Below, piece by piece: positions 1 to 64,000 of a DNA stretch of 64,000 bases. The DNA is from Arthrobacter koreensis (GTDB lineage Bacteria > Actinomycetota > Actinomycetes > Actinomycetales > Micrococcaceae), in contig NZ_WACG01000002.1 of NCBI RefSeq assembly GCF_009193255.1, forward strand, positions 124,001-188,000, read 5' to 3'. A program made the translations under genes and the position numbers. How positions within the stretch are numbered: the first letter of the stretch is position 1; each line of letters begins with the position of its first letter. The notes under the pieces are model-generated. The model was given only the letters and a program-made list of their open reading frames with translations. It made no database searches and was not told the origin of the DNA.

Positions 1-105
1 GTCTACGGCGTGACCCGCGAGCGGATCCGCCAGATCGAATCCAAGACCATGTCGAAGCTGCGCCACCCCTCGCGGTCGCAGGTCCTGCGGGACTACCTCG
101 ACTAG
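1..105 (+). CDS. sigA: Principal RNA polymerase sigma factor, 3' end (partial)
   Basis: The first 34 codons are the C-terminal end of a housekeeping sigma-70 factor; the 5' part lies outside the window. The peptide [20 protein letters not shown] is the recognition helix of region 4.2, which contacts the -35 promoter element. It is followed by the usual short tail ending in RDYLD and a TAG stop at 103-105. The position immediately before DUF7455 and a type II topoisomerase B subunit is the standard actinobacterial neighbourhood of the principal sigma gene, so I prefer sigA/rpoD over an alternative group 2 sigma factor. Confidence 0.93.
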
Positions 106-124
106 GACACTGCAGAACCGGCAG

Positions 125-175
125 AACTAAAAGGCTGTGCCCCCGCGAACATCGCGGGGGCACAGCCTTTTAGTT
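125..175. terminator. Perfect 24-bp-stem bidirectional terminator after sigA
   Basis: Positions 125-148 and 152-175 are exact reverse complements, with a 3-base loop (ACA, 149-151). The stem has an AACTAAAA edge on one side and TTTTAGTT on the other, so it gives a U-rich tail in both directions. It sits 20 bases after the sigA stop and would also stop transcription arriving from the DUF7455 gene on the minus strand. Confidence 0.92.
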
Positions 176-210
176 CTCCACTACTGCCTCATCCCGGCGG
201 GTGGATGCCG

Positions 211-252
211 GCCGGTCCCGGTCCCTCGACGGGGCGGGCCACCGGGACCGGC
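211..252. repeat. 12-bp inverted repeat between sigA and DUF7455
   Basis: GCCGGTCCCGGT at 211-222 is the exact reverse complement of ACCGGGACCGGC at 241-252, with an 18-base spacer. It lies between two better terminator hairpins and has no T-run, so its role is unclear. A back-up terminator or transcript-stabilising hairpin is the simplest reading. Confidence 0.5.
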
Positions 253-281
253 AGTCCGGGGAAACATGCCCGGACAGAACA

Positions 282-308
282 AAGGCCCCTCCACACCGGA
301 GGGGCCTT
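282..308 (-). terminator. Hairpin terminator after the DUF7455 gene
   Basis: AAGGCCCCTCC (282-292) pairs with GGAGGGGCCTT (298-308) around a 5-base loop. Read on the minus strand it lies 30 bases downstream of the DUF7455 stop and runs into a short T tract, as expected for an intrinsic terminator of that gene. Confidence 0.8.
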
Positions 309-338
309 CGCGAGGTCTGGGACTGCTGGTCTTCGGAA

Positions 339-560
339 TTAATCTTCCGGAGAAGCTGCCTTCTGGTGCAGACGAGCACTCTCGTCCTGCCACTCAGAGG
401 TCAGGGGGCGAAGGTTCGCCTCCACTGTCCGTGCATGGTGAGCGCAGAAAAGAAGTTCCCCACCGGAGGATTCCAGTACCGCGCGCACGTAAGCCTGAGC
501 GCCGCAGCGGTCACAGCGGTCCAGCGCATTGAGTTGACGTGTAGCAACTGCTGCTGTCAT
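339..560 (-). CDS. DUF7455 family small zinc-ribbon-like protein
   Basis: This 73-residue protein has the conserved DUF7455 core: a CDRCGAQAYVR segment near residues 16-26 followed by LLFCAHHAR near 36-44. The CxxC...CxxH spacing suggests one bound metal ion. The family is almost confined to actinobacteria and typically sits beside the principal sigma factor gene, as here; no function is established. A very strong ribosome binding site, AAGGAGG at 569-575 on the minus strand, lies 8 bases upstream of the ATG and fixes the start. It is transcribed away from parE. Confidence 0.88.
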   Translation of the reverse strand: MTAAVATRQLNALDRCDRCGAQAYVRAVLESSGGELLFCAHHARTVEANLRPLTSEWQDESARLHQKAASPED

Positions 561-861
561 GAGTGCCTCCTTAAGGGTGTTGATACTTCATATAACCATC
601 TTTGCCGGCCGGGCCTTTCGATTAAGGCCCGCCTTTCGCTCTGCGCGTACCAACGGGTAGGTCACATCCAAGCCAGCGGGCAGTGGCACTGTTCACTTTT
701 GCCGCCCGCCAGTCCCTTCGCTGGGGCGCGGCCCCTGAGTCGCTGCAGGGCACTGTCACCGGCGGGCATTAACCTTATAGAAGGCCGGTTGCCTCCGGCT
801 GCCCCGCCGCAAGGCATCCCTACGCATATCAAGGCCCTTCCGGCCCTAGGAGTTCAGCACC
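561..861. other. Intergenic region between DUF7455 and parE
   Basis: This 301-base divergent spacer should hold promoters for both flanking genes. The only structure I see is an 8-bp hairpin, CGGGCCTT (610-617) with AAGGCCCG (624-631). The AT-rich stretch near 586-600 could hold the DUF7455 promoter (TATATG and TATCAA hexamers on the minus strand). The parE ribosome binding site AGGAG is at 848-852. I find no open reading frame here with the codon bias of its neighbours. Confidence 0.4.
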
Positions 862-2988
862 GTGGTCCCCCTGGATACTGAGTACAACGCCCGGCACCTT
901 TCCGTCCTGGAAGGCCTCGAGGCTGTCCGGAAACGCCCCGGCATGTACATCGGGTCCACTGACTCCCGGGGGCTGATGCACTGCCTCTGGGAGATCATCG
1001 ACAACTCCGTCGACGAGGCCCTGGCCGGCTACGGACAGAGCATCCGGATCATCCTGCACGCGGACAACTCCGTAGAGATCCATGACGACGGCCGCGGCAT
1101 TCCGGTGGACATCGAACCCAAGACCGGACTCTCCGGCGTCGAGGTGGTTTTCACCAAACTCCATGCCGGCGGCAAGTTCGGCGGCGGCTCGTACGCCGCG
1201 TCCGGCGGCCTGCACGGTGTGGGCGCCTCCGTGGTGAACGCACTGTCATCACGCCTGGACGTGCAAGTGGACCGCGCCGGCAAGACGTACCAGATGACTT
1301 TCCGCCGCGGAGAGCCCGGCGTCTTTGCGGACAGCGGCTCCAAGCCAACCCCCGACGCCAAGTTCACGCCGTTCCTGGACAGCAGCAAGCTCGAGGTAGT
1401 TGGCAAGGCAAAGCGCGGCGTCACCGGCACCCGGATCCGGTACTGGGCCGACCGGCAGATTTTCACCCCGGATGCCAAGTTCTCCTACGCGGAGCTTGAG
1501 GCCCGGGCCCGCCAAACCTCCTTCCTGGTGCCCGGCCTGCGAATCACGCTGCGGGACGAACGGCGCCTGCCCGGAACTCCCGGAGAAGACGGACCGGTTG
1601 AGGAGGTCTTCCACCACGACGGCGGCATCTCAGAATTCGTTGAGTTCCTCGCTGCGGATGCGCCCGTAACCGACATCTGGCGCCTGCACGGTGCAGGAAA
1701 GTTCAAGGAGTCCGTTCCGGTCCTGGATGAACGCGGGCACAGCAAGATCACCGAGGTTGAACGCGAGTGCGAGGTGGACATCGCGCTGCGCTGGGGGATT
1801 GGCTACGAAACCAGCATCCGCAGCTTCGTCAACATCATCGCCACGCCCAAGGGCGGTACCCACCAGGCCGGCTTCGAGCAGGCGCTGCTGAAGACCTTCC
1901 GCAAGGTCATCGAAAGCAACGCCCGCAAGCTGAAGGCCGGCAACGACAAGATCGAGAAAGACGACGTCTTTGCCGGGCTCACTGCCGTGCTGACGGTGCG
2001 GCTCGCCGAACCGCAGTTCGAAGGCCAGACCAAGGAGATCCTCGGCACGTCCGCCGTCCGGTCGATTGTGTCCAAGGTCGTCGAAAAGGAAATCACGGCC
2101 AGGCTCAACTCAACGGCCCGCGGGGACAAAGCCCAGACCGCGCTGCTGCTGGAAAAAGTCGTGTCGGAGATGAAATCCCGTATCTCTGCGCGAGTGCACA
2201 AGGAGACCCAGCGGCGAAAGAACGCGCTGGAAACATCCTCAATGCCCGTTAAGCTCGCCGACTGCCGGATTGATGACAACGAACGGTCTGAACTGTTCAT
2301 CGTGGAGGGTGATTCCGCCCTGGGTACTGCCAAGCTGGCGCGGTCTTCGGATTTCCAGGCGCTGCTGCCGATTCGGGGCAAGATCCTCAATGTGCAGAAG
2401 GCCTCCGTCTCGGACATGCTCTCCAACGCCGAGTGTGCAGCCCTGATCCAGGTAGTCGGGGCAGGTTCCGGCCGCAGCTTCCAGCTTGACGCCGCGCGCT
2501 ACGGCAAGGTCATTTTCATGACCGATGCGGACGTGGACGGCGCCCACATCCGCACGCTGCTGCTGACCCTCTTCTTCCGTTACATGCGCCCGCTGGTGGA
2601 GGCCGGGCGTGTCTATGCCGCTGTTCCGCCCCTGCACCGCGTGGAAGTGATCAACCACGGCTCCAAAGCCAACGAGATGGTCTACACGTACAGCGAGAAG
2701 GAACTCCACCAGCTGCTGGACCGGCTGGAGAAAGAAGGCAAGCGCTACAAGGAGCCCATCCAGCGCTACAAGGGCCTGGGCGAAATGGATGCGGACCAGC
2801 TCGCTGAAACCACCATGGATCCCCGCCACCGCACCCTGCGCCGGATCCGCCTCAGCGAGGCGGAGGAAGCCGACCGGCATGTGGATGAGGCGACGTTCGA
2901 ACTGCTGATGGGCAGCGACGTTGCCCCGCGCAAGGAGTTCATCATCGCCGGCGCCGCGATGCTGGACCGGGACCGCATCGACGCATAG
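862..2988 (+). CDS. parE: DNA topoisomerase IV (type IIA) subunit B
   Basis: This 708-residue GHKL ATPase subunit of a type IIA topoisomerase pairs with the A subunit encoded at 15318-17810. In order it shows the ATP-binding motifs DNSVDEALAG (about residues 47-56), DDGRGIPV and GGLHGVGASVVNALS, then the TOPRIM metal site EGDSALG (about 481) and DADVDGAHIR (about 554). The C-terminal motif is IQRYKGLGEMD. The start is GTG with AGGAG 9 bases upstream. The location beside sigA, away from an oriC-type dnaA/recF context, argues for ParE rather than GyrB, but the two paralogues cannot be told apart with certainty by eye. The enzyme relaxes and decatenates replicated DNA. Confidence 0.9.
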   Translation: MVPLDTEYNARHLSVLEGLEAVRKRPGMYIGSTDSRGLMHCLWEIIDNSVDEALAGYGQSIRIILHADNSVEIHDDGRGIPVDIEPKTGLSGVEVVFTKLHAGGKFGGGSYAASGGLHGVGASVVNALSSRLDVQVDRAGKTYQMTFRRGEPGVFADSGSKPTPDAKFTPFLDSSKLEVVGKAKRGVTGTRIRYWADRQIFTPDAKFSYAELEARARQTSFLVPGLRITLRDERRLPGTPGEDGPVEEVFHHDGGISEFVEFLAADAPVTDIWRLHGAGKFKESVPVLDERGHSKITEVERECEVDIALRWGIGYETSIRSFVNIIATPKGGTHQAGFEQALLKTFRKVIESNARKLKAGNDKIEKDDVFAGLTAVLTVRLAEPQFEGQTKEILGTSAVRSIVSKVVEKEITARLNSTARGDKAQTALLLEKVVSEMKSRISARVHKETQRRKNALETSSMPVKLADCRIDDNERSELFIVEGDSALGTAKLARSSDFQALLPIRGKILNVQKASVSDMLSNAECAALIQVVGAGSGRSFQLDAARYGKVIFMTDADVDGAHIRTLLLTLFFRYMRPLVEAGRVYAAVPPLHRVEVINHGSKANEMVYTYSEKELHQLLDRLEKEGKRYKEPIQRYKGLGEMDADQLAETTMDPRHRTLRRIRLSEAEEADRHVDEATFELLMGSDVAPRKEFIIAGAAMLDRDRIDA

Positions 2989-3006
2989 GGGACCGCCCCC
3001 TGCCGG

Positions 3007-3981
3007 TTACGCGTGAATGAGGCCGGGGGCAAACAGCAGGACGGTCGGGACGGCCAGGAGCAGCACGGCAGCGGCCTGGATCAGGATGCTGGCCCAGCGC
3101 TGCAGCGGCGGCTGGGGCGTCAGCAGGCGGCTTAGCCGTGCCGCCATGCCGGTCTCGTCCTCCCGGCCGCCGCCGGCTACGGCGGGAACCGAGGAGCCGG
3201 GAAGAGCGGCCGCGGAATCAGCGCCCGCACCTGAGGCCGAACCAACAATCGCGACGGCGCGGATCAACGTGGGGCGGTCGACCTTTTTCAGCGCCTCGTC
3301 ATCTGCCAGCATCTCGATCAGTTCGTTGACAGAGCGCTGGGCGAGCTGCGAGGTGGGCAGCCACGGCAGGGCCGCGCGCCACGCGGCAAAGGCCCAGAGC
3401 AGCAGATGGTGGTGCTGGCTCAGGTGCGCCCTCTCATGGGTGAGTACACCCGAAAGCTCCTTCTCGGAGAGGATGTCCATCAGTCCGTCCGAGAGGACGG
3501 TAACCGAGTGGGCTCCTCCCGGAAGGCAGTAGGCAACGGGGGAGGGGTGCGGGATGACGAGGGTCGCCGGGGTGTTGAGGGACGGAGAGCTGAGCAGGTT
3601 CAGCATGTCCCGGTGGCGGCGCCTGCCGGAGACAATGCGGTAGTAGGTGAGCAGCAGGGTGAAGACCAGATGCACGGTCAGCAACACGGCGGCGCTGATG
3701 GCAAAGACGTGGACCAGGCCCAGTGCCTCCACGGACTGCCGCTGCAGGAGGATGTTCCAGAGACCCGAAAGCCCCTGCGCTAGGTTGTCGCCAATCGGTT
3801 CCAGGCCCCAGGTCAGCATGGCGCCGATCATGGACAGCCCGCCGGCCAGGGCGATCGACTGCCAGAGCACCATCGCGGTGAATGGCGACCTCGCGGGCCA
3901 TTTCGCGCGCGAGAGCAGGACCGGAACCGGCCAGGCGAGGATTACTGCCAGTGCAGCGAGAAAGTAGGAGGCCCAGAACAT
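3007..3981 (-). CDS. M56 family (BlaR1-like) membrane metalloprotease
   Basis: This 324-residue integral membrane protein has hydrophobic segments near residues 1-24, 35-60, 90-115, 190-205 and 297-320. The zinc protease motif HERAH lies at about 182-186, and a downstream ELIEMLADDEAL stretch probably supplies the third ligand. It lacks the extracellular penicillin-binding domain of BlaR1, so it belongs to the short M56 type. It starts 20 bases after the BlaI-type repressor gene on the same strand, forming the classic two-gene switch in which the protease inactivates the repressor. The target here is probably not a beta-lactamase gene, because none is nearby and the adjacent operon is cytochrome bd. 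Confidence 0.87.
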   Translation of the reverse strand: MFWASYFLAALAVILAWPVPVLLSRAKWPARSPFTAMVLWQSIALAGGLSMIGAMLTWGLEPIGDNLAQGLSGLWNILLQRQSVEALGLVHVFAISAAVLLTVHLVFTLLLTYYRIVSGRRRHRDMLNLLSSPSLNTPATLVIPHPSPVAYCLPGGAHSVTVLSDGLMDILSEKELSGVLTHERAHLSQHHHLLLWAFAAWRAALPWLPTSQLAQRSVNELIEMLADDEALKKVDRPTLIRAVAIVGSASGAGADSAAALPGSSVPAVAGGGREDETGMAARLSRLLTPQPPLQRWASILIQAAAVLLLAVPTVLLFAPGLIHA

Positions 3982-4001
3982 GCGGGGCGCAGACCGGGGG
4001 C

Positions 4002-4373
4002 CTAGGCGCCGTCGAGCAGCCTGCGCAGGGTTTGCGCTTCGGTTGCCGAGACGGAACCGACGAAGCGGGCCAGGACCGCTTCGCGGTCGTTGGCAGAGCC
4101 GAGGACCTCGTGCATGAGCTCTGCGGTGTGTTCAGCGCGGGTGGTCACCGCACGGTAGCGGTGGGGCCGGATGTCGCGCTCACGCGCCACGAGGGCCTTC
4201 TTTTCGAGCCGGGACAGGACGGTGAGGACCGTGGTTACGGCAAGGCCTTTGGCATCTGGGCGGCCGGCATCATTCTGGGCCAGCCGTTCGCGGAGTTCGT
4301 TGGCGGTTAACGCCTCGGGTGCTTCCCAGAGGAGATCCATCATCGCCCGCTCGAGCTCTCCGAGTGTCGCCAT
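4002..4373 (-). CDS. BlaI/MecI/CopY family transcriptional repressor
   Basis: This 123-residue winged-helix repressor opens with LGELERAMMDLLWEAPEALT and continues with TTVLTVLSRLEKKALV, the recognition helix region, followed by the C-terminal dimerisation part. The start at 4373 is chosen because AAAGGAAG (4383-4390) lies 9 bases upstream. In-frame ATGs at 4382, 4436 and 4478 would abut the Shine-Dalgarno sequence or add a basic, low-quality tail. It precedes the M56 protease gene and diverges from cydA. Three palindromes of one type lie in the divergent region and are the likely binding sites, so it probably controls cydABDC and perhaps itself. Confidence 0.9.
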   Translation of the reverse strand: MATLGELERAMMDLLWEAPEALTANELRERLAQNDAGRPDAKGLAVTTVLTVLSRLEKKALVARERDIRPHRYRAVTTRAEHTAELMHEVLGSANDREAVLARFVGSVSATEAQTLRRLLDGA

Positions 4374-4498
4374 AGTCCGCATCTTCCTTTGTTTTCGGTC
4401 CCTGGTCCGGGAGTTCGCCCCGGCCTGGTTTTCCATGGACGCTTGCGCCTTGGCGCGCCGCGTCGGGATGCTTAACAATACCGACTTTCAACGTAGTT

Positions 4499-4515
4499 CT
4501 CTACATCACGTAGAA
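4499..4515. promoter_or_regulatory. Candidate BlaI-type operator, copy 1
   Basis: The site is CTCTAC-ATCAC-GTAGAA, an inverted repeat of TCTAC/GTAGA around a 5-base spacer. It is the outermost of three matching sites in front of cydA. Confidence 0.7.
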
Positions 4516-4531
4516 ACATTGCGGCCAAGTG

Positions 4532-4548
4532 TTCTACGATGCGTAGAA
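4532..4548. promoter_or_regulatory. Candidate BlaI-type operator, copy 2
   Basis: The site is TTCTAC-GATGC-GTAGAA, with perfect 6-bp arms around a 5-base spacer. Its centre is 33 bases from copy 1 and 25 bases from copy 3. Confidence 0.75.
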
Positions 4549-4556
4549 GAAGGGTT

Positions 4557-4573
4557 TTCTACCGCTTGTAGAA
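4557..4573. promoter_or_regulatory. Candidate BlaI-type operator, copy 3
   Basis: The site is TTCTAC-CGCTT-GTAGAA, with perfect 6-bp arms around a 5-base spacer. It ends 24 bases before the preferred cydA start, so a bound repressor would block the promoter or early transcript. Confidence 0.75.
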
Positions 4574-4597
4574 CATGACATGACTAAGGACCTGCAC

Positions 4598-6211
4598 GTG
4601 GAAGCATTGGACATTGCCCGCTGGCAATTCGGCATTACGACGGTGTATCACTTCCTGATGGTCCCGCTGACCATCGGACTGGGCCTGGTTGTGGCCGCCC
4701 TGCAGACCGCATGGGTCCGCACGGGCAAGGAAGAGTACCTGCGCCTCACCAAGTTCTGGGGCAAGCTGTTCCTGATCAACTTCATCATGGGCGTGGCTAC
4801 CGGGCTGGTCCAGGAGTTCCAGTTCGGTATGGCGTGGAGCGAGTACAGCCGGTTCGTCGGCGACGTCTTCGGCGCCCCGCTGGCACTCGAATCGCTCCTG
4901 GCGTTCTTCACCGAATCGGTATTCCTGGGCCTGTGGATCTTTGGCTGGAACCGGCTGCCCAAGAAACTCCACCTTGCCACCATCTGGCTGGCAACCGGAG
5001 CCTCGGCCCTCTCGGCCTACTTCATCCTCGCCGCGAACTCCTGGATGCAGCACCCGGTTGGCGTTGAGCTTGTGGACGGCCGTGCCGTCATGACGGACAT
5101 TTGGGCCGTACTGACGAACAACACCCTCCTGGTCGCCTTCCCGCACACCATCACGGGCGCGTTCGCCGTCGCCGGCGGTTTCCTGCTGGGCATCTCCTGG
5201 TACCACCTGTGGAAGCGGCGCCGCGACGGGATCGACACGGTGGACGAGAACGGCCGCGTGATCGTGGGCGAAGACGCCGCGATCGGACGCGACAAGACGG
5301 ACCACGCCGTCTGGATCAAGGCCCTGCGCATTGGTGCCGCCGTCGCCGTGGTCGCGTTCGCCGGCACCGCAATCACCGGCGACCTGCAAGGGAAGCTGAT
5401 GTTCGAGCAGCAGCCCATGAAGATGGCTGCCGCGGAAGCTGCCTGCCACAACGGCACTTCCTTCTCCATCCTTTCCGTCGGAGACGTCGGTGCCCGTAAC
5501 TGCGACGACGTCAAGACGCTGATCGAGGTACCAGGAGTCCTGTCCTTCCTGGCGAACGGTGACTTCAACACCCCGGTCGACGGCGTGAACACCCTGATCC
5601 CGGAATACCAGGAGAAGTACGGCACCCACCTGCCGGATGACCCAATGTACGGCGAGCAGGCCGGCCAGGAGATCGATTACCTGCCCGTCATGGCCGTGAC
5701 CTACTGGGGCTTCCGCATCATGATCGGCTTCGGCGGTATTGCCGCAATCGCCGCCGCAGTGGCCCTCTGGGTTACCCGCAAGGGCACCGTGCCGCAGTCC
5801 AAGGGGCTGATGCGCCTGGCCGTGTTCGGCATCCTCGCGCCGTTCGGTGCCAACAGCGCCGGGTGGATCTTTACCGAAATGGGCCGCCAGCCGTTCGTTG
5901 TGGTACCCAACCCCAGCTTCACCGGCATAGACAACGTGTTCATGTTCACCGCCGCGGCGGTTTCCCCTGGCGTCAGCAGGGCGGAACTGCTCTTCTCCGT
6001 CATCTCCTTCACGGTCATCTACCTGGCCCTGCTGGTGGTGGAAGTCGGCTTGCTGGCGAAGTACGTCCGCGGCGGCGTTCCATCCGCCATGCCTGAACTG
6101 GTGCCCGGCAACGGACACAGCGGTGACGGCTCCGACGGGCAGGGCGGACCCGCCGGTGACGGCAAGCCCGGCGGACGCAAGTCCGACGATGTCCTCGATT
6201 TCGCCTACTAG
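4598..6211 (+). CDS. cydA: Cytochrome bd ubiquinol/menaquinol oxidase subunit I
   Basis: This 537-residue membrane protein is the haem-carrying, quinol-oxidising subunit of the oxygen-scavenging bd oxidase. The start MEALDIARWQFGITTVYHF is typical, with H18 as the high-spin haem ligand. AFPHTITGAF (near 185) carries the second haem histidine, and the EMGRQPF segment is near 426-432. I place the start at GTG 4598 because AAGGA (4586-4590) lies 7 bases upstream. The ATG at 4580 has no ribosome binding site and nearly touches an operator. The GRQPF motif has Phe where most CydA proteins have Trp. cydB follows 15 bases later, in one operon with cydDC. Confidence 0.96.
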   Translation: MEALDIARWQFGITTVYHFLMVPLTIGLGLVVAALQTAWVRTGKEEYLRLTKFWGKLFLINFIMGVATGLVQEFQFGMAWSEYSRFVGDVFGAPLALESLLAFFTESVFLGLWIFGWNRLPKKLHLATIWLATGASALSAYFILAANSWMQHPVGVELVDGRAVMTDIWAVLTNNTLLVAFPHTITGAFAVAGGFLLGISWYHLWKRRRDGIDTVDENGRVIVGEDAAIGRDKTDHAVWIKALRIGAAVAVVAFAGTAITGDLQGKLMFEQQPMKMAAAEAACHNGTSFSILSVGDVGARNCDDVKTLIEVPGVLSFLANGDFNTPVDGVNTLIPEYQEKYGTHLPDDPMYGEQAGQEIDYLPVMAVTYWGFRIMIGFGGIAAIAAAVALWVTRKGTVPQSKGLMRLAVFGILAPFGANSAGWIFTEMGRQPFVVVPNPSFTGIDNVFMFTAAAVSPGVSRAELLFSVISFTVIYLALLVVEVGLLAKYVRGGVPSAMPELVPGNGHSGDGSDGQGGPAGDGKPGGRKSDDVLDFAY

Positions 6212-6226
6212 CAGGAACGGAAGACC

Positions 6227-7243
6227 ATGGAGCTCACAACATTCTGGTTCATAGTTATTGCCTTCCTGTGGGTTGGATACCTCTTCCTGGAAGGATTCGA
6301 CCTGGGCGTGGGCATGCTCATGAAGCTCTTCGCCCGCGATGAGCGGGAGCGGCGCGTCCTGCTCAACACCATTGGTCCCGTCTGGGACGGCAACGAAGTA
6401 TGGCTCATCACCGCAGGCGCGATGACCTTCGCAGCCTTCCCGTTCTGGTACGCGGCGTTGTTCTCCGCGCTCTACCTGCCGCTGACCCTGGTACTGCTCG
6501 GACTCATCTTCCGTGCTGTCTCCATCGAGTACCGCGGGAAGCGGGACAATGACCGCTGGCGCAACCGCTGGGACTGGGCCATGGCGCTGGGATCCTTTGT
6601 CAGCGCCTTCGGCGTGGGTGCCGCCCTGGCCCTGACCTCCACCGGCCTGCCGCTGAACGAGAACGGCGACCGTGTGGGCGGAGCCTTCGCCTGGCTCACT
6701 CCGTGGGCAGTGCTTGGCGGCCTCGCCGTCGTCGGCTTTGCCCTGGTCCACGCCTGCGCCTTCCTGATGTTGAAGACCGACGGCGAGATCCGTGCCCGCG
6801 CACGCGGCGCCGTCGTGCGCTGGCTGCCCGTGGGAGTGCTGCCGCTGGCTGTCTGGGCCATCGGCGTGCAGTTCACCAGCGGTGAACTGATGTCCCTGAT
6901 TCCGCTGGCCGTTGCGGTGGTTGCCCTGGTGGTCGCCTGGGTCATGGCGTACCGGGGCAGGGAAGCGCTCTCCTTCGCGGCGCTGGGTGCATTCCTGCTC
7001 TTTGGGGCGGTGTCGATCTTCGCTGCCATGTACCCCGTGGTCCTTCCGTCCTCGCTTGATGCCGCCTGGAACCTGACCATCGAGAATGCGTCCTCCAGCC
7101 CCTACACGCTGAAGGTCATGACCTGGGTCTCCGTGTTCGGCCTGCCGGTCGTCCTGCTCTACCAGGGTTGGACGTACTGGGTCTTCCGCAAGCGCGTCAC
7201 GGCTGAATCCATCCCCGCTGTCCACAAAGTGAAGGTCCAGTGA
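6227..7243 (+). CDS. cydB: Cytochrome bd oxidase subunit II
   Basis: This 338-residue multi-spanning membrane protein partners CydA. It opens with a hydrophobic helix, then the conserved GYLFLEGFDLGVGML and the NTIGPVWDGNEVW segment, both hallmarks of CydB. Its length matches the family. GGAACGGAAG upstream provides the ribosome binding site 15 bases after the cydA stop. Its stop codon overlaps the GTG start of the next gene, cydDC, by 4 bases (GTGA), so translation of the assembly factor is probably coupled to cydB. Confidence 0.96.
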   Translation: MELTTFWFIVIAFLWVGYLFLEGFDLGVGMLMKLFARDERERRVLLNTIGPVWDGNEVWLITAGAMTFAAFPFWYAALFSALYLPLTLVLLGLIFRAVSIEYRGKRDNDRWRNRWDWAMALGSFVSAFGVGAALALTSTGLPLNENGDRVGGAFAWLTPWAVLGGLAVVGFALVHACAFLMLKTDGEIRARARGAVVRWLPVGVLPLAVWAIGVQFTSGELMSLIPLAVAVVALVVAWVMAYRGREALSFAALGAFLLFGAVSIFAAMYPVVLPSSLDAAWNLTIENASSSPYTLKVMTWVSVFGLPVVLLYQGWTYWVFRKRVTAESIPAVHKVKVQ

Positions 7244-10200
7244 AGCCGGTCCTTCCGGTCAGCGCCACCAGCCGCCGGGCGCTGTATCTGCTGGGGGTCG
7301 TGGCCGCGGCCAAGGCCCTGGCCCTGGTGCTGCTGGCAACCGGCGTGGCCGCTGGAATCGCCGGCCTCGCCGCCGGCAGCCCGGACTGGGGATACGTGGC
7401 AGCGACGGGTATCAGCGGTGCAGTGCTGCGGTCCCTGGCCATCTGGGCCCAGGAAACCGTGGCACAGCGGGCCGCGGCCGGTGTTAAGGACGAACTGCGG
7501 GGCCAGCTCACGCAGCGGGTTCTGGCCGACGGCGGCAGCGTGCCCGGCATGGGCCCGGGGGCGCTCAGTGTTCTTTTGACCCGCGGCCTGGACGGCCTGG
7601 ACAACTACTACGCCAAGTACCTTCCCGCACTGGTTACCTGCGCGGTCCTGCCGCTGCTGGTGGGTGTCCGGATCCTCACCGCGGACTGGGTCAGCGCCGT
7701 CGTAGTGGTGCTGACCGTTCCGCTGGTGCCGGTGTTCATGATCCTCATTGGCCTGCACACCGGAGACAAGACGGCAAAGGCCATCGAGGCACTGAACCGG
7801 CTCTCAGACAACATGCTTGAACTGGCCAAGGGGCTGCCGGTGCTGGTGGGCCTGGGCCGGGCGCGTGCCCAGACCCGGGCGCTGCGCGATGTTGCCGACC
7901 GCTACCGCGTCACCACCCTGGAAACGCTCCGGGTCGCCTTTATGTCCTCCTTGGCGCTCGAGCTGATCGCCACGATCTCTGTGGCAGTGGTCGCCGTGTT
8001 CATCGGTGTGCGCCTGGTGCACGGGGACATGTCCCTGGAGATGGGACTCCTGGCCCTGATCCTGGCTCCCGAGTGCTACCAGCCGCTGCGTGACCTCGGT
8101 ACCGCGCACCATTCCAGCGAAGACGGGCTGGAGGCGCTGAAGCGCTCCAGCGCCGTGCTCGAGGCGCCCTCCGCCCAGCCGCTCGCCCTGGAACCGGAAG
8201 ACAACGACGCCGGCCTAAGGGTTCGCGGGCTGACCGTCACCTATGACGGCCGCTCCGAACCGGTGGTCGAAGACCTGTCCTTCGCCGTGCCGGCCGGGGC
8301 GATAGCCTCATTGACCGGCCCCAGCGGCAGCGGCAAGACCACCGTCCTTGAAGTTCTGGCCGGCCTTCGCCGGGACGGAGCAGGAGTACGGATCAGCGGC
8401 CGAGCCTCCGGCGTGAACCGGGCCCAGGTGGCCTGGATCCCGCAGCATCCGGTGCTGATGGAAGAAACCGTGGCGGCGGAGATCGGCCTCTACTCCGGCC
8501 TGGCGGACCCCGGCGAGCAGCGCACCGCAGCGGAGCAGGCGCTGGCAGAGATCCGCTCACTGCACCTGCTTGATGCCCACACCGCAGACCTCAGCCCCGG
8601 CGAACAGCGCCGGGTAGCCGTGGCACGGGCCATCGCCCGCGTGCGCAGCGTGCCCGGCGTGCGTGTGCTGCTCGCCGATGAACCCACCGCGCACCTGGAT
8701 GAATCAAGTGCCGCTGCAGTCCGGTCCGCACTGGCCCGCCTCAGCCCCGAATACACCATCCTGCTGGCCGCCCATGACCGGCGGACGGCTGCTCTTGCAC
8801 AGACCGTGGTCAGGATCGGCGCCGGGGCTGACCTCCCGCTGCCGGATGCACGGCCGGCGGCTGCCCCGGCCGTTCCGGAGGTGCAGCCCGAGTTCAGCGG
8901 TTCAACCGCACAGGCCGGCTACGTGCACCAGCCATTGTGGAAAAACCTCCTGGTGCTTCGCCCCTGGAGCCCGCAGTTCCTGAAGGCACTGGCCTACGGC
9001 ACGGGCGCAACCATCTTCGCCGTCGCACTCAGTGCCCTGTCCGGGTGGCTGATTGTCCGCGCCTCTGAACAGCCTCCCATCCTGTACCTCCTGACCGCCA
9101 TTGTGGGCGTGCGGTTCTTCGGCATTGGCCGCGCTGTCCTGCGCTACCGCGAACGCCTCCACCTGCACGACGCCGTCTTCCGCGCCACGAACTCGATCCG
9201 CATCCGGCTCTGGAACGGGCTGCTGAACCGCCCCGAAGGATGGCGCCGGCTGGCCCGCGGCGGGGGAGCGCTGGAACGCCTCGTGGGAGACGTGGATGAA
9301 CTGCGGGACATCGCCCCGCGCGTGGTCTTCGCCCCGCTGACGGCGTTCGTTACCGCGGTCGCCGCCTGCATTGCCACCTGGGTCCTGATCCCTGAAGCCA
9401 TCTGGGTGCAGATTGGCCTATGCCTGATTGGGCTCATCGCGGCTCCGGCCGTGGCTCTTTGGGCCGACGCCGCAGCGCGTGCCCGTACGGTGACGCTGCA
9501 GTCGAAGGCCATGGCCTCCATGGCCAAGCTGCTCGGGGCGGCCAGGGACCTGGAAGCCAACAGTTCCGCAACGCCCGTGCTGACGCGCCAGCGGCTGCTG
9601 GACGCTGCCGCTGCCGGAGCCGCACGGCGCAGCGCCTGGGCACAGGGTCTGGCCAATGCTCTGACGGCACTGGCCTGCGCCGGTTCCGCGCTCTGGATCC
9701 TGGGCCTGGCCCAGGGAGTCCCCGCGACAGTCGCCGCAGTGATCGTGCTCATGCAGCTGGCCCTGCTCGAGTGCTTCGCTGCAGTCAACGGATCCGTCCA
9801 GCAGTTCACCGCCTGGCGTGTCCTCGGAGACAAGGTGCTCCCGGACCTCGGCTCGGATTCGGTGGATCCCGGTACGGAGCCGGAATCCAGTGCGGGAATT
9901 CCCTCGGCGCCCCGCCCGGGCAGCATCGAACTGGCCGGTGTCCGGTACCGGTACCCGGGCGGATCACGGGACGTACTCAGCGGCGTCGACCTCAGCCTGG
10001 AGCCGGGCGACTGGCTCGCCGTCACCGGCCCCTCCGGCAGCGGCAAGTCAACCCTGCTGGGAGTCCTGCTCGGGTTCCTGCAGCCGCAGGCCGGGACGTT
10101 CCGCATTGGCGGGCGTCCGGCGTCGGACTTCAGCCGCGACGCCCGCGGCATGGCCTGGTGCCCGCAGGAGGCGCATCTCTTTGACTCCACCCTGCGCGGA

Positions 10201-10587
10201 AACCTGCTGATTGCCCGCGACCGTTCCCGGGCCCCCAGCGAAACCGAAATGCTGGCTGCCCTTGAGGCGGTCGGGCTGGGCGGATTGGTTGGCGAGCTGG
10301 AAGAAGGCATCGACACCCGAATCGGCAACGGCGGGCACCGGCTCTCCGGCGGCCAGCGCCAGCGCCTCGCAGTGGCACGCGCCCTCCTCACGGAAGCCGG
10401 AATCGTTCTGCTTGACGAGCCCACCGCGCACCTGGATGCTGCTGCCGGGCACCAGCTGATGGCGGACCTCGCCACCGGACTGGCCGGAAAGACAGTGGTG
10501 GTTGTGACCCACAACCCGGCCGACGCCGCCTGGTGCAGCCGCAGGCTCGAACTGGGTGCAGCGAAAAGCAGCCTTGCCCTACGCTAG
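7240..10587 (+). CDS. cydDC: Fused CydD-CydC ABC exporter for cytochrome bd assembly
   Basis: This 1115-residue protein contains two complete ABC half-transporters in one chain. The first half has membrane helices followed by Walker A GPSGSGKTT (about 360), a variant signature LSPGEQRR (about 450) and Walker B VLLADEPTAHLD (about 476). The second half has Walker A GPSGSGKST (about 930), signature LSGGQRQR (about 1034) and Walker B IVLLDEPTAHLD (about 1056). In E. coli CydD and CydC are separate and export cysteine and glutathione; actinobacteria lack glutathione, so the exported thiol here is probably different. The gene overlaps cydB by 4 bases. The first signature has Pro-Gly where Gly-Gly is usual, which hints that the two ATP sites are not equivalent. 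Confidence 0.93.
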   Translation: MKPVLPVSATSRRALYLLGVVAAAKALALVLLATGVAAGIAGLAAGSPDWGYVAATGISGAVLRSLAIWAQETVAQRAAAGVKDELRGQLTQRVLADGGSVPGMGPGALSVLLTRGLDGLDNYYAKYLPALVTCAVLPLLVGVRILTADWVSAVVVVLTVPLVPVFMILIGLHTGDKTAKAIEALNRLSDNMLELAKGLPVLVGLGRARAQTRALRDVADRYRVTTLETLRVAFMSSLALELIATISVAVVAVFIGVRLVHGDMSLEMGLLALILAPECYQPLRDLGTAHHSSEDGLEALKRSSAVLEAPSAQPLALEPEDNDAGLRVRGLTVTYDGRSEPVVEDLSFAVPAGAIASLTGPSGSGKTTVLEVLAGLRRDGAGVRISGRASGVNRAQVAWIPQHPVLMEETVAAEIGLYSGLADPGEQRTAAEQALAEIRSLHLLDAHTADLSPGEQRRVAVARAIARVRSVPGVRVLLADEPTAHLDESSAAAVRSALARLSPEYTILLAAHDRRTAALAQTVVRIGAGADLPLPDARPAAAPAVPEVQPEFSGSTAQAGYVHQPLWKNLLVLRPWSPQFLKALAYGTGATIFAVALSALSGWLIVRASEQPPILYLLTAIVGVRFFGIGRAVLRYRERLHLHDAVFRATNSIRIRLWNGLLNRPEGWRRLARGGGALERLVGDVDELRDIAPRVVFAPLTAFVTAVAACIATWVLIPEAIWVQIGLCLIGLIAAPAVALWADAAARARTVTLQSKAMASMAKLLGAARDLEANSSATPVLTRQRLLDAAAAGAARRSAWAQGLANALTALACAGSALWILGLAQGVPATVAAVIVLMQLALLECFAAVNGSVQQFTAWRVLGDKVLPDLGSDSVDPGTEPESSAGIPSAPRPGSIELAGVRYRYPGGSRDVLSGVDLSLEPGDWLAVTGPSGSGKSTLLGVLLGFLQPQAGTFRIGGRPASDFSRDARGMAWCPQEAHLFDSTLRGNLLIARDRSRAPSETEMLAALEAVGLGGLVGELEEGIDTRIGNGGHRLSGGQRQRLAVARALLTEAGIVLLDEPTAHLDAAAGHQLMADLATGLAGKTVVVVTHNPADAAWCSRRLELGAAKSSLALR

Positions 10588-10592
10588 GAGCC

Positions 10593-11597
10593 ATGGCCCC
10601 AACACATCCCGTGCAGCTGCCCGGACCGCAGACCCAGCTGGCGTGGCGTGCCATTACAGCCGCCGACGTCGATGACTGGCATGCCCTGATCCGCCGCATG
10701 GTGGAGGCGGACAAGCCTGGCTGGGCGGAAGACCGCGCTGACCTGGAGCATGCGCTGCAGCGGCAGGGTGATGATCCGGCAGCTGACTCGCTGCTGGGGG
10801 TGGACGCGGACGGTGTGCCGCGGGCGTTTGGTCTTGTCAGCCTCAATCCCGGGTCAGTCCGGGCCACCGGATTCGGCGGAGTGGACCCGGCCTGGCGGAG
10901 GCAGGGCATTGGTACCGCGGTCTACCGCTGGCAGGCCGCCCGGGCGCGGGAACGGGTCCGGGAACGGAACGGCGCGAACCCGGTGCTGCGCAGCTATGCA
11001 GAAGCCAACAATCCATCGCATCTGGCCCTGCTTGAATCAGTGGGAGCCCGCGTGGTCCGGTACTTCACTGAGATGACGCGTCCGCTTGACGGAGACCTGC
11101 CGGATGCGCAGCTTCCGGCCGGCCTGGAGTTCCGGACCTTCTCGGAGGGGATTTCGGAGGAGCTGCGCCAGGCCCACAACGAAGCCTTCCGGGATCACTG
11201 GGGGAGTGAGCCCCGTGACGCCGAGAGCTGGAAGTTTACGGTGGGCCATCCTCAGTTCCGCCCTGACTGGAGCTTCGTGGTGGTCGATAACGACACCGGA
11301 GCGATTGGCGCCTACCAGCTGGCCAGCTATGACCCCGAGTCCCCGGCAATCTTCGGCTACTCCGAGGGGTATACCGAGCTCCTGGGTGTGCTGCGGCCGT
11401 GGCGAGGCATGGGGATTGCCCCAGCCATGCTCGCTGAAGCCATGCGGCGTTTCAGGGACTCGGGAATGCAGAACGCCGGACTGGGCGTGGATACCGAGAA
11501 TCCGTCCGGTGCCCTGAGGATCTACGAGAACCTGGGCTACCGGCCGGTCAGCCGGCAGGTGGTGTATGACCTGCCGCTGGACACGGAACCGGCTTAG
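10593..11597 (+). CDS. Double-domain GNAT acetyltransferase
   Basis: This 334-residue protein has two GNAT folds. The first carries an acetyl-CoA loop around WRRQGIGTAVYRWQA (about 105-120), and the second carries RPWRGMGIAPAMLAEAM (about 267-285). The tandem layout resembles mycothiol synthase, but I see nothing that fixes the substrate, so I leave it as a general N-acetyltransferase. The ATG at 10593 follows GGAG, which overlaps the end of cydDC; the spacing of 2 bases is tight, and a few residues of uncertainty remain. Its stop overlaps the stop of the converging mntR-like gene. Confidence 0.8.
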   Translation: MAPTHPVQLPGPQTQLAWRAITAADVDDWHALIRRMVEADKPGWAEDRADLEHALQRQGDDPAADSLLGVDADGVPRAFGLVSLNPGSVRATGFGGVDPAWRRQGIGTAVYRWQAARARERVRERNGANPVLRSYAEANNPSHLALLESVGARVVRYFTEMTRPLDGDLPDAQLPAGLEFRTFSEGISEELRQAHNEAFRDHWGSEPRDAESWKFTVGHPQFRPDWSFVVVDNDTGAIGAYQLASYDPESPAIFGYSEGYTELLGVLRPWRGMGIAPAMLAEAMRRFRDSGMQNAGLGVDTENPSGALRIYENLGYRPVSRQVVYDLPLDTEPA

Positions 11598-12262
11598 GCC
11601 CGCACAACCCAGATTGCTTCGGCGGCGGGCAGTCCAAGCTCGACGCGTCCGCCGCCCCGTTCCAGTGTGAGGGTGCCGGCGTAGGCCTGCCGCTCCAGGA
11701 TGCTGATCTCGGTGTCCAGGCCCAGCCCCATGCCGCCCAGGTAGCGCAGCAGCTCGGGGCTGGTGTCCGAGACCCTCGCGATGCGCAGGATTTCTCCCGG
11801 TTCACTGTGGCTCAGCCGTGAAGCATCCAGCGGAGGCAGGCTGCCGTCCGGGGCGGGAATGGGGTCTCCGTGCGGATCGCGGACCGGGTGACCCAACCGC
11901 ACGGCCAGGGCCTCCACCATCTTGTCCGAAACGGCATGTTCCAGGTTCTCCGCCTCGTCATGGACTTCATCCCAGCCATACCCAAGATACTCAACGAGGA
12001 ACGTTTCGATGAGCCGGTGCCTGCGGACCATGTTCACCGCAGCCTGCTCACCGGCGGCAGTCAGGGCTACTGAGCCGTAGCGGGCATGGGTCAGGAACCC
12101 CTGGGCGGACAGTTTCTTCACTGCCTCCGAAACCGAGGACGCAGAGAATCCCAGATGCGCCGAGAGGGCTGATACCGTCACCGGCGCATCGGTCCACTCC
12201 TGTGCCGTCCAGATGACCTTGAGGTAGTCCTCCGCCGCGCTGGTCAGTGCTTTCTTTCCCAC
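11594..12262 (-). CDS. DtxR/MntR family metal-dependent transcriptional regulator
   Basis: This 222-residue regulator starts with an SAAEDYLKVIW winged helix, then a metal-binding dimerisation domain with the segments VRRHRLIETFL and WDEVHDEAENLEHAVSD, and ends with an SH3-like FeoA domain. In the iron sensor IdeR the segment EACRWEH carries a Cys ligand. Here it reads EAENLEH, the pattern of manganese-type MntR proteins, so manganese is the likelier co-repressor. The start is a GTG at 12262 with TAAGG 8 bases upstream; the open frame extends further but without the family sequence. It diverges from the copper operon and overlaps the GNAT stop by 4 bases. Confidence 0.85.
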   Translation of the reverse strand: MGKKALTSAAEDYLKVIWTAQEWTDAPVTVSALSAHLGFSASSVSEAVKKLSAQGFLTHARYGSVALTAAGEQAAVNMVRRHRLIETFLVEYLGYGWDEVHDEAENLEHAVSDKMVEALAVRLGHPVRDPHGDPIPAPDGSLPPLDASRLSHSEPGEILRIARVSDTSPELLRYLGGMGLGLDTEISILERQAYAGTLTLERGGGRVELGLPAAEAIWVVRA

Positions 12263-12314
12263 GCGTCCAACCTTACGCCAGCGCCCGGCGGGCAGTCCGC
12301 CACCCGGCGCAGCG

Positions 12315-12331
12315 GTACCCCCTGGGGGTAC
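12315..12331. promoter_or_regulatory. CsoR-type operator, upstream copy
   Basis: GTACCCCCTGGGGGTAC is a perfect 17-bp palindrome with the TACCCC...GGGGTA core typical of CsoR sites. It lies directly upstream of the -35 element of csoR. Confidence 0.78.
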
Positions 12332-12360
12332 TTGACGGATACCCATAGGGGGTATAGATT
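12332..12360 (+). promoter_or_regulatory. csoR promoter with CsoR operator in the spacer
   Basis: TTGACG (12332-12337) and TAGATT (12355-12360) form a sigma-70 promoter with a 17-bp spacer. The spacer region holds ATACCC-ATAGG-GGGTAT (12339-12355), a CsoR-type inverted repeat. Repressor bound here would block RNA polymerase, and copper would release it. The promoter drives csoR-copZ-copA. Confidence 0.75.
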
Positions 12361-12396
12361 TCCTGGTGTTGCCAGAATTTACCGGGAGGTCGGATC

Positions 12397-12732
12397 GTGG
12401 ACACGAATGCACTTGACGCCATCAAAGTGGTGGAAGAAGAGCGCGGTTACGCCAGCGACAAAGAGGCCTACCTGCGGCGGCTGAAGCGCATTGAGGGGCA
12501 GGTCCGGGGGATTGCCCGGATGGTGGACGAGGACAAGTACTGCATTGACGTCCTGACCCAGGTTTCTGCCGTCACCAAGGCGCTGCATGCCGTCAGCCTC
12601 GGCCTGGTCCAGGACCACATTGGACACTGCGTGGTTACGGCCGCCAGGGAAGCGGAGGCAGCAGGGGATCCGTCGATCGTGGACACGAAGGTCCAGGAAG
12701 CAACAGACGCCATTGGCCGGCTGCTGCGCTAG
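12397..12732 (+). CDS. csoR: CsoR family copper-sensing repressor
   Basis: This 111-residue all-helical repressor contains the family core YLRRLKRIEGQVRGIARM. The copper ligands are C49 (in KYCIDVLTQ), H74 and C78 (in DHIGHC), which match the Cys-His-Cys set that binds Cu(I) in M. tuberculosis CsoR. Copper binding lowers DNA affinity and derepresses the operon. The start is a GTG. It is the first gene of a csoR-copZ-copA operon with two CsoR-type palindromes in front, so it is most likely autoregulated. Confidence 0.93.
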   Translation: MDTNALDAIKVVEEERGYASDKEAYLRRLKRIEGQVRGIARMVDEDKYCIDVLTQVSAVTKALHAVSLGLVQDHIGHCVVTAAREAEAAGDPSIVDTKVQEATDAIGRLLR

Positions 12733-12787
12733 CAGCGGGCTGCCGGAGAACCGGCGGGGCCCCGCCCCGCCAGAGGAGGAACAACCC

Positions 12788-13000
12788 ATGGAAACAAAAC
12801 TCAGCATTTCCGGAATGACCTGCGGGCACTGCGTCGCTTCTGTCACCGAGGAACTCAGCGCCGTCGAAGGCGTCCAGGATGTCCAGGTGGACCTGGTGGC
12901 CGACGGCGTTTCGACCGCCGTGGTCACTTCCAGTGAAGCCATCGCGCCGGAGCTGCTCGGTGAGGCCGTTGCAGAAGCCGGCTACACCGTAGTGGGCTGA
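12788..13000 (+). CDS. copZ: CopZ-type copper chaperone
   Basis: This 70-residue heavy-metal-associated domain has the Cu(I)-binding motif GMTCGHC near residues 9-15. The domain fold (beta-alpha-beta-beta-alpha-beta) fits its length exactly. A strong AGGAGG (12774-12779) lies 8 bases before the ATG. It delivers Cu(I) to CopA, whose gene starts 10 bases downstream. A small GC-rich palindrome at 12753-12766 separates it from csoR. Confidence 0.93.
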   Translation: METKLSISGMTCGHCVASVTEELSAVEGVQDVQVDLVADGVSTAVVTSSEAIAPELLGEAVAEAGYTVVG

Positions 13001-13010
13001 AAGGAGAATC

Positions 13011-15242
13011 ATGGCAACCCATGAACAGCAGCACCTGGCAGAGCGCGAGGTGTCGCTGGATATTCAGGGCATGACCTGCGCTTCCTGCGTCAACCGCGTT
13101 GAACGCAAGCTCGGCAAGATCGAGGGAGTCCAGGCCACCGTCAACCTTCCGCTCAACTCGGCATCGGTCCGGGTTCCTGCCGGCGTGACCGATGACCAGC
13201 TGGTCGCGTCCGTGGAAGCGGCCGGCTACCAGGCGAAGCTGGCGGTGCCCGCGGGCCACGGCGGGCACGAGGACCACATGGCACACGGCGGCACCGCGGC
13301 AGAGCTGCGCCCCCGCCTGATGACCGCCGCTATCCTGACCGTGCCGGTGCTGCTCGTTTCGATGGTGCCGGCTTTTGCGTTCCCCAACTGGGGCTGGGTT
13401 GCAGCAGCACTCTCGCTGCCGGTGGTCCTGTGGTCCGCCTGGCCTTTCCACCGGGCGGCGGCGGTCAATGCCCGCCACCTGGCATCAACCATGGACACCC
13501 TGGTCTCGATCGGGGTCAGCGCTGCGTACCTGTTCTCCCTGGCCCAGCTGATAGCTGATCCGGGACTGACGGCTGATCCGGGCATGGGCGAAGCCCACCT
13601 CTACTTCGAGGTGGCTGCGGTGGTCACGACGTTCCTGCTGCTCGGCCGGTACCTCGAGGCCAGGGCCAAGACCAGCGCTGCGGATGCCCTGACCTCCCTG
13701 CTGAGCCTGGGAGCCAAGGACGCAGTGGTGCTCCGGGACGGGCGCGAAGTGCTCATTCCTGCGTCCGAGCTGGTGCCCGGGGACGTGTTCGTGGTGCGTC
13801 CGGGGGAAAAGGTCGCCACGGACGGAACCGTTGTGGAGGGCGAGTCTGCCATTGATGCAGCCCTCATCACCGGTGAGTCACTGCCGGTGGAGGTGCATCC
13901 CGGCGATCCCGTCACCGGCGCCACCGTCAACACCTCCGGCAGGCTGCTGGTCCGGGCAACCCGGGTTGGCAGCGAAACCACCCTGGCCCAGATGGGTGCG
14001 CTGGTCAGCGCGGCCCAGTCCGGCAAGGCACCGATCGCGCGGCTCGCGGACAGGATCAGCGCGGTGTTCGTTCCCGTTGTGCTTGCCATCGCCGTAGTCA
14101 CTTTCCTGCTCTGGCTGGTGTTCACCGGGGACCTGCAAAGCGCCTTCACCGCCGCCGTCGCTGTCCTGGTCATTGCCTGCCCCTGTGCCCTGGGACTGGC
14201 TACTCCGGTAGGGCTGCTGACCGGCACCGGACGCGGTGCCCAGCTGGGCATCCTGATCAAGGGCCCGCAGGTGCTGGAGGACACCCGCACCGTGGACACC
14301 ATCCTGCTGGACAAGACCGGCACGGTCACCAGCGGCAAGCTCTCGGTGGCACGGACGGTACTGCTGCCGGGTGCAGGATCCGAAGATGAGGACGGGCTGC
14401 TCCGGCTGGCCGGTTCCCTGGAGAATGCCGGAGAGCACCCGATTGCCCGTGCCATCGCGGCAGCTGCCGGGCAGGGGCCGGGGCTGGCGCCCGTCAGCGG
14501 GTTCCTTTCCTCGCCGGGAGGCGGGGTCCGCGGAGTGGTTGAGGGACGCAGCATCGTGGCCGGCCGGCCGGGCTGGCTGGAAGAGAACGGGATCCCGCTC
14601 GATTCAACTGCGGCGGACACGCTTCGCCGCGAACAGGAAACCGGTGCCACCGCCGTCGTCGTGGCGCTTGACGGGACGCCGGCAGGCATCATCAGCCTGC
14701 AGGACACCATCAAGGACGGTTCCCGGCAAGCGGTGGCACGGCTGCGCGAACTGGGGCTTCGTCCGGTCCTGCTGACCGGTGACAACGCCGTAGTGGCCGC
14801 CGCCGTGGCGCGGGAAGTAGGAATCGCCCCCGAGGACGTGCTGGCCGACGTCCGTCCGGAGGGCAAGGTGGACGCGGTACGCAGGTTCCAGGAGCAGGGT
14901 GCAACGGTAGCCATGGCCGGCGACGGCGTGAACGACGCCGCAGCGCTGGCCCAGGCGGACCTCGGCATCGCCATGGGCTCGGGAACGGACGCCGCGATGG
15001 CTGCGGCAGACCTGACCGTGATGGGCAGTTCGCTGGGGCAGGTCGCCACGGCGATCGAGCTTTCGCGACGGACCCTGCGGACGATCAAGGTGAACCTGTT
15101 CTGGGCGTTCTTCTATAACACCGTGGGCATCCCGGTGGCAGCCTTTGGCCTGCTGAACCCGATGATCGCCGGCGCGGCGATGGCCGCCAGCTCGGTCCTG
15201 GTGGTCGCCAACTCGCTGCGGCTGCGGCGCTTCGGCACCTAG
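13011..15242 (+). CDS. copA: Copper-exporting P1B-type ATPase
   Basis: This 743-residue copper pump has one N-terminal metal-binding domain (GMTCASC, residues 20-26) and a short His-rich linker (GHGGHEDHMAHGG, about 83-95). These are followed by the actuator TGES (about 286), the transmembrane ion site CPC in a CPCALG context (about 388), the phosphorylation site DKTGT (about 433) and the hinge GDGVND (about 637). CPC together with the CsoR/CopZ context makes Cu(I) the substrate. AAGGAG lies just upstream of the ATG. Its length is normal for the family. The operon ends at the hairpin at 15264-15299. Confidence 0.95.
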   Translation: MATHEQQHLAEREVSLDIQGMTCASCVNRVERKLGKIEGVQATVNLPLNSASVRVPAGVTDDQLVASVEAAGYQAKLAVPAGHGGHEDHMAHGGTAAELRPRLMTAAILTVPVLLVSMVPAFAFPNWGWVAAALSLPVVLWSAWPFHRAAAVNARHLASTMDTLVSIGVSAAYLFSLAQLIADPGLTADPGMGEAHLYFEVAAVVTTFLLLGRYLEARAKTSAADALTSLLSLGAKDAVVLRDGREVLIPASELVPGDVFVVRPGEKVATDGTVVEGESAIDAALITGESLPVEVHPGDPVTGATVNTSGRLLVRATRVGSETTLAQMGALVSAAQSGKAPIARLADRISAVFVPVVLAIAVVTFLLWLVFTGDLQSAFTAAVAVLVIACPCALGLATPVGLLTGTGRGAQLGILIKGPQVLEDTRTVDTILLDKTGTVTSGKLSVARTVLLPGAGSEDEDGLLRLAGSLENAGEHPIARAIAAAAGQGPGLAPVSGFLSSPGGGVRGVVEGRSIVAGRPGWLEENGIPLDSTAADTLRREQETGATAVVVALDGTPAGIISLQDTIKDGSRQAVARLRELGLRPVLLTGDNAVVAAAVAREVGIAPEDVLADVRPEGKVDAVRRFQEQGATVAMAGDGVNDAAALAQADLGIAMGSGTDAAMAAADLTVMGSSLGQVATAIELSRRTLRTIKVNLFWAFFYNTVGIPVAAFGLLNPMIAGAAMAASSVLVVANSLRLRRFGT

Positions 15243-15263
15243 CAGCGGAAGAGTTGAAACGGT

Positions 15264-15299
15264 GAAGGGCCGGACCTGGAAAACCAGGTCCGGCCCTTC
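15264..15299. terminator. Terminator between copA and parC
   Basis: A perfect 16-bp stem (15264-15279 with 15284-15299) closes on an AAAA loop. It lies between two converging genes and can serve both. Confidence 0.88.
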
Positions 15300-15317
15300 G
15301 CGGTTGAGCGGTGGGGG

Positions 15318-17810
15318 CTACGGAGCAGTCATGCTGGGACCGACATGTTCCACCGGGCTGGCCAGCGGAACTCCGGAGCCGTCCCGGCGCCCGTGTTCGG
15401 TGGGCAGTGCCCGCGCCACGCCGTTCGCGGCCGCGGCCTTGGCGGGTCCGTGCCCGACCCAGGCTACTGTCAGTGCATCTTCACCCTTGAGGAACCGGTG
15501 CGCCCGCACACCTGCCGTGGCGCGGCCCTTCGCCGGGTATTCGGCGAAGTCCGTCACCTTCACCGAGCCGCCGGGCGTACCGGGGATCGTTTCGGTGCCG
15601 GAAGCAACGGTGACGACGACGGCGTCGGGGTCTCCCGCCGCGACCACGCCGAAGAAGATCACCTCGTCACCTTCACCGAGCTTCATGCCCGCCACGCCGC
15701 CGGCGGTCCGGCCCTGCGGCCGCACGGCCGAAGCGGGGAAGCGAAGCAGCTGGGCGCCCCTGGTCGCGAAGACGAGTTCGTCGTCGTCGTTCGCAGCGAC
15801 AGCGGCACCAATCACTTCATCGCGCGGCTTGAGCGTGATCGCTTCCCAGTCGTCCCGGTTCAGCGGATACTCGGGATTGACCCGCTTGACGACGCCGTTG
15901 CGGGTGCCGAGCGCCAGGACGGCGTTCAGCGGCACCAGGCCAACGAGTTTCTCGCCCTTCGTCAGCGTCATGAAGTCCTTGGCGGCCACGCCGCCGGCGA
16001 GGTTGGGCAGCCCGTTGGTTGGAGGCAGGGCGGGCATGTCCATGACCTGGACGCGGATCATCCGGCCGGAGGAGGTCACCGCTCCGATCTCGCCGCGGGC
16101 CGTCGTTGCCACCACGCTGCGGAACACATCATGCCGGGTCCGCTGCCCGCCTTCGGCCAGCGGCTCCTGGTTGGAGGTGCGTGCCAGCTGCCCTGAGGAC
16201 GAGAGGATCACCCAGCAGGGATCGTCCGGAATCTGCAGCGGGAGCACGGCCTTGGCACCCTTGCCCGCCTTGACGGCAACGGTCTCGGACGCCACCGGTG
16301 CCACGGCCTCGGATTCGAGGAGTACTGTGCGCCGCGGGGTGGCGTACTTCGCGGCAACCTCGCCGAGTTCCTCGCACACGAGCTCCCGCAGGCGCTCCTC
16401 GGAATCCAGGATGGCCTGCAGTTCCTCGATGGCTGCGCGCAGTTCTTCCTGCTCCTTCTCGAGTTCCAGCCGCGAATACTTCGTCAGCTGGCGAAGCCGG
16501 AGTTCAAGGATGTGGTTGGCCTGGATCTCGGTGAGGTCGTAGATGGACATCAGGCGGGTCCGTGCCTCCGCGGTCTCTTCCGAGGAGCGGATGACCTGGA
16601 TGACCTCGTCAATGTCCACGATCGCGATCAGGAGGCCCTCAACCAGGTGCAGGCGGTCCTTCCTGCGGCCCAGCCGGTACGCGGTGCGGCGGCGGACCAC
16701 GCCGAGCCTGTGGGAAGCGTAGACCTGGAGCAGCTCCACCAGGCCCAGGGTGCGCGGCTGGCCGTCCACCAGGGACACGTTGTTGATGCCGAAGGAATCT
16801 TCCATCGGGGTGTAGCGGTACAACTGGGCCAGGACGGCCTTGGGATTGAAGCCGTTCTTCAGCTCAATCACCAGGCGCAGTCCGTTCTGCCGGTCCGTGA
16901 GGTCAACGACGTCGGAAATTCCCTGGAGCTTCTTGGAGGTGACCGCGTCCTTGATCTTCTCGATCACCTTTTCCGGCCCCACCATGTACGGCAGTTCAGT
17001 GACCACGAGCCCGGTCCTGCGGGCGGTGAGCTGCTCCACCTCTACCTTGGCCCGGGTCTTGAACGAACCGCGGCCGGTGGCGTAGGCGTCGCGGATGCCG
17101 TCCAGGCCCACAATGCGGCCGCCCGAGGGCAGGTCCGGACCCGGCACGAAGCGCATCAGGTCATCCAGTGTCGCCTCGGGATGCCGGATCAGGTGCTGGG
17201 TAGCCGCGATGACCTCGCCGAGGTTGTGCGGTGCCATGTTGGTGGCCATGCCGACGGCGATGCCGGAGGCGCCGTTGACCAGCAGGTTGGGGAACGCAGC
17301 CGGCAGTACTTCCGGCTGCATCAGCTGGTTGTCGTAGTTGGGAACGAAGTCCACCACGTCTTCGTCGAGGTGGTCAGTGAGGGTCAGCGCGGCGGCCGCC
17401 AGTCTTGCCTCTGTGTAGCGCGAAGCTGCGGGGCCGTCATCCAGCGAGCCGAAGTTGCCGTGGCCGTCGATCAGCGGCAGGCGCAGGGCCCAGTCCTGGG
17501 CCATGCGGACCATGGCGTCATAGATTGCCGAGTCACCGTGGGGGTGGAGCTTGCCCATTACCTCGCCGACCACGCGGGCACTCTTGACGTGTCCGCGGTC
17601 CGGACGCAGCCCCATCTCCGCCATCATGTACAGGATGCGCCGCTGCACGGGCTTCAGCCCGTCACGCGCGTCCGGCAGGGCACGCGAATAGATCACCGAG
17701 TAGGCGTATTCGAGGAAGGACCCCTCCATCTCGGTGGTGACATCAATATCGATGATGTTCTCAGCGATGGGTTCGCCGGGAGTGGGTGCGGAGGCAGAGC
17801 GCCGGGCCAT
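15318..17810 (-). CDS. parC: DNA topoisomerase IV (type IIA) subunit A
   Basis: This 830-residue breakage-reunion subunit has the catalytic tyrosine Y132 in [10 protein letters not shown]. Its quinolone-determining segment is GDSAIYD (92-98), carrying Ser and Asp at the usual susceptible positions. The C-terminal third forms the DNA-wrapping beta-propeller. It is the expected partner of ParE at 862-2988, yet it lies about 12 kb away and on the other strand. The alternative, GyrA, is less likely because gyrA and gyrB are normally adjacent near the origin. Confidence 0.9.
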
Positions 17811-17910
17811 GTAGTTCTTGCGTCCTTGAGGTTGGTGTTGACTTGGTCGGTTTCGGTGCTTTGTGGAGGGTCAGTGGCGGGTTCTAAAAATTGCCCACTA
17901 GTCTGAGTCT

Positions 17911-20637
17911 ATGGCGGAGCAGGGACAATACCCCGAATATTGGGAAGCTGATGTCGTTTTGCGGGACGGGCGCACCGGCCACCTGAGGCCTGTCTCCCCG
18001 GCGGATGCGGAGGCGCTGCAGGCATTCCACATGCGGCAGTCCCAGAGCTCCATCTATCTTCGTTTCTTCACTTACAAGGCTAAGCTGAGCGGCCGCGAGC
18101 TGAAGCGCTTTACGAACGTGGACTACCGGGACAGGGTTGCGTTTGTCATCACACTCGGCTCCGAGATCGTGGGAATCGGCCGCTATGACCGCCTGGATGA
18201 TCCCACCGAGGCCGAAGTCGCCTTCAACATTTCCGATGAGCACCAGGGCCGGGGGATCGGTTCGATCCTCCTGGAACACCTGGCCGCCGCCGCCCGGGAA
18301 AACGGGATCCGCCGCTTCAGTGCCGAGGTCCTTCCGGAGAACCGCAAGATGCTCAGCGTTTTCGCGGACGCCGGCTATGAGGTTCGCCGCGCGTTCGACG
18401 ACGGCGTGATCGCCCTCGACTTCGACATCGACCCGACGGAAAAGTCCCGCGCCGTCATGGAGGCCCGCGAACACCGCGCGGAGGCGCGCAGCGTCGCGGA
18501 CCTGCTCGCGCCGTCGTCCATTGCCGTCATCGGCGCCAGCCGCGAATGGGGCAGCGTCGGCTACCAGCTGATGGAACACATCGTTGAAGGCGGGTTCACC
18601 GGCAGTGTCTACGCCGTGAACCCGGAGGCCTTCGAGCTCGCCGGAATGGTCTCCTACGGCAAGATCTCCGAGATCCCCGAACCGGTTTCCCTGGCAGTCA
18701 TTGCCGTCCCGTATGACCAGGTCCAGTGCGTGGCCCAGGAATGTGCCGCGGCGGGCGTCAAGCACCTTTTGGTGGTCAGCGCGGGATTCGACGACGGCGA
18801 AGCGGGCCTGGCGCGCCAGCGCCGGCTGGTGCGCTACGCCCGGGCCAACGGCATGCGGGTTCTGGGACCGGCGTCCCTGGGCCTGATCAACACCCGTCCC
18901 GAGGTTTCGCTGAATGCCTCCATGGCTCCGGCCCTGCCGCGCCGTGGGGGACTGGGCCTGTTCAGCCAGTCCGCAGCGATCGGCGTCCTTCTCTACGCAG
19001 CTGCCCAGCGCCGGCGCCTGGGACTGTCCTCCACGATTTCGGCCGGCAACCGGGCGGATGTCTCCGGCAACGACGTCATGCAGTACTGGGAAGACGACGC
19101 CGGCACCAAGGTGGTGGGCCTGTACCTCGAATCGGTGGGCAACCCGCGAAAGTTCTCCCGCATTGCCCGGCGCCTCGCCACCGGCAAGCCGGTGATCGTG
19201 GCCAAATCGGACGTCACCGGCCTGCAGCTTCCCCCGGGGCACTCGGTACGGCTGACCCAGGCCCCGCAGGGAGCCCTGGACGCAATGCTCCGCCAGTCCG
19301 GCGTGATCCGGGTGGCCACGAACGAACAGCTCATGGACGTAGCCCAGATCGCCTGCAGCCAGCCGCTGCCGCAGGGCAGGGGGCTGGCTGTGCTGAGCAA
19401 CTCCGCGGCACTCGGCCGGGTGCTGGCCGACGCGGCCGTGCCGCTGGACCTGGACGCCGTGCACCTGCGCATCGACCTCGACCTGGACCGCGGCCAGAGC
19501 GTGGCACTGCCTGCACTGCGTGAAGCCGTCGCGAAGGCCCTGGCGGATGAGGCCGTACACAGCGCCGTCGTGACGCTGCTGCCGGCACCGGGACTGGACA
19601 ACAACGCCGTCGCAGAAACGTTGTTGGACTGTGCGATCGAGGGCGGAAAGCCCGTGGTGGCGGTCTTCACCGGCATCATGGACCCCAGCCAGCTCACTGA
19701 AGGCATACTGGGCTCCCGCGAACAGGTTCCGCCGGAGCCGGCCGCGGAAGGTGAGGCCGCGGAGCCCGGACTGCCGGCCGGCCTCCCGTGTTTCGCCAGT
19801 CCCGGTGCCGCAGTCAGCGCATTGGCCGCGCTGGTGCGCTACAGCGAATGGGCAGGAAGGGAACACGGCCACTATGCGGAGCCGGCGGGCGTAGACACGG
19901 AGGCCGCACAGACGTTCATCGACGAGCAGATGTCCCGGGTAGCCAACACCGAACTCCTGCGCCTGGGCCCGGACGAAACCGCACGGCTCCTGGATTTCTA
20001 CGGGATCAGCCTCCTGCCGTCCCTGCCGTTCCGCACCGAGGACGAGGCCGTCGCGGCAGCGGACCAGCTGGGCTGGCCCGTTGTCCTCAAGACCATGGAT
20101 GAACACCTGCGGCACCGGCTGGACCTGGGCGGTGTGCGGCTGAACATCTCCTCGGAGCAGTCGCTGCGGAGCAACATTTCCGAGATGCGCACGGCCCTGG
20201 AGCCCTACGGCCGGTTCGAACTCGAGGTGCAGTCAATGGCGCCGTCGGGCCAGGGCTGTGTACTGCGGGCCATCGAGGATCCCCTGCTTGGCCCAGTCCT
20301 CTCCTTCGGGATTGCCGGGGACGCGGTGAACCTGCTCGATGACTGGGCCCACGGCATTCCGCCGCTGACGAGCGTCGATATTGCGGACCTGGTGAGGACG
20401 CCGCGAACCTCACGGCGGCTTTTCGGTTACCAGGGACTGCCCAAGGTCGACGTCGCTGCCCTGGAGGACCTCATTGCCCGGGTGGCGCTGCTGAAGGACG
20501 AGCACCCGGAGATTGCGCTGCTGGAAATCAATCCGGTGCTGGTCTCGGTGCAGGGCGTCACGGTGCTGAGCGCTGATATCCGGCTGGGCAACCCGCAGCA
20601 GCGCACCGACAGTGCCCGCCGTGCGCTGCGTGACTAG
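17911..20637 (+). CDS. GNAT fused to NDP-forming acyl-CoA synthetase (protein acyltransferase type)
   Basis: This 908-residue protein has an N-terminal GNAT domain (about 1-180; acetyl-CoA loop DEHQGRGIGSILLEH near 110-125), a CoA-binding Rossmann domain (about 195-330, starting SIAVIGAS), a succinyl-CoA-ligase-like domain (about 340-480) and a C-terminal ATP-grasp domain (about 690-908). This is the layout of the large actinobacterial and enterobacterial protein lysine acetyltransferases (Pat type), which acetylate enzymes such as acetyl-CoA synthetase. Whether the ligase half is active cannot be decided by eye. It diverges from parC. The reverse strand here also has a long open frame, but that is a codon-bias shadow. 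Confidence 0.85.
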   Translation: MAEQGQYPEYWEADVVLRDGRTGHLRPVSPADAEALQAFHMRQSQSSIYLRFFTYKAKLSGRELKRFTNVDYRDRVAFVITLGSEIVGIGRYDRLDDPTEAEVAFNISDEHQGRGIGSILLEHLAAAARENGIRRFSAEVLPENRKMLSVFADAGYEVRRAFDDGVIALDFDIDPTEKSRAVMEAREHRAEARSVADLLAPSSIAVIGASREWGSVGYQLMEHIVEGGFTGSVYAVNPEAFELAGMVSYGKISEIPEPVSLAVIAVPYDQVQCVAQECAAAGVKHLLVVSAGFDDGEAGLARQRRLVRYARANGMRVLGPASLGLINTRPEVSLNASMAPALPRRGGLGLFSQSAAIGVLLYAAAQRRRLGLSSTISAGNRADVSGNDVMQYWEDDAGTKVVGLYLESVGNPRKFSRIARRLATGKPVIVAKSDVTGLQLPPGHSVRLTQAPQGALDAMLRQSGVIRVATNEQLMDVAQIACSQPLPQGRGLAVLSNSAALGRVLADAAVPLDLDAVHLRIDLDLDRGQSVALPALREAVAKALADEAVHSAVVTLLPAPGLDNNAVAETLLDCAIEGGKPVVAVFTGIMDPSQLTEGILGSREQVPPEPAAEGEAAEPGLPAGLPCFASPGAAVSALAALVRYSEWAGREHGHYAEPAGVDTEAAQTFIDEQMSRVANTELLRLGPDETARLLDFYGISLLPSLPFRTEDEAVAAADQLGWPVVLKTMDEHLRHRLDLGGVRLNISSEQSLRSNISEMRTALEPYGRFELEVQSMAPSGQGCVLRAIEDPLLGPVLSFGIAGDAVNLLDDWAHGIPPLTSVDIADLVRTPRTSRRLFGYQGLPKVDVAALEDLIARVALLKDEHPEIALLEINPVLVSVQGVTVLSADIRLGNPQQRTDSARRALRD

Positions 20638-20730
20638 TTTTTCCACAGCCACGGCACCAGCCGGGGATGCTTATGCAACCCCAGCGCGCCTTTTTAGGTG
20701 CTCAGGGTGCATCTGGGGGAAACTGGTGTT

Positions 20731-21402
20731 ATGTCGCCGCTACTTTCCGCTGAACGCCGCAGCCTTGACGCCTCCATTGAGCGCGCAGGCTTCTACCCCA
20801 CGCTGCTGGCAGACGTTGTGCATGACGCCCTGGACGGGCGTGAGCCCCTCTCCCATCTGATCCACCTTGAAACGCATTTCGACCGGACCGAGGTGCACCG
20901 CCACATCACTGTCCTGGTGCTGACCGAGGACATGCTGGTGATCACCCATGTTGACGACCAGCAGCTCGACGAAGCCGGTGAGCAGATGATGGCGCAGGTC
21001 TCCACCGAATCTGTTCCGGTGGCCCAGATCCGCTCCGTGGTACTTGGCTACATGTACTCCCAGCCCCAGAACTACAAGCCCTCAGACCAGGCCCGTGAAC
21101 TGACCCTGGCAATCGCCTGGTCCGGCGGACAGCGCCTGGACATGGGCCCGGCAGGCTGTGCCGATCCCCAGTGCGAGGCTGACCACGGCTACACCGGAAC
21201 CATCGCGCAGGAAGACATTGTCCTGCGAGTGTCCGCGGAGGCTGACGGAATCCAGGCAGTGCAGAACGCCAAGGCCTTCGCCCGCGCCCTGCGCAAGGTC
21301 AACACCGACACCATGAACGTCCGCGCCCTGGAACCGGCACTCGACCGGAACCGGATGCCGGGCATCGGCAGCCGGTTCAACCGCGGCCACCACCAGCGGT
21401 AA
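20731..21402 (+). CDS. DUF5998 family protein
   Basis: This 223-residue soluble protein, starting MSPLLSAERRSLDASIERAGFYP, is recognised as the actinobacterial DUF5998 family. It has no signal peptide or membrane segment, and its function is unknown. A CADPQCEADHGY stretch near 150 contains two Cys and a His that might bind metal. The ATG at 20731 is preferred because the conserved N-terminus begins there. It is followed after 5 bases by the phosphodiesterase gene, so the two are probably co-transcribed with tdk. Confidence 0.78.
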   Translation: MSPLLSAERRSLDASIERAGFYPTLLADVVHDALDGREPLSHLIHLETHFDRTEVHRHITVLVLTEDMLVITHVDDQQLDEAGEQMMAQVSTESVPVAQIRSVVLGYMYSQPQNYKPSDQARELTLAIAWSGGQRLDMGPAGCADPQCEADHGYTGTIAQEDIVLRVSAEADGIQAVQNAKAFARALRKVNTDTMNVRALEPALDRNRMPGIGSRFNRGHHQR

Positions 21403-21407
21403 GGGGC

Positions 21408-22586
21408 ATGGACGCAGCACCCGCCTCCGAACCCCTTCCTCCGGCCCCCGGGTATGGCCGCAGTTCCGTAGCTGAGGTCCTCACCAGTGCCGCGGCTGTC
21501 CTGCAGGTCCCCGGCTTCACCAACACCCTGGAGCTTCCCGCAGCGAAGCGGGTCTGCGTGGTCATGGTGGACGGACTCGGCCGGAGCCTGCTGAAACAGC
21601 GCTCCGGACACGCTCCCTTCCTGCGGTCGCTGCAGGACGGCGGACGCACCCTCACCGCTGCCTTCCCCACCACGACGGCGGCGTCCCTCGCCTCGCTGGG
21701 GACCGGCCTCCCTCCGGGGCAGCACGGAATGGTTGGCTATGACGTGCTTGATCCCGCCCAGGACAAAGTGGTCAACATGCTGGGCAACTGGGACCCGGGT
21801 GTGGATCCACGCAGCTGGCAGCCGTTCCCGACCGTCCTTGAACAGGCATCCGGGCATCTGCCCGTCACGACGGTCAGCCTGCCGCGGTTTGCGGATTCAG
21901 CCATGACCCGCGCCGCCCTTCGCGGCGGCAGCCATGCGTCGGGCACCGGCATCCATGCCCGCGTAGAAGCCGCGCTGGGGGCGCTGGCCGCGGAAAAGCG
22001 CATGCTGATGTACTTCTACTTCAATGAGCTGGACAAGACCGGACACCGCTACGGTGCCCAGTCCCCGGAATGGGGAGGCGCGCTGGAGGAACTGGATTCG
22101 GCACTCAAGCGCTTCACCGCCAAGCTTCCCCCGGACACCCTTGTTCTCCTTACCGCGGACCACGGCATGGTGGACACCGCCCCGGAACACCGGATTGACT
22201 ACTCGGCGTACCCGGACCTAATCGAGGGTGTACGGCACACCGCCGGTGATCCGCGCATGGTGCAGCTGTACCTTGAAACGGATGCACCGGCCGGCACCCT
22301 GGAGCGGCTCACGGCCTCGTGGCAGCAGGCACTGGGCACCAGGGCATGGATCCTGACCCGGGACCAAGCCGTTGCGGCAGGCTTGTTTGGGCCCGTCCGC
22401 CCGGAAATCCTGCCCCGCATCGGCGACCTGCTGATTGCCGCACGTGAGCCGATTGCACTCTTTGATACCCGGCGGGCCAGCCCGTCGGCCCTGCAGATGG
22501 TGGGCCAGCACGGCTCGCTAACCCGTGCCGAGCGTGAAGTCCCGCTCCTGACGCTGGCCCGTCCGGCAAAGGGCGGGCGGAAGTAG
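21408..22586 (+). CDS. Alkaline phosphatase superfamily nucleotide phosphodiesterase
   Basis: This 392-residue enzyme has the metal-binding and nucleophile pattern of the nucleotide pyrophosphatase/phosphodiesterase branch: VMVDGLG (first Asp), FPTTTAASLASLGTG with a Thr nucleophile, the segment ELDKTGHRYG, and TADHGMVD with the Asp-His pair. No signal peptide is visible, so it is probably cytoplasmic. It hydrolyses phosphodiester or pyrophosphate bonds; the natural substrate cannot be told from sequence. The thymidine kinase gene begins 3 bases after its stop. Confidence 0.82.
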   Translation: MDAAPASEPLPPAPGYGRSSVAEVLTSAAAVLQVPGFTNTLELPAAKRVCVVMVDGLGRSLLKQRSGHAPFLRSLQDGGRTLTAAFPTTTAASLASLGTGLPPGQHGMVGYDVLDPAQDKVVNMLGNWDPGVDPRSWQPFPTVLEQASGHLPVTTVSLPRFADSAMTRAALRGGSHASGTGIHARVEAALGALAAEKRMLMYFYFNELDKTGHRYGAQSPEWGGALEELDSALKRFTAKLPPDTLVLLTADHGMVDTAPEHRIDYSAYPDLIEGVRHTAGDPRMVQLYLETDAPAGTLERLTASWQQALGTRAWILTRDQAVAAGLFGPVRPEILPRIGDLLIAAREPIALFDTRRASPSALQMVGQHGSLTRAEREVPLLTLARPAKGGRK

Positions 22587-22589
22587 GTT

Positions 22590-23306
22590 ATGGCTGAACT
22601 CGTGTTCTTCTCCGGGACCATGGACTGCGGCAAGTCCACTCTGGCGCTGCAGATGGACTACAACCACAGCGCCCGCGGACGCGGAGGAATTCTCTTCAGC
22701 CGCAATGACCGCGCGGGCAACGCGATGATCTCCAGCAGGCTGGGCCTGAAGACCCGCGCCGTTGAGGTCACGGACCACACCGACTTCTGGGACGAGGTGA
22801 TCCGGACCCGCGGTGCGGGGGACAGGGTGGATTACCTCATCTGCGACGAGGCGCAGTTCTACAGCGAGGAGCAGATTGAGCAGCTCGCACGGATCGTGGA
22901 CGAGATGGAAGTCGATGTATTCGCCTTCGGCATCGCCACGGACTTCCGTACGCGGCTGTTCCCGGGCTCGCAGCGGCTGATCGAACTGGCCGACCGAATC
23001 GAGGTCCTGCAGGTCCGCGCGCTCTGTTGGTGCGGGCGCCGCGCCACGCACAACGCGCGCACCGTGGACGGGGTCATGGTGGTCACCGGTGACCAGGTTG
23101 TGGTGGGCGACGTGGACAAGCGGCCGGCCGATCCCGGACCCGAAGCGCTCTTTGAGCCCGAGGAAGCCGGCGCGCCGCCGGTGGTGGGCTACGAAACGCT
23201 CTGCCGGCGGCATTACATGCGGCGCATGGGTGCGCAGCAGGCCGCACGGTACGCCGGAACCGGCGAAGATCCGGACATCTGCGCGGTTGGCACAGTCCGG
23301 GAATAG
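22590..23306 (+). CDS. tdk: Thymidine kinase (type II)
   Basis: This 238-residue enzyme phosphorylates thymidine to dTMP in the salvage pathway. It has a P-loop GTMDCGKST at residues 9-17, the CDEAQF catalytic/Mg segment near 85-90, and two zinc-binding stretches: CWCGRRATHNAR near 149 and CRRHY near 208. It is slightly longer than E. coli Tdk, with a short C-terminal extension. It lies 3 bases after the phosphodiesterase gene, so translation is probably coupled. Confidence 0.92.
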   Translation: MAELVFFSGTMDCGKSTLALQMDYNHSARGRGGILFSRNDRAGNAMISSRLGLKTRAVEVTDHTDFWDEVIRTRGAGDRVDYLICDEAQFYSEEQIEQLARIVDEMEVDVFAFGIATDFRTRLFPGSQRLIELADRIEVLQVRALCWCGRRATHNARTVDGVMVVTGDQVVVGDVDKRPADPGPEALFEPEEAGAPPVVGYETLCRRHYMRRMGAQQAARYAGTGEDPDICAVGTVRE

Positions 23307-23314
23307 GCTGCACC

Positions 23315-23341
23315 GGCGGTCCGCCATACTTCCGGACCGCC
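23315..23341. terminator. Hairpin between tdk and sepH
   Basis: GGCGGTCCG (23315-23323) pairs with CGGACCGCC (23333-23341) around a 9-base loop between two converging genes. There is no clear T-run, so it is a weaker candidate than others in the window. Confidence 0.6.
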
Positions 23342-23348
23342 CTCGGCG

Positions 23349-24563
23349 TTAGTCGCCTTTGGTACCGAAGACGATCTCGTCCCAGCTGGGAACCGAGGAA
23401 CGCTTGGGTTTGATCCGCCGCTCGGTCACCGGTTCCTTCGCCTCGGGGGTCTCGGAAGGCTCCTCCGGCTCGGCCGGAGGCTTTCCGGCATCCGTCCCGC
23501 GCGAACCGCGAACCGGCCGGGCGAGGATACTGATTTCCCGCGTTGAGGTGCTGATGCCATCATCCAGGCGCAGCGGATCGGATGGATCCTCTTCCGCTTC
23601 CGGCTCGGCAGGTGCTTCCGGCTCCTCGGGCAGTACGGGTGCCAGGCTCAGCTTGCCGGTGCGCGGACGGACCGAGGACTCGTCCTCAAGCTCGGCCTGC
23701 CCGTCACGCGGGTGGGCTGCGGGGATGCTGCCCTTGGCAAGCAGGGCGGCCAGGGCGTCGTCGGCGTCTTCATCCGTGCCCAGGCGCTGGCCGCGCCGGG
23801 ACCGCAGGACGTTCAACAGCTCATCCGTCTCTTCGTCCGAGACCGGAAGGGGCTCCTCGGGGGCGGTGTCGGTTTCGAAATCGAAGACACGGTCCGCGAC
23901 GGCGGAGAGCCTGCGTGCCGGGACCGGGGAGTCCACCGGCGCGAGTTCGCTGAGCAGCTGTGCCCAGCGGTTGGCGTTGGTCACCTGGCGGCGGAGCGGG
24001 CTGTAGGTCCAGCGGGCGGGGGGCTCCTCGCCGACGGATACCCGGGAGTTCTCACCGAGGCTGAAGCTGGCGACTACATCCCAGGAACCCTCGGGGCGGC
24101 GCCATGAATCCCAGACGACGGTTTCCGGGTCCACGCCGAAGGCGCGGAGGCGGTGGTTGACCATGTCGCCCAGGTTCACCGGAGAATCCCCGAAGGCTGA
24201 GCGGTGGCTGTCCTGTGCAGCGCTCATGGGAGCTGCCACCTCGACGGACTGGGCCTGGCGGGCAATGTACTCGCGTTCAGCGAGCACGGGTCCTTCGTAC
24301 CGACGGATGTGTGCGATGTCGTGGCCGGAGAGCTCAGCCACCTCCTCGGCGCTGGCACCGGACCGGATCCGTGCCTGGATATCGCGGGGAGTCATGGTGG
24401 GCCCCGCCTCGGGCTCGGCAGCCTGTCCGGCACGCCGCGCGGGGCGGGAAGCAGCAACACGCAGGGCTTCGTCGATGCGGAGCCGGAATGTTTCGCCGCC
24501 CCGTCCGCTCAGCAGCAGATGTTCGCCGCCCTCATGGACACCCACGAGCCGTAGATCCTGCAT
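23349..24563 (-). CDS. sepH: Septation protein SepH (DUF3071)
   Basis: This 404-residue actinobacterial cell-division protein promotes FtsZ assembly. The N-terminal DUF3071 domain (about 1-165) starts MQDLRLVGVHEGGEHLLL and contains a helix-turn-helix-like stretch, IQARIRSGASAEEVAELSG. The middle and C-terminus are acidic and proline-rich and probably disordered. The conserved N-terminus and AGGA 8 bases upstream fix the ATG at 24563; the longer open frame to 24695 is not used. It diverges from the DUF4193 gene. Confidence 0.88.
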   Translation of the reverse strand: MQDLRLVGVHEGGEHLLLSGRGGETFRLRIDEALRVAASRPARRAGQAAEPEAGPTMTPRDIQARIRSGASAEEVAELSGHDIAHIRRYEGPVLAEREYIARQAQSVEVAAPMSAAQDSHRSAFGDSPVNLGDMVNHRLRAFGVDPETVVWDSWRRPEGSWDVVASFSLGENSRVSVGEEPPARWTYSPLRRQVTNANRWAQLLSELAPVDSPVPARRLSAVADRVFDFETDTAPEEPLPVSDEETDELLNVLRSRRGQRLGTDEDADDALAALLAKGSIPAAHPRDGQAELEDESSVRPRTGKLSLAPVLPEEPEAPAEPEAEEDPSDPLRLDDGISTSTREISILARPVRGSRGTDAGKPPAEPEEPSETPEAKEPVTERRIKPKRSSVPSWDEIVFGTKGD

Positions 24564-24884
24564 GAAAAAATCCTCGCTATCGATAGCAACTCCTTCCTGA
24601 AACAATGCCATCCGGGCACCGGATTTCCTACCGTTTAGCCCGGTGTGGCGCGGATCCAGGGCCTGCGCCTGCAAGGATTCTTGGCCTGCGGGCACGGTGC
24701 ACGCCGCGCAGGCGTGGCTATTTCGTTCAGGGCGGACAAAAATCTCTCTACTGCGGGCACAAACGCAGGGGCCGCGGCGTTGTGTAGTCCGAGCCGCGCT
24801 GCGGTTTCGGGACAGGTGCCCGGGGCCGGAGTACGTGCCTGGATCTACCCGTGAAGTACTGACACCGATGGTGGGATGAGAAAT
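24564..24884. other. Intergenic region between sepH and DUF4193
   Basis: This 321-base divergent spacer must hold promoters in both directions. I see no inverted repeat of operator quality, no convincing -35/-10 pair and no codon-biased frame. Several overlapping short frames exist but lack the third-position GC of the neighbours. Confidence 0.35.
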
Positions 24885-25184
24885 ATGGCGACAGACTACG
24901 ACGCGCCGCGCAAGGCCGACGAGGACGCCAGTGAAGAGTCAATCGAGGAATTGAAGACACGGCGGACCAACGTCCAGTCGGCCGTGGTGGATGAAGACGA
25001 AGCGGAGGCAGCGGACAGCTTCGAACTGCCTGGCGCGGACCTTTCCGGCGAAGAGCTCATGGTTCGGGTGCTTCCCGCCCAGCAGGATGAGTTCACGTGT
25101 GCGTCCTGCTTCCTGGTGCGGCACCGTTCGCAGATTGCCAAGGAAAAGGACGGGCTCTACTACTGCATCGAGTGCGAGGGGTAG
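24885..25184 (+). CDS. DUF4193 family small zinc-ribbon protein
   Basis: This 99-residue protein, MATDYDAPRKADEDASEESIEELKTRR, is a clear DUF4193 member. The N-terminal half is highly acidic. The C-terminal half contains FTCASC and YYCIECEG, four cysteines in two CxxC pairs that should bind one zinc. The family is almost universal in actinobacteria, and its function is unknown. The ATG at 24885 is chosen from the conserved MATDYD start; the upstream ribosome binding site is weak. Confidence 0.88.
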   Translation: MATDYDAPRKADEDASEESIEELKTRRTNVQSAVVDEDEAEAADSFELPGADLSGEELMVRVLPAQQDEFTCASCFLVRHRSQIAKEKDGLYYCIECEG

Positions 25185-25212
25185 GCCCGGTCCGATTCTG
25201 CGGCGGAGCGGG

Positions 25213-25686
25213 TTAGCTGCGCGGCGCCTGCAGTGCAGCTGCCAGCTTCTCCGGGTTGCGCGTGGAGGTCAGCCAGTACGGGGTCCGGTCAGCCGGGTCA
25301 GTGATTTCCATCTTGACCACCGGGCTGATCCAGCCGCGGATGCACAGGTACGCCGTGCCGTTGAGCGCGGGCCCGCGCTGCTGTGTCGCGTCGTCCCCGC
25401 GGTATGCCTCCACCGCGCCGATCCACTTGCGTTCAATCTGGGCACGGCCCACCTGGACGGTCTCTTCGGTCACCCTGATGACCGGGGTGGACATCAGCAG
25501 AAGCACGGTCAGTACCACGGCCGCCACTGCGGCCACCAGGATTCCCACGAGCAGGCTGATGGGAATGAAGGCCAGGACGAAGGTCCCGGACATGCCTGCC
25601 ACAACCAGCCAGATCCAGAATGCCGGCAGCAGCCTCTCCGAGTAGAGCACGGTCTGGGCGGGGCTGTGGGCAGCGGGTGTTGACAT
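25213..25686 (-). CDS. DUF3093 family membrane protein
   Basis: This 157-residue protein has two adjacent transmembrane helices near residues 25-70 (the FWIWLVVAGMSGTFVLAF region and a following Val/Leu-rich helix), then a soluble domain ending in YWLTSTRNPEKLAAAL. The family is actinobacterial, regularly sits next to dut, and has no known function. The ATG at 25686 is the natural start; GGAG lies close upstream and GGAAAG slightly further. It diverges from dut. Confidence 0.85.
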   Translation of the reverse strand: MSTPAAHSPAQTVLYSERLLPAFWIWLVVAGMSGTFVLAFIPISLLVGILVAAVAAVVLTVLLLMSTPVIRVTEETVQVGRAQIERKWIGAVEAYRGDDATQQRGPALNGTAYLCIRGWISPVVKMEITDPADRTPYWLTSTRNPEKLAAALQAPRS

Positions 25687-25859
25687 ACTCCTAGCTTTCC
25701 ATCTTTGTTCCGGCTTTTCATCTTGCCTTCCCGGCCCCTGGTGCGGCCCGCGCGGCGGGACGGCACGGGGGAGTCGGCACGCGCTAAAGTAATCAAGGCG
25801 CCGCCGGTCCCTGGCTGCCGGTGCTCCCAAACCGTTCCAGAAAGATCCCGGAGACAGCT

Positions 25860-26330
25860 GTGCAGCAAGCAGGACCCAGCGTGAAAGTCCAGCTGAAAAT
25901 GCTCGACGACGGCCTCGAAGCGCCGTCTTACGCCCACCCCGGAGACGCAGGCGCGGACCTGCGGGCCCGCGTCGACGTCGAACTGGCTCCGGGCCAGCGC
26001 GTCCTCGTGCCCACCGGCGTCTCGATTGCCCTGCCGTTTGGGTACGTGGCCCTGATCCACCCGCGCTCCGGTCTGGCCACCAGGCACGGACTCACGATCG
26101 TCAATGCACCCGGTACCGTTGACGCGGGTTACCGCGGTGAAATTTCCGTCACACTGTTAAACACGGACGCCGCCGAGACCATCCGGCTCAAGCGCGGGGA
26201 CCGGATTGCGCAGATGGTGATCCAGCGCGTTGAAATTGCGGAGTTCGAACCCGTTGCAGAGCTCTCCGACTCGGTACGGGGAGCCGGAGGATTCGGTTCC
26301 ACCGGCGGATTCGGCACAGCAACGGCTTAG
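25860..26330 (+). CDS. dut: Deoxyuridine 5'-triphosphate nucleotidohydrolase (dUTPase)
   Basis: This 156-residue trimeric dUTPase hydrolyses dUTP to dUMP, keeping uracil out of DNA. All conserved motifs are seen in order: HPGDAGADL, then [13 protein letters not shown], the uracil-binding motif with [10 protein letters not shown], then RGDRIAQMV, and the flexible C-terminal [11 protein letters not shown] choose the GTG at 25860, which has GGAGA upstream at good spacing; a longer frame to 25821 exists. It is followed by DUF3710, a common actinobacterial order. Confidence 0.92.
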
Positions 26331-26386
26331 GCCGCCACATCCCGGGTTCACCTGCCCGGAACCACAGAAGGAAAGAGGACCAGGCG

Positions 26387-27094
26387 ATGGCATTTGGACG
26401 CCGCAGGAAAGACCGGGCGGAATCCGGGTACGTGCCCGGGGAGCAGGACACCGCAGAAGAAGCTGCCGGTGCCGCGGACGGACCGGCCCAGGGCCCGTAC
26501 GACGTCGCTGACCGGCCTTCGGAGGAGGGTTACGTGGACCTGGGTGCGCTGCGCATTGCTGCCACACAGGGGCTGGCGCTGCGCCTGGAAGTAGAAGAAA
26601 AGACCAAGCGCGTTGTGGCCGTAACCCTGGATCTGGACGGTTCCAGTCTTCAGCTGCAGGCCTTCGCAGCACCCAAGTCGGAGACCCTCTGGGACGAAAT
26701 CCGCGCACAGATCGTTCAATCGGTCTCCTCCCAGGGCGGCACGGCTGACGAGCTTGAGGGACGGCTGGGCACCGAACTGCTTGCCCGGGTACCCGCTCAG
26801 GCGCAGGACGGTTCCAAGGGCTACCGTGTGGCACGGTTCGTTGGAGTCGACGGTCCCCGCTGGTTCCTCCGCGGCGTCTTCGGCGGCCCGGCGGCCATGA
26901 ACCCTGATGCAGCCGGTCCGCTGGAAGAAGTCTTCCGCAACGTTGTGGTGGTCCGCGGCGATGCGCCGCTGCCTCCGCGGGACCTGCTGCAGCTGAACCT
27001 GCCCCGGGACGCTTCTCCGCTGCCCAAGCGCGGTGAAGAGTCAGCCAAGCCGGAACCGCCCCGGCGCGGGCCGGAAATTACCACCATTGGCTAA
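26387..27094 (+). CDS. DUF3710 family protein
   Basis: This 235-residue soluble protein begins MAFGRRRKDR and carries the family core with EGYVDLGALRI and GPRWFLRGVFGG. The N-terminal 40 residues are charged and probably unstructured. The function is unknown. It stands in a typical actinobacterial row, dut-DUF3710-OB fold-DUF3159-trkA, and its stop overlaps the likely TTG start of the next gene by 8 bases. Confidence 0.87.
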   Translation: MAFGRRRKDRAESGYVPGEQDTAEEAAGAADGPAQGPYDVADRPSEEGYVDLGALRIAATQGLALRLEVEEKTKRVVAVTLDLDGSSLQLQAFAAPKSETLWDEIRAQIVQSVSSQGGTADELEGRLGTELLARVPAQAQDGSKGYRVARFVGVDGPRWFLRGVFGGPAAMNPDAAGPLEEVFRNVVVVRGDAPLPPRDLLQLNLPRDASPLPKRGEESAKPEPPRRGPEITTIG

Positions 27095-27446
27095 GCAGAC
27101 AACTCCGGCCGCAGCCGGCGCACCGGCCCGGCTCCGCATTGCCGATCTGCCGGGCCGTGGACGCGCACACAGCACCGGCTACGTTGAATCAGTCACCCTG
27201 GTTCCGACGGATTCTGCGCCGCGGTTCACCGCGGTTGTGGCGGACCTGCAGGGCGCCTACCGGGATCCGGCGGCTGCGCAGGCCCGGCGGCGGGTCCGCC
27301 TGGTCTGGATCGGCCAGCGGCGGATTCCCGGCATAGTGGCGGGAACCCAGGTAGCGTTCGAGGGCATGGTCAGCAGCGTCGCCGGCCAGCCCACCATCTT
27401 CAATCCGCGGTACGAAATCATCGGACGTCCGGAAGGCGAAATATGA
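27087..27446 (+). CDS. OB-fold nucleic-acid-binding protein
   Basis: This protein of about 119 residues has a beta-barrel OB pattern. The core RIADLPGRGRAHSTGYVESV and the end TIFNPRYEI are typical of the short OB-fold proteins next to DUF3710. It probably binds single-stranded nucleic acid. The start is uncertain. TTG at 27087 (with GGAAA about 9 bases upstream) gives a small overlap with the preceding gene; ATG at 27033 would give a 62-base overlap and a basic extra N-terminus. It overlaps the next start by 4 bases (ATGA). Confidence 0.72.
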   Translation: MAKQTTPAAAGAPARLRIADLPGRGRAHSTGYVESVTLVPTDSAPRFTAVVADLQGAYRDPAAAQARRRVRLVWIGQRRIPGIVAGTQVAFEGMVSSVAGQPTIFNPRYEIIGRPEGEI

Positions 27447-28147
27447 GCACCAGCCCAGACCCCGAAGGCAAGGGCCGCCCCGACGGCCAGCCTTCGATGA
27501 GCGAGCTGGCCGGACAGTACGCAGCCCGATCCGGCGTCGAACGCGGCGATGACGGGCAGATAGACGTGCTGAAATCCGTCGGCGGCGTGCGTGGACTCGC
27601 CGAGGCAATCCTCCCCGGGCTGCTCTTCACGCTGATCTACACCATCACCGCGGGACTGTACCTGTCCCTTGGGGCCGCAGTGGTCGCGGCCGGAGCCTTC
27701 GCCGTAGCCAACCTGATCCAGAAGCGGCCGCTGGTCCAGTCCCTGACCGGCGTCATCGGCGTCGCAATCTGCGCCGTGTTTGCGCTGCGAAGCGGCAGCG
27801 GCACCACGTTCTTCCTCCCGGGGTTCTACCTCAACGCCGTGTACATCCTTGCCTTTGCCGTCTCAGTTCTGGTCAAGTGGCCGGTTGCCGGACTCCTGTT
27901 CGGCTTTATCCGGGGCGAGAACCTGTCCTGGCGCGGTGAGCCAAAGCGCCTGCGCGCCTACTCCCTGGCCACCTGGATCATCATCTCCGTGTTTGCGCTG
28001 CGGCTCGCAGTGCAGCTTCCCCTGTACCTGGCAGACAACGTGGCGGCCCTGGGCACCATGCGGCTGGCCATGGGCGTGCCGCTGTACGCGCTGGGCCTCT
28101 GGCTGGCCTGGGTCATTTCCCGGCCGGCAACCGTCCGCGCGTCCTAG
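27443..28147 (+). CDS. DUF3159 family integral membrane protein
   Basis: This 234-residue protein has a hydrophilic N-terminus of about 50 residues followed by about five to six hydrophobic helices (around residues 55-110, 120-150 and 175-225). It belongs to the actinobacterial DUF3159 family; transport has been suggested from its fold, but no substrate is known. It overlaps the OB-fold gene by ATGA and stands head-on to the TrkA pair, a recurrent actinobacterial neighbourhood that may link it to ion homeostasis. Confidence 0.85.
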   Translation: MSTSPDPEGKGRPDGQPSMSELAGQYAARSGVERGDDGQIDVLKSVGGVRGLAEAILPGLLFTLIYTITAGLYLSLGAAVVAAGAFAVANLIQKRPLVQSLTGVIGVAICAVFALRSGSGTTFFLPGFYLNAVYILAFAVSVLVKWPVAGLLFGFIRGENLSWRGEPKRLRAYSLATWIIISVFALRLAVQLPLYLADNVAALGTMRLAMGVPLYALGLWLAWVISRPATVRAS

Positions 28148-28189
28148 TTCCTGCGCCGGCGGCGAAGTGCAGCCGGCGCAGGAACTAGG
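28143..28189. terminator. Shared 18-bp-stem terminator overlapping two stop codons
   Basis: Positions 28143-28160 pair perfectly with 28172-28189 around an 11-base loop. The left arm contains the DUF3159 stop (28145-28147) and the right arm the trkA stop (28185-28187). This compact design lets one hairpin end two converging transcripts. Confidence 0.85.
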
Positions 28190-28847
28190 GCTTGGGGGCC
28201 AGCAGAGCCCGCAGCTCATCTTCCGCCGCAATGGTCGTGACGAAGAACAGCTCGTCGCCGCCCTCTATGACGTCGTCGCCGGTGGGGGTGATGGGAGCGT
28301 CGTCGCGCAGGATGGCAACCAGGGTTGAATCCTGCGGCCACGGAACGGACCCCACGCGCGCTCCCAGCATGGGCGAGGCGGCCGGGACGGTGAACTCGAC
28401 CATCGAAGCGACTCCGGTCTGCAGGGTCAGGAGCCGTACAAGGTCACCGACCTCGACTGCTTCCTCCACCAGCGCCGTCATGAGGCGGGGCGTATTGACG
28501 GCAACGTCTACGCCCCAGGAGTCGTCGAACATCCAGTCATTCTTGGGGTTGTTGACCCTGCCTACGGTCCGCGCCACTCCGAACTCCGTCTTGGCGAGCA
28601 GCGAAACCACCAGGTTCACCTTGTCATCGCCCGTTGCGGAGACCACCACGTCGGCACTGTCCATCCCGGCATCCTTCAGGGTGGTCAGTTCGCAGGCGTC
28701 GCCGATCAGCCACGCCGCACCGGTCAGTTCGCTCCGGCTTTCAGTTTCGGGTTTTTCGTCGATGAGGAGCACGTCATGTCCGTGGGAGAGCAGCTCGCGG
28801 GCAATCGAGGATCCAACACTGCCGGCTCCGGCAATCACTACCTTCAC
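28185..28847 (-). CDS. TrkA-type potassium uptake regulatory subunit, second copy
   Basis: This 220-residue cytoplasmic subunit has an N-terminal RCK/TrkA-N Rossmann domain (IAGAGSVGSSIARELL, residues 4-19, then LLIDEK) and a C-terminal TrkA-C domain. It would gate a potassium channel by binding NAD(H) or ATP. The GTG start at 28847 has AGGAGAA upstream and overlaps the stop of the preceding trkA gene by 4 bases. The pair corresponds to the tandem ceoB/ceoC arrangement of mycobacteria. Confidence 0.9.
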   Translation of the reverse strand: MKVVIAGAGSVGSSIARELLSHGHDVLLIDEKPETESRSELTGAAWLIGDACELTTLKDAGMDSADVVVSATGDDKVNLVVSLLAKTEFGVARTVGRVNNPKNDWMFDDSWGVDVAVNTPRLMTALVEEAVEVGDLVRLLTLQTGVASMVEFTVPAASPMLGARVGSVPWPQDSTLVAILRDDAPITPTGDDVIEGGDELFFVTTIAAEDELRALLAPKP

Positions 28848-29518
28848 GAGTTCTCCTTCATTGGCGGAGCGGAGAGGATCCTGCTGATCTCCGCGGTTCG
28901 TCCTACCTGCATCATTGCGTGCAGGACGTCGCCCTGCTGGTAGCTGGTGTCCGCGCGGGGAAGCACGCCCTCGCCGAAGCGGGTCAGGTACGCGATCCGC
29001 ACGCCGGCCGCGGACTCCACCTCGTGCAGGGGACGGCCCAGCCACGAAGGCTCCAGCGACAGCTCGCCCAGGATGAGCCGGCCCGATGCTTCCCGGAAGT
29101 CGCCGTTGATGCTCTGCTCGGGCAGGATGCGGCGCAGCACCTGGTCTGCACTCCAGCGAACGGCGGCGACGGTGGGAATGCCCAGCCGCTGGTAGATCTC
29201 AGCGCGTCCCGGATCATAGATCCGTGCCACGACGTGGGGCACATGGAAAGTCTCGCGCGCCACGCGCGTAGAAAGGATGTTTGAGTTGTCGCCGCTGGAA
29301 ACCGCGGCGAATGCGTAGGCATCCTCGATGCCGGCCTGTTCCAGGGTGGTGCGGTCGAACCCGACGCCGGTGACCCGGGAGCCGGTGAAGGACGGCCGCA
29401 GCCGCCGGAACGCCCGCGGATCCTGGTCAATGACCGCCACGGTATGTCCGGCGTTGTCCAGGGTATGGGCCAGCATGGCTCCCACCCTGCCGCAGCCCAT
29501 GATCACGTAATGCGCCAC
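28844..29518 (-). CDS. TrkA-type potassium uptake regulatory subunit, first copy
   Basis: This 224-residue protein has the same two-domain layout: a Rossmann domain with MGCGRVGAMLAHTL at the N-terminus and VIDQDP at the second strand, then a TrkA-C domain. It is the upstream gene of a translationally coupled pair. The membrane TrkH-type partner is not in this window. Confidence 0.9.
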   Translation of the reverse strand: MAHYVIMGCGRVGAMLAHTLDNAGHTVAVIDQDPRAFRRLRPSFTGSRVTGVGFDRTTLEQAGIEDAYAFAAVSSGDNSNILSTRVARETFHVPHVVARIYDPGRAEIYQRLGIPTVAAVRWSADQVLRRILPEQSINGDFREASGRLILGELSLEPSWLGRPLHEVESAAGVRIAYLTRFGEGVLPRADTSYQQGDVLHAMMQVGRTAEISRILSAPPMKENS

Positions 29519-29660
29519 CGTGTCCTACCTCATGTTCCTGGCGGGATTTCCCGCGTACTGCCGTATCCCGCTCCGGGCCAAAGGAAAGCATAGTCCGGTG
29601 CGCAGGTGAAATCGTGGTGTGATGGTGTTTTAGCTCCAACACGGAAGTTCGAACGCAACT

Positions 29661-31013
29661 ATGACCCCCCAAACCCCGCAGGGTGCATCCGCCCCCGGTG
29701 ATCTTGAACTGACAATCGGTCCGGCCGCCCACGGCGGGCATTTCGTTGCCCGTCACGAAGGCCGCGTCGTTTTCGTCCGGCATGCCCTGCCGGGGGAGCG
29801 CGTCCGGGCGAGGCTCACGGACGCGGGGGAGAAGGCCAAGTTCTGGCGTGCCGACGTCGTGGAGGTCCTGGAACCTGCGCCGGCCCGCGTTCCGCACTTC
29901 TGGGCACCGGCGGACGCGCTCAAGGCAGGATCACGCGGCAGGCTTCCGGTGGGTGGGGCAGAATTCGGGCACATCGGTCTGGCTGAACAGCGCCGGCTGA
30001 AGGCCGGCATCTTTGCCGAGCAGCTTCGGCGCCTTGCCGGCATCGAACGCGAAGTTACCGTTGAAGCGGCTGCCGAAGAAAATCCTGACGGGCTGGGCTG
30101 GCGAACCCGTGCCAGCTTTTCGGTAGCTCCGGGCGGGCACCTCGCCATGCATCCGCACCGGTCCGAAGACCTCGTACCGGTCCAGGAGATGCCGCTCGCT
30201 TCAACCGCCATCAATGCACTGAAGCTGTGGGAGGTGGACTTCACCGGTGCCGAACGCGTCGAGGTTGCCGCACCCGCTGCAGGCGGTCCGCCGCTGGTCC
30301 TGCTTATCCCCGCCGGCGGAACCCGTCCGCGGACGCTGGCTCGCATTGCCTCCGAAATCGGCACCGTTGCGGATCCGGCCGCCGGTGAGACCGTATCGGT
30401 GGCCGCCTGGGATCCGGAAAGCCATGAGCTGACGCGGCTGCGCGGCCGGACCTGGGTCCGGGAACAGGCCGAAGGGCATGACTACCGGGTCACCGGAGCG
30501 GGGTTCTGGCAGATTCACCGCAGTGCCCCCGGGACCCTGGTGCAGGCCGTGGTGCAGGGCCTGGACCTCCAGCCCGGTGAGCGCGCCGCAGACCTGTTTG
30601 CCGGAGCGGGCCTGTTCACCGCTCCGCTCGCGGAGGCCGTTGGAACCGAGGGGCATGTCCTTTCCGTTGAGGGGTCGCCCGGGACCAGCCGCGATGCCCG
30701 CAAAAACCTGTTCGCCATGCCCCAGGTGGAGGTTGTCCAGGGCCGCGTGGACCGCGTGCTGCGCAACCATGAAGGCCGCCTGGACGCAGTCCTCCTGGAC
30801 CCGCCGCGGACCGGCGCCGGACGGGTGGTTGTCGACCAGATCAGTGCCGCCTCACCGCGGGTGGTTGGCTACGTGTCCTGCGACCCGGCTTCCTTTGCGC
30901 GGGACCTGGCCTGGTTCGGTGAAGCAGGCTGGGAGCTGGAGATGCTGCGCGTCTTTGACCTGTACCCGCACACCCACCACATGGAGTCCTTCGCGGTCCT
31001 GCGCCGCCCCTGA
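29661..31013 (+). CDS. TRAM-domain SAM-dependent RNA methyltransferase (RumA/TrmA type)
   Basis: This 450-residue 5-methyluridine-type methyltransferase has an N-terminal TRAM RNA-binding domain (about 10-70) and a C-terminal Rossmann domain. The SAM loop is ADLFAGAGLFT (about 312-322), followed by LLDPPRTGAG and the catalytic VSCDPASFARD with the nucleophilic Cys near residue 412. The N-terminal four-cysteine iron-sulfur cluster of E. coli RlmD is not seen, as in many Gram-positive relatives. It probably modifies a uridine in rRNA or tRNA; which one cannot be told. The ribosome binding site is weak. Confidence 0.87.
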   Translation: MTPQTPQGASAPGDLELTIGPAAHGGHFVARHEGRVVFVRHALPGERVRARLTDAGEKAKFWRADVVEVLEPAPARVPHFWAPADALKAGSRGRLPVGGAEFGHIGLAEQRRLKAGIFAEQLRRLAGIEREVTVEAAAEENPDGLGWRTRASFSVAPGGHLAMHPHRSEDLVPVQEMPLASTAINALKLWEVDFTGAERVEVAAPAAGGPPLVLLIPAGGTRPRTLARIASEIGTVADPAAGETVSVAAWDPESHELTRLRGRTWVREQAEGHDYRVTGAGFWQIHRSAPGTLVQAVVQGLDLQPGERAADLFAGAGLFTAPLAEAVGTEGHVLSVEGSPGTSRDARKNLFAMPQVEVVQGRVDRVLRNHEGRLDAVLLDPPRTGAGRVVVDQISAASPRVVGYVSCDPASFARDLAWFGEAGWELEMLRVFDLYPHTHHMESFAVLRRP

Positions 31014-31045
31014 CACCGGCCCGAAGCGGGCAGCCCGGCCGGTGT
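31013..31045 (+). terminator. Hairpin after the RNA methyltransferase gene
   Basis: ACACCGGCC (31013-31021) pairs with GGCCGGTGT (31037-31045) starting at the stop codon. It has no strong T-run, so it is a probable but weak terminator. Confidence 0.5.
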
Positions 31046-31229
31046 GTGGCGGGCCATATACCGGTATCCGGCGCGGTGAACGGTCCGGCGGACGCGCATC
31101 CGGCTAGGATGGAAACAGTTGTCCGGCTCCGTGCCGAAGGGATTCCCGCCATACGTTTGCACGGCAGGGGGGACTTGCCAGCCCGGGAAATCACCCACCA
31201 TTTCCCGGCCGGGCCCAACAGCTGTGCCG

Positions 31230-31245
31230 GTTAGGAAATCCTAAC
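31230..31245. promoter_or_regulatory. Palindrome upstream of acnA, candidate operator
   Basis: GTTAGGA-AA-TCCTAAC has perfect 7-bp arms and lies 55 bases upstream of the aconitase start. The TTAGG/CCTAA halves recall DtxR/IdeR iron boxes, but the spacing is shorter than the known 19-bp box. Regulators of aconitase in actinobacteria include iron sensors and the TetR protein AcnR. Which one binds here, if any, is unknown. Confidence 0.5.
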
Positions 31246-31300
31246 TAGCGTGCGGCGGATCACTGGACAAAGATAAAACGGTGGCGAGAGGAGTCCTGTT

Positions 31301-34126
<2,826 letters not shown>

Positions 34127-34149
34127 GCCTGCAAAGCCCCAAGGCACAG

Positions 34150-34189
34150 CGCCCCGTTTCCTTTCGAATGGAAGGAAACGGGGCGTTTT
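34150..34189 (+). terminator. Intrinsic terminator of acnA
   Basis: CGCCCCGTTTCCTT (34150-34163) pairs with AAGGAAACGGGGCG (34172-34185), extended inward by two more pairs to a GAAT loop. TTTT follows directly. This is the cleanest single-direction terminator in the window. Confidence 0.93.
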
Positions 34190-34286
34190 GCGTGGGGGTG
34201 GAAACCCGGGACACGGGGCAGGCGTTAGAGTTAAAAGCTGTGACGGTGCGTTTGCCCGTTGCCTATGACGCAAGGGAGGCGCCCTC

Positions 34287-36260
34287 TTGGGACTTCTGGA
34301 AACCATCCGTGATCCACGGGACCTCAGCAAGCTGAGCAACTCCCAGCTCTCAGCGCTGGCTGAAGAGATCCGCACTTTCCTCATCACGAATGTGGCCCAG
34401 ACCGGCGGGCACCTGGGACCGAACCTGGGCGTCGTTGAATTGACCATGGGCATCCACCGGGTCTTCGATTCCCCGCGGGACAGCATCGTCTTCGACACGG
34501 GGCACCAGTCCTACGTGCACAAGATCCTCACCGGACGGCAGGACTTCTCCACGCTGCGCCAGCAGGGCGGGCTTTCCGGCTACCCGTCCCGGGCTGAGTC
34601 CGTGCACGACATCGTGGAGAGCTCCCACGCTTCGTCCTCCCTCTCCTGGGCCGACGGCATCTCCCGCGCCCGCCAGCTGAATGGCGAAGGCGACCGCTAC
34701 ACCGTGGTCATGGTGGGCGACGGCGCCCTCACCGGTGGCATGGCCTGGGAAGCGCTCAACAACATTGCCGCAGACCAGAAGCGGCGCGTGGTGATCGTGG
34801 TCAACGACAACGGACGCTCCTACGCGCCCACAATCGGCGGCGTCGCCGATTACCTTGCTTCGCTGCGGCCGACCATCGACGCCGTGCGAACCCACCACAT
34901 GTATGAGAACACCATGGACTGGTGGAAGGGCCGGCTGCAGAACGGGGGACCGGTAGGCCGGTTCGCGTACCACAGCCTCCACGCGGCGAAGAAGGGCGTC
35001 AAGGACTGGTGGGCGCCGCAGGGCCTCTTCGAAGACCTCGGCATGAAGTACGTCGGACCGATCGACGGCCATGACCTCGAAGCCGTGGAGCAGGCGCTGG
35101 AAAAGGCCAAGAACTTCGCCGGACCGGTGATCGTCCACGCGATGACCGAAAAGGGGCACGGCTACGCCCCGGCCCGCGCACACGTGGAGGACCAGTTCCA
35201 CGCCGTCGGCGTCATTGATCCCGAGACCGGCGCACCGGTGTCGGCCGGTGGAAAACAGTCCTGGACCTCCGTGTTCGCCAGCGAGATCGCAGACATCGCC
35301 GATGAGCGCAAGGATATTGTGGGCATCACCGGTGCCATGCTGATCCCGGTGGGTCTGCACCGCATGGCCGAGAAGCATCCGGAACGGGTGTTCGACGTCG
35401 GCATCGCCGAGCAGCACGCCCTCACCTCGGCCGCGGGCATGGCCTACGGGGGACTGCACCCCGTCGTCGCGCTCTACGCAACGTTCCTGAACCGCGCCTT
35501 CGACCAGCTGCTGATGGACGTCGCCCTGCACAAGGCCGGGGTCACCATCGTCCTGGACCGTGCCGGCGTCACCGGGCCCGACGGCGCCAGCCACCACGGC
35601 ATGTGGGATATGTCCATGCTGCAGATCGTCCCGGGACTGCACCTGGCAGCTCCCCGCGATGCCACCCGCCTTCGGGAAGAACTCCGCGAGGCCGTTGCGA
35701 TCTCCGACGCCCCCAGCGTTGTCCGGTTCTCCAAGGGAACCGTCGGCCCGGACGTCGAGGCTGAAGAACGCACCGAGGACGGCGTGGACATCCTCGCCCG
35801 CCGTCCCTCCGGCGATGCCAGCAACGACGTCCTGATTGTCAGCGTGGGTGCCATGGCAGAAATGGCGCTCGAAGTGGCGGACCGCCTCGGCGACCAGGGA
35901 ATCAGCTCCACCGTGGTTGATCCGCGCTGGGTCCTTCCCGTTCCCCGTTCGATCGTCTGCATGGCGGCCGAACACCGGATCGTCATCGTCATCGAGGACG
36001 GCGTCCGCGCCGGGGGAGTTGGCTCCAGGATCCGCCAGGAGATGCGCGCCGCGGGAGTGGACACCGCCCTGAACGAAGTGGGGCTTCCGGTGGAATTCCT
36101 GGATCACGGGACGCGTGCCGAAGTCATGGAGCGCGTAGGCCTCACGGCCCGCCAGGTAGCCAACGACGTCGTGGCCCAGGTGCTGGGAACAAAGGTTCCC
36201 TTCGCCCGGCCGCTACCCGGACAGCAGGCCCCGACAGGACAGATACCCAAGATCAAGTAA
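34287..36260 (+). CDS. dxs: 1-deoxy-D-xylulose-5-phosphate synthase
   Basis: This 657-residue thiamine-diphosphate enzyme condenses pyruvate and glyceraldehyde 3-phosphate, the first step of the MEP isoprenoid pathway. It has the ThDP motif [16 protein letters not shown] (about 144-160), the [16 protein letters not shown] segment and the transketolase pyrimidine domain with [12 protein letters not shown]. The start is TTG at 34287: AAGGGAGG (34272-34279) lies 7 bases upstream and the conserved N-terminus [12 protein letters not shown] begins there. There is no operon partner on either side. Confidence 0.95.
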
Positions 36261-36292
36261 GCTCCGCAGGCCCGGCGGGGCAAGGAAAGCAG

Positions 36293-37165
36293 GTGGCGCC
36301 AATGCCGAACAACCTACCTCCCCTCGCCGTTACGGGAGCCACCGGCGCGCTCGGCGGCATGGTGGCGCAGCTGCTGGCGGAGCAGGGCATACCCCTGCGC
36401 CTGCTGGCGCGGCATACCGCCCGGGTTACGCAGCAGCCGGACACACCCACCTTCGCGGTGTCCTACGCGGACAAGGAACATGCCGAGCGGGCACTGAGGG
36501 GAACGCAGACCCTCTTTATGGTCTCCGCGGCCGAGAACCCCTACCGCGCCCAGGACCAGCGTACCTTCGTCGACGCTGCGGTTGACGCCGGGGTGAGGCA
36601 CATTGTCTACACCTCATTCATGGGGGCCTCGGAGAACGATGTCTTCACCCTGGGCCGCGACCACTGGGACACCGAACAGTACATCCGCGAACGGGGCCTC
36701 GAGTTCACGTTCCTGCGCGATGCCTTCTACCAGGACATCCTTCCCTCCTTCGCGGGGCGCGACGGCGTGATCCGCGGCCCCGCGGGCGACGGGCGGTTCG
36801 CCCCGGTGGCGCGGACCGACGTCGCGCAGGCGGCTGCCCGGATCCTGGCCGACCCCGTGCCGCATGCCCGCCGGACCTATACGCTTACCGGGCCCCAGAC
36901 CCTCTCCATGTCGGAGGTAGCTGAGATTCTCTCCCGCGTAACGGGCCAGCGCATCACCTACTACGCAGAATCCCTGGACGAAGCCGTTGAATCACGCCTC
37001 GCGGCGGGAGCCTCGCAGTGGCAGGCCCTTGCCTGGGCCACCAGCTACGCTGCCATCGCCACCGGTGAGATGGACCGGGTAAGTGACGACGTCGCGGAAC
37101 TCACCGGTACAGCGCCGGTGAGCCTTGAAGATTACCTGCGCAGCGAAGGCAAGAGTTCATCCTAG
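36293..37165 (+). CDS. NmrA-like / atypical SDR family NAD(P)-binding protein
   Basis: This 290-residue protein has a Rossmann fold starting VTGATGALGGMVAQLL. It is an NmrA/quinone-reductase-like atypical SDR (similar to QorB): it has VYTSFMGASEND instead of a normal YxxxK triad, and the C-terminus resembles NmrA proteins. Reduction of quinones or redox sensing is plausible; the substrate is unknown. The GTG at 36293 has AGGA 6 bases upstream; the ATG at 36302 is the alternative and would remove three residues. Confidence 0.82.
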   Translation: MAPMPNNLPPLAVTGATGALGGMVAQLLAEQGIPLRLLARHTARVTQQPDTPTFAVSYADKEHAERALRGTQTLFMVSAAENPYRAQDQRTFVDAAVDAGVRHIVYTSFMGASENDVFTLGRDHWDTEQYIRERGLEFTFLRDAFYQDILPSFAGRDGVIRGPAGDGRFAPVARTDVAQAAARILADPVPHARRTYTLTGPQTLSMSEVAEILSRVTGQRITYYAESLDEAVESRLAAGASQWQALAWATSYAAIATGEMDRVSDDVAELTGTAPVSLEDYLRSEGKSSS

Positions 37166-37208
37166 GGACTCTTCCCAGCCGCGGGGGAGCGTGGCTAGTG
37201 TCGGAGGT

Positions 37209-37526
37209 ATGGAACAGGCACAATCCGGTCCCGTTACGGACTTTCTCCAGGAATGCACCATCACCGGGCTCAGCGAGAGCGAAGCCACCCCGGCCGCAGA
37301 CCTGTATGGGATGTACATCATCTGGTGTGAGCAGGGCCAGCAGGATCCTGTCTCATCAACAGCGTTTGCGCGCCAGCTGCGCCAGAACGGCAACCATCCG
37401 CGGCGCCGGAACCACGAGAGCATTTACCCCGGGATGCTTCCCACCGGCCCCATTCCCATCCAGTACATCCTCGAGACGGACAAGCCGCCCAGCCCCAACG
37501 GCCCCATGAGCGTCTTCGGGGCCTAG
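37209..37526 (+). CDS. Small stand-alone winged-helix protein resembling a phage primase C-terminus
   Basis: This 105-residue protein contains a stretch (about 30-80) with the pattern LYGMYIIWCEQGQQDPVSST, then FARQLRQNG and RRRNHESIYPGM. This is the layout of the DNA-binding domain at the C-terminus of phage and plasmid D5-type primases (Y..YxxWC...G..PxS...F...L...G). The helicase and primase parts are absent, so here the domain stands alone. It probably binds DNA; I assign no role. The start at ATG 37209 has GGAGG only 1 base upstream, which is tight, so it is uncertain. The match is from memory of the motif and needs a profile search. Confidence 0.6.
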   Translation: MEQAQSGPVTDFLQECTITGLSESEATPAADLYGMYIIWCEQGQQDPVSSTAFARQLRQNGNHPRRRNHESIYPGMLPTGPIPIQYILETDKPPSPNGPMSVFGA

Positions 37527-37571
37527 CCTGTCGCAGCCAATCCGCGCAGCGTCAATTGATAGCGTTACAGG

Positions 37572-38549
37572 ATGACCACCTACAACAGACTTGGCAATTC
37601 CGGCCTCACCGTTTCAGCGGTTGGGCTGGGCTGTAACAACCTGGGCCGAAGCGGCACCGCAACCGAATCCCAGGAGGGAACGGACGCCGTCGTTCATGCC
37701 GCGATTGACGCGGGAATTACCCTGTTCGATACGGCTGATATTTACGGCGCAGAACCCGGACTGAGCGAAATCCGCCTGGGCAAGGCCCTGGGCTCCCGCC
37801 GCGGGGACGTTGTCCTGGCTACGAAGTTCGGCATGGACATGCAGGGCGCCAATGGCCCCGACTTCGGTGCACGGGGTTCCCGCCGCTACATCGTGACCGC
37901 CGTTGAGGCTTCCCTCCGCCGGCTCGGTACTGACTGGATCGACCTGTACCAGTTCCACACCCCGGACCCGCTGACGCCCATCGACGAAACACTCGCTGCG
38001 CTCGAAGACCTCGTGGCCAGCGGAAAGGTCCGCTACATCGGGCACTCAAACCGGACCGGCTGGCAGATTGCCGAAGCAGAATTCACGGCGCGCATGAAGG
38101 GCAGCACCCGCTTCATCTCGGCGCAGAACCACTACAACCTGCTGGACCGCCGCGCCGAACTGGAAGTCACTCCTGCAGCCGAAGCCTACGGGCTTGGCGT
38201 ACTGCCGTACTTCCCGCTCGCCAACGGACTGCTCACCGGCAAATACAGTTCCGGACAGGCGCCCGAGGGAAGCCGCCTGACGCACTCGCGCACCAACCTG
38301 CTCGAGAACGCCGACTACGACCAGCTGCGCGAGTTCGGCGACTTTGCCCGGGACCGCGGTCTGACCGAGGTGCAGGTGGCGTTCTCCTGGCTGGCATCCC
38401 GGCCATCGGTTTCCTCCGTCATCGCCGGAGCCACGAAGCCGGAGCAGGTAAAGCAGAACGCTGAGGCAGCCTCCTGGGTGCCGTCGGAGAAGGACCTTGA
38501 AGAACTGGACCGGATTTTCCCGCAGACGCCGAAGGTTGCTTTGTTCTAG
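37572..38549 (+). CDS. Aldo/keto reductase
   Basis: This 325-residue NADPH-dependent reductase has the (beta/alpha)8 fold. The catalytic tetrad is complete: D53, Y58 (FDTADIYG), K85 (ATKFG) and H129 (YQFHTPD). The C-terminal cofactor-binding region contains SVIAGATKPEQV. It resembles the YghZ/voltage-gated channel beta-subunit-like branch, acting on a range of aldehydes. The spacer before it is short and no ribosome binding site is visible. TAGCGT near 37560 could be a -10 element for a short-leader or leaderless message. It ends with a strong hairpin. Confidence 0.9.
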   Translation: MTTYNRLGNSGLTVSAVGLGCNNLGRSGTATESQEGTDAVVHAAIDAGITLFDTADIYGAEPGLSEIRLGKALGSRRGDVVLATKFGMDMQGANGPDFGARGSRRYIVTAVEASLRRLGTDWIDLYQFHTPDPLTPIDETLAALEDLVASGKVRYIGHSNRTGWQIAEAEFTARMKGSTRFISAQNHYNLLDRRAELEVTPAAEAYGLGVLPYFPLANGLLTGKYSSGQAPEGSRLTHSRTNLLENADYDQLREFGDFARDRGLTEVQVAFSWLASRPSVSSVIAGATKPEQVKQNAEAASWVPSEKDLEELDRIFPQTPKVALF

Positions 38550-38558
38550 GCGTTCTTT

Positions 38559-38600
38559 CTGTAAGGCCGGAGGCGTTTTCCCAGCCCTCCGGCCTTACAG
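38559..38600 (+). terminator. Terminator of the aldo/keto reductase gene
   Basis: CTGTAAGGCCGGAGG (38559-38573) pairs perfectly with CCTCCGGCCTTACAG (38586-38600) around a 12-base loop, starting 10 bases after the stop codon. Confidence 0.82.
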
Positions 38601-38635
38601 ACCTGCGGCCCCTTCCTGGCAACCGGCCTGCTCTG

Positions 38636-38779
38636 CCGTCCTGTGTCGCAATAACGTCGGTTGGGGTCCGTCTGACCGTCCTGTGTCGCAGTAACGTCCT
38701 TCCCGGAGCGGCGTGACAGCGTTATCGCAGCACAGGATTTCCGGGAAGCCTTCGGAACAGCGCTATTGCCACACAGGAT
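38636..38779. repeat. Four-copy 23-bp repeat array, two direct and two inverted copies
   Basis: Copies at 38636-38658 and 38676-38698 share CCTGTGTCGCA-TAACG and are exactly 40 bases apart. Copies at 38716-38738 and 38757-38779 are the same element inverted (reading ACAGCGTTATCGCAGCACAG and ACAGCGCTATTGCCACACAG) and 41 bases apart. The +,+,-,- order makes a large interrupted palindrome. A further inverted pair, CTTCCCGG (38699-38706) and CCGGGAAG (38741-38748), lies inside. It sits between two converging genes and looks like a REP/BIME-type element. Confidence 0.75.
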
Positions 38780-38823
38780 GCGGCCGGCCGGAAGTTTGCG
38801 AGGCCATGGCCGACGCCGAACGG

Positions 38824-39480
38824 CTAGGCGCTCCTCCTGGCTGAGAGGCGATCCTGGAACGTGCCCGCACCCGGTCCGGAAAGCTCATCATCCCCAACTG
38901 GACGCCCGGAGACCGCGAGCAGCAGTGCCAGGGAGGAACCGCGGACCTCAGCGCCGCTGCTGTGCCGGAAGGCGCCGTCGTCCGCCGTCAGGCTCAGGCC
39001 TTCCACCAGCTCCCTGCCGCCGCCCAGCTTCACTGATGTTTCTGTCTGGTGAGTTAGCGCCCCGGTAACGGCGTCGAGGGGATAGGTGCGGTCGATTCCC
39101 AGAGGCCGTCGGATGTCCTCGCCGTGGACCACTGCCTCCACCAGGCGGGTGGCGAGGGGCGCCGGGGGTCCGCTCGTCCGCTGCTGGACCAAGCGAAACG
39201 CTGCCAGCGTTTCAGCCGGACTGTTTCCGCGGTGCTTTCGTATGCCGGCGTCATTGCTGCGGTCGAAATCGAACCGGGCGGTGACCATGCCGCGCAGGAA
39301 TCCCAGCCGGGTGGTGAGTGCGGTGTCCACGAGATGCGCCAGGACGTCGTGGACGCTCCAGCCCGGACATAACGACGGCGTTTGCCAGCCATCCGCGGGC
39401 AGGTCCGCCAAGTCCGCAAGCAGTGCGCGGCGTTCCTCGTGCACTGCGGGCCAGACGGAAGTGCTGCTTCGTGAAGCCAT
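38824..39480 (-). CDS. Maleylpyruvate isomerase-like mycothiol-dependent (DinB-fold) protein
   Basis: This 218-residue protein has the metal-binding helical bundle of the mycothiol-dependent maleylpyruvate isomerase family. CPGWSVHDVLAHLVD (about 36-50) provides the first His, and LVEAVVHGEDIRRPLG (about 112-127) provides the second His-Glu-Asp group. Such enzymes transfer or use mycothiol, the actinobacterial thiol, often for detoxification; the substrate is unknown. The start at ATG 39480 fits the family N-terminus, although no ribosome binding site is evident. It follows the MarR gene on the same strand with a 91-base gap. Confidence 0.78.
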   Translation of the reverse strand: MASRSSTSVWPAVHEERRALLADLADLPADGWQTPSLCPGWSVHDVLAHLVDTALTTRLGFLRGMVTARFDFDRSNDAGIRKHRGNSPAETLAAFRLVQQRTSGPPAPLATRLVEAVVHGEDIRRPLGIDRTYPLDAVTGALTHQTETSVKLGGGRELVEGLSLTADDGAFRHSSGAEVRGSSLALLLAVSGRPVGDDELSGPGAGTFQDRLSARRSA

Positions 39481-39571
39481 GACCGGTACTAAACCAGCGC
39501 GGGCGGAGGTTGTACAGCTCCGGCGATGTGGCCAAGGGGCGGCAGACTGCCGTGCCGCCGCGGAGGGGAGA

Positions 39572-40063
39572 CTACTGCTGGTCCAGAGTTGCCTCAATCC
39601 GGGCCAGCAGGCCGGCCAGGAGGTCACGTTCCTGCGGGCTTAGCCCACCGAGGATCCCTACCTCAGTCTTCAGATGGTCCGGCAGGGCCCGCTCCACCAG
39701 GGCGAGGCCTTCCGCTGTGAGGGCCACGCGCTTGGCCCGCCCGTCGGATGTGTTCTTGGTACGGGATACCAGTCCGCGTTCTTCCAGCCGGTTCAGCCGC
39801 TGTGCGATGGCGGCGGAGGTCACCATGGTACTGGCCGTCAGCTCAGACGGGCTCAGGGTGTATGGGGCGCCGGAGCGGCGCAGGGTCGCAAGGACATCGA
39901 AAGCAGCCGCGTCGAGGCCGTGTGAGGCAAAGGTCGCTGCCAGCCGGGTATCCACTTTCCGCGACACCCTGGAGATCCGGCCTACTACGGCCATGGGGGA
40001 AGCATCAAGATCCGGCCGTTCCGCCGTCCACTGAGCCAGGATCTGCTTTATCTGGTCCTTCAT
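39572..40063 (-). CDS. MarR family transcriptional regulator
   Basis: This 163-residue winged-helix regulator has the core FDVLATLRRSGAPYTLSPSEL, then the recognition helix region MVTSAAIAQRLNRLEERGLV and the wing SDGRAKRVALTAEG. The ATG at 40063 is preferred over an upstream frame. It diverges from the uvrA-like gene with a 96-base spacer and most likely controls it; ligand-induced release is typical of the family. The mycothiol-dependent gene downstream may share its transcript. Confidence 0.88.
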   Translation of the reverse strand: MKDQIKQILAQWTAERPDLDASPMAVVGRISRVSRKVDTRLAATFASHGLDAAAFDVLATLRRSGAPYTLSPSELTASTMVTSAAIAQRLNRLEERGLVSRTKNTSDGRAKRVALTAEGLALVERALPDHLKTEVGILGGLSPQERDLLAGLLARIEATLDQQ

Positions 40064-40159
40064 GGTTTCCAACCTATCCGTTTGCGCGGCGATCACGCCG
40101 TTGGTGAAACCAAGCCGGATTCGCAGATTTGGAAGCACACTGCCTGTTAGCGTCGATGG

Positions 40160-42703
40160 GTGAGCACTAAAACCGATGTCCAGTCCGCTCCCAGACCCAC
40201 GCCCGATCCCGCCAGCCGCGGCATGGTCCGTGTCCGCGGTGCGCAGGAAAACAACCTGCGCAGTGTCGACGTTGATGTTCCCCGGGACTCGATTGTCGCG
40301 TTCACCGGCATCTCGGGATCCGGCAAGTCTTCACTGGCGTTCGGCACCATCTACGCGGAGGCACAGAAACGGTACTTCGAATCGGTTGCCCCGTACGCCC
40401 GCCGTCTGATTTCCCAGGGGCACAATCCGAAGGTGGAGGCCATCACGGGCCTGCCTCCCGCCGTCGCGCTCCAGCAGCGCCGCGGTACGGCCAGTTCGCG
40501 TTCGACGGTGGGCACGCTCACCACACTGTCCAATTCAATGCGGATGCTCTTCTCCCGGGGCGGTACCTACCCGGCCAATGCCCAGCCCGGCAGCCTGGAC
40601 TCCGATGCCTTTTCGCCCAACACCGCTGCCGGTGCGTGCCGTGAGTGCTCCGGACTGGGCATTGCCCACACCGTCACGGAAGAGTCCCTGGTTCCGGACC
40701 CGTCCCTGACCATCCGGGAGGGCGCCATTGCCGCCTGGCCCGGGGCCTGGCAGGGCAAGAACCTGCGGGACATCCTGATCCATCTTGGGTACGACGTCGA
40801 TGTGCCCTGGCGGAAACTGCCGAAGAAGGACCGCGACTGGATCCTTTTCACGGAAGAACAGCCTGTTGTCACCATAACCCCGCAGCGCGACCGCGTAGCC
40901 AAGCCCTACAAGGGCCGGTTCTGGAGCGCACGCAGCTACGTGCTGCACACCCTGGCTGACTCCGGGAGCGCAAAGATGCGCGAACGTGTCCTGGAGTACA
41001 TGGTCTCCGGCCCCTGCCCGGTTTGCGGCGGGGCGGGCCTGCGTCCGGAGGCGCTTGCCGTCACCTTCGCCGGGAGGAACATCGCCGAACTCAACGGAGC
41101 GACTCTCGGCGAGCTGGCAGAAATCATCCGGCCGACGGCGGAACTCAAGGCGGCGGGCACGGCGTCCCGGTCCGCGGCGTCGAATGAGGACACTGAGGTT
41201 GCCGTCACCATCACCCGGGACCTGCTTTCCCGGCTGGAGATCCTGATTTCTTTGGGCCTGGGCTACCTCAGCCTGTCCCGCGCCACGCCGACGCTCTCGC
41301 CCGGCGAGATGCAGCGGCTGCGCATCGCCACGCAGCTGCGCTCCGGCCTGTTCGGTGTGGTGTACGTGCTGGATGAACCCTCCGCTGGCCTGCACCCGGC
41401 CGACGCCGAACCGCTGCTGGCCGTCCTGCAGGAGCTGAAGGACGCCGGGAACTCGGTGTTCGTGGTTGAGCACAACATGGACGTGGTGCGCAGCGCCGAA
41501 TGGATTGTCGACGTCGGTCCGCAGGCCGGCGACGGCGGCGGAACCGTGCTCTACAGCGGCCCGGTCGCGGGTCTGGCTGGGGTGACGGAGAGCGCCACCC
41601 GGCCCTTCCTCTTCGGTGAAGCCGAAGAAATCTCCCCGGCGCGTCGCCGTGCCGAGCGCTGGTTGTCCCTGAAGGGCATTTCGCGGCACAACCTGCGGGA
41701 GCTCGACGCCGACATCCCGCTGGGTGTGCTCACGGCAGTCACCGGGGTATCCGGATCCGGTAAGTCCACCCTGGTCAGCCAGGTCCTGGCAGAGGCCGTG
41801 GGCACCCAGGTCAACGGGGCTCCGCCGGAAGCCGAGGATGACGACGGTGCGGCGGATGCGCGCAGCGCCGACCCCGGTGTCCAGGTGCGGCGCATACAGG
41901 GCCTTGAACACCTGGACCGCCTGGTGAAAGTGGACCAGCGTCCCATCGGGAGGACACCGCGGTCCAACCTCGCCACCTACACGGGTCTCTTCGACCACGT
42001 CCGGAAGCTCTTCGCCGGGACAGACGAAGCACGTGCGCGCGGTTACAACGCCGGACGATTCTCCTTCAACGTGGCTGGCGGCCGCTGTGAAACCTGCCAG
42101 GGCGAGGGATTCCTCGCCGTCGAACTGCTGTTCCTGCCAGGCACATACGGTCCCTGCCCCGACTGTCACGGCGCCCGGTACAACGAGGAGACCCTGGAGA
42201 TCACCTACCGGGGCAAGTCCATTGCGGATGTCCTGGGCATGCGGGTTGAGACGGCGGCAGAGTTCCTGTCCGACGTTCCAGCGGCAGCCCGCAGCCTGAG
42301 CACCTTGCTGGACGTCGGACTCGGGTACCTGCGGCTCGGCCAGCCCGCCACGGAACTTTCCGGGGGCGAGGCACAGCGCATCAAGCTCGCTACTGAGCTT
42401 CAGCGCGCCAGGCGCGGACACACCCTCTACCTGCTGGACGAGCCGACCACCGGCCTGCACCCGCAGGACGTCCAGCTGCTGCTGGCCCAGCTGAACCGGC
42501 TGGTGGAGGCCGGAAATACCGTGGTGGTAGTTGAGCACTCGATGAATGTGGTGGCGTCTGCGGACTGGGTGATCGACATGGGGCCAGCCGGTGGAGACGA
42601 CGGCGGACGGATTGTCTGCTCCGGCACAGCCGATGACGTGGCTGCGTGCGAGACGTCGCGGACGGCACCGTATTTGTCTGAGGCACTGAAGCGGGTCCGC
42701 TGA
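40160..42703 (+). CDS. UvrA-like excinuclease ABC ATPase (UvrA2 type)
   Basis: This 847-residue tandem ABC ATPase has Walker A GISGSGKSS (about 49-57) and GVSGSGKST (about 529-537), two signatures (LSPGEMQR and LSGGEAQR) and two Walker B DEP motifs. It is about 100 residues shorter than true UvrA. The first zinc module keeps only one CxxC pair (CRECSGLG), while the C-terminal zinc module (CETC...CPDC) is intact. This fits the UvrA2/DrrC-like paralogues linked to drug or DNA-adduct resistance rather than the housekeeping repair protein. It starts with GTG and diverges from a MarR gene. Confidence 0.85.
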   Translation: MSTKTDVQSAPRPTPDPASRGMVRVRGAQENNLRSVDVDVPRDSIVAFTGISGSGKSSLAFGTIYAEAQKRYFESVAPYARRLISQGHNPKVEAITGLPPAVALQQRRGTASSRSTVGTLTTLSNSMRMLFSRGGTYPANAQPGSLDSDAFSPNTAAGACRECSGLGIAHTVTEESLVPDPSLTIREGAIAAWPGAWQGKNLRDILIHLGYDVDVPWRKLPKKDRDWILFTEEQPVVTITPQRDRVAKPYKGRFWSARSYVLHTLADSGSAKMRERVLEYMVSGPCPVCGGAGLRPEALAVTFAGRNIAELNGATLGELAEIIRPTAELKAAGTASRSAASNEDTEVAVTITRDLLSRLEILISLGLGYLSLSRATPTLSPGEMQRLRIATQLRSGLFGVVYVLDEPSAGLHPADAEPLLAVLQELKDAGNSVFVVEHNMDVVRSAEWIVDVGPQAGDGGGTVLYSGPVAGLAGVTESATRPFLFGEAEEISPARRRAERWLSLKGISRHNLRELDADIPLGVLTAVTGVSGSGKSTLVSQVLAEAVGTQVNGAPPEAEDDDGAADARSADPGVQVRRIQGLEHLDRLVKVDQRPIGRTPRSNLATYTGLFDHVRKLFAGTDEARARGYNAGRFSFNVAGGRCETCQGEGFLAVELLFLPGTYGPCPDCHGARYNEETLEITYRGKSIADVLGMRVETAAEFLSDVPAAARSLSTLLDVGLGYLRLGQPATELSGGEAQRIKLATELQRARRGHTLYLLDEPTTGLHPQDVQLLLAQLNRLVEAGNTVVVVEHSMNVVASADWVIDMGPAGGDDGGRIVCSGTADDVAACETSRTAPYLSEALKRVR

Positions 42704-42761
42704 GTTCTGACGTGGGTCGGCCGGGCTTTGGCGGCTCGGTCCAGTGAGATGCGGGGAATGG

Positions 42762-43040
42762 TTAGGCGCCGGGATCGTTCGTGCTTGGAGCTTTTGGGTT
42801 CTTAGGATCCCTGCCGCGTTCGAGGCAGTAGTCTTCACGCTGGGCCAGGACAAAGCGGGCAAGCGAGACCAGAAAGGCTGCCGCCGACAGTACAACCACT
42901 CCCAGCAGCAGCCAGGTCCACGGTTCACGGTAGGGCAGCACGCTATACAGCGAGTACAGCGCCACGGTGGCCACCATGATGCAGAACAACGTCAGGAGCC
43001 CTGGGCCGGGTTTCCGGGATGCATTCTGGTCGCTGGTCAC
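42762..43040 (-). CDS. Small two-helix membrane protein
   Basis: This 92-residue protein has two hydrophobic helices (GLLTLFCIMVATVALYSLYS near 13-35 and WTWLLLGVVVLSAAAFLVSL near 43-66) and a charged C-terminus. I do not recognise the family. No Shine-Dalgarno sequence precedes the GTG at 43040. Instead TATGCT lies 6 bases upstream on the minus strand, as in leaderless actinobacterial genes. An ATG at 43070 is the alternative. The open frame runs on to 43697, but that part is antisense to the next gene and is not used. Confidence 0.55.
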   Translation of the reverse strand: MTSDQNASRKPGPGLLTLFCIMVATVALYSLYSVLPYREPWTWLLLGVVVLSAAAFLVSLARFVLAQREDYCLERGRDPKNPKAPSTNDPGA

Positions 43041-43136
43041 GGACCGAGCATATAGACGCCCCAGGATCATGTCACCGGGGTCGGTGGAGTCTCCTCGGGG
43101 CGTCGGTTCCACGGGCGTTCGGATGGGCTGCCCGGA

Positions 43137-43163
43137 GCATCCAGCCCGCAGGGGGCTGGATGC
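43137..43163. repeat. 11-bp inverted repeat in a divergent spacer
   Basis: GCATCCAGCCC (43137-43147) pairs with GGGCTGGATGC (43153-43163) around a GCAGG loop. It lies between the divergent starts of the small membrane protein and the DUF2975 gene, so it could be an operator or a transcript hairpin rather than a terminator. Confidence 0.5.
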
Positions 43164-43232
43164 TGCACAGAGGCAGACAGGGCTGCAAACGTGTGGGTTG
43201 ACAGCAGCAACGGACCTGACGAGCATTGCGCT

Positions 43233-43709
43233 ATGACCAAGCAGGAAGCGCTGCCTCTCCGATGTGTCCTTGCTGCCCTCGGGGTCCTGGCCCTGTTGTC
43301 GCAGACAGCGCTGCTGCCGCGTATCGCCGGCGAGTACGCGGAGGCCTACCCCGAAGTTGCTAACCTCGCGGCACCATACGCCCTCGCCGTCATTGCGGCG
43401 ACTGCCTGCTTTGAGGTGGCACTGCTGGCCGCGTGGCAGATGCTCACATCGGTGGTGACAGACGGTGCACTGACCCCCGGCGCGAGTAAATGGGCAAACG
43501 TGCTGGCGTTTTCGCTCGGTCTGACGGGCATAACCCTCGCCGGGATCTGCGCCCACGCCGGGTTTGTTGAAGCGATCGGCGGCCCTGCGATGTTGCTGGG
43601 GCTTCTTGCCGGACTGGCGCTCGTCCCCGCTGCGGTGGCGCTGCGGAACAGGGTACTGCGAGCCGGCAGCGATTCCGCAGAAGTCCCCGGGGTCCACCGT
43701 TGGACATGA
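43233..43709 (+). CDS. DUF2975 family membrane protein
   Basis: This 158-residue protein has four hydrophobic helices (about 8-28, 44-70, 88-110 and 118-140). The pattern of the second helix and the loop before it fits DUF2975, a family of small membrane proteins often paired with a Cro/CI-type regulator; no such regulator is present here. The ATG at 43233 begins the hydrophobic domain. Its stop lies 14 bases before the start of the DNA alkylation repair gene, so the two are probably one operon. Confidence 0.72.
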   Translation: MTKQEALPLRCVLAALGVLALLSQTALLPRIAGEYAEAYPEVANLAAPYALAVIAATACFEVALLAAWQMLTSVVTDGALTPGASKWANVLAFSLGLTGITLAGICAHAGFVEAIGGPAMLLGLLAGLALVPAAVALRNRVLRAGSDSAEVPGVHRWT

Positions 43710-43723
43710 AAGGAAACTCCAGC

Positions 43724-44407
43724 ATGGCTGCGACAGGCACCTGGACCACCGTCGATGAGGTGATGGAACGGCTGGCTTCCCTCGAGGACTCGAAGATGCG
43801 GGCCGTCAACGAGAAGCATGGCGATGACCATGGCGTGAACCTCGGCAAGCTCCGCGCCCTCGCGAAGGAGCTCAAGACACAGCAGGACCTGTCCCTGAAG
43901 CTTTGGCAGACCGGAGACACCGCGGCACGTCTGCTGTCGCTTCTGATCTGCCGGCCCAAGTCATTCGACAAGGACGAACTGGATGCGATGATGCGTGAGG
44001 CACGCAGTCCCAAGGTCCAGGACTGGCTGGTGAACTACGTGGTCAAGAAGAGTCCCCACGCCGACGACCTGCGTCAGGCATGGTTCAGCGACCGTGACCC
44101 TGTGGTGGCCAGTGCCGGCTGGGCGCTGACGAGCGAGCGGGTGTCCAAAAGTCCTGAGGGGCTGGACCTCAAGGCCCTGCTGGACACGATCGAGTCTCAG
44201 ATGCAGCAGGCTCCGGACCGGCTGCAATGGGCCATGAACACCTGCCTGGCGCAGATCGGCATCGCGCACCCCGAGTTCCGCTCCCGGGCCATAGCCATCG
44301 GCGAACGTCTGGAAGTGCTCAAGGACTATCCCACGCCGCCGAACTGCACCTCGCCCTACGCACCAATCTGGATTACCGAAATGGTCCGCCGTCAGAATAT
44401 GAAGTAA
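43724..44407 (+). CDS. DNA alkylation repair (AlkD-like, HEAT-repeat) protein
   Basis: This 227-residue all-helical protein has a HEAT-repeat pattern. Features that recall AlkD include a segment with LWQTGDTAARLLSLL and repeated Trp-containing helices (VQDWLVNYVVKKS, ADDLRQAWFSD). AlkD-type enzymes excise positively charged alkylated bases without flipping them. Catalytic residues cannot be assigned safely by eye. The ATG at 43724 has AGGAAA 9 bases upstream. The product is likely cytoplasmic. Confidence 0.72.
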   Translation: MAATGTWTTVDEVMERLASLEDSKMRAVNEKHGDDHGVNLGKLRALAKELKTQQDLSLKLWQTGDTAARLLSLLICRPKSFDKDELDAMMREARSPKVQDWLVNYVVKKSPHADDLRQAWFSDRDPVVASAGWALTSERVSKSPEGLDLKALLDTIESQMQQAPDRLQWAMNTCLAQIGIAHPEFRSRAIAIGERLEVLKDYPTPPNCTSPYAPIWITEMVRRQNMK

Positions 44408-44428
44408 GGCTGCAGCTGCCGACGGCGC

Positions 44429-45301
44429 CTAGCCACCGATGCTGTCCAGCTCAGTGACGTCGCCAGCGGAGAGCTCCAGCGAGGCACCGGAAATGTTCTC
44501 CCGTAGATGTGCTGCAGACGAGGTTCCCGGGATCAGCAGGATGTTGGGGGAACGCTGCAGCAGCCAGGCCAGTGCCACCGACATCGGAGTGGTTCCGAGC
44601 CTTGCAGCCACAGCAGACAGCGCGGCTGACTGCAGGGGACTAAACCCGCCCAGCGGGAAGAACGGAACATACGCGATGCCGTCCCGGGCCAGCGAATCGA
44701 TGAGTGCGTCATCCCGGCGGAAGGCGAGATTGTACATATTCTGCACAGCGACGATGGATGCAACGCTTCTCGCCTCGGCCACCTGCTCGGGAAGGACGTT
44801 GCTGACGCCCAGATGGCGAATCAGCCCTTCCTGCTGCAGCTCAGCCAGTGTCTCCAAGGCGGCCGCAACGGGCCCGGGAACAGTACCTTGCGCGTCTCCA
44901 GCACGAAAATAGACCAGGTCCAGGGTGTCAAGGCCTAGCGTTTCAAGGTTTTCGCCGACGGCGCGGCGCAGCTGCTCCGGCTCCCGGGCAGTCGGCCACC
45001 CGCCCTGTTCGTCTCGTTCGGCTCCGACTTTCGTGGCCAGGTGGAGTCCGTCCGGGTAAGGATAAAGCGCTTCGCGAATGAGCTGATTCGTGATGCGCGG
45101 TCCGTAGGCTCCGCTGGTGTCGATGTGTGTAACGCCGCTTGCAGCAGCTTCCTGCAGCACGCCGAGCGCGGCATCGTGGTCAGCTGGCGGGCCCATAACT
45201 CCCGGTCCGGCCAGCTGCATCGCACCGTAGCCGAAACGGGTGAGTGCAAGGCCGCCGCGGGTCCAGGTGCCGCCTGGGAGGGTTGTTGTCGAAGATTCCA
45301 T
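44429..45301 (-). CDS. Aldo/keto reductase (atypical active site)
   Basis: This 290-residue aldo/keto-reductase-fold protein has D61 and Y66 in IDTSGAYG and K91 in LATKVG. The position of the usual catalytic His reads DLVYFRAGD (about 128-136), so the fourth tetrad residue is missing. This occurs in some branches that act on different substrates or have weak activity. It diverges from an HxlR regulator and is a likely target of it. Confidence 0.85.
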   Translation of the reverse strand: MESSTTTLPGGTWTRGGLALTRFGYGAMQLAGPGVMGPPADHDAALGVLQEAAASGVTHIDTSGAYGPRITNQLIREALYPYPDGLHLATKVGAERDEQGGWPTAREPEQLRRAVGENLETLGLDTLDLVYFRAGDAQGTVPGPVAAALETLAELQQEGLIRHLGVSNVLPEQVAEARSVASIVAVQNMYNLAFRRDDALIDSLARDGIAYVPFFPLGGFSPLQSAALSAVAARLGTTPMSVALAWLLQRSPNILLIPGTSSAAHLRENISGASLELSAGDVTELDSIGG

Positions 45302-45340
45302 GTCCTGCCATTTCGTTGGGGAAAGGTGGTGTTCTGGGGT

Positions 45341-45408
45341 GGGTTACTCCACTATGGGCAGGGAACTTTGCGTGTGGAAGAGGGCACCTGAGGGTGCCTA
45401 GGTAACCC
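45341..45408. promoter_or_regulatory. Inverted repeats in the spacer between the reductase and hxlR-type genes
   Basis: GGGTTAC (45341-45347) and GTAACCC (45402-45408) are inverted copies 54 bases apart. Between them lies GGCACC-TGAG-GGTGCC (45383-45398), a 16-bp inverted repeat. These are candidate sites for the adjacent HxlR regulator, shown only by symmetry and position. Confidence 0.45.
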
Positions 45409-45429
45409 GGAAGGAACAGGAGTCATGCA

Positions 45430-45891
45430 GTGGCAACGATGACGGCGGCTGAGAAAAGGGAAGAATCCAAGGCCCGGTATAACGCCTTCTTGGCCGCATG
45501 TCCCAGCCGCCAGCTGCTGGACCGTATTTCGGACAAATGGGTCATGCTGGTTCTTTCAGCTCTGGGGAGCGGGCCCGGTTGTGACGGGAGTCCGCAGCCG
45601 ATGCGCTTTTCTGAGCTGTCCCGGGTCCTGGCCGGAGTGAGCCAGAAAATGCTGACCCAGACCCTGCGTTCGCTGGAGCGCGATGGGCTGCTCACCCGTA
45701 CGGTAACGCCCACTGTCCCCGTGACTGTTTCCTACGAACTCACGGCCCTCGGGCTCTCCCTTCACAACCTGCTTTGTGGGTTCAAGGGATGGGCAGAGCA
45801 GCACATGGATGAGGTGTTCGCGGAGCGCGCCGCTTACGACGCGCGCGGCACCGGACCCGCAGCCACCCATAGCCCGGGCGAAGCGGAGTGA
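45430..45891 (+). CDS. HxlR family transcriptional regulator
   Basis: This 153-residue winged-helix regulator contains [22 protein letters not shown] (residues 24-45), with the single conserved Cys used for redox or aldehyde sensing in relatives such as YodB and HypR, then [20 protein letters not shown], the recognition region. The start is GTG at 45430 with AGGAG 7 bases upstream. An ATG 5 bases earlier is out of frame. It is followed by a dihydrofolate-reductase-fold gene 3 bases later and diverges from an aldo/keto reductase, so it probably controls both. Confidence 0.88.
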
Positions 45892-45894
45892 ATC

Positions 45895-46506
45895 ATGGGA
45901 ACGATTTCGCTGGATCTGTTTATGACCTTGGACGGTGTCTATCAGGGCCCTGGGGGTGCCGATGAGGACACTTCCGGCGGGTTTACCTTCGGCGGTTGGC
46001 AAGCCGCCTTCGCCGATGCCGAATCCGGCGCGGCGATCATGTCAGGAATTAACCGGATGGACGCGCTGCTGCTGGGACGGCGGACCTACGACATCTTCGC
46101 GGGCTACTGGCCGCTGCGCGAGGACTCCAACCCCATAGCGGACAAGTTCAATTCGATGGACAAGTTTGTGGTTTCCCGGACGCTGGACAATGCCAGCTGG
46201 GACGGGACCACGGTACTGGCCGCCGGGGAGGAGGCTGCACAGCTCAAGGATCACTACAAGGAGATCCATATTGTGGGCAGTGGAGACCTCGCCGGATCAC
46301 TGCTTGCGGCTGGAATCCTGGATCGGCTGAACCTCTTTGTATATCCAATAACGCTGGGCACGGGGAAGCGGATATTCTCAGGCGACGGCGGCGTCCCGGC
46401 GGCGTTCACGCTCGCGGAGCCACCGCAGGTTTTTCCGTCCGGTGTCCTCCGACTGGTCTATGACCGCACGGGGGAACCGGTGACGGGCCTCGACGCCGGC
46501 TCGTAG
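45895..46506 (+). CDS. Dihydrofolate reductase-fold (RibD C-terminal) protein
   Basis: This 203-residue protein has the RibD_C/DHFR fold: an N-terminal strand ISLDLFMTLDGVYQ, a middle LLLGRRTYDIFAGYWP and a C-terminal IVGSGDLAGSLLAAGILDRL, then LFVYPITLGTGKRIF. It lacks the deaminase half of RibD, so it is not a riboflavin enzyme; NADPH-dependent reduction of an unknown compound is likely. It is co-transcribed with the HxlR regulator. Confidence 0.87.
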   Translation: MGTISLDLFMTLDGVYQGPGGADEDTSGGFTFGGWQAAFADAESGAAIMSGINRMDALLLGRRTYDIFAGYWPLREDSNPIADKFNSMDKFVVSRTLDNASWDGTTVLAAGEEAAQLKDHYKEIHIVGSGDLAGSLLAAGILDRLNLFVYPITLGTGKRIFSGDGGVPAAFTLAEPPQVFPSGVLRLVYDRTGEPVTGLDAGS

Positions 46507-46508
46507 CT

Positions 46509-47813
46509 TCAGCACTGGCGGGACTCAGCTGCTTCGGCGCCAGCGGATCCAGCGGCACGGTAATACCGGTTCCGCACAGTCAGGATTGCGGCACCAATGG
46601 TCGCGGAGATAATGGATCCCACGATCACGCCCACCTTCATGTGGTCCGATGCAGCACTTGCGGCGTCGTAGGAGAGTTCACCGACCAGGAGTGAAACGGT
46701 GAAGCCAATACCGGCGATGAAGGACATGCCCAGGATATCGATCCAGGCCAGGGACTTGTCGATGGTGATGCCGCGGAACCGGGTAACGAGGAAGGTCCCC
46801 GCGGTGATGCCGACCGCCTTGCCCAGAACGAGGCCGCCGATGATGCCGAGGGCGATACTGCTGCCCAGCGCATCAAACAGGCCGGTAAAGCCGCCGACGG
46901 TAACGCCGGCGGAGAAGAACGCGAACACGGGCACTGCGACTGCGCTGGAGAAAACGGACCACTTGTCCGCGAAGTGGGCGGCCATTCCTTCAAAGAGGGG
47001 TTCCCCGTCGTCCTTGGCGCCAACACGGACTTTGGCCCGGCCCTTGGCGATCACGGGAACCATGAAACCAAGCAGGACGCCGGCTACTGTCGCGTGGATT
47101 CCCGAGGCATGGATGAGCGTCCAGACAGCGACGCCGAGCGGAATCAGGATCCACCAGGAGCGGATGCCCCGCTGGACCAGAACGGCGAAAACTGCCAGCG
47201 GCAGGAGGGCGACGAGCAGCGGAAGGAAGGCGATGCCGTCGGTGTAGAAGACTGCGATGATGGAGATCGCCAGCAAATCATCCACCACGGCGAGCGTCAG
47301 CAGGAATGTCCTCAGCGCCGGTGGCAGGAACCGTCCAACGACGGCAATCACGGCGACGGCGAAGGCGATGTCCGTGGCCGCCGGGATCGCCCAGCCGTTG
47401 AGCGCGTCCCCGCCGGCGTTCCGGTTAATCAGCGCGAAGATCAGCGCAGGAACGGCGACGCCGCCGATCGCGGCCACGATGGGTACGAGTGCCGTCCGCG
47501 GATCACGGAGCTTGCCGGCGACGAACTCTTCCTTCAGCTCAAGCCCGACGACGAAGAAGAACACGGCGAGCAGGCCGTCTGCTGCCCAGGACGCCACGCT
47601 GAGGTTCAGGTGCAGCGCTTCAGGCCCGAAGGTGAACTGCCGGACATCTTCGTAGACGCCCGAGAGCGCGGAGTTGGCAAGAATGAGAGCCAGTATGGTG
47701 GCACCCAGCAGCAGGGCGCCGCCCGTAGTGTCCTTGGCGAGGGTTTGATGGACGCCGCGCCAGATTGCGTGCGGCTGCTGGTTTTTGGGTAGGGCAGGGG
47801 AAGAGTGGGACAT
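46509..47813 (-). CDS. nhaA: Na+/H+ antiporter NhaA
   Basis: This 434-residue secondary transporter has about 12 membrane helices and exchanges sodium for protons. The ion-binding aspartates are D148 (ATDIAFAV) and the pair D178-D179 (LAVVDDLLAI), matching D133, D163 and D164 of E. coli NhaA with a constant offset of 15. The discontinuous helix segments are present (GLELKEEF and following). The C-terminal tail is short. It stands alone, converging with the RibD-like gene. Confidence 0.94.
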   Translation of the reverse strand: MSHSSPALPKNQQPHAIWRGVHQTLAKDTTGGALLLGATILALILANSALSGVYEDVRQFTFGPEALHLNLSVASWAADGLLAVFFFVVGLELKEEFVAGKLRDPRTALVPIVAAIGGVAVPALIFALINRNAGGDALNGWAIPAATDIAFAVAVIAVVGRFLPPALRTFLLTLAVVDDLLAISIIAVFYTDGIAFLPLLVALLPLAVFAVLVQRGIRSWWILIPLGVAVWTLIHASGIHATVAGVLLGFMVPVIAKGRAKVRVGAKDDGEPLFEGMAAHFADKWSVFSSAVAVPVFAFFSAGVTVGGFTGLFDALGSSIALGIIGGLVLGKAVGITAGTFLVTRFRGITIDKSLAWIDILGMSFIAGIGFTVSLLVGELSYDAASAASDHMKVGVIVGSIISATIGAAILTVRNRYYRAAGSAGAEAAESRQC

Positions 47814-47899
47814 GGCTGGTTCTTTCGCGCGTGGTATCAGGGCAGGGCAAAGTGCACCTGTCCGTCCTCAGCAAAGAAGGCCAAGAACGCAGGTGCTTC

Positions 47900-48067
47900 C
47901 TAGATACGTGGCGGCGGGCAGCCGGCAATCTCGCCGTGCGCATTGGTGCCCCAGGAGCTCATCCAGCCGTTGGTGCCGCTGGCCCGCTTGGCCAGCAGCA
48001 GCCGCTTGAGGTACGCCGACAGGACCTGCGTGGAGGCAGGCACGGTGAAGCGGCGTCGGGCAGTCAT
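47900..48067 (-). CDS. Possible small basic protein, 55 residues
   Basis: The frame starts MTARRRFTVPASTQVLSAYL, continues with KRLLLAKRASGTNGW and ends in CPPPRI. Nearly every codon ends in G or C, as in real genes here, which is unusual for a non-coding spacer. There is no ribosome binding site. TAAACT on the minus strand lies 6 bases before the ATG, a good -10 for a leaderless message. I do not recognise a family. The predicted charge is strongly positive. It lies in a 440-base gap between nhaA and the fad operon. Confidence 0.5.
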   Translation of the reverse strand: MTARRRFTVPASTQVLSAYLKRLLLAKRASGTNGWMSSWGTNAHGEIAGCPPPRI

Positions 48068-48132
48068 ACTTCAAGTTTAGCAAGGATGCTGATAGTCCCG
48101 GAACAGGCTGCAGCACGGCCGTTCCGCACAGC

Positions 48133-48229
48133 AAAAGCGCCGGACGGACCGGGTTAGGCGGCTATAATACTCCAAGCGAGCTCTGCGAGCACAGGAATTT
48201 CGTTGCCGCCGTTCCGGTCCGCCCGGCGC
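48133..48229 (-). terminator. Long structured terminator at the 3' end of the fad operon
   Basis: On the minus strand, the 16-nucleotide arms 48229-48214 and 48152-48137 pair fully with one G-U wobble, and TTTT follows at 48136-48133. The 61-base interior holds further nested pairs: GGCGGC with GCCGCC, AUUCC with GGAGU, and a small GCUC/GAGC tip. On the plus strand the same arms have an A-C mismatch, so the minus-strand RNA is the relevant one. It starts 26 bases after the fadB stop. Confidence 0.65.
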
Positions 48230-48254
48230 GTGCCAAGCGGGTGGAACAGAAACG

Positions 48255-50393
48255 CTAGGAAGCAGGCACCGGCACAGCACCGGCGTTGAAGAGCTTCCCG
48301 TTCACCCGGTCAGATGCTCCAACGCGGTCCAGGTACGGCGTGATGCCACCCAGGTGCATCGGCCAGCCGGCGCCGAGGATGACGCAGAGGTCGATGTCCT
48401 CCGGCCCGGCGACGACGCCTTCGTCCAGCATCAGGCCGATTTCCTCGGCCAGAGCGTCCTGCGTGCGGCGCAGGACTTCCTCGGACGTCGACGGCGAGTC
48501 GCCGAAGGACAGCAGGTCAAGGGTTTCCTGCGGCACGTACGGCTTCCCGTCCTCGTCCTTCTGCCACAGTGACTTGATGCCGGCGTCGATCAGCTTCTGC
48601 GAGTTTTCCGAGACATAGAACCGGTCGCCGAAGGCAGCGTGCAGGGATTCCTGGACGTGCTGCCCCACCGGCAGGCCAACCAGGGCCAGCAGGCTGAACG
48701 GCGTCATAGGCAGGCCCATGGGGCGCAGCGCGTTGTCCGCCGTTGCGGCGTCGGTACCCTCATCGAACACCTTGGTGATCTCGCCGAACATGCGGCCCAG
48801 GATGCGGTTCACCACAAATGCGGCCGCGTCCTTCACCAGCACGGCGGTCTTCTTGAGCTGCTTTGCGAGAACGAATGCGGTGGCCAGCACGGCGTCGTCG
48901 GTCTTCGGGGCACGCACAATTTCCAGCAGCGGCATCACGGCCACCGGATTGAAGAAGTGGAACCCCACTACGCGCTCCGGGTGCTGCAGGTCCGCTGCCA
49001 TTTCGGTGACCGAGAGCGAGGAGGTGTTCGTGGCCAGGATGCACTCGGGGGAGACGACTGCCTCCACCTCGGCGAAGACCTGCTTCTTGACGGACATTTC
49101 CTCGAAGACGGCCTCAATGACAAAGTCAGCGTCGGAGAAGGCCTCCTTGGAGACGGATCCCGTAACCAGGGCCTTGGTGCGGTTCGCCGCGTCCGCAGAG
49201 ATGCGGCCCTTGCCGAGCAGCTTCTCCACCTCGGCGTGGACGTAGCCAACGCCCTTGTCCACGCGTTCCTGGTCGATGTCCGTCATCACTACGGGGACCT
49301 TGAGCTGCTTGGCGAAGAGCAGTGCCAGCTGGCTGGCCATGAGGCCTGCCCCCACGACGCCGACCTTGGTCACGGGGCGGGCGAGCTTCTTGTCCGGCGC
49401 GCCGGCGGGACGCTTGCCGCGCTTCTGCACCAGGTCCAGGAACGCGTACACGGTGGACTGGAACTGTGGAGTCTGCATCAGTTCAGCCAGGGCATCGCAT
49501 TCAGCCTCGCGGGACTGTTCGCGGGTCCAGTCCTTGCCGGCCTCGAAGATGTCCAGCACCTTCGCCGGGGCCGGAGCTGCATTGGAAGTGCGCGCCTCCA
49601 CAAATGCCCGGCCGGCTGCCACAGCGGCTTCCCAGCGGTCCGAAACTTCGGAAGGTTCGACGGCGTTCGGCCGGTTCACGGTCTCCGCCCCGGTGAGAAC
49701 GCGGGAGGCCCAGGCGAGGGACTGCTCCAGGAAATCGGCCGGCTCGAACAGGGCATCGGCGATCCCGAGCTTGTAGGCAGCAGGACCGGAGAGGGTGCGG
49801 TTGTTGCTGAGCGGGTTCTCGATCATCACCTTGACGGCATTCTCCGGTCCGATGAGGCGCGGCAGCAGGTACACGCCGCCCCAGCCCGGGACCAGGCCGA
49901 TGAACGCTTCCGGCAGGGCCAGTGCACCGGCGCCGGTGGAGACCGTGCGGTAGTCCGACTGCAGGGCAATCTCCAACCCGCCGCCGAGGGCCACGCCGTT
50001 GATGAACGCGAAGCTGGGAACGCCGAGTGTTCCGAGCTTCCCGTAGACCTCGTGGCCCAGGGCTGCCATGGCGACGCCGTCTTCGTATTCGGCCAGTGTC
50101 TTTACTGCCGAAAGGTCCGCACCGGCGACGAGGTAATGCGGCTTGCCGGTCACGCCGACGCCGACGATCTCGCCCTTGCCGACGCGCTCCCTGAGTGAGT
50201 CAAGCACGCGGCCGAGCTCCAGCAGGGTGTTCGGGCCCAGGGTGGTGGGGCGGGAGTGGTCTACGTCGTTGTCCAGGGTGATGAGTGCAAACGTGCCGGC
50301 ACCTCCCGGCAGCTCCACGTCGGAAACGTAGGAGTGGGTGACAACCTCGTTGGGGAAGAGCCCGGCGAGGCGCTGGAAATCAGTGGCAGTCAT
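48255..50393 (-). CDS. fadB: Fatty acid oxidation multifunctional protein (enoyl-CoA hydratase / 3-hydroxyacyl-CoA dehydrogenase)
   Basis: This 712-residue fusion has an N-terminal crotonase domain (about 30-250) and a C-terminal 3-hydroxyacyl-CoA dehydrogenase. The crotonase domain shows VAGADLSAVK, INGVALGGGLEIAL and LPEAFIGLVPGWGG. The dehydrogenase has NAD loop VGVVGAGLMASQLA (about 342-355), VTDI-like second strand and GFHFFNPV. It catalyses two successive steps of beta-oxidation and works with the thiolase just upstream. Position 1 after the thiolase stop is its start, so translation is tightly coupled. FadJ would be an equally valid name. Confidence 0.93.
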   Translation of the reverse strand: MTATDFQRLAGLFPNEVVTHSYVSDVELPGGAGTFALITLDNDVDHSRPTTLGPNTLLELGRVLDSLRERVGKGEIVGVGVTGKPHYLVAGADLSAVKTLAEYEDGVAMAALGHEVYGKLGTLGVPSFAFINGVALGGGLEIALQSDYRTVSTGAGALALPEAFIGLVPGWGGVYLLPRLIGPENAVKVMIENPLSNNRTLSGPAAYKLGIADALFEPADFLEQSLAWASRVLTGAETVNRPNAVEPSEVSDRWEAAVAAGRAFVEARTSNAAPAPAKVLDIFEAGKDWTREQSREAECDALAELMQTPQFQSTVYAFLDLVQKRGKRPAGAPDKKLARPVTKVGVVGAGLMASQLALLFAKQLKVPVVMTDIDQERVDKGVGYVHAEVEKLLGKGRISADAANRTKALVTGSVSKEAFSDADFVIEAVFEEMSVKKQVFAEVEAVVSPECILATNTSSLSVTEMAADLQHPERVVGFHFFNPVAVMPLLEIVRAPKTDDAVLATAFVLAKQLKKTAVLVKDAAAFVVNRILGRMFGEITKVFDEGTDAATADNALRPMGLPMTPFSLLALVGLPVGQHVQESLHAAFGDRFYVSENSQKLIDAGIKSLWQKDEDGKPYVPQETLDLLSFGDSPSTSEEVLRRTQDALAEEIGLMLDEGVVAGPEDIDLCVILGAGWPMHLGGITPYLDRVGASDRVNGKLFNAGAVPVPAS

Positions 50394-51635
50394 TTACTTC
50401 GAAGCCTCCGTGGACTCGGTGTTGTAGTCGGGGTGGTTGGGGTTTTCCCAAATGACGGTGGCGCCCATGCCCAGGCCAATGCACATGGTGGTCATGCCGT
50501 AGCGCACCGAGGGGTCTTCCTCGAACTGGCGGGCCAGCTGGGTCATCAGGCGAACGCCCGAGGACGCCAGCGGGTGCCCGACGGCGATTGCACCGCCGTA
50601 GCGGTTCACCCGGGGATCGTCGTCCGCAATGCCGAAGTGGTCCAGGAAGGAGAGTACCTGCACGGCGAAGGCCTCATTGATTTCGAACAGGCCGATGTCC
50701 TCGATGGACAGGCCCGACTGCTTCAGCGCCTTCTCCGTGGCCGGCACCGGCCCAATGCCCATGACCTCCGGCTCCACACCGGCGAAGGCATAGCCGACCA
50801 TGCGCATCTTGACCGGCAGGCCGAGTTCCTCGGCGGCGTCGGCCGAAGCAAGCAGGGCCGTGGTGGCGCCGTCGTTCAGGCCGGAGGCGTTGCCCGCGGT
50901 GACGCGGCCGTGCGGGCGGAAGGGGGTGCGCAGGGTAGCGAGGTCCTCGACCTTGGTTCCCGGGCGGGGGCCCTCATCAACGGTGCTGAGGGTCCACCCG
51001 GCGCCGGCCTTCTTGGTGGCAACGGGAACCAGGTCCGGCTGGATCTGGTTGCCGGCGTAGGCCTTGGCGAGCTTTTCCTGGCTGGCGGCAGCGTATGCGT
51101 CGGTGCGTTCCTTGGTGATGTCCGGGAAGCGGTCGTGCAGATTCTCGGCGGTGTTGCCCATGTTCAGGGCGGCCGGGTCCACGAGGCGCTCGGTGACGAA
51201 GCGCGGGTTGGGATCTGCGCCGTCGCCCATCGGGTGGTGGCCCATGTGCTCCACGCCGCCGGCGATGACGACGTCGTACGCGCCGAAGCCGATGCCGGAA
51301 GCGGTGGTGGTCACGGCAGTCATGGCACCGGCGCACATGCGGTCAATGGCAAAGCCGGGAACGGTGCGGGGGAGGCCGGCCAGCAGCGCCGCGGTACGGC
51401 CGATGGTCAGTCCCTGGTCTCCGGTCTGGGTGGTGGCGGCAATGGCTACCTCGTCCACCCGCTCGGGCGGAAGGGAGGGATTGCGGCGCATGAGTTCACG
51501 GATGCACTTGACCACCAGGTCATCGGCGCGGGTGTCGGCGTACATGCCCTTCTCGCCGGCGCGTCCAAAAGGGGTCCGAACGCCGTCGACGAAAACGACG
51601 TCCCTGATCTGCCGTGCTCGGCTCTGTGGGCTCAC
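50394..51635 (-). CDS. fadA: Acetyl-CoA acyltransferase (thiolase) of beta-oxidation
   Basis: This 413-residue thiolase has the acyl-enzyme Cys C101 (IDRMCAGAM), the GHPLASSG histidine (about H354) and the second Cys (about C385, MCIGLGMG). The AFAVQVL-type NEAF motif is seen as INEAFAVQ. It cleaves 3-ketoacyl-CoA to acetyl-CoA and a shortened acyl-CoA. It starts with GTG, and AGAGGAG lies about 6 bases upstream. It is followed directly by fadB, forming the classical fadAB unit. The upstream palindrome at 51677-51692 suggests regulation by a TetR-type fatty-acid sensor. Confidence 0.94.
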   Translation of the reverse strand: MSPQSRARQIRDVVFVDGVRTPFGRAGEKGMYADTRADDLVVKCIRELMRRNPSLPPERVDEVAIAATTQTGDQGLTIGRTAALLAGLPRTVPGFAIDRMCAGAMTAVTTTASGIGFGAYDVVIAGGVEHMGHHPMGDGADPNPRFVTERLVDPAALNMGNTAENLHDRFPDITKERTDAYAAASQEKLAKAYAGNQIQPDLVPVATKKAGAGWTLSTVDEGPRPGTKVEDLATLRTPFRPHGRVTAGNASGLNDGATTALLASADAAEELGLPVKMRMVGYAFAGVEPEVMGIGPVPATEKALKQSGLSIEDIGLFEINEAFAVQVLSFLDHFGIADDDPRVNRYGGAIAVGHPLASSGVRLMTQLARQFEEDPSVRYGMTTMCIGLGMGATVIWENPNHPDYNTESTEASK

Positions 51636-51676
51636 GTACTGCTCCTCTTTGAGATGTGGATTAGCTCACGCTCAAT

Positions 51677-51692
51677 GTTACTCGCGGGTAAC
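51677..51692. promoter_or_regulatory. Palindromic operator candidate upstream of fadA
   Basis: GTTAC-TCGCGG-GTAAC has perfect 5-bp arms and lies 42 bases before the fadA start. TTAC...GTAA palindromes of this type are found in front of fatty-acid genes of actinobacteria under TetR-family repressors. No such repressor is encoded in the window. Confidence 0.55.
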
Positions 51693-51697
51693 TTAGG

Positions 51698-51741
51698 CTG
51701 CAAGGCCCGGGGCGGGCAGGTTCCCGCCCCGGGCCTTGCAG
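51698..51741 (-). terminator. Terminator of the BNR lipoprotein gene
   Basis: A perfect 19-bp stem (51698-51716 with 51723-51741) closes on a 6-base loop. It begins 5 bases after the stop of the minus-strand lipoprotein gene and insulates it from the fadA promoter. Confidence 0.88.
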
Positions 51742-51746
51742 TCAGC

Positions 51747-52622
51747 CTATGATGCTGCCCCCGGCGCCTGAACCAGTGAGGTGAAAGTCTTCCCGCCGTC
51801 AGCCGAGTGCTGCAGCCCTGAATCCGTCATGACCCAGATCTGCAGATCATCGGCTGTGCCTGCCGCCGTCACGGCCACCGGATATCCGGAAGCCTGTCCG
51901 GCCGCAGTCCATGAGGCGCCCTCGTCGGAACTGGTGACAATTCCTCCGTCCGGAAGGACTCCCACTATCAGGGCATCGTCCGTGACTGCTGCCAACATGA
52001 TCAGCGGAGCTCCGGGAAGCGGCTCCCAGTTCCTTCCGGCGTCGTTGGATGTGTACGGGCCGTCCTCAGTGGTGGCTACCGCGAGCGTCCCGGCGGGGGA
52101 CCCCGCCAGGCTGTGGACTTGAAGCTGCGGGGACGCATCGGTCCACGCAGAGCCATCGGTGCTCTGCCGCAGGGAACCGTCGAATCCGATGATTCCGTCT
52201 GCGGTGGCGGCCAGGGCATGAAAGTCGGATTCTCCGGCCAGGGACACCTGGGTCCAGCTCAAGCCATCATCCGAGCTGATCAGGCCAACCGGGTCCGGCA
52301 GGTCCGTCCCGGGCCCGGGATGTCCTGAGGCCAGGTACCGTCCGCCGGCGTCCACGGCGAAGCCCATCAGATCGATGTCCGCTCCGGAAGGCGTCAGCTG
52401 GTTCCCTGCCACCTCGTAGATCCCCTCATGGGAGGCGATCAGCACATTCGTGGTCCCGGGTTCCAGCGCCAGTGCGTGGACATGGCTTGGATAGGGCGGT
52501 TTGGCTCCGTCCTGGCTGCCGCCTGCGGGCGCACTGCAGCCAACCAGGGCAGCGGACAGGGATAGGGCAATCACACCGAGGGCCGTACGGCGGCGGGCTG
52601 GGGTGGATCGTTGCAAAGTCAT
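51747..52622 (-). CDS. BNR/Asp-box repeat lipoprotein (F510_1955 type glycosylhydrolase-like)
   Basis: This 291-residue protein has an N-terminal lipoprotein signal (positive start, hydrophobic core ALGVIALSLSAALV, lipobox VGC with Cys near residue 29) and then a beta-propeller with Asp-box motifs such as SSDDGLSWTQ, SNDAGRNWEP and SSDEGASWTA. It should be anchored outside the membrane. The family is named a glycosylhydrolase but no activity is proven. The ATG at 52622 has GGAAAC upstream; a TTG at 52634 is possible. It ends an operon with DUF305 and DUF6153. Confidence 0.82.
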   Translation of the reverse strand: MTLQRSTPARRRTALGVIALSLSAALVGCSAPAGGSQDGAKPPYPSHVHALALEPGTTNVLIASHEGIYEVAGNQLTPSGADIDLMGFAVDAGGRYLASGHPGPGTDLPDPVGLISSDDGLSWTQVSLAGESDFHALAATADGIIGFDGSLRQSTDGSAWTDASPQLQVHSLAGSPAGTLAVATTEDGPYTSNDAGRNWEPLPGAPLIMLAAVTDDALIVGVLPDGGIVTSSDEGASWTAAGQASGYPVAVTAAGTADDLQIWVMTDSGLQHSADGGKTFTSLVQAPGAAS

Positions 52623-52661
52623 GGCGGTTTCCAATCAGTGGTTCTTGGAGGGAGGGAGGGT

Positions 52662-53267
52662 CTAGAGGTCCTGAAGCAGGGCCTGCATCCGGGCGATCTC
52701 CGCCTTCTGCGTCGCTGCGATGGTTTCCGCCAGTTCAACAGTGCCGGCGTCCTTCCCGGCTGCGATCTCTTCCTCTGCCATCTCGACCGCCCCTTCGTGG
52801 TGGGCAATCATCCCTGTCAAGAAGAGCCTGGCGGCCTCCGGACCGCGGGCCTGCTCCAGGGCGGCGAGCTGGTCTTCCCCGAGCATCCCGTCCATTGTCA
52901 TTGAATGCCCTTCCAGAGGGGCGCGCGGCTCGTTCCAGGCTTCCAGCCAATCCTCCATCTGTTGGATTTCCGGGCCCTGGGCTGCCTTGATCTCCCGAGC
53001 CAGTTCCGTGACGCGGGGATCGAGGTCCTCCTTGTCGAGCATCATGCTGCTCATGACGACCGCTTGTTCGTGGTGCGGAATCATCATCTGGGCAAACATG
53101 GTGTCCGCACTGTTGTGCGAAGCCCCGGCGTCAGGGGACTGGCTGGCATGGTGGCTCCGGCCGTCCGCGGACGGAGACGCAGATCCGGACGTGCCAGGGG
53201 TAGCGCAACCGGAGAGGACGAGGCCGGCGGCGAGGGCGGCTGTGGGAAAAAAGGCGTGCTTGTTCAC
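52662..53267 (-). CDS. DUF305 (ferritin-like) lipoprotein
   Basis: This 201-residue exported protein has a signal peptide with lipobox LSGC at about residues 18-21. A low-complexity linker (Ser, His, Gly) follows, then two copies of the DUF305 helix-hairpin motif: MMIPHHEQAVVMS (about 61-73) and GMIAHHEGAVEMA (about 151-163). The double HH motifs and many Met residues suggest metal binding, and copper is often proposed for this family. The GTG start has AAGGA 7 bases upstream. The gene is preceded by two tandem hairpins that separate it from the DUF6153 gene. Confidence 0.88.
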   Translation of the reverse strand: MNKHAFFPTAALAAGLVLSGCATPGTSGSASPSADGRSHHASQSPDAGASHNSADTMFAQMMIPHHEQAVVMSSMMLDKEDLDPRVTELAREIKAAQGPEIQQMEDWLEAWNEPRAPLEGHSMTMDGMLGEDQLAALEQARGPEAARLFLTGMIAHHEGAVEMAEEEIAAGKDAGTVELAETIAATQKAEIARMQALLQDL

Positions 53268-53311
53268 GGTGGGTTCCTTCTGGGGATCGATTCCTAAGAC
53301 TGTGCATTCAG

Positions 53312-53361
53312 GCCTGCGCGTCGGGGAAGGACGCGCAGGCGAGGCCCGGCGTTGCGCCGGG
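53312..53361 (-). terminator. Two tandem hairpins between DUF6153 and DUF305
   Basis: CCCGGCG (53345-53351) pairs with CGCCGGG (53355-53361) on a TTG loop, and GCCTGCGCGTC (53312-53322) pairs with GACGCGCAGGC (53330-53340). Neither has a clear T-run. They may attenuate rather than end the transcript between the two genes. Confidence 0.5.
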
Positions 53362-53370
53362 GCCGGGATT

Positions 53371-53826
53371 CTACGTCCGGCTAATGCAGAGCTGATCGAG
53401 TGATGGAGCCCGGGGAGGTGCCTTGGCGGTGGGCAGGAAGCCAGGGCTGCCGGTAGTCTCCCGTCCGCGGATCAGCCGTCGGAGCGGGTTCAGCAATGCC
53501 GCGAGGCTGACGAGGAGCAGGAAGAGTATGCACAGTCCTGCCATGCACCCCGCGGGGCCGCACTGCGCACAGCCGTCGGCATGATGCCCGCTGGAACCGG
53601 ACGCGCCACTGGCGTCAGGGACCGATACCTGGGAGTGCTGGGACGTGGGTCCGGCCGCTGCCGCGTGCGGGGACGCGTGCTCCGCAGTCGGCTGGGGGTC
53701 GAAGGCCATGTGCATGCCGAGGATCCCGGCGAGAATCGCGAGCAGGCCCACTGCCGGCAGCACAAGCCGCGCCAGTGCCCGGACGTCCAAAGCCAGGGCA
53801 GCTGCGGTGCGGATGGTTCCCCTCAT
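53371..53826 (-). CDS. DUF6153 family small membrane protein
   Basis: This 151-residue protein has a hydrophobic helix near 18-40, a long Ser/Ala/His-rich outer loop with HHADGCAQCGPAGC (about 81-94), then a second helix (about 95-115) and a basic tail. The loop holds several Cys and His that could bind metal. The family is actinobacterial and appears next to DUF305 and BNR lipoprotein genes, as here. The function is unknown. The 80-base spacer to the CNNM gene must hold its promoter; TAGACT is a possible -10. Confidence 0.78.
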   Translation of the reverse strand: MRGTIRTAAALALDVRALARLVLPAVGLLAILAGILGMHMAFDPQPTAEHASPHAAAAGPTSQHSQVSVPDASGASGSSGHHADGCAQCGPAGCMAGLCILFLLLVSLAALLNPLRRLIRGRETTGSPGFLPTAKAPPRAPSLDQLCISRT

Positions 53827-53856
53827 GATGTCCCGGAGTCTAACAGTGGAACCTAT

Positions 53857-53891
53857 AAGGGCCGGAACCGCGGTATGCGGTTCCGGCCCTT
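53857..53891 (-). terminator. Terminator after the CNNM genes
   Basis: AAGGGCCGGAACCGC (53857-53871) pairs perfectly with GCGGTTCCGGCCCTT (53877-53891) on a 5-base loop. On the minus strand it starts 15 bases after the stop of the second CNNM gene. Confidence 0.85.
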
Positions 53892-53906
53892 GGACAGCTT
53901 GGCAGG

Positions 53907-54947
53907 CTAGACGGTTGTTGCGTCCTGCACTTCGCCAACCAGCTCTTCGATAATGTCCTCGAGGAACAGGACACCGGTGGTGTTGCCGTCTGCGTCGAAG
54001 ACCCGGGCCACGTGGGAGCCGGTGCGGCGCATAGTGTCCAGCGCATCTTCCAGCTCGCTGCCGCGGAACGCCGAAGCAAGGCGGCGGATGCGCTTAGCGG
54101 GAACCGGGGCGTTGAACTTCTCCGGAGTGTTCAGGTCCATGACGTCCTTCAGGTGAAGGTAGCCGGTGAGCCCGCCGTCGGCGTCGGCCAGGATGTAGCG
54201 GGAGTAGCCGTGGCTGCCCACCGCCTCCTGGATATCAGCCGGGGTCGGCTGGGCGGGAACCAGGACCATTTCTGCCAGCGGTACCTCGACGTCGGCAACG
54301 GTCTTTGAGGTGAACTCGAAGGCGTTGGTCAGGGCACCCGTGGCGTCGTCCAGCACGCCTTCGCGCGTGGACTGTTCCACAATGGTGGCCACTTCATCCA
54401 GCGTGTAGGTGCTGGTTGCCTCGTCCTTCGGCTCCACCTTGAACAGGCGCAGCACACCGTTGGCAATGGAGTTCAGCGTCCAGATGACGGGCTTGAAGAT
54501 CTTGGCCACGAGCACCAGCGGAGGAGCCAGGAGCAGTGCTGCCCGGGTGGGCACCGAGAAGGAGATGTTCTTGGGGATCATCTCGCCTGCAACAACGTGC
54601 AGGAAGGTGACCAGCAGCAGCGCCACGATGAAGGCCGTGACACTGATGGCCTCAGGGGTCAGCGGCGTATTGGCCAGCGGGATTTCCAGCAGGTGGTGGA
54701 TGGCAGGTTCGGACACGTTCAGGATCAGCAGCGAACAGACCGTAATACCCAGCTGGCTGGTGGCCAGCATCAGGGTGGCATGCTCCATTGCCCAGAGCGT
54801 GGTCTTGGCGGCCTTGCTGCCCTGTGCCGCCTTGGGCTCAATCTGGGAGCGGCGGGCGGAAATGACGGCGAATTCGGCACCCACGAAGAAGGCGTTCACG
54901 GCCAGCAGCACGAACAGCCAGATGATGCCGGGCAGGTACTCATTCAT
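53907..54947 (-). CDS. CNNM/CBS domain transporter-like protein (hemolysin C family), second gene
   Basis: This 346-residue protein has an N-terminal CNNM membrane domain of about four helices (first helix MNEYLPGIIWLFVLLAVNAFF) and a C-terminal CBS pair (about 200-340) ending LEDIIEELVGEV. CNNM proteins (CorC/MpfA type) are linked to magnesium efflux and metal tolerance; older annotations say hemolysin. It lacks the extra C-terminal CorC/HlyC domain that its upstream partner has. It overlaps that partner by 8 bases. Confidence 0.9.
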   Translation of the reverse strand: MNEYLPGIIWLFVLLAVNAFFVGAEFAVISARRSQIEPKAAQGSKAAKTTLWAMEHATLMLATSQLGITVCSLLILNVSEPAIHHLLEIPLANTPLTPEAISVTAFIVALLLVTFLHVVAGEMIPKNISFSVPTRAALLLAPPLVLVAKIFKPVIWTLNSIANGVLRLFKVEPKDEATSTYTLDEVATIVEQSTREGVLDDATGALTNAFEFTSKTVADVEVPLAEMVLVPAQPTPADIQEAVGSHGYSRYILADADGGLTGYLHLKDVMDLNTPEKFNAPVPAKRIRRLASAFRGSELEDALDTMRRTGSHVARVFDADGNTTGVLFLEDIIEELVGEVQDATTV

Positions 54948-56301
54948 GGATGGCTTCCTTCGTCAGGGTGTCGACCAGGCGGTCGTGCGCACTGCGCGGT
55001 GATTCGGACCCGGGGTTCGGCGTGAAGCGCAGCCGTTCAACGTGCGTTCCGAGGACGCGCTCGACGCGCAGGACGCCGTCGTCGACTTCCACTTCATCGC
55101 CCAGCTCGGGCATCCGGTCCAGGCTGTGCGTGACGAAGCCGGCCAGCGTCTCGTAGTCCTCGCCTTCCGGCACGGTGATTCCCGCGCGGTCCAGCAGCTC
55201 GTCCGGGCGCAGGGAGGCATCGAAGGTCACCGAGCGTCCGGTGCGGACGACGCCGACGCGCGCGCGGTCGTGTTCGTCCTCCAGCTCGCCGACGATCTCC
55301 TCCACGAGGTCCTCCAGGGTGACGACGCCGGCGGTGCCGCCGTGTTCATCGGTCACCACGGCGATCTGCAGCCCCTGGCTGCGCAGGATGCCCAGCAGGG
55401 AGTCCACCCCCATGGATTCGGGAACGCGCAGCGGCGGAACCATCACGTCTGCCGCCGTTGTGGTGGCGCGTGCCTCCAGGGGCAGCGCGAAAGCCTGCTT
55501 CACGTGCAGCACACCAAGGATGTCATCCGAATCCCGGCCCAGGACCGGGAAACGGGAGTATCCGGTGTTCACGGCCGTGGCAATGATGTCCTCTGCCGTG
55601 TCCGTGGCCTGGACGCCGACCATGCGCACGCGCGGAGTCATGACGTCCTCGGCGGTGTGGTCGGTGAAGCGCAGCGTGCGGTGCAGCAGCTCTGCGTGGT
55701 CCTGGTCCAGGACGCCTTCAAGGGCCGACCGCCGGACCAGGAAGCTGAGCTCCTCGGCGCTGCGGGCGCCGGAGAGCTCTTCCTTCGGTTCGATGCCGAA
55801 GGAACGGATGACCTTGTTGGCTGTGTTGTTGCAGACGAGGATGACCGGTTTGAAGACAGTGGTAAACAGGGCCTGGAACGGAACAACCACCTTGGCGGTT
55901 GCCTTGGGCAGCGCCAGGGCAAAGTTCTTCGGCACCAGTTCGCCAATGATCATTGACAGCAGGGTGGCGACGGCGATGGCAATCACTGCGCCGGTGCCGC
56001 CGACAACTGCCTCGGGTACGCCGGCGCCGAGCAGCGGTCCGCGCAGGAGCGCGCTGATGGCCGGCTCAAAGGTGTAACCGGAGAGCAGGGTGGTGAGGGT
56101 GATGCCCAGCTGGGCACCGGAAAGATGGGTCGAGGTGATCTTCAGGGCCTTGATCGTGGGACCAAGACGCTTTTCCCCGGCGGCCTGTCGGGCCTCCAGG
56201 TCGCTGCGGTCCAGGTTGACCAGGGCGAATTCAGAAGCCACAAAGAGGCCGGTACCGACGGTCAGCAGGAGGCCGACGCCGATCATGAGCCATTCATACA
56301 T
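54940..56301 (-). CDS. CNNM/CBS/CorC domain transporter-like protein (hemolysin C family), first gene
   Basis: This 453-residue protein has a CNNM membrane domain (about 1-200, with LVNLDRSDLEARQAAGEKR after the first helix), a CBS pair (about 215-340, with GVVTLEDLVEEIVGE) and a C-terminal CorC/HlyC domain (about 355-430). It probably works with the shorter partner as a heterodimeric magnesium or divalent-ion exporter. The ribosome binding site AGGAGG at 56310-56315 is the 3' arm of a hairpin, so translation is probably controlled. Confidence 0.9.
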   Translation of the reverse strand: MYEWLMIGVGLLLTVGTGLFVASEFALVNLDRSDLEARQAAGEKRLGPTIKALKITSTHLSGAQLGITLTTLLSGYTFEPAISALLRGPLLGAGVPEAVVGGTGAVIAIAVATLLSMIIGELVPKNFALALPKATAKVVVPFQALFTTVFKPVILVCNNTANKVIRSFGIEPKEELSGARSAEELSFLVRRSALEGVLDQDHAELLHRTLRFTDHTAEDVMTPRVRMVGVQATDTAEDIIATAVNTGYSRFPVLGRDSDDILGVLHVKQAFALPLEARATTTAADVMVPPLRVPESMGVDSLLGILRSQGLQIAVVTDEHGGTAGVVTLEDLVEEIVGELEDEHDRARVGVVRTGRSVTFDASLRPDELLDRAGITVPEGEDYETLAGFVTHSLDRMPELGDEVEVDDGVLRVERVLGTHVERLRFTPNPGSESPRSAHDRLVDTLTKEAIHE

Positions 56302-56306
56302 GGGGC

Positions 56307-56346
56307 TGCCCTCCTAGAACCAAGTCGTCTGGCACACAGGAGGGCA
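56307..56346 (-). promoter_or_regulatory. Hairpin sequestering the Shine-Dalgarno of the CNNM operon
   Basis: On the minus strand TGCCCTCCT (56346-56338) pairs with AGGAGGGCA (56315-56307) around a 22-base loop. The 3' arm contains the whole Shine-Dalgarno AGGAGG, 8 bases before the ATG at 56301. This is the typical layout of a translational on/off switch in a leader. Confidence 0.65.
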
Positions 56347-56392
56347 TGGGTTTATGAGAAGGATCGTCCATAGTAGCCAAGATCTTACGGAC

Positions 56393-56406
56393 TTTTCCTA
56401 GGAAAA
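56393..56406. promoter_or_regulatory. 14-bp perfect palindrome between divergent operons
   Basis: TTTTCCTAGGAAAA is the most AT-rich palindrome in this region. It lies between the divergent CNNM and oxidoreductase-sigma operons, 92 bases from the CNNM start. It may be an operator for the CNNM promoter. Confidence 0.5.
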
Positions 56407-56456
56407 TCCTGAAAACGCCTAGCCAGACGGTGGATAGGAAACATTTGCCGATCTGC

Positions 56457-56483
56457 TGTCACAAAACAGCCCCGGCCGGTGTC
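56457..56483 (+). promoter_or_regulatory. ECF41-type promoter of the oxidoreductase-sigma operon
   Basis: TGTCACA (56457-56463) followed after exactly 16 bases by TGTC (56480-56483) is one base away from the known ECF41 promoter TGTCACA-N16-CGTC. It lies about 51 bases upstream of the first ATG, and the operon ends with an ECF41 sigma gene, so autoregulation is likely. Confidence 0.72.
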
Positions 56484-56534
56484 CTATCTGCGTCAGCACA
56501 AGGAGCGCAGCAGCGAGTTGCAGGAGGAAATCCA

Positions 56535-57659
56535 ATGGACACCACAGCAGTAATCCTCGGCGGCGGATATGCCGGCGTCATGGCAGCCAACCGTCTGGCC
56601 GGGCACGGCATCAGGGTGCGCCTGGCTACTCCCGAGCCGCGCTTCACCGAGCGGATCCGACTGCACGAGTTCGCTGCAGGCATCAGGGCCGACGCGACGG
56701 TGTCCTTCAGCAGCCTGCTGCACCCGGACGTGGAACTAATCCGGGGAACGGCCGTGAAGATCGATGCCGGAGAGCACCGGGTCCAGCTCTCCGGCGGAAC
56801 TCACCTGGACTACGACTGGCTCGTCTACGCCGTGGGCAGCGGCAGCAGTTCCGTCCCTGCGGGAATACTGGCACCCGACCGGCTGGACGGGGCCGGAGCT
56901 GCGCGGCAGCGGCTCAGCACCCTGCAGCCGGGAGACGCCGTCGCAGTGGTGGGCGGCGGCCTGACTGCTGTCGAAACTGCCGCCGAAACGGCGCGGGCAC
57001 ATCCGGGGAATCCGGTGACGCTTTATGCCGCCGGACTGGTGGTGCCGCACTTTTCCGCAGGGGCGCGCGCGGGAGTGCTGCGCAGCCTGCAGCGGGCGGG
57101 AATTGCGGTTCGGCAGCAGGCTGTGAAGGAAGGTAACGTCCCGGCTGCCGCGGCGGTCCTGTGGTGCACCGGATTCGGAGTCCCCGACCTCGCAGCGCGC
57201 AGCGGGCTGCCCGTCGACTCCGCGGGCCGGCTCACGGTGGATTCGTCGCTGCGCGTTCCGGGACACGGGCGGATCTTCGGTGCCGGCGACGCAGCCGTCA
57301 TCACGGCTCCCGGCTACGGCTACCTTCCGCAGACCTGTGCCACAGCGATGCCGATGGGTGCCGAAGCGGCATCGAACATCCTGCGGTCGCGTGCCGGGGC
57401 GCCGCTTCCGGCGCACAGCAGCGGCTTCCTGGGGCAGTGCGTCTCGCTCGGCCGGTCCGACGGTGCTGTCCAGCTGCTCCATGCCGGGTACACGCCGCGG
57501 CGGATCCACCTTCACGGAAAAGCCGCTGCGATGCTAAAAGAAGTACTGTGCCGCATGACACTACGGTGGATCCGCGGCGAAGCCAGGCGAAGCGGAGGAT
57601 ACACATGGCCGGCGGGCCCGCGGATGAAGCCGGTATCACCGGTGATGCAGCAGGTATGA
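56535..57659 (+). CDS. FAD-dependent oxidoreductase (NDH-2-like)
   Basis: This 374-residue flavoprotein has an N-terminal FAD loop VILGGGYAGVMAANRL (residues 6-21), a second NAD(P)-binding loop VAVVGGGLTAVETAAETA (about 136-153), and a C-terminal FAD contact RIFGAGDAAVI. Its organisation is that of the type II NADH dehydrogenase/pyridine nucleotide-disulfide family. AGGAGG (56522-56527) lies 7 bases before the ATG. It overlaps the downstream ECF41 sigma gene. FAD-dependent oxidoreductases are typical partners of ECF41 sigma factors and are their likely main target. Confidence 0.88.
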   Translation: MDTTAVILGGGYAGVMAANRLAGHGIRVRLATPEPRFTERIRLHEFAAGIRADATVSFSSLLHPDVELIRGTAVKIDAGEHRVQLSGGTHLDYDWLVYAVGSGSSSVPAGILAPDRLDGAGAARQRLSTLQPGDAVAVVGGGLTAVETAAETARAHPGNPVTLYAAGLVVPHFSAGARAGVLRSLQRAGIAVRQQAVKEGNVPAAAAVLWCTGFGVPDLAARSGLPVDSAGRLTVDSSLRVPGHGRIFGAGDAAVITAPGYGYLPQTCATAMPMGAEAASNILRSRAGAPLPAHSSGFLGQCVSLGRSDGAVQLLHAGYTPRRIHLHGKAAAMLKEVLCRMTLRWIRGEARRSGGYTWPAGPRMKPVSPVMQQV

Positions 57660-58531
57660 GCAAGGAGCGGGAACGAGAGTTCCTGGCCCACCGCCGGCTG
57701 GTCTTCACCATTGCCTACGACGTGACCGGTTCCGTCTCCGACGCCGAGGATGTGGTGCAGGAAACCTGGCTGCGGTACTCAGCGGCTAGCGGCGTGCCGC
57801 GGAACCCGCGGGCATACCTGGCCAGGATTGCGTCCCGGCAGGCGCTGAACGCCGTCCGTGCGGCATCCCGGCGGCGGGAAGAGTATCCGGGGGAGTGGCT
57901 GCCGGAACCGCTGCCTACCGGCCAGGATGCGCCCGGGCCCTACGACCCGGAGGCCTCGGCGCTGACCGGAGCCGATGTGTCCACCGCAATGCTGGTACTG
58001 ATGCAGCAATTGGGCGGGCCGGAACGGGTGGCCCTGGTGCTCCGGGACGTTTTTGGCTTCCGCTACGCCGAAATAGCGGAGGTGCTCGAATCCTCCCAGG
58101 CGTCCGTCCGCCAGACGGTACACCGGGCACGGGAAAGAGTGCGGTCCGGTGTGCCGCGGAACCCGCCGGACAAGGCAGAGCACCGAGCCGCCGTCGAACG
58201 TTTCCTGCAGGCTGCGCTGACGGGGCAGATCCAGGCGCTGCTGGAGGTCCTCGCACCGGACGTCGTGCTGCACTCCGACGGCGGCGGCATAGTCAGCGCC
58301 GCCCGCCGGCCGGTCTACGGTCAGGAGAAGGTTGCCGCCCTGCTGCTCGGGCTGGCTGCCAAATTCGGTGCGGATGCGGCCCCGGAGTTCGTCGAGCTGA
58401 ACGGGCTGCCGGCCGTGGCCTTCCGCGAGGACGGTACAGTAACCACCGTCTTCCAGCTGGAACGGCAGGACGGTCTGGTGACCGGGGTTTATGCCATGCG
58501 GAATCCCGACAAGCTCCTGCGCCTGCAGTAG
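57605..58531 (+). CDS. ECF41-family sigma factor (SigJ-like)
   Basis: This 308-residue sigma factor has region 2 (AHRRLVFTIAYDVTGSVSDAEDVVQETWLR) and region 4 (FGFRYAEIAEVLESSQASVRQTVHRARER). A C-terminal SnoaL-like extension of about 100 residues carries the ECF41 hallmarks: WLPEPL in the linker, DGGG, and the end motif NPDKL. In this family the extension replaces an anti-sigma factor and controls activity. Two starts are possible: ATG 57605 with an ideal GGAGG (57594-57598), chosen here, or ATG 57656, which overlaps the oxidoreductase stop as ATGA. Either way the two genes overlap. Confidence 0.9.
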   Translation: MAGGPADEAGITGDAAGMSKEREREFLAHRRLVFTIAYDVTGSVSDAEDVVQETWLRYSAASGVPRNPRAYLARIASRQALNAVRAASRRREEYPGEWLPEPLPTGQDAPGPYDPEASALTGADVSTAMLVLMQQLGGPERVALVLRDVFGFRYAEIAEVLESSQASVRQTVHRARERVRSGVPRNPPDKAEHRAAVERFLQAALTGQIQALLEVLAPDVVLHSDGGGIVSAARRPVYGQEKVAALLLGLAAKFGADAAPEFVELNGLPAVAFREDGTVTTVFQLERQDGLVTGVYAMRNPDKLLRLQ

Positions 58532-59809
58532 CTAGTCCTTCTCTTTCTCCGGCAGCGGATCCGGGTCCAGGAACGCGACGGTGAGTACCGCGGCGGTCTG
58601 CTGGATCTGCCATTCGCGTGCGCCCAGTTCCCGCAGGGCGGCAGTCACGGTGTCCAGGTCGATCACGGACGGCGGACGCCAGGCCAGCCGGCGCAGGTGG
58701 TCCGGGGTCAGCAGGTTCTCAACCGGCATGTCCAGGCGTTCCGCCACGGCAGCGAGGCGGGGCTTGGCGGTGAGCAGGCGCGCAGCTGCGGCAGGGTCAT
58801 TCCTGGCCCAGACGCGCGGCGGCGGCGGGGAGTTGGTGGGAATGTGGAGCGGCGGGAGGTCCTTCGTCTCCCGTGCCGCAGCGATGCAGCGCAGCCACCG
58901 CGGTGCTTCCTTGTGGGCGGCACGGCCATGGAAGCCCGGCGTGGAGAGCAGCTGCGGCACCGTTGAGGGCATGGCCCTGGCAGCGGCCACAATGGCAGCG
59001 TCCGGAATCAGCCGGCCCGGCGCGGTGTCGCGCCGCTCGGCGAGGTGCTCACGTTCCGTCCAGAGTTCGCGTACTGCGGCCAGCTGGCGGCGGTCGCGCA
59101 GCTGGTGCATCCCGGACGTGCGGCGCCACGGATCGGTGCGCGGCGGTGCGGGATCCGCGGTACGGATCGCCTCGAACTCCTCCTCAGCGAAGGCAAGCTT
59201 TCCGTCCGCTTCCAGGAGCTTGATCAGCTCCTCGCGGAGTTCGGCCAGCACCTCCACGTCCAGGGCGGCGTAGCGCAGCCAGGGCTCGGGCAGGGGACGG
59301 GTGGACCAGTCTGCGGCGGAGTGTTCCTTGGCAAGGCTGAAGCCGAGGAGGTTCTCAATCACGGCCGCCAGTCCCACACGGGGGAGGCCGGCCAGCCGGG
59401 CGGCGAGTTCCGTATCAAAGAGCTTGTCCGGCCACATGCCCAGTTCAGACAGGCAGGGCAGGTCCTGGGTGGAAGCGTGCAGGATCCACTCAACTCCGGA
59501 CAGCGCTTCGTTGATGATGCTCAGGTCCCGCAGGGGTTCCGGATCGATCAACCATGTTCCGGCACCCTCACGCCGGATCTGCACCAGGAAGGCCCGCTGG
59601 CCGTAACGGAAGCCGGAGGCGCGTTCTGCGTCGACCCCGGCGGGGCCGGTGCCGGCGGCCAGCGCACGGGCAGCACGCTCGAGCCCGCTGAAGGTGTCGA
59701 TGACAAGCGGGACGCCCTCACGCGGAGCATCAAGGACGGGAAGGGGTGCGGCAACAGGTTCGTCTGCGGACAGCTCTGAAGCCGGATTGCCGGAAGTTTG
59801 CGCGGTCAT
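58532..59809 (-). CDS. rnd: Ribonuclease D (DEDD 3'-5' exonuclease with HRDC domains)
   Basis: This 425-residue enzyme trims the 3' ends of tRNA and other stable RNAs. The exonuclease motifs are GVDAERASG (about 58-66, Asp-Glu), ILHASTQDLPCL (about 108-119, Asp) and RYAALDVEVL (about 179-188, Tyr and Asp). Two HRDC-like helical domains follow (about 225-300 and 330-415). The actinobacterial enzyme is about 50 residues longer than E. coli RNase D. It ends head-to-tail with the ECF41 gene, the two stop codons being adjacent, with no terminator hairpin visible. Confidence 0.9.
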   Translation of the reverse strand: MTAQTSGNPASELSADEPVAAPLPVLDAPREGVPLVIDTFSGLERAARALAAGTGPAGVDAERASGFRYGQRAFLVQIRREGAGTWLIDPEPLRDLSIINEALSGVEWILHASTQDLPCLSELGMWPDKLFDTELAARLAGLPRVGLAAVIENLLGFSLAKEHSAADWSTRPLPEPWLRYAALDVEVLAELREELIKLLEADGKLAFAEEEFEAIRTADPAPPRTDPWRRTSGMHQLRDRRQLAAVRELWTEREHLAERRDTAPGRLIPDAAIVAAARAMPSTVPQLLSTPGFHGRAAHKEAPRWLRCIAAARETKDLPPLHIPTNSPPPPRVWARNDPAAAARLLTAKPRLAAVAERLDMPVENLLTPDHLRRLAWRPPSVIDLDTVTAALRELGAREWQIQQTAAVLTVAFLDPDPLPEKEKD

Positions 59810-59865
59810 AAGAACTTCAGTCTATCGAGAACTGGCCGTATACCTGTTTCTTTGGCTGGTCGAGG

Positions 59866-60501
59866 CTAGTTCAGCCGTCTCCGCGGCAGCGGGGACACGC
59901 CGTCGGGCAGGGGCGGCAGCCCCGCGAAGGTGCACACCATGTCCGACCACGCTTCGAGGTGCGCCTGCACGTCGGCTCCGTCCGGGGTCCAGGACGCCCG
60001 GAGCTCAATGTCGATCGCGTCGCTGCGCTCCGAAAGAGTGCCGTAGCTTTCGGAGAGGATCCGGGTGGCGGTGCCCCCGGCGGAGGAGTAGCGCGCCCCG
60101 TGCTCCTGCAGGGCATCCACGAGCCAGGTCCACGCTACGGAGCCGAGCATCTGGTCATTTCCCATGTCCGGTTCAAGTTCGGCGCGGATGTACGTGACGA
60201 TCCGGAAGGTTCCGTTCCAGACGTCGCTTCCGTCCGGATCATGCAGCAGGATGAAGCGCCCGGTGGCCAGTTCCCGGCTCTCCGGCAGGACGGGCCCCAC
60301 CGGGCCGTGGAAGGTTCCGCTGACCGGCTGGGGGCCGGACGCAGTGACGTCCGCGGCCAGGGAAACGGCAAACGGGGCCAGCCGAGTGGGGGCCGGAATC
60401 TCTTCCAGCCGCAGTTCCGGGCGGCATTTCGCCCGGCGCAGGGCCCCCAGGGCTGTCAGGAAATCCGGGGGCACCTCTGACAGGTCACCAATCGCACTCA
60501 C
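59866..60501 (-). CDS. DUF3000 family protein
   Basis: This 211-residue soluble protein begins MSAIGDLSEVPPDFLTALGALRRAKCRPEL and includes GSVAWTWLVDALQEHGARYSSAGGTATR, the family signature. It is actinobacterial, regularly upstream of rnd as here, and has no known function. The GTG start has a weak, very close GAGG. It sits 57 bases before rnd on the same strand, so the two are probably co-transcribed. Confidence 0.87.
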   Translation of the reverse strand: MSAIGDLSEVPPDFLTALGALRRAKCRPELRLEEIPAPTRLAPFAVSLAADVTASGPQPVSGTFHGPVGPVLPESRELATGRFILLHDPDGSDVWNGTFRIVTYIRAELEPDMGNDQMLGSVAWTWLVDALQEHGARYSSAGGTATRILSESYGTLSERSDAIDIELRASWTPDGADVQAHLEAWSDMVCTFAGLPPLPDGVSPLPRRRLN

Positions 60502-60613
60502 CCTCGAAGGTTACGGCGGTCCCGCCTGCGGGGATCGCAGACTCGCCGGTGTGTCCTATTCGTTACGTGGCTACACCTTACGCAGGCAGGGCCCGTACCG
60601 AAAGTGCGCCGGT

Positions 60614-61678
60614 TCAGCGGGCCGCTGCGACCTCTTCTGCGATGGCTGCCGCGAAGGCGTCCACATCGGCTTCGGTGGTGTCGAAGGTGCACATCCAGCG
60701 CACCTCTCCGGTGGCCTGGTCCCAGTCGTAGAAGCGGAACTTGTCCCGCAGCTTATCCGCCACGCCGGCGGGCAGGGCCGCGAAGACCGCGTTGGACTGG
60801 GTGGGCTGGGTCAGGGTGATGCCGTCGATCTTTTCCACTGCGGCGCGCAGACGGGCCGCCATGGCGTTGGCGGTGGATGCCGACCGCTGCCACAGGTCCG
60901 TGCCGTACAGGGTGATGAACTGGGCCGAGACGAAGCGCATCTTGGAGGCAAGCTGCATGTTCATCTTGCGCAGGTAGTCCAGGCCGGGGGCGGCATCCGG
61001 GTCCAGGGCAACGATGCACTCGCCGTACATCATGCCGTTCTTGGTTCCGCCCAGCGAGAGGATGTCCACTCCGGCGTCGGCGGTGATGGCGCGCAGCGGC
61101 ACACCCAGCGCCGCGGCGGCATTGCCCAGCCGGGCGCCGTCCATGTGCAGCTTCATGCCGCGGGCGTGGATATGGTCCGCGATGGCACGGATTTCGTCCA
61201 CGGTGTACAGGGTGCCCAGCTCGGTGGACTGGGTGATGGAAACTGCCAGCGGCTGGGCGCGGTGCTCGTCGCCCCAGCCCCAGGCCTCGCGGTCGATCAG
61301 CTCAGGAGTGAGCTTGCCGTCCGGAGTGGGGACGGTCAGGAGCTTCATGCCGCCAACACGCTCCGGTGCGCCGTTTTCATCTACGTTGATGTGGGCTGTG
61401 GAGGCACAGATGACCGCGCCCCAGCGGGGCAGCAGGGACTGCAGGCTGATGACGTTCGCGCCGGTGCCGTTGAAGACCGGGAACGCACGCATGCGGCTGC
61501 CGAAGTGGTCGGTGAAGACTTCGCGGAGCCTGGCGGTGTAGACGTCCTCCCCGTAGGCGACCTGGTGGCCGAGGTTCGCGGCCGTGATTGCGTCGAGGAT
61601 TTCCGGGTGGACTCCGGAGTAGTTGTCCGAGGCAAAGGCTCGCAGGGCAGTGTCATGCAGGGAAGCAGTATCAGTCAC
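60614..61678 (-). CDS. ltaE: Low-specificity L-threonine aldolase
   Basis: This 354-residue PLP enzyme cleaves L-threonine (and allo-threonine) to glycine and acetaldehyde. The fold type I motifs are present: FNGTGANVISLQ near the N-terminus, HMDGARLGNA (about 178-187, the PLP-ring Asp) and SLGGTKNG with the Schiff-base lysine at K213. The length is typical. It is a stand-alone gene between DUF3000 and an SDR gene. Confidence 0.9.
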   Translation of the reverse strand: MTDTASLHDTALRAFASDNYSGVHPEILDAITAANLGHQVAYGEDVYTARLREVFTDHFGSRMRAFPVFNGTGANVISLQSLLPRWGAVICASTAHINVDENGAPERVGGMKLLTVPTPDGKLTPELIDREAWGWGDEHRAQPLAVSITQSTELGTLYTVDEIRAIADHIHARGMKLHMDGARLGNAAAALGVPLRAITADAGVDILSLGGTKNGMMYGECIVALDPDAAPGLDYLRKMNMQLASKMRFVSAQFITLYGTDLWQRSASTANAMAARLRAAVEKIDGITLTQPTQSNAVFAALPAGVADKLRDKFRFYDWDQATGEVRWMCTFDTTEADVDAFAAAIAEEVAAAR

Positions 61679-61720
61679 GGGTGTCAGTATTCCTCAAGGT
61701 GGGGCATTGGCGAAAACGGA

Positions 61721-62443
61721 TCAGGTGCGCGGCACCAGGCTGATGCGCTTTCCGTTGATTTGTGCGGCGTCGGAGGTGAAGAGCCGCACGGACGCGGCAG
61801 CGAGTTCGTCCACCCCGGTGTAACCCGGGAACTTCCGCTCCGGCGCTGCTGCGCGCATTGATTCGTTGACCAGGGCTTTCACCACGAAGACGACGGCGGC
61901 AGACCGGGTTCCGCTGAAACCCGCGGCAATGGCCTGGACCCAGGCCTCGGCCGCAGCCTTGGCAGCGGCATATCCGGCGTTGCCTGCCGTGGGCGCCTCC
62001 ACGGCGGTGGAAGAGACGATGGCAAGGCGGCCGTGCGGGGAAGCGGCAAGCTGTCCGATGAAACTCCGGCTGACATTGCGCAGCGTGGTGATGATGTTCT
62101 GCTGCAGGAAATCCCAGTCTTCATCGGTCTGGTCCGCGAGGGTCCCGCCGCCGCGCCAGCCGCCCACGAGGTGGATGAGCCCATCCGCGCCGCCCTCGGC
62201 CGCCAGATCCCGGGCGAGTCCGTCCACGTCGCCCTGCCGGCTGAGGTCGCAGGTCCGCAGCTCGACGCCGGGAACATCCTCCAGTGCCTCGGCCAGCCGC
62301 CCGGCACTGGAGCCAACGGCCACCACGCTCGCGCCTGCACCGGCCAGCGCTTTGCAGACCGCGGTTCCGGAGGCGGAGGAGGCTCCGGCCACCAGGACCC
62401 TCAGTCCCTGCAGTCCGGCAGCCCCTGCTCCGGCGGTGCTCAT
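61721..62443 (-). CDS. Short-chain dehydrogenase/reductase
   Basis: This 240-residue classical SDR has the cofactor loop VLVAGASSASGTAV (about 16-29) and the catalytic residues Ser (IVSST, about 145) and Tyr-x3-Lys (YAAAK, about 158-162). The glycine loop reads GASSASG where TGxxxGxG is usual. Its start overlaps the stop of the DUF6421 gene by 4 bases (ATGA); the two form a coupled pair. The substrate is unknown. Confidence 0.88.
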   Translation of the reverse strand: MSTAGAGAAGLQGLRVLVAGASSASGTAVCKALAGAGASVVAVGSSAGRLAEALEDVPGVELRTCDLSRQGDVDGLARDLAAEGGADGLIHLVGGWRGGGTLADQTDEDWDFLQQNIITTLRNVSRSFIGQLAASPHGRLAIVSSTAVEAPTAGNAGYAAAKAAAEAWVQAIAAGFSGTRSAAVVFVVKALVNESMRAAAPERKFPGYTGVDELAAASVRLFTSDAAQINGKRISLVPRT

Positions 62444-63813
62444 GGCGTGCTGCTCCCTGTGATTCCGGCAGTCGATTCGATGACAGGTGCCATCTTCTTC
62501 GACAGTGCCTCGTAGAACATTGACAGCGGGAATTCGTCGTCGAGCACCTGGTCCGTCAATGCCCGGGGCGGTCCCTCGAGGGGCAGCGCGTCCGGACCCT
62601 TGGCCCAGCGGGAGGCGGGGTGGGGTGTCAGTGTGCCGGAAACCAGAGCGTACGCGGCGAGCCAGTGCGCTGTCTTCGGCCGGTCAATCGAACGCCAGTA
62701 CAGGTCCTCGATCTCCTCGCCCAGCTTGACTACGACGGCGGGCGCCTCGTCCCAGTCGATGCTGAGCTTGCCGTCGGTCCAGTGCAGCACGCGGTGCTGG
62801 TGCATCCAGGCGAAGAGCAGCTGTCCGCCGAGGCCGTCATAGTTGCGCACCCGGGAGCCGGTAATGGCGAAGCGGAAGATCCGGTCGAAAATGACCGCGT
62901 ACTGCACCAGCTGTGCGGTGCTGCGGGCCTTGGGATCGGCGTCGTCGTCCTTTTGGATCCTGACGGACTCGCGGAACGCCGTAAGGTCGCAGCGGAGCTC
63001 TTCCAGTGAGTAGAGGAAGTAGGGCATGCGCTGCTTGATCATGAACGGGTCAAAGGGCAGGTCGCCGCGCATGTGGGTGCGGTCGTGGATGAGGTCCCAC
63101 ATCACGAAGGTTTCCTCGGTGAGCTGCTGGCTGTCCAGCAGGTCGGCCGCACCTTCCGGAAGTTCCAGCGACGTGATTTCCGCGGCCGCCCGCAGGACGC
63201 GGCGGAACCGGGCGGCTTCCCGGTCCGCGAAGATGGCGCCCCAGGTGAAGGACGGAGTTTCGCGGACGGCGACGGTTTCCGGGAACAGGACGGCCGAGTT
63301 GGTGTCGTAGCCCGGGGTGAAGTCGCGGAAGCGGATCGGGACGAAGAGCTTGTTCGAGTACTCGCCGGCTTCCAGCTCGGCGATGAAGTCCGGCCAGATT
63401 ACCTCGACCAGTACTGCTTCGAGCAGCCGGGAGCGGGAGCCGTTCTGCGTGTACATGGGGAAAACCACCAGGTGGAGCAGGCCGTCGGTGCGGTCAAGCT
63501 GCGGCTGGAAGGCCAGCAGGGAATCGAGGAAGTCCGGCACGCCGAGCCCTGCCTCCAGCCAGCGGTCCAGGTCCCGGACCACCAGGTCCAGGTACTCGGC
63601 GTCGTGCGGGAAAGCCGGAGACAGTTCGGCTATGGCGTTCCGCGCGGACTGCAGCAGCGGCGCCGCCGCGTCCCGGTGTTCTTCCGGCACGGATCCGTCC
63701 TGTTCCTGGAACTGCGCGAACCGGGTCGCCGCGTCCTTCAGGCGCAGCCACGCGGCAGAGTCCTCAGGGGCAGCGAGCTGGCCTGCGGGGGAGGAAAAAG
63801 CAGTGGATGACAT
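62440..63813 (-). CDS. DUF6421 family protein
   Basis: This 457-residue soluble protein is recognised by its length and by segments such as FPMYTQNGSRSRLLEAVLVE, RDFTPGYDTNSAVLFPET and FVMWDLIHDRTHMRGDLPFD. Two His residues near the DRTHMRGD stretch might bind metal. It is an actinobacterial family often coupled to an SDR, as here, so the two may act in one modification pathway; none is known. The ATG at 63813 has GGAAGG about 8 bases upstream; the frame extends further but the family sequence starts here. Confidence 0.85.
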   Translation of the reverse strand: MSSTAFSSPAGQLAAPEDSAAWLRLKDAATRFAQFQEQDGSVPEEHRDAAAPLLQSARNAIAELSPAFPHDAEYLDLVVRDLDRWLEAGLGVPDFLDSLLAFQPQLDRTDGLLHLVVFPMYTQNGSRSRLLEAVLVEVIWPDFIAELEAGEYSNKLFVPIRFRDFTPGYDTNSAVLFPETVAVRETPSFTWGAIFADREAARFRRVLRAAAEITSLELPEGAADLLDSQQLTEETFVMWDLIHDRTHMRGDLPFDPFMIKQRMPYFLYSLEELRCDLTAFRESVRIQKDDDADPKARSTAQLVQYAVIFDRIFRFAITGSRVRNYDGLGGQLLFAWMHQHRVLHWTDGKLSIDWDEAPAVVVKLGEEIEDLYWRSIDRPKTAHWLAAYALVSGTLTPHPASRWAKGPDALPLEGPPRALTDQVLDDEFPLSMFYEALSKKMAPVIESTAGITGSSTP

Positions 63814-63913
63814 GGCTGGGACCTTCCGGTTGCACGAACTCCCCGGCGCGGGAAGATGCGATGGCCCCAGCGTAGCCACAAATCAAGCAAACTTAGCCTC
63901 GATGCGCGTTCCA

Positions 63914-63928
63914 ATAAGCAACGCTTAT
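63914..63928. promoter_or_regulatory. 15-bp palindrome upstream of DUF6421
   Basis: ATAAGC-AAC-GCTTAT has perfect 6-bp arms and overlaps the stop codon of the gene at the window edge. It lies about 100 bases upstream of the DUF6421 start and could be an operator. Nothing in the window identifies the regulator. Confidence 0.4.
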
Positions 63929-64000
63929 GCTTCCCGCTTTTGGCTGCGGGATTTGGCCCAGCGGTTCTTCGGGTATCCGTCAGTAGCCGCGGCTGTTCGG
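63925..64000 (-). CDS. Possible C-terminal end of an unknown protein (partial)
   Basis: The last 73 bases translate on the minus strand to a 24-residue tail ending DGYPKNRWAKSRSQKREA before a TAA at 63925-63927. The composition (basic, with Trp) looks like a real protein end, but the piece is too short to name a family. Confidence 0.35.
   Translation of the reverse strand, partial: RTAAATDGYPKNRWAKSRSQKREA

Follow-up and report, generated by a model that had tools for sequence, protein, structure and literature searches.

A leader-peptide switch proposed for an actinobacterial CNNM operon: translational coupling through a covarying Shine-Dalgarno hairpin and possible magnesium sensing

Translation of a two-gene CNNM operon in Arthrobacter koreensis appears to be tied to that of a short upstream reading frame (uORF), which crosses the hairpin-bound Shine-Dalgarno sequence (SD) of the first CNNM gene before stopping on the CNNM start. 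In the window, that is, the whole stretch of 64,000 nucleotides analysed here, the 5' arm of the hairpin coincides with uORF codons 9-12 and the SD with codons 20-21. The coupling of the uORF to CNNM is well supported by comparison with related sequences, and the leader may in addition sense Mg2+; in the complete reading, a leader-peptide switch that combines translational coupling with acidic/proline Mg2+ sensing of the CNNM operon, we place middling confidence. The elements of this arrangement are the following:

53907-54947, minus strand: CNNM gene 2, 346 aa; its start shares 8 nt with the end of gene 1
54940-56301, minus strand: CNNM gene 1, 453 aa, with Pfam PF01595 (CNNM), PF00571 (CBS) and PF03471 (CorC_HlyC) above cut-off
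56294-56296, minus strand: uORF stop TGA, just within the CNNM gene (ATG-TA-TGA); stop position conserved in relatives
56294-56371, minus strand: leader uORF of 25 codons plus TGA, MDDPSHKPMPSCVPDDLVLGGQPHV, without an evident SD of its own, perhaps leaderless
56307-56316, minus strand: 3' arm TAGGAGGGCA, which includes the CNNM SD GGAGGG (56309-56314); assigned from the sequence and from covariation with the 5' arm
56337-56346, minus strand: 5' (anti-SD) arm TGCCCTCCTG, within uORF codons 9-12
56360-56368, minus strand: uORF codons 2-4 (Asp-Asp-Pro), a putative ribosome-destabilizing motif in the conserved acidic/proline start
56382-56387, minus strand: predicted -10 element TAAGAT, ending 10 nt upstream of the uORF ATG

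The CNNM operon and its neighbours

By its domains (CNNM, CBS and CorC_HlyC), the product of the first gene belongs to the CNNM/CorB transporters; its best sequence matches among solved structures are 7m1t/7m1u, there named hemolysin with CBS domains. The CNNM family also matches the polyamine exporter PaeA, a distant relative, far below cut-off. The operon likely encodes a putative Mg2+ exporter of the CorB/MpfA type, the substrate of which could be another cation; CorB homologues and MpfA are cited as efflux or tolerance factors in PMC12421838. The overlap between CNNM 1 and CNNM 2 (54940-54947) measures 8 nt, equal to that between the uORF and CNNM 1, and the whole operon therefore looks translationally chained. 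Divergently from it, on the plus strand (56535-58531), lie a pyridine nucleotide-disulphide oxidoreductase and a protein with sigma-70 regions 2 and 4 that has a weak SnoaL_2 match below cut-off; we take the latter to resemble those ECF sigma factors that carry a SnoaL-like domain at the C-terminus.

The hairpin over the CNNM Shine-Dalgarno sequence

An earlier note on this DNA had described a hairpin with a 22-base loop sequestering the SD at 56307-56346, and on the minus strand that description is exact: nine perfect pairs (AGGAGGGCA with TGCCCTCCT) and a tenth, G-U, pair enclose a 22-nt loop, the order ATGCCCTCCTG...CTAGGAGGGCAGCCCC-ATG is as given there, and GGAGGG lies 13 to 8 nt upstream of the CNNM ATG at 56301. 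The uORF, which takes in the 5' arm and runs to the CNNM start, had gone unmentioned; the lesson is that an SD hairpin should be read jointly with any frame that crosses it.

By itself, the hairpin is uncommon, not extraordinary. The local fold is of only moderate stability (z = -1.90, a level equalled or bettered by 11 of 200 shuffles), and the helix score, matched by one in 200 shuffles of the window leader, is attained at two of the 20 SD-bearing gene starts called in the window, those of CNNM and of gene 22518-23327. The start of the latter gene (minus strand) carries over its SD region a 13-pair helix with several G-U pairs that scores above the CNNM helix. When the helix of each of 95 related leaders was set against shuffles of its own sequence, just 25 had no more than 10 of 200 shuffles as good; a single hairpin is therefore weak evidence, and covariation was relied on instead.

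Covariation of the two arms in relatives

Leaders were collected from the regions upstream of close CNNM orthologs. One source was the genus, where 28 of 29 searched genomes matched, the window's own among them; the other was a set of 80 named contigs that ranked best in a longer list. Some genomes are present in both sets. Among these best 80 contigs are members of Arthrobacter, Pseudarthrobacter, Paenarthrobacter, Paeniglutamicibacter and Cryobacterium as well as of Frigoribacterium, Herbiconiux, Sanguibacter, Micromonospora and Glycomyces. A frame with the search pattern ATG-GA(C/T/A)-(GA/CC), sought 30-125 nt upstream of the CNNM start, is present at 107 of 108 loci, L076 being the exception; merging identical leaders left 95 distinct ones.

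The best SD helix starts at uORF nt 25-29 (0-based) in 81 of the 95, and 37 distinct arm pairs occur, such as TGCCCTCC/GGAGGGCA in the window's clade, GCCCCTC/GAGGGGC in many Arthrobacter relatives, GCTCCCTG/CAGGGAGC in some Cryobacterium and GCTCACCTCG/CGAGGTGAGC in two Glycomyces. Over all 95 leaders, 89.5% of the cells are paired against 83.6% after shuffling, and 45 cells carry two-sided changes against 16.2 +/- 3.2 after shuffling (none of 500 shuffles as high) and 5-15 in slid controls. Two of the five measures are weaker on this full set: two-sided changes affect six of seven pairs (22 of 500 shuffles as high), and further pair types show no clear excess (66 of 500 as high). A hand-picked set of 39 leaders, with 92.7% of cells paired, gives 26 two-sided cells against 6.9 +/- 2.1, and RNAalifold predicts six of the seven pairs on it unprompted; it included none of the 14 leaders that misfit. 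Covariation over all 95 is weaker than this count, yet it runs in the same direction and is clear.

Exchanging arms between leaders gives a comparable picture. Among 20 hand-picked clade representatives, native pairs give -398.8 kcal/mol against -332.4 +/- 13.2 kcal/mol for swapped ones, with none of 20000 permutations as strong, although two representatives, both Cryobacterium, pair worse than most swaps; over all 95 leaders, the native pair is better than the mean swap in 72 and within the best 5% in only 13. The SD helix lies away from its usual place in 14 of the 95 leaders, 11 of them Cryobacterium, and five of these misfits have it at nt 20, where a uORF shortened by three codons would be expected to place it.

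That the hairpin is an accident of G+C-rich DNA beside an unrelated start is scarcely credible. The moderate z-score and the higher-scoring helix at one other start of 20 in the window speak for it; against this, the arms covary beyond both shuffled and slid controls on the full set, the clade swap test favours the native pairs and the place of the 5' arm is fixed in 81 of 95 leaders. The hairpin stands above chance because its arms covary in relatives. The earlier note had named arms not conserved as pairs as part of what would refute it, and on this computable half of its test the arms do covary as pairs.

The leader is a conserved reading frame

The frame of the uORF is open as far as the CNNM start in 91 of the 95 leaders, as opposed to 23 and 14 for the other two frames. 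It ends between -5 and +13 nt from the CNNM start in 92 leaders, at +8 in 61 and at +4 in 17; in L034, L107 and L082 the frame is broken or displaced and looks frameshifted, and no uORF was found for L076. Sixteen distinct leader lengths occur, only one of which, that of L107, is a multiple of three.

Coding constraint was gauged on 80 of the 95 rows, 15 having been dropped for indels (the window's clade among them), and codons 2-3 were omitted because the search pattern partly fixes them. Summed entropy at codon positions 1, 2 and 3 is 2.66, 2.96 and 7.02 bits over codons 4-9, against 7.24, 7.55 and 7.87 bits over codons 14-18; variation in the former stretch is concentrated at third positions, unlike in the latter. 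The commonest peptide is MDDPPSH(M/K)PxPL. Prolines 4, 5 and 9 are present in 74, 78 and 77 of the 80 rows, the window uORF having only one proline at positions 4-5, and in 69 leaders selected by peptide Ser 6 is encoded by TCA, TCG, TCT, TCC or AGT. By these comparisons of sequence, the leader is coding and conserved as a protein. Third positions of codons 2-8 in the same 69 leaders are rather A/T-rich (GC3 0.41 versus 0.69 further on), perhaps so that the 5' end stays slow or free of structure.

A TAnnnT hexamer ends 5-11 nt, mostly 9-10 nt, before the uORF ATG in 91 of the 95 distinct leaders, and no SD is seen upstream of the window uORF. Set against the usual spacing between a -10 element and the transcription start, the distance from the -10-like box to the ATG suggests that the uORF is leaderless or nearly so.

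The earlier note had taken the region for an ion-, temperature- or protein-controlled leader. Control linked to divalent ions stays plausible; a free-standing non-coding leader is not supported, as the region is a conserved reading frame, and temperature control fares no better, the modelled helix being closed throughout 15-42 C. A non-coding leader governed by a ligand, by temperature or by a protein would account for the SD of a metal-transporter operon being bound in a hairpin that covaries, and we regard it as very unlikely given that the region is conserved as a protein. It is also disfavoured by Rfam, which returned no match at gathering score in the 64 kb and which between 56200 and 56450 gave, at E up to 10, just three matches, all at E >= 1 and none convincing. 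In the energy model, the unpaired probability of the SD is 0.00 at 15, 20, 25, 30, 37 and 42 C, which makes an RNA thermometer unlikely.

Coupling of the leader to CNNM translation

The layout is that of a coupling leader: in 92 of 95 leaders the stop of the uORF overlaps the start that follows or lies beside it, and the SD is sequestered by a structure that overlaps the uORF (a covarying helix across the 95 leaders, with the 5' arm within the uORF in the window). A ribosome completing the uORF would open the hairpin and terminate at the CNNM start. Either this ribosome or one behind it would then initiate CNNM 1, CNNM 2 following by way of the 8-nt overlap. Were ribosomes not to get through, the hairpin would close and expression of the operon would be low.

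Modelled ribosomes on the leader give the following picture. With the P-site at codons 1-4, the SD stays fully paired, so that a ribosome dropping off there would leave the gate shut. With the P-site at codons 5-13, the 5' arm is masked and the SD is nevertheless still mostly paired (unpaired 0.16-0.17). From codon 15 onwards, the ribosome covers the SD itself; the opening computed there is trivial and built into the model. Since the fold model does not show the SD becoming free for use, termination followed by re-initiation would seem the better account than simple masking.

Attenuation of the stalling type calls for that very masking: a ribosome arrested at the uORF prolines (D-P-P, H-x-P-x-P), for instance by shortage of EF-P or another factor, would cover the 5' arm and free the SD. 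The conservation of prolines 4, 5 and 9 is in keeping with it, as is the modelled position of a ribosome at codons 5-13 on the arm. We consider it improbable: in the model the SD remains mostly paired when the arm is masked, a stall would not require the uORF stop to overlap the CNNM start so tightly, and the window uORF, besides its single proline at positions 4-5, is without the RAPP/RGPP motif that PMC12992588 describes for arrest peptides.

Plain translational coupling, in which uORF and hairpin merely make CNNM expression follow the loading of ribosomes onto the leader, with no special effect of the peptide sequence, is a possibility of some substance, though we doubt that it is the full account. 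All the structural evidence for coupling fits it, and so do the many distant CNNM genes that have stop-overlapping uORFs with quite different peptides. It has no need for MDDPPSH, however, and codons 4-9 are far more constrained in amino acids than codons 14-18, including at residues outside the hairpin arm.

The acidic/proline start and magnesium

At least two acidic residues in positions 2-5 together with a proline in positions 2-6, the N-terminus looked for in a leader subject to intrinsic ribosome destabilization (IRD), occur in 94 of the 95 leaders, a count that is biased because the search pattern had itself prescribed codon 2 and, in part, codon 3. In the window, the same rule is satisfied by 10 of 1384 ATG frames and by 7 of 280 candidate starts of long ORFs; the motif is therefore not very rare. 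Two Asp and one Pro make a mild destabilizing motif, and di-acidic residues alone are insufficient according to PMC11282234. The same source describes low Mg2+ as favouring ribosome drop-off at the EPDP of MgtL, and IRD in Escherichia coli is suppressed by high Mg2+ according to PMC9718836.

Combined with the coupling described above, such a start could make the leader a Mg2+ sensor. At low Mg2+, it would destabilize early ribosomes by IRD and cause drop-off at codons 2-4, before the 5' arm; at high Mg2+, ribosomes would pass and the operon would be ON. This sign fits an exporter, as CNNM is taken to be, and the window operon may respond to Mg2+. PMC12421838 reports that corC and mgpA are induced at high Mg2+, proposes an IRD sequence in CorC as a possible cause and describes the mechanisms governing the two genes as still unclear.

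Comparison with known leaders

MgtL, the leader of mgtA in E. coli and Salmonella, is likewise a short leader before a Mg2+ transporter gene, and has acidic residues and prolines among positions 2-5 (MEPDP, against MDDP/MDDPP here and MDPD in one Cryobacterium group), and the drop-off at low Mg2+ known for it is what is proposed for the CNNM leader. In contrast, MgtL acts through Rho-dependent termination, switching on an importer when Mg2+ is low (PMC11282234), while the read-out of the CNNM leader would be translation initiation and its sign the opposite. The mgtL stop does not overlap mgtA, and comparison by eye with the E. coli sequence reveals no evident homology; the gene being different and only the acidic/proline start being alike by eye, the CNNM leader is not placed in the MgtL family. 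The MgtQ uORF of Salmonella mgtB also has early acidic residues that reduce its own translation, thereby raising mgtB, and its stem-loops govern how the following gene is translated, as reported in PMC8092293. It differs in lying between two genes and in using alternative stem-loops; abortion there promotes mgtB, whereas abortion here should repress CNNM.

YoaL, the leader of yoaE/mgpA in E. coli and Salmonella, resembles the CNNM uORF in overlapping the start of a CorC-domain gene and in being needed for its full translation (loss of the YoaL start lowers translation of MgpA), and high Mg2+ raises mgpA when the pH is neutral or alkaline, all according to PMC12421838. It differs in that E. coli YoaL has 52 residues, beginning MDRHRRHFS, and in that mgpA encodes a TerC-CorC protein, not a CNNM one. 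As a candidate relative of the CNNM uORF, YoaL was rejected, there being no resemblance to MDDPPSH by eye.

The M-box (ykoK) riboswitch likewise provides Mg2+-linked control through an mRNA leader, and a mycobacterial M-box controls a small upstream ORF (PMC12810186); unlike that system, the window has no M-box at the Rfam threshold, and the conserved element is the uORF itself. The ilvB-II motif, or uORF of Corynebacterium ilvBNC, is another conserved actinobacterial uORF reported to regulate the next operon (PMC10272879), in this case a different one. Among the top-listed papers of searches in an open-access library, none reported the present CNNM leader.

Distribution beyond close relatives

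A CNNM match at E <= 1e-110 is present in 123 of 218 sampled genomes of the order. In 15 leaders from a further family, f4 (L130-L144), where frames were sought by stop overlap instead of by peptide, the peptide starts with MDDPP (13) or MDHPP (2); the best SD helices score 9.0-14.0 at varied places, which is within the range of the better control starts, and the same hairpin is therefore not claimed for this family.

Forty more upstream regions (L175-L214) were inspected, including five that precede paralogs in the window's own genome and its family. In 25 of the 40, an ATG uORF of 6-70 codons has a stop that overlaps a plausible CNNM start, as read by eye, and in the more distant families the peptides diverge (MDGSQS, MKDSDDAGCSS, MGEPPS). 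Start/stop overlaps are common in compact genomes; for this reason, and because the peptides differ, these distant overlaps are only suggestive. Related motifs appear in some distant frames, such as ADDPPPSRPG (L184) and DHPPPG (L212). Before the second pair of CNNM genes, both in the window's genome and in relatives (L210, L212, L213, L214), the motifs AEPPP, ADHPPPG and DQPPPG are seen, that of L213 having been read by eye from the DNA; acidic/polyproline frames before paralogous CNNM genes are perhaps a second kind of leader. A separate family, f25 (L181, L185, L187, L197, L198), has a well conserved 25-codon uORF, for example MKDSDDAGCSSGRPTRAEAPAGVDR, with its own SD-like GGAAGG and an end that forms an ATGA or GTGA overlap with the CNNM gene.

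A leader serving many genes of its own genome was considered and rejected: the pattern ATGGAYGAYCCNNCN has four matches there, namely the window uORF, the opening of a 250-codon frame and frames of 50 and 38 codons. Across the class, ATGGAYGAYCCNCCNNNNCAY matched in 7 of 394 genomes, two of the matches being CNNM leaders, both in the window's family, and the other five looking on reading like chance; a reversed control pattern had one match each in four genomes. The exact MDDPPxH motif is therefore not class-wide. Plasmid records held no match to the 181-base leader region.

Significance

It is tentatively suggested, at the broadest, that Actinobacteria use the ribosome as a gauge of high Mg2+ for a CNNM exporter, in that full translation of a leaderless MDDPP mini-gene would break the hairpin and so deliver ribosomes to the gene for the exporter. 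Sensing of Mg2+ by leader peptides whose early elongation is unstable is already known; what would be new here is another phylum, an exporter-type gene, a read-out by translational coupling and the opposite sign. If this is true, acidic/proline variants such as ADDPPPSRPG and DHPPPG before distant CNNM genes would point to an ancient regulatory principle of the CNNM family. How bacterial Mg2+ export is turned on is poorly understood, and a conserved leader whose motif is explicit and mutable and whose hairpin covaries opens the question to direct tests in harmless soil bacteria. Sensing by ribosome destabilization, described in the papers cited for enterobacterial importers, would then extend to Actinobacteria and to exporter-type genes.
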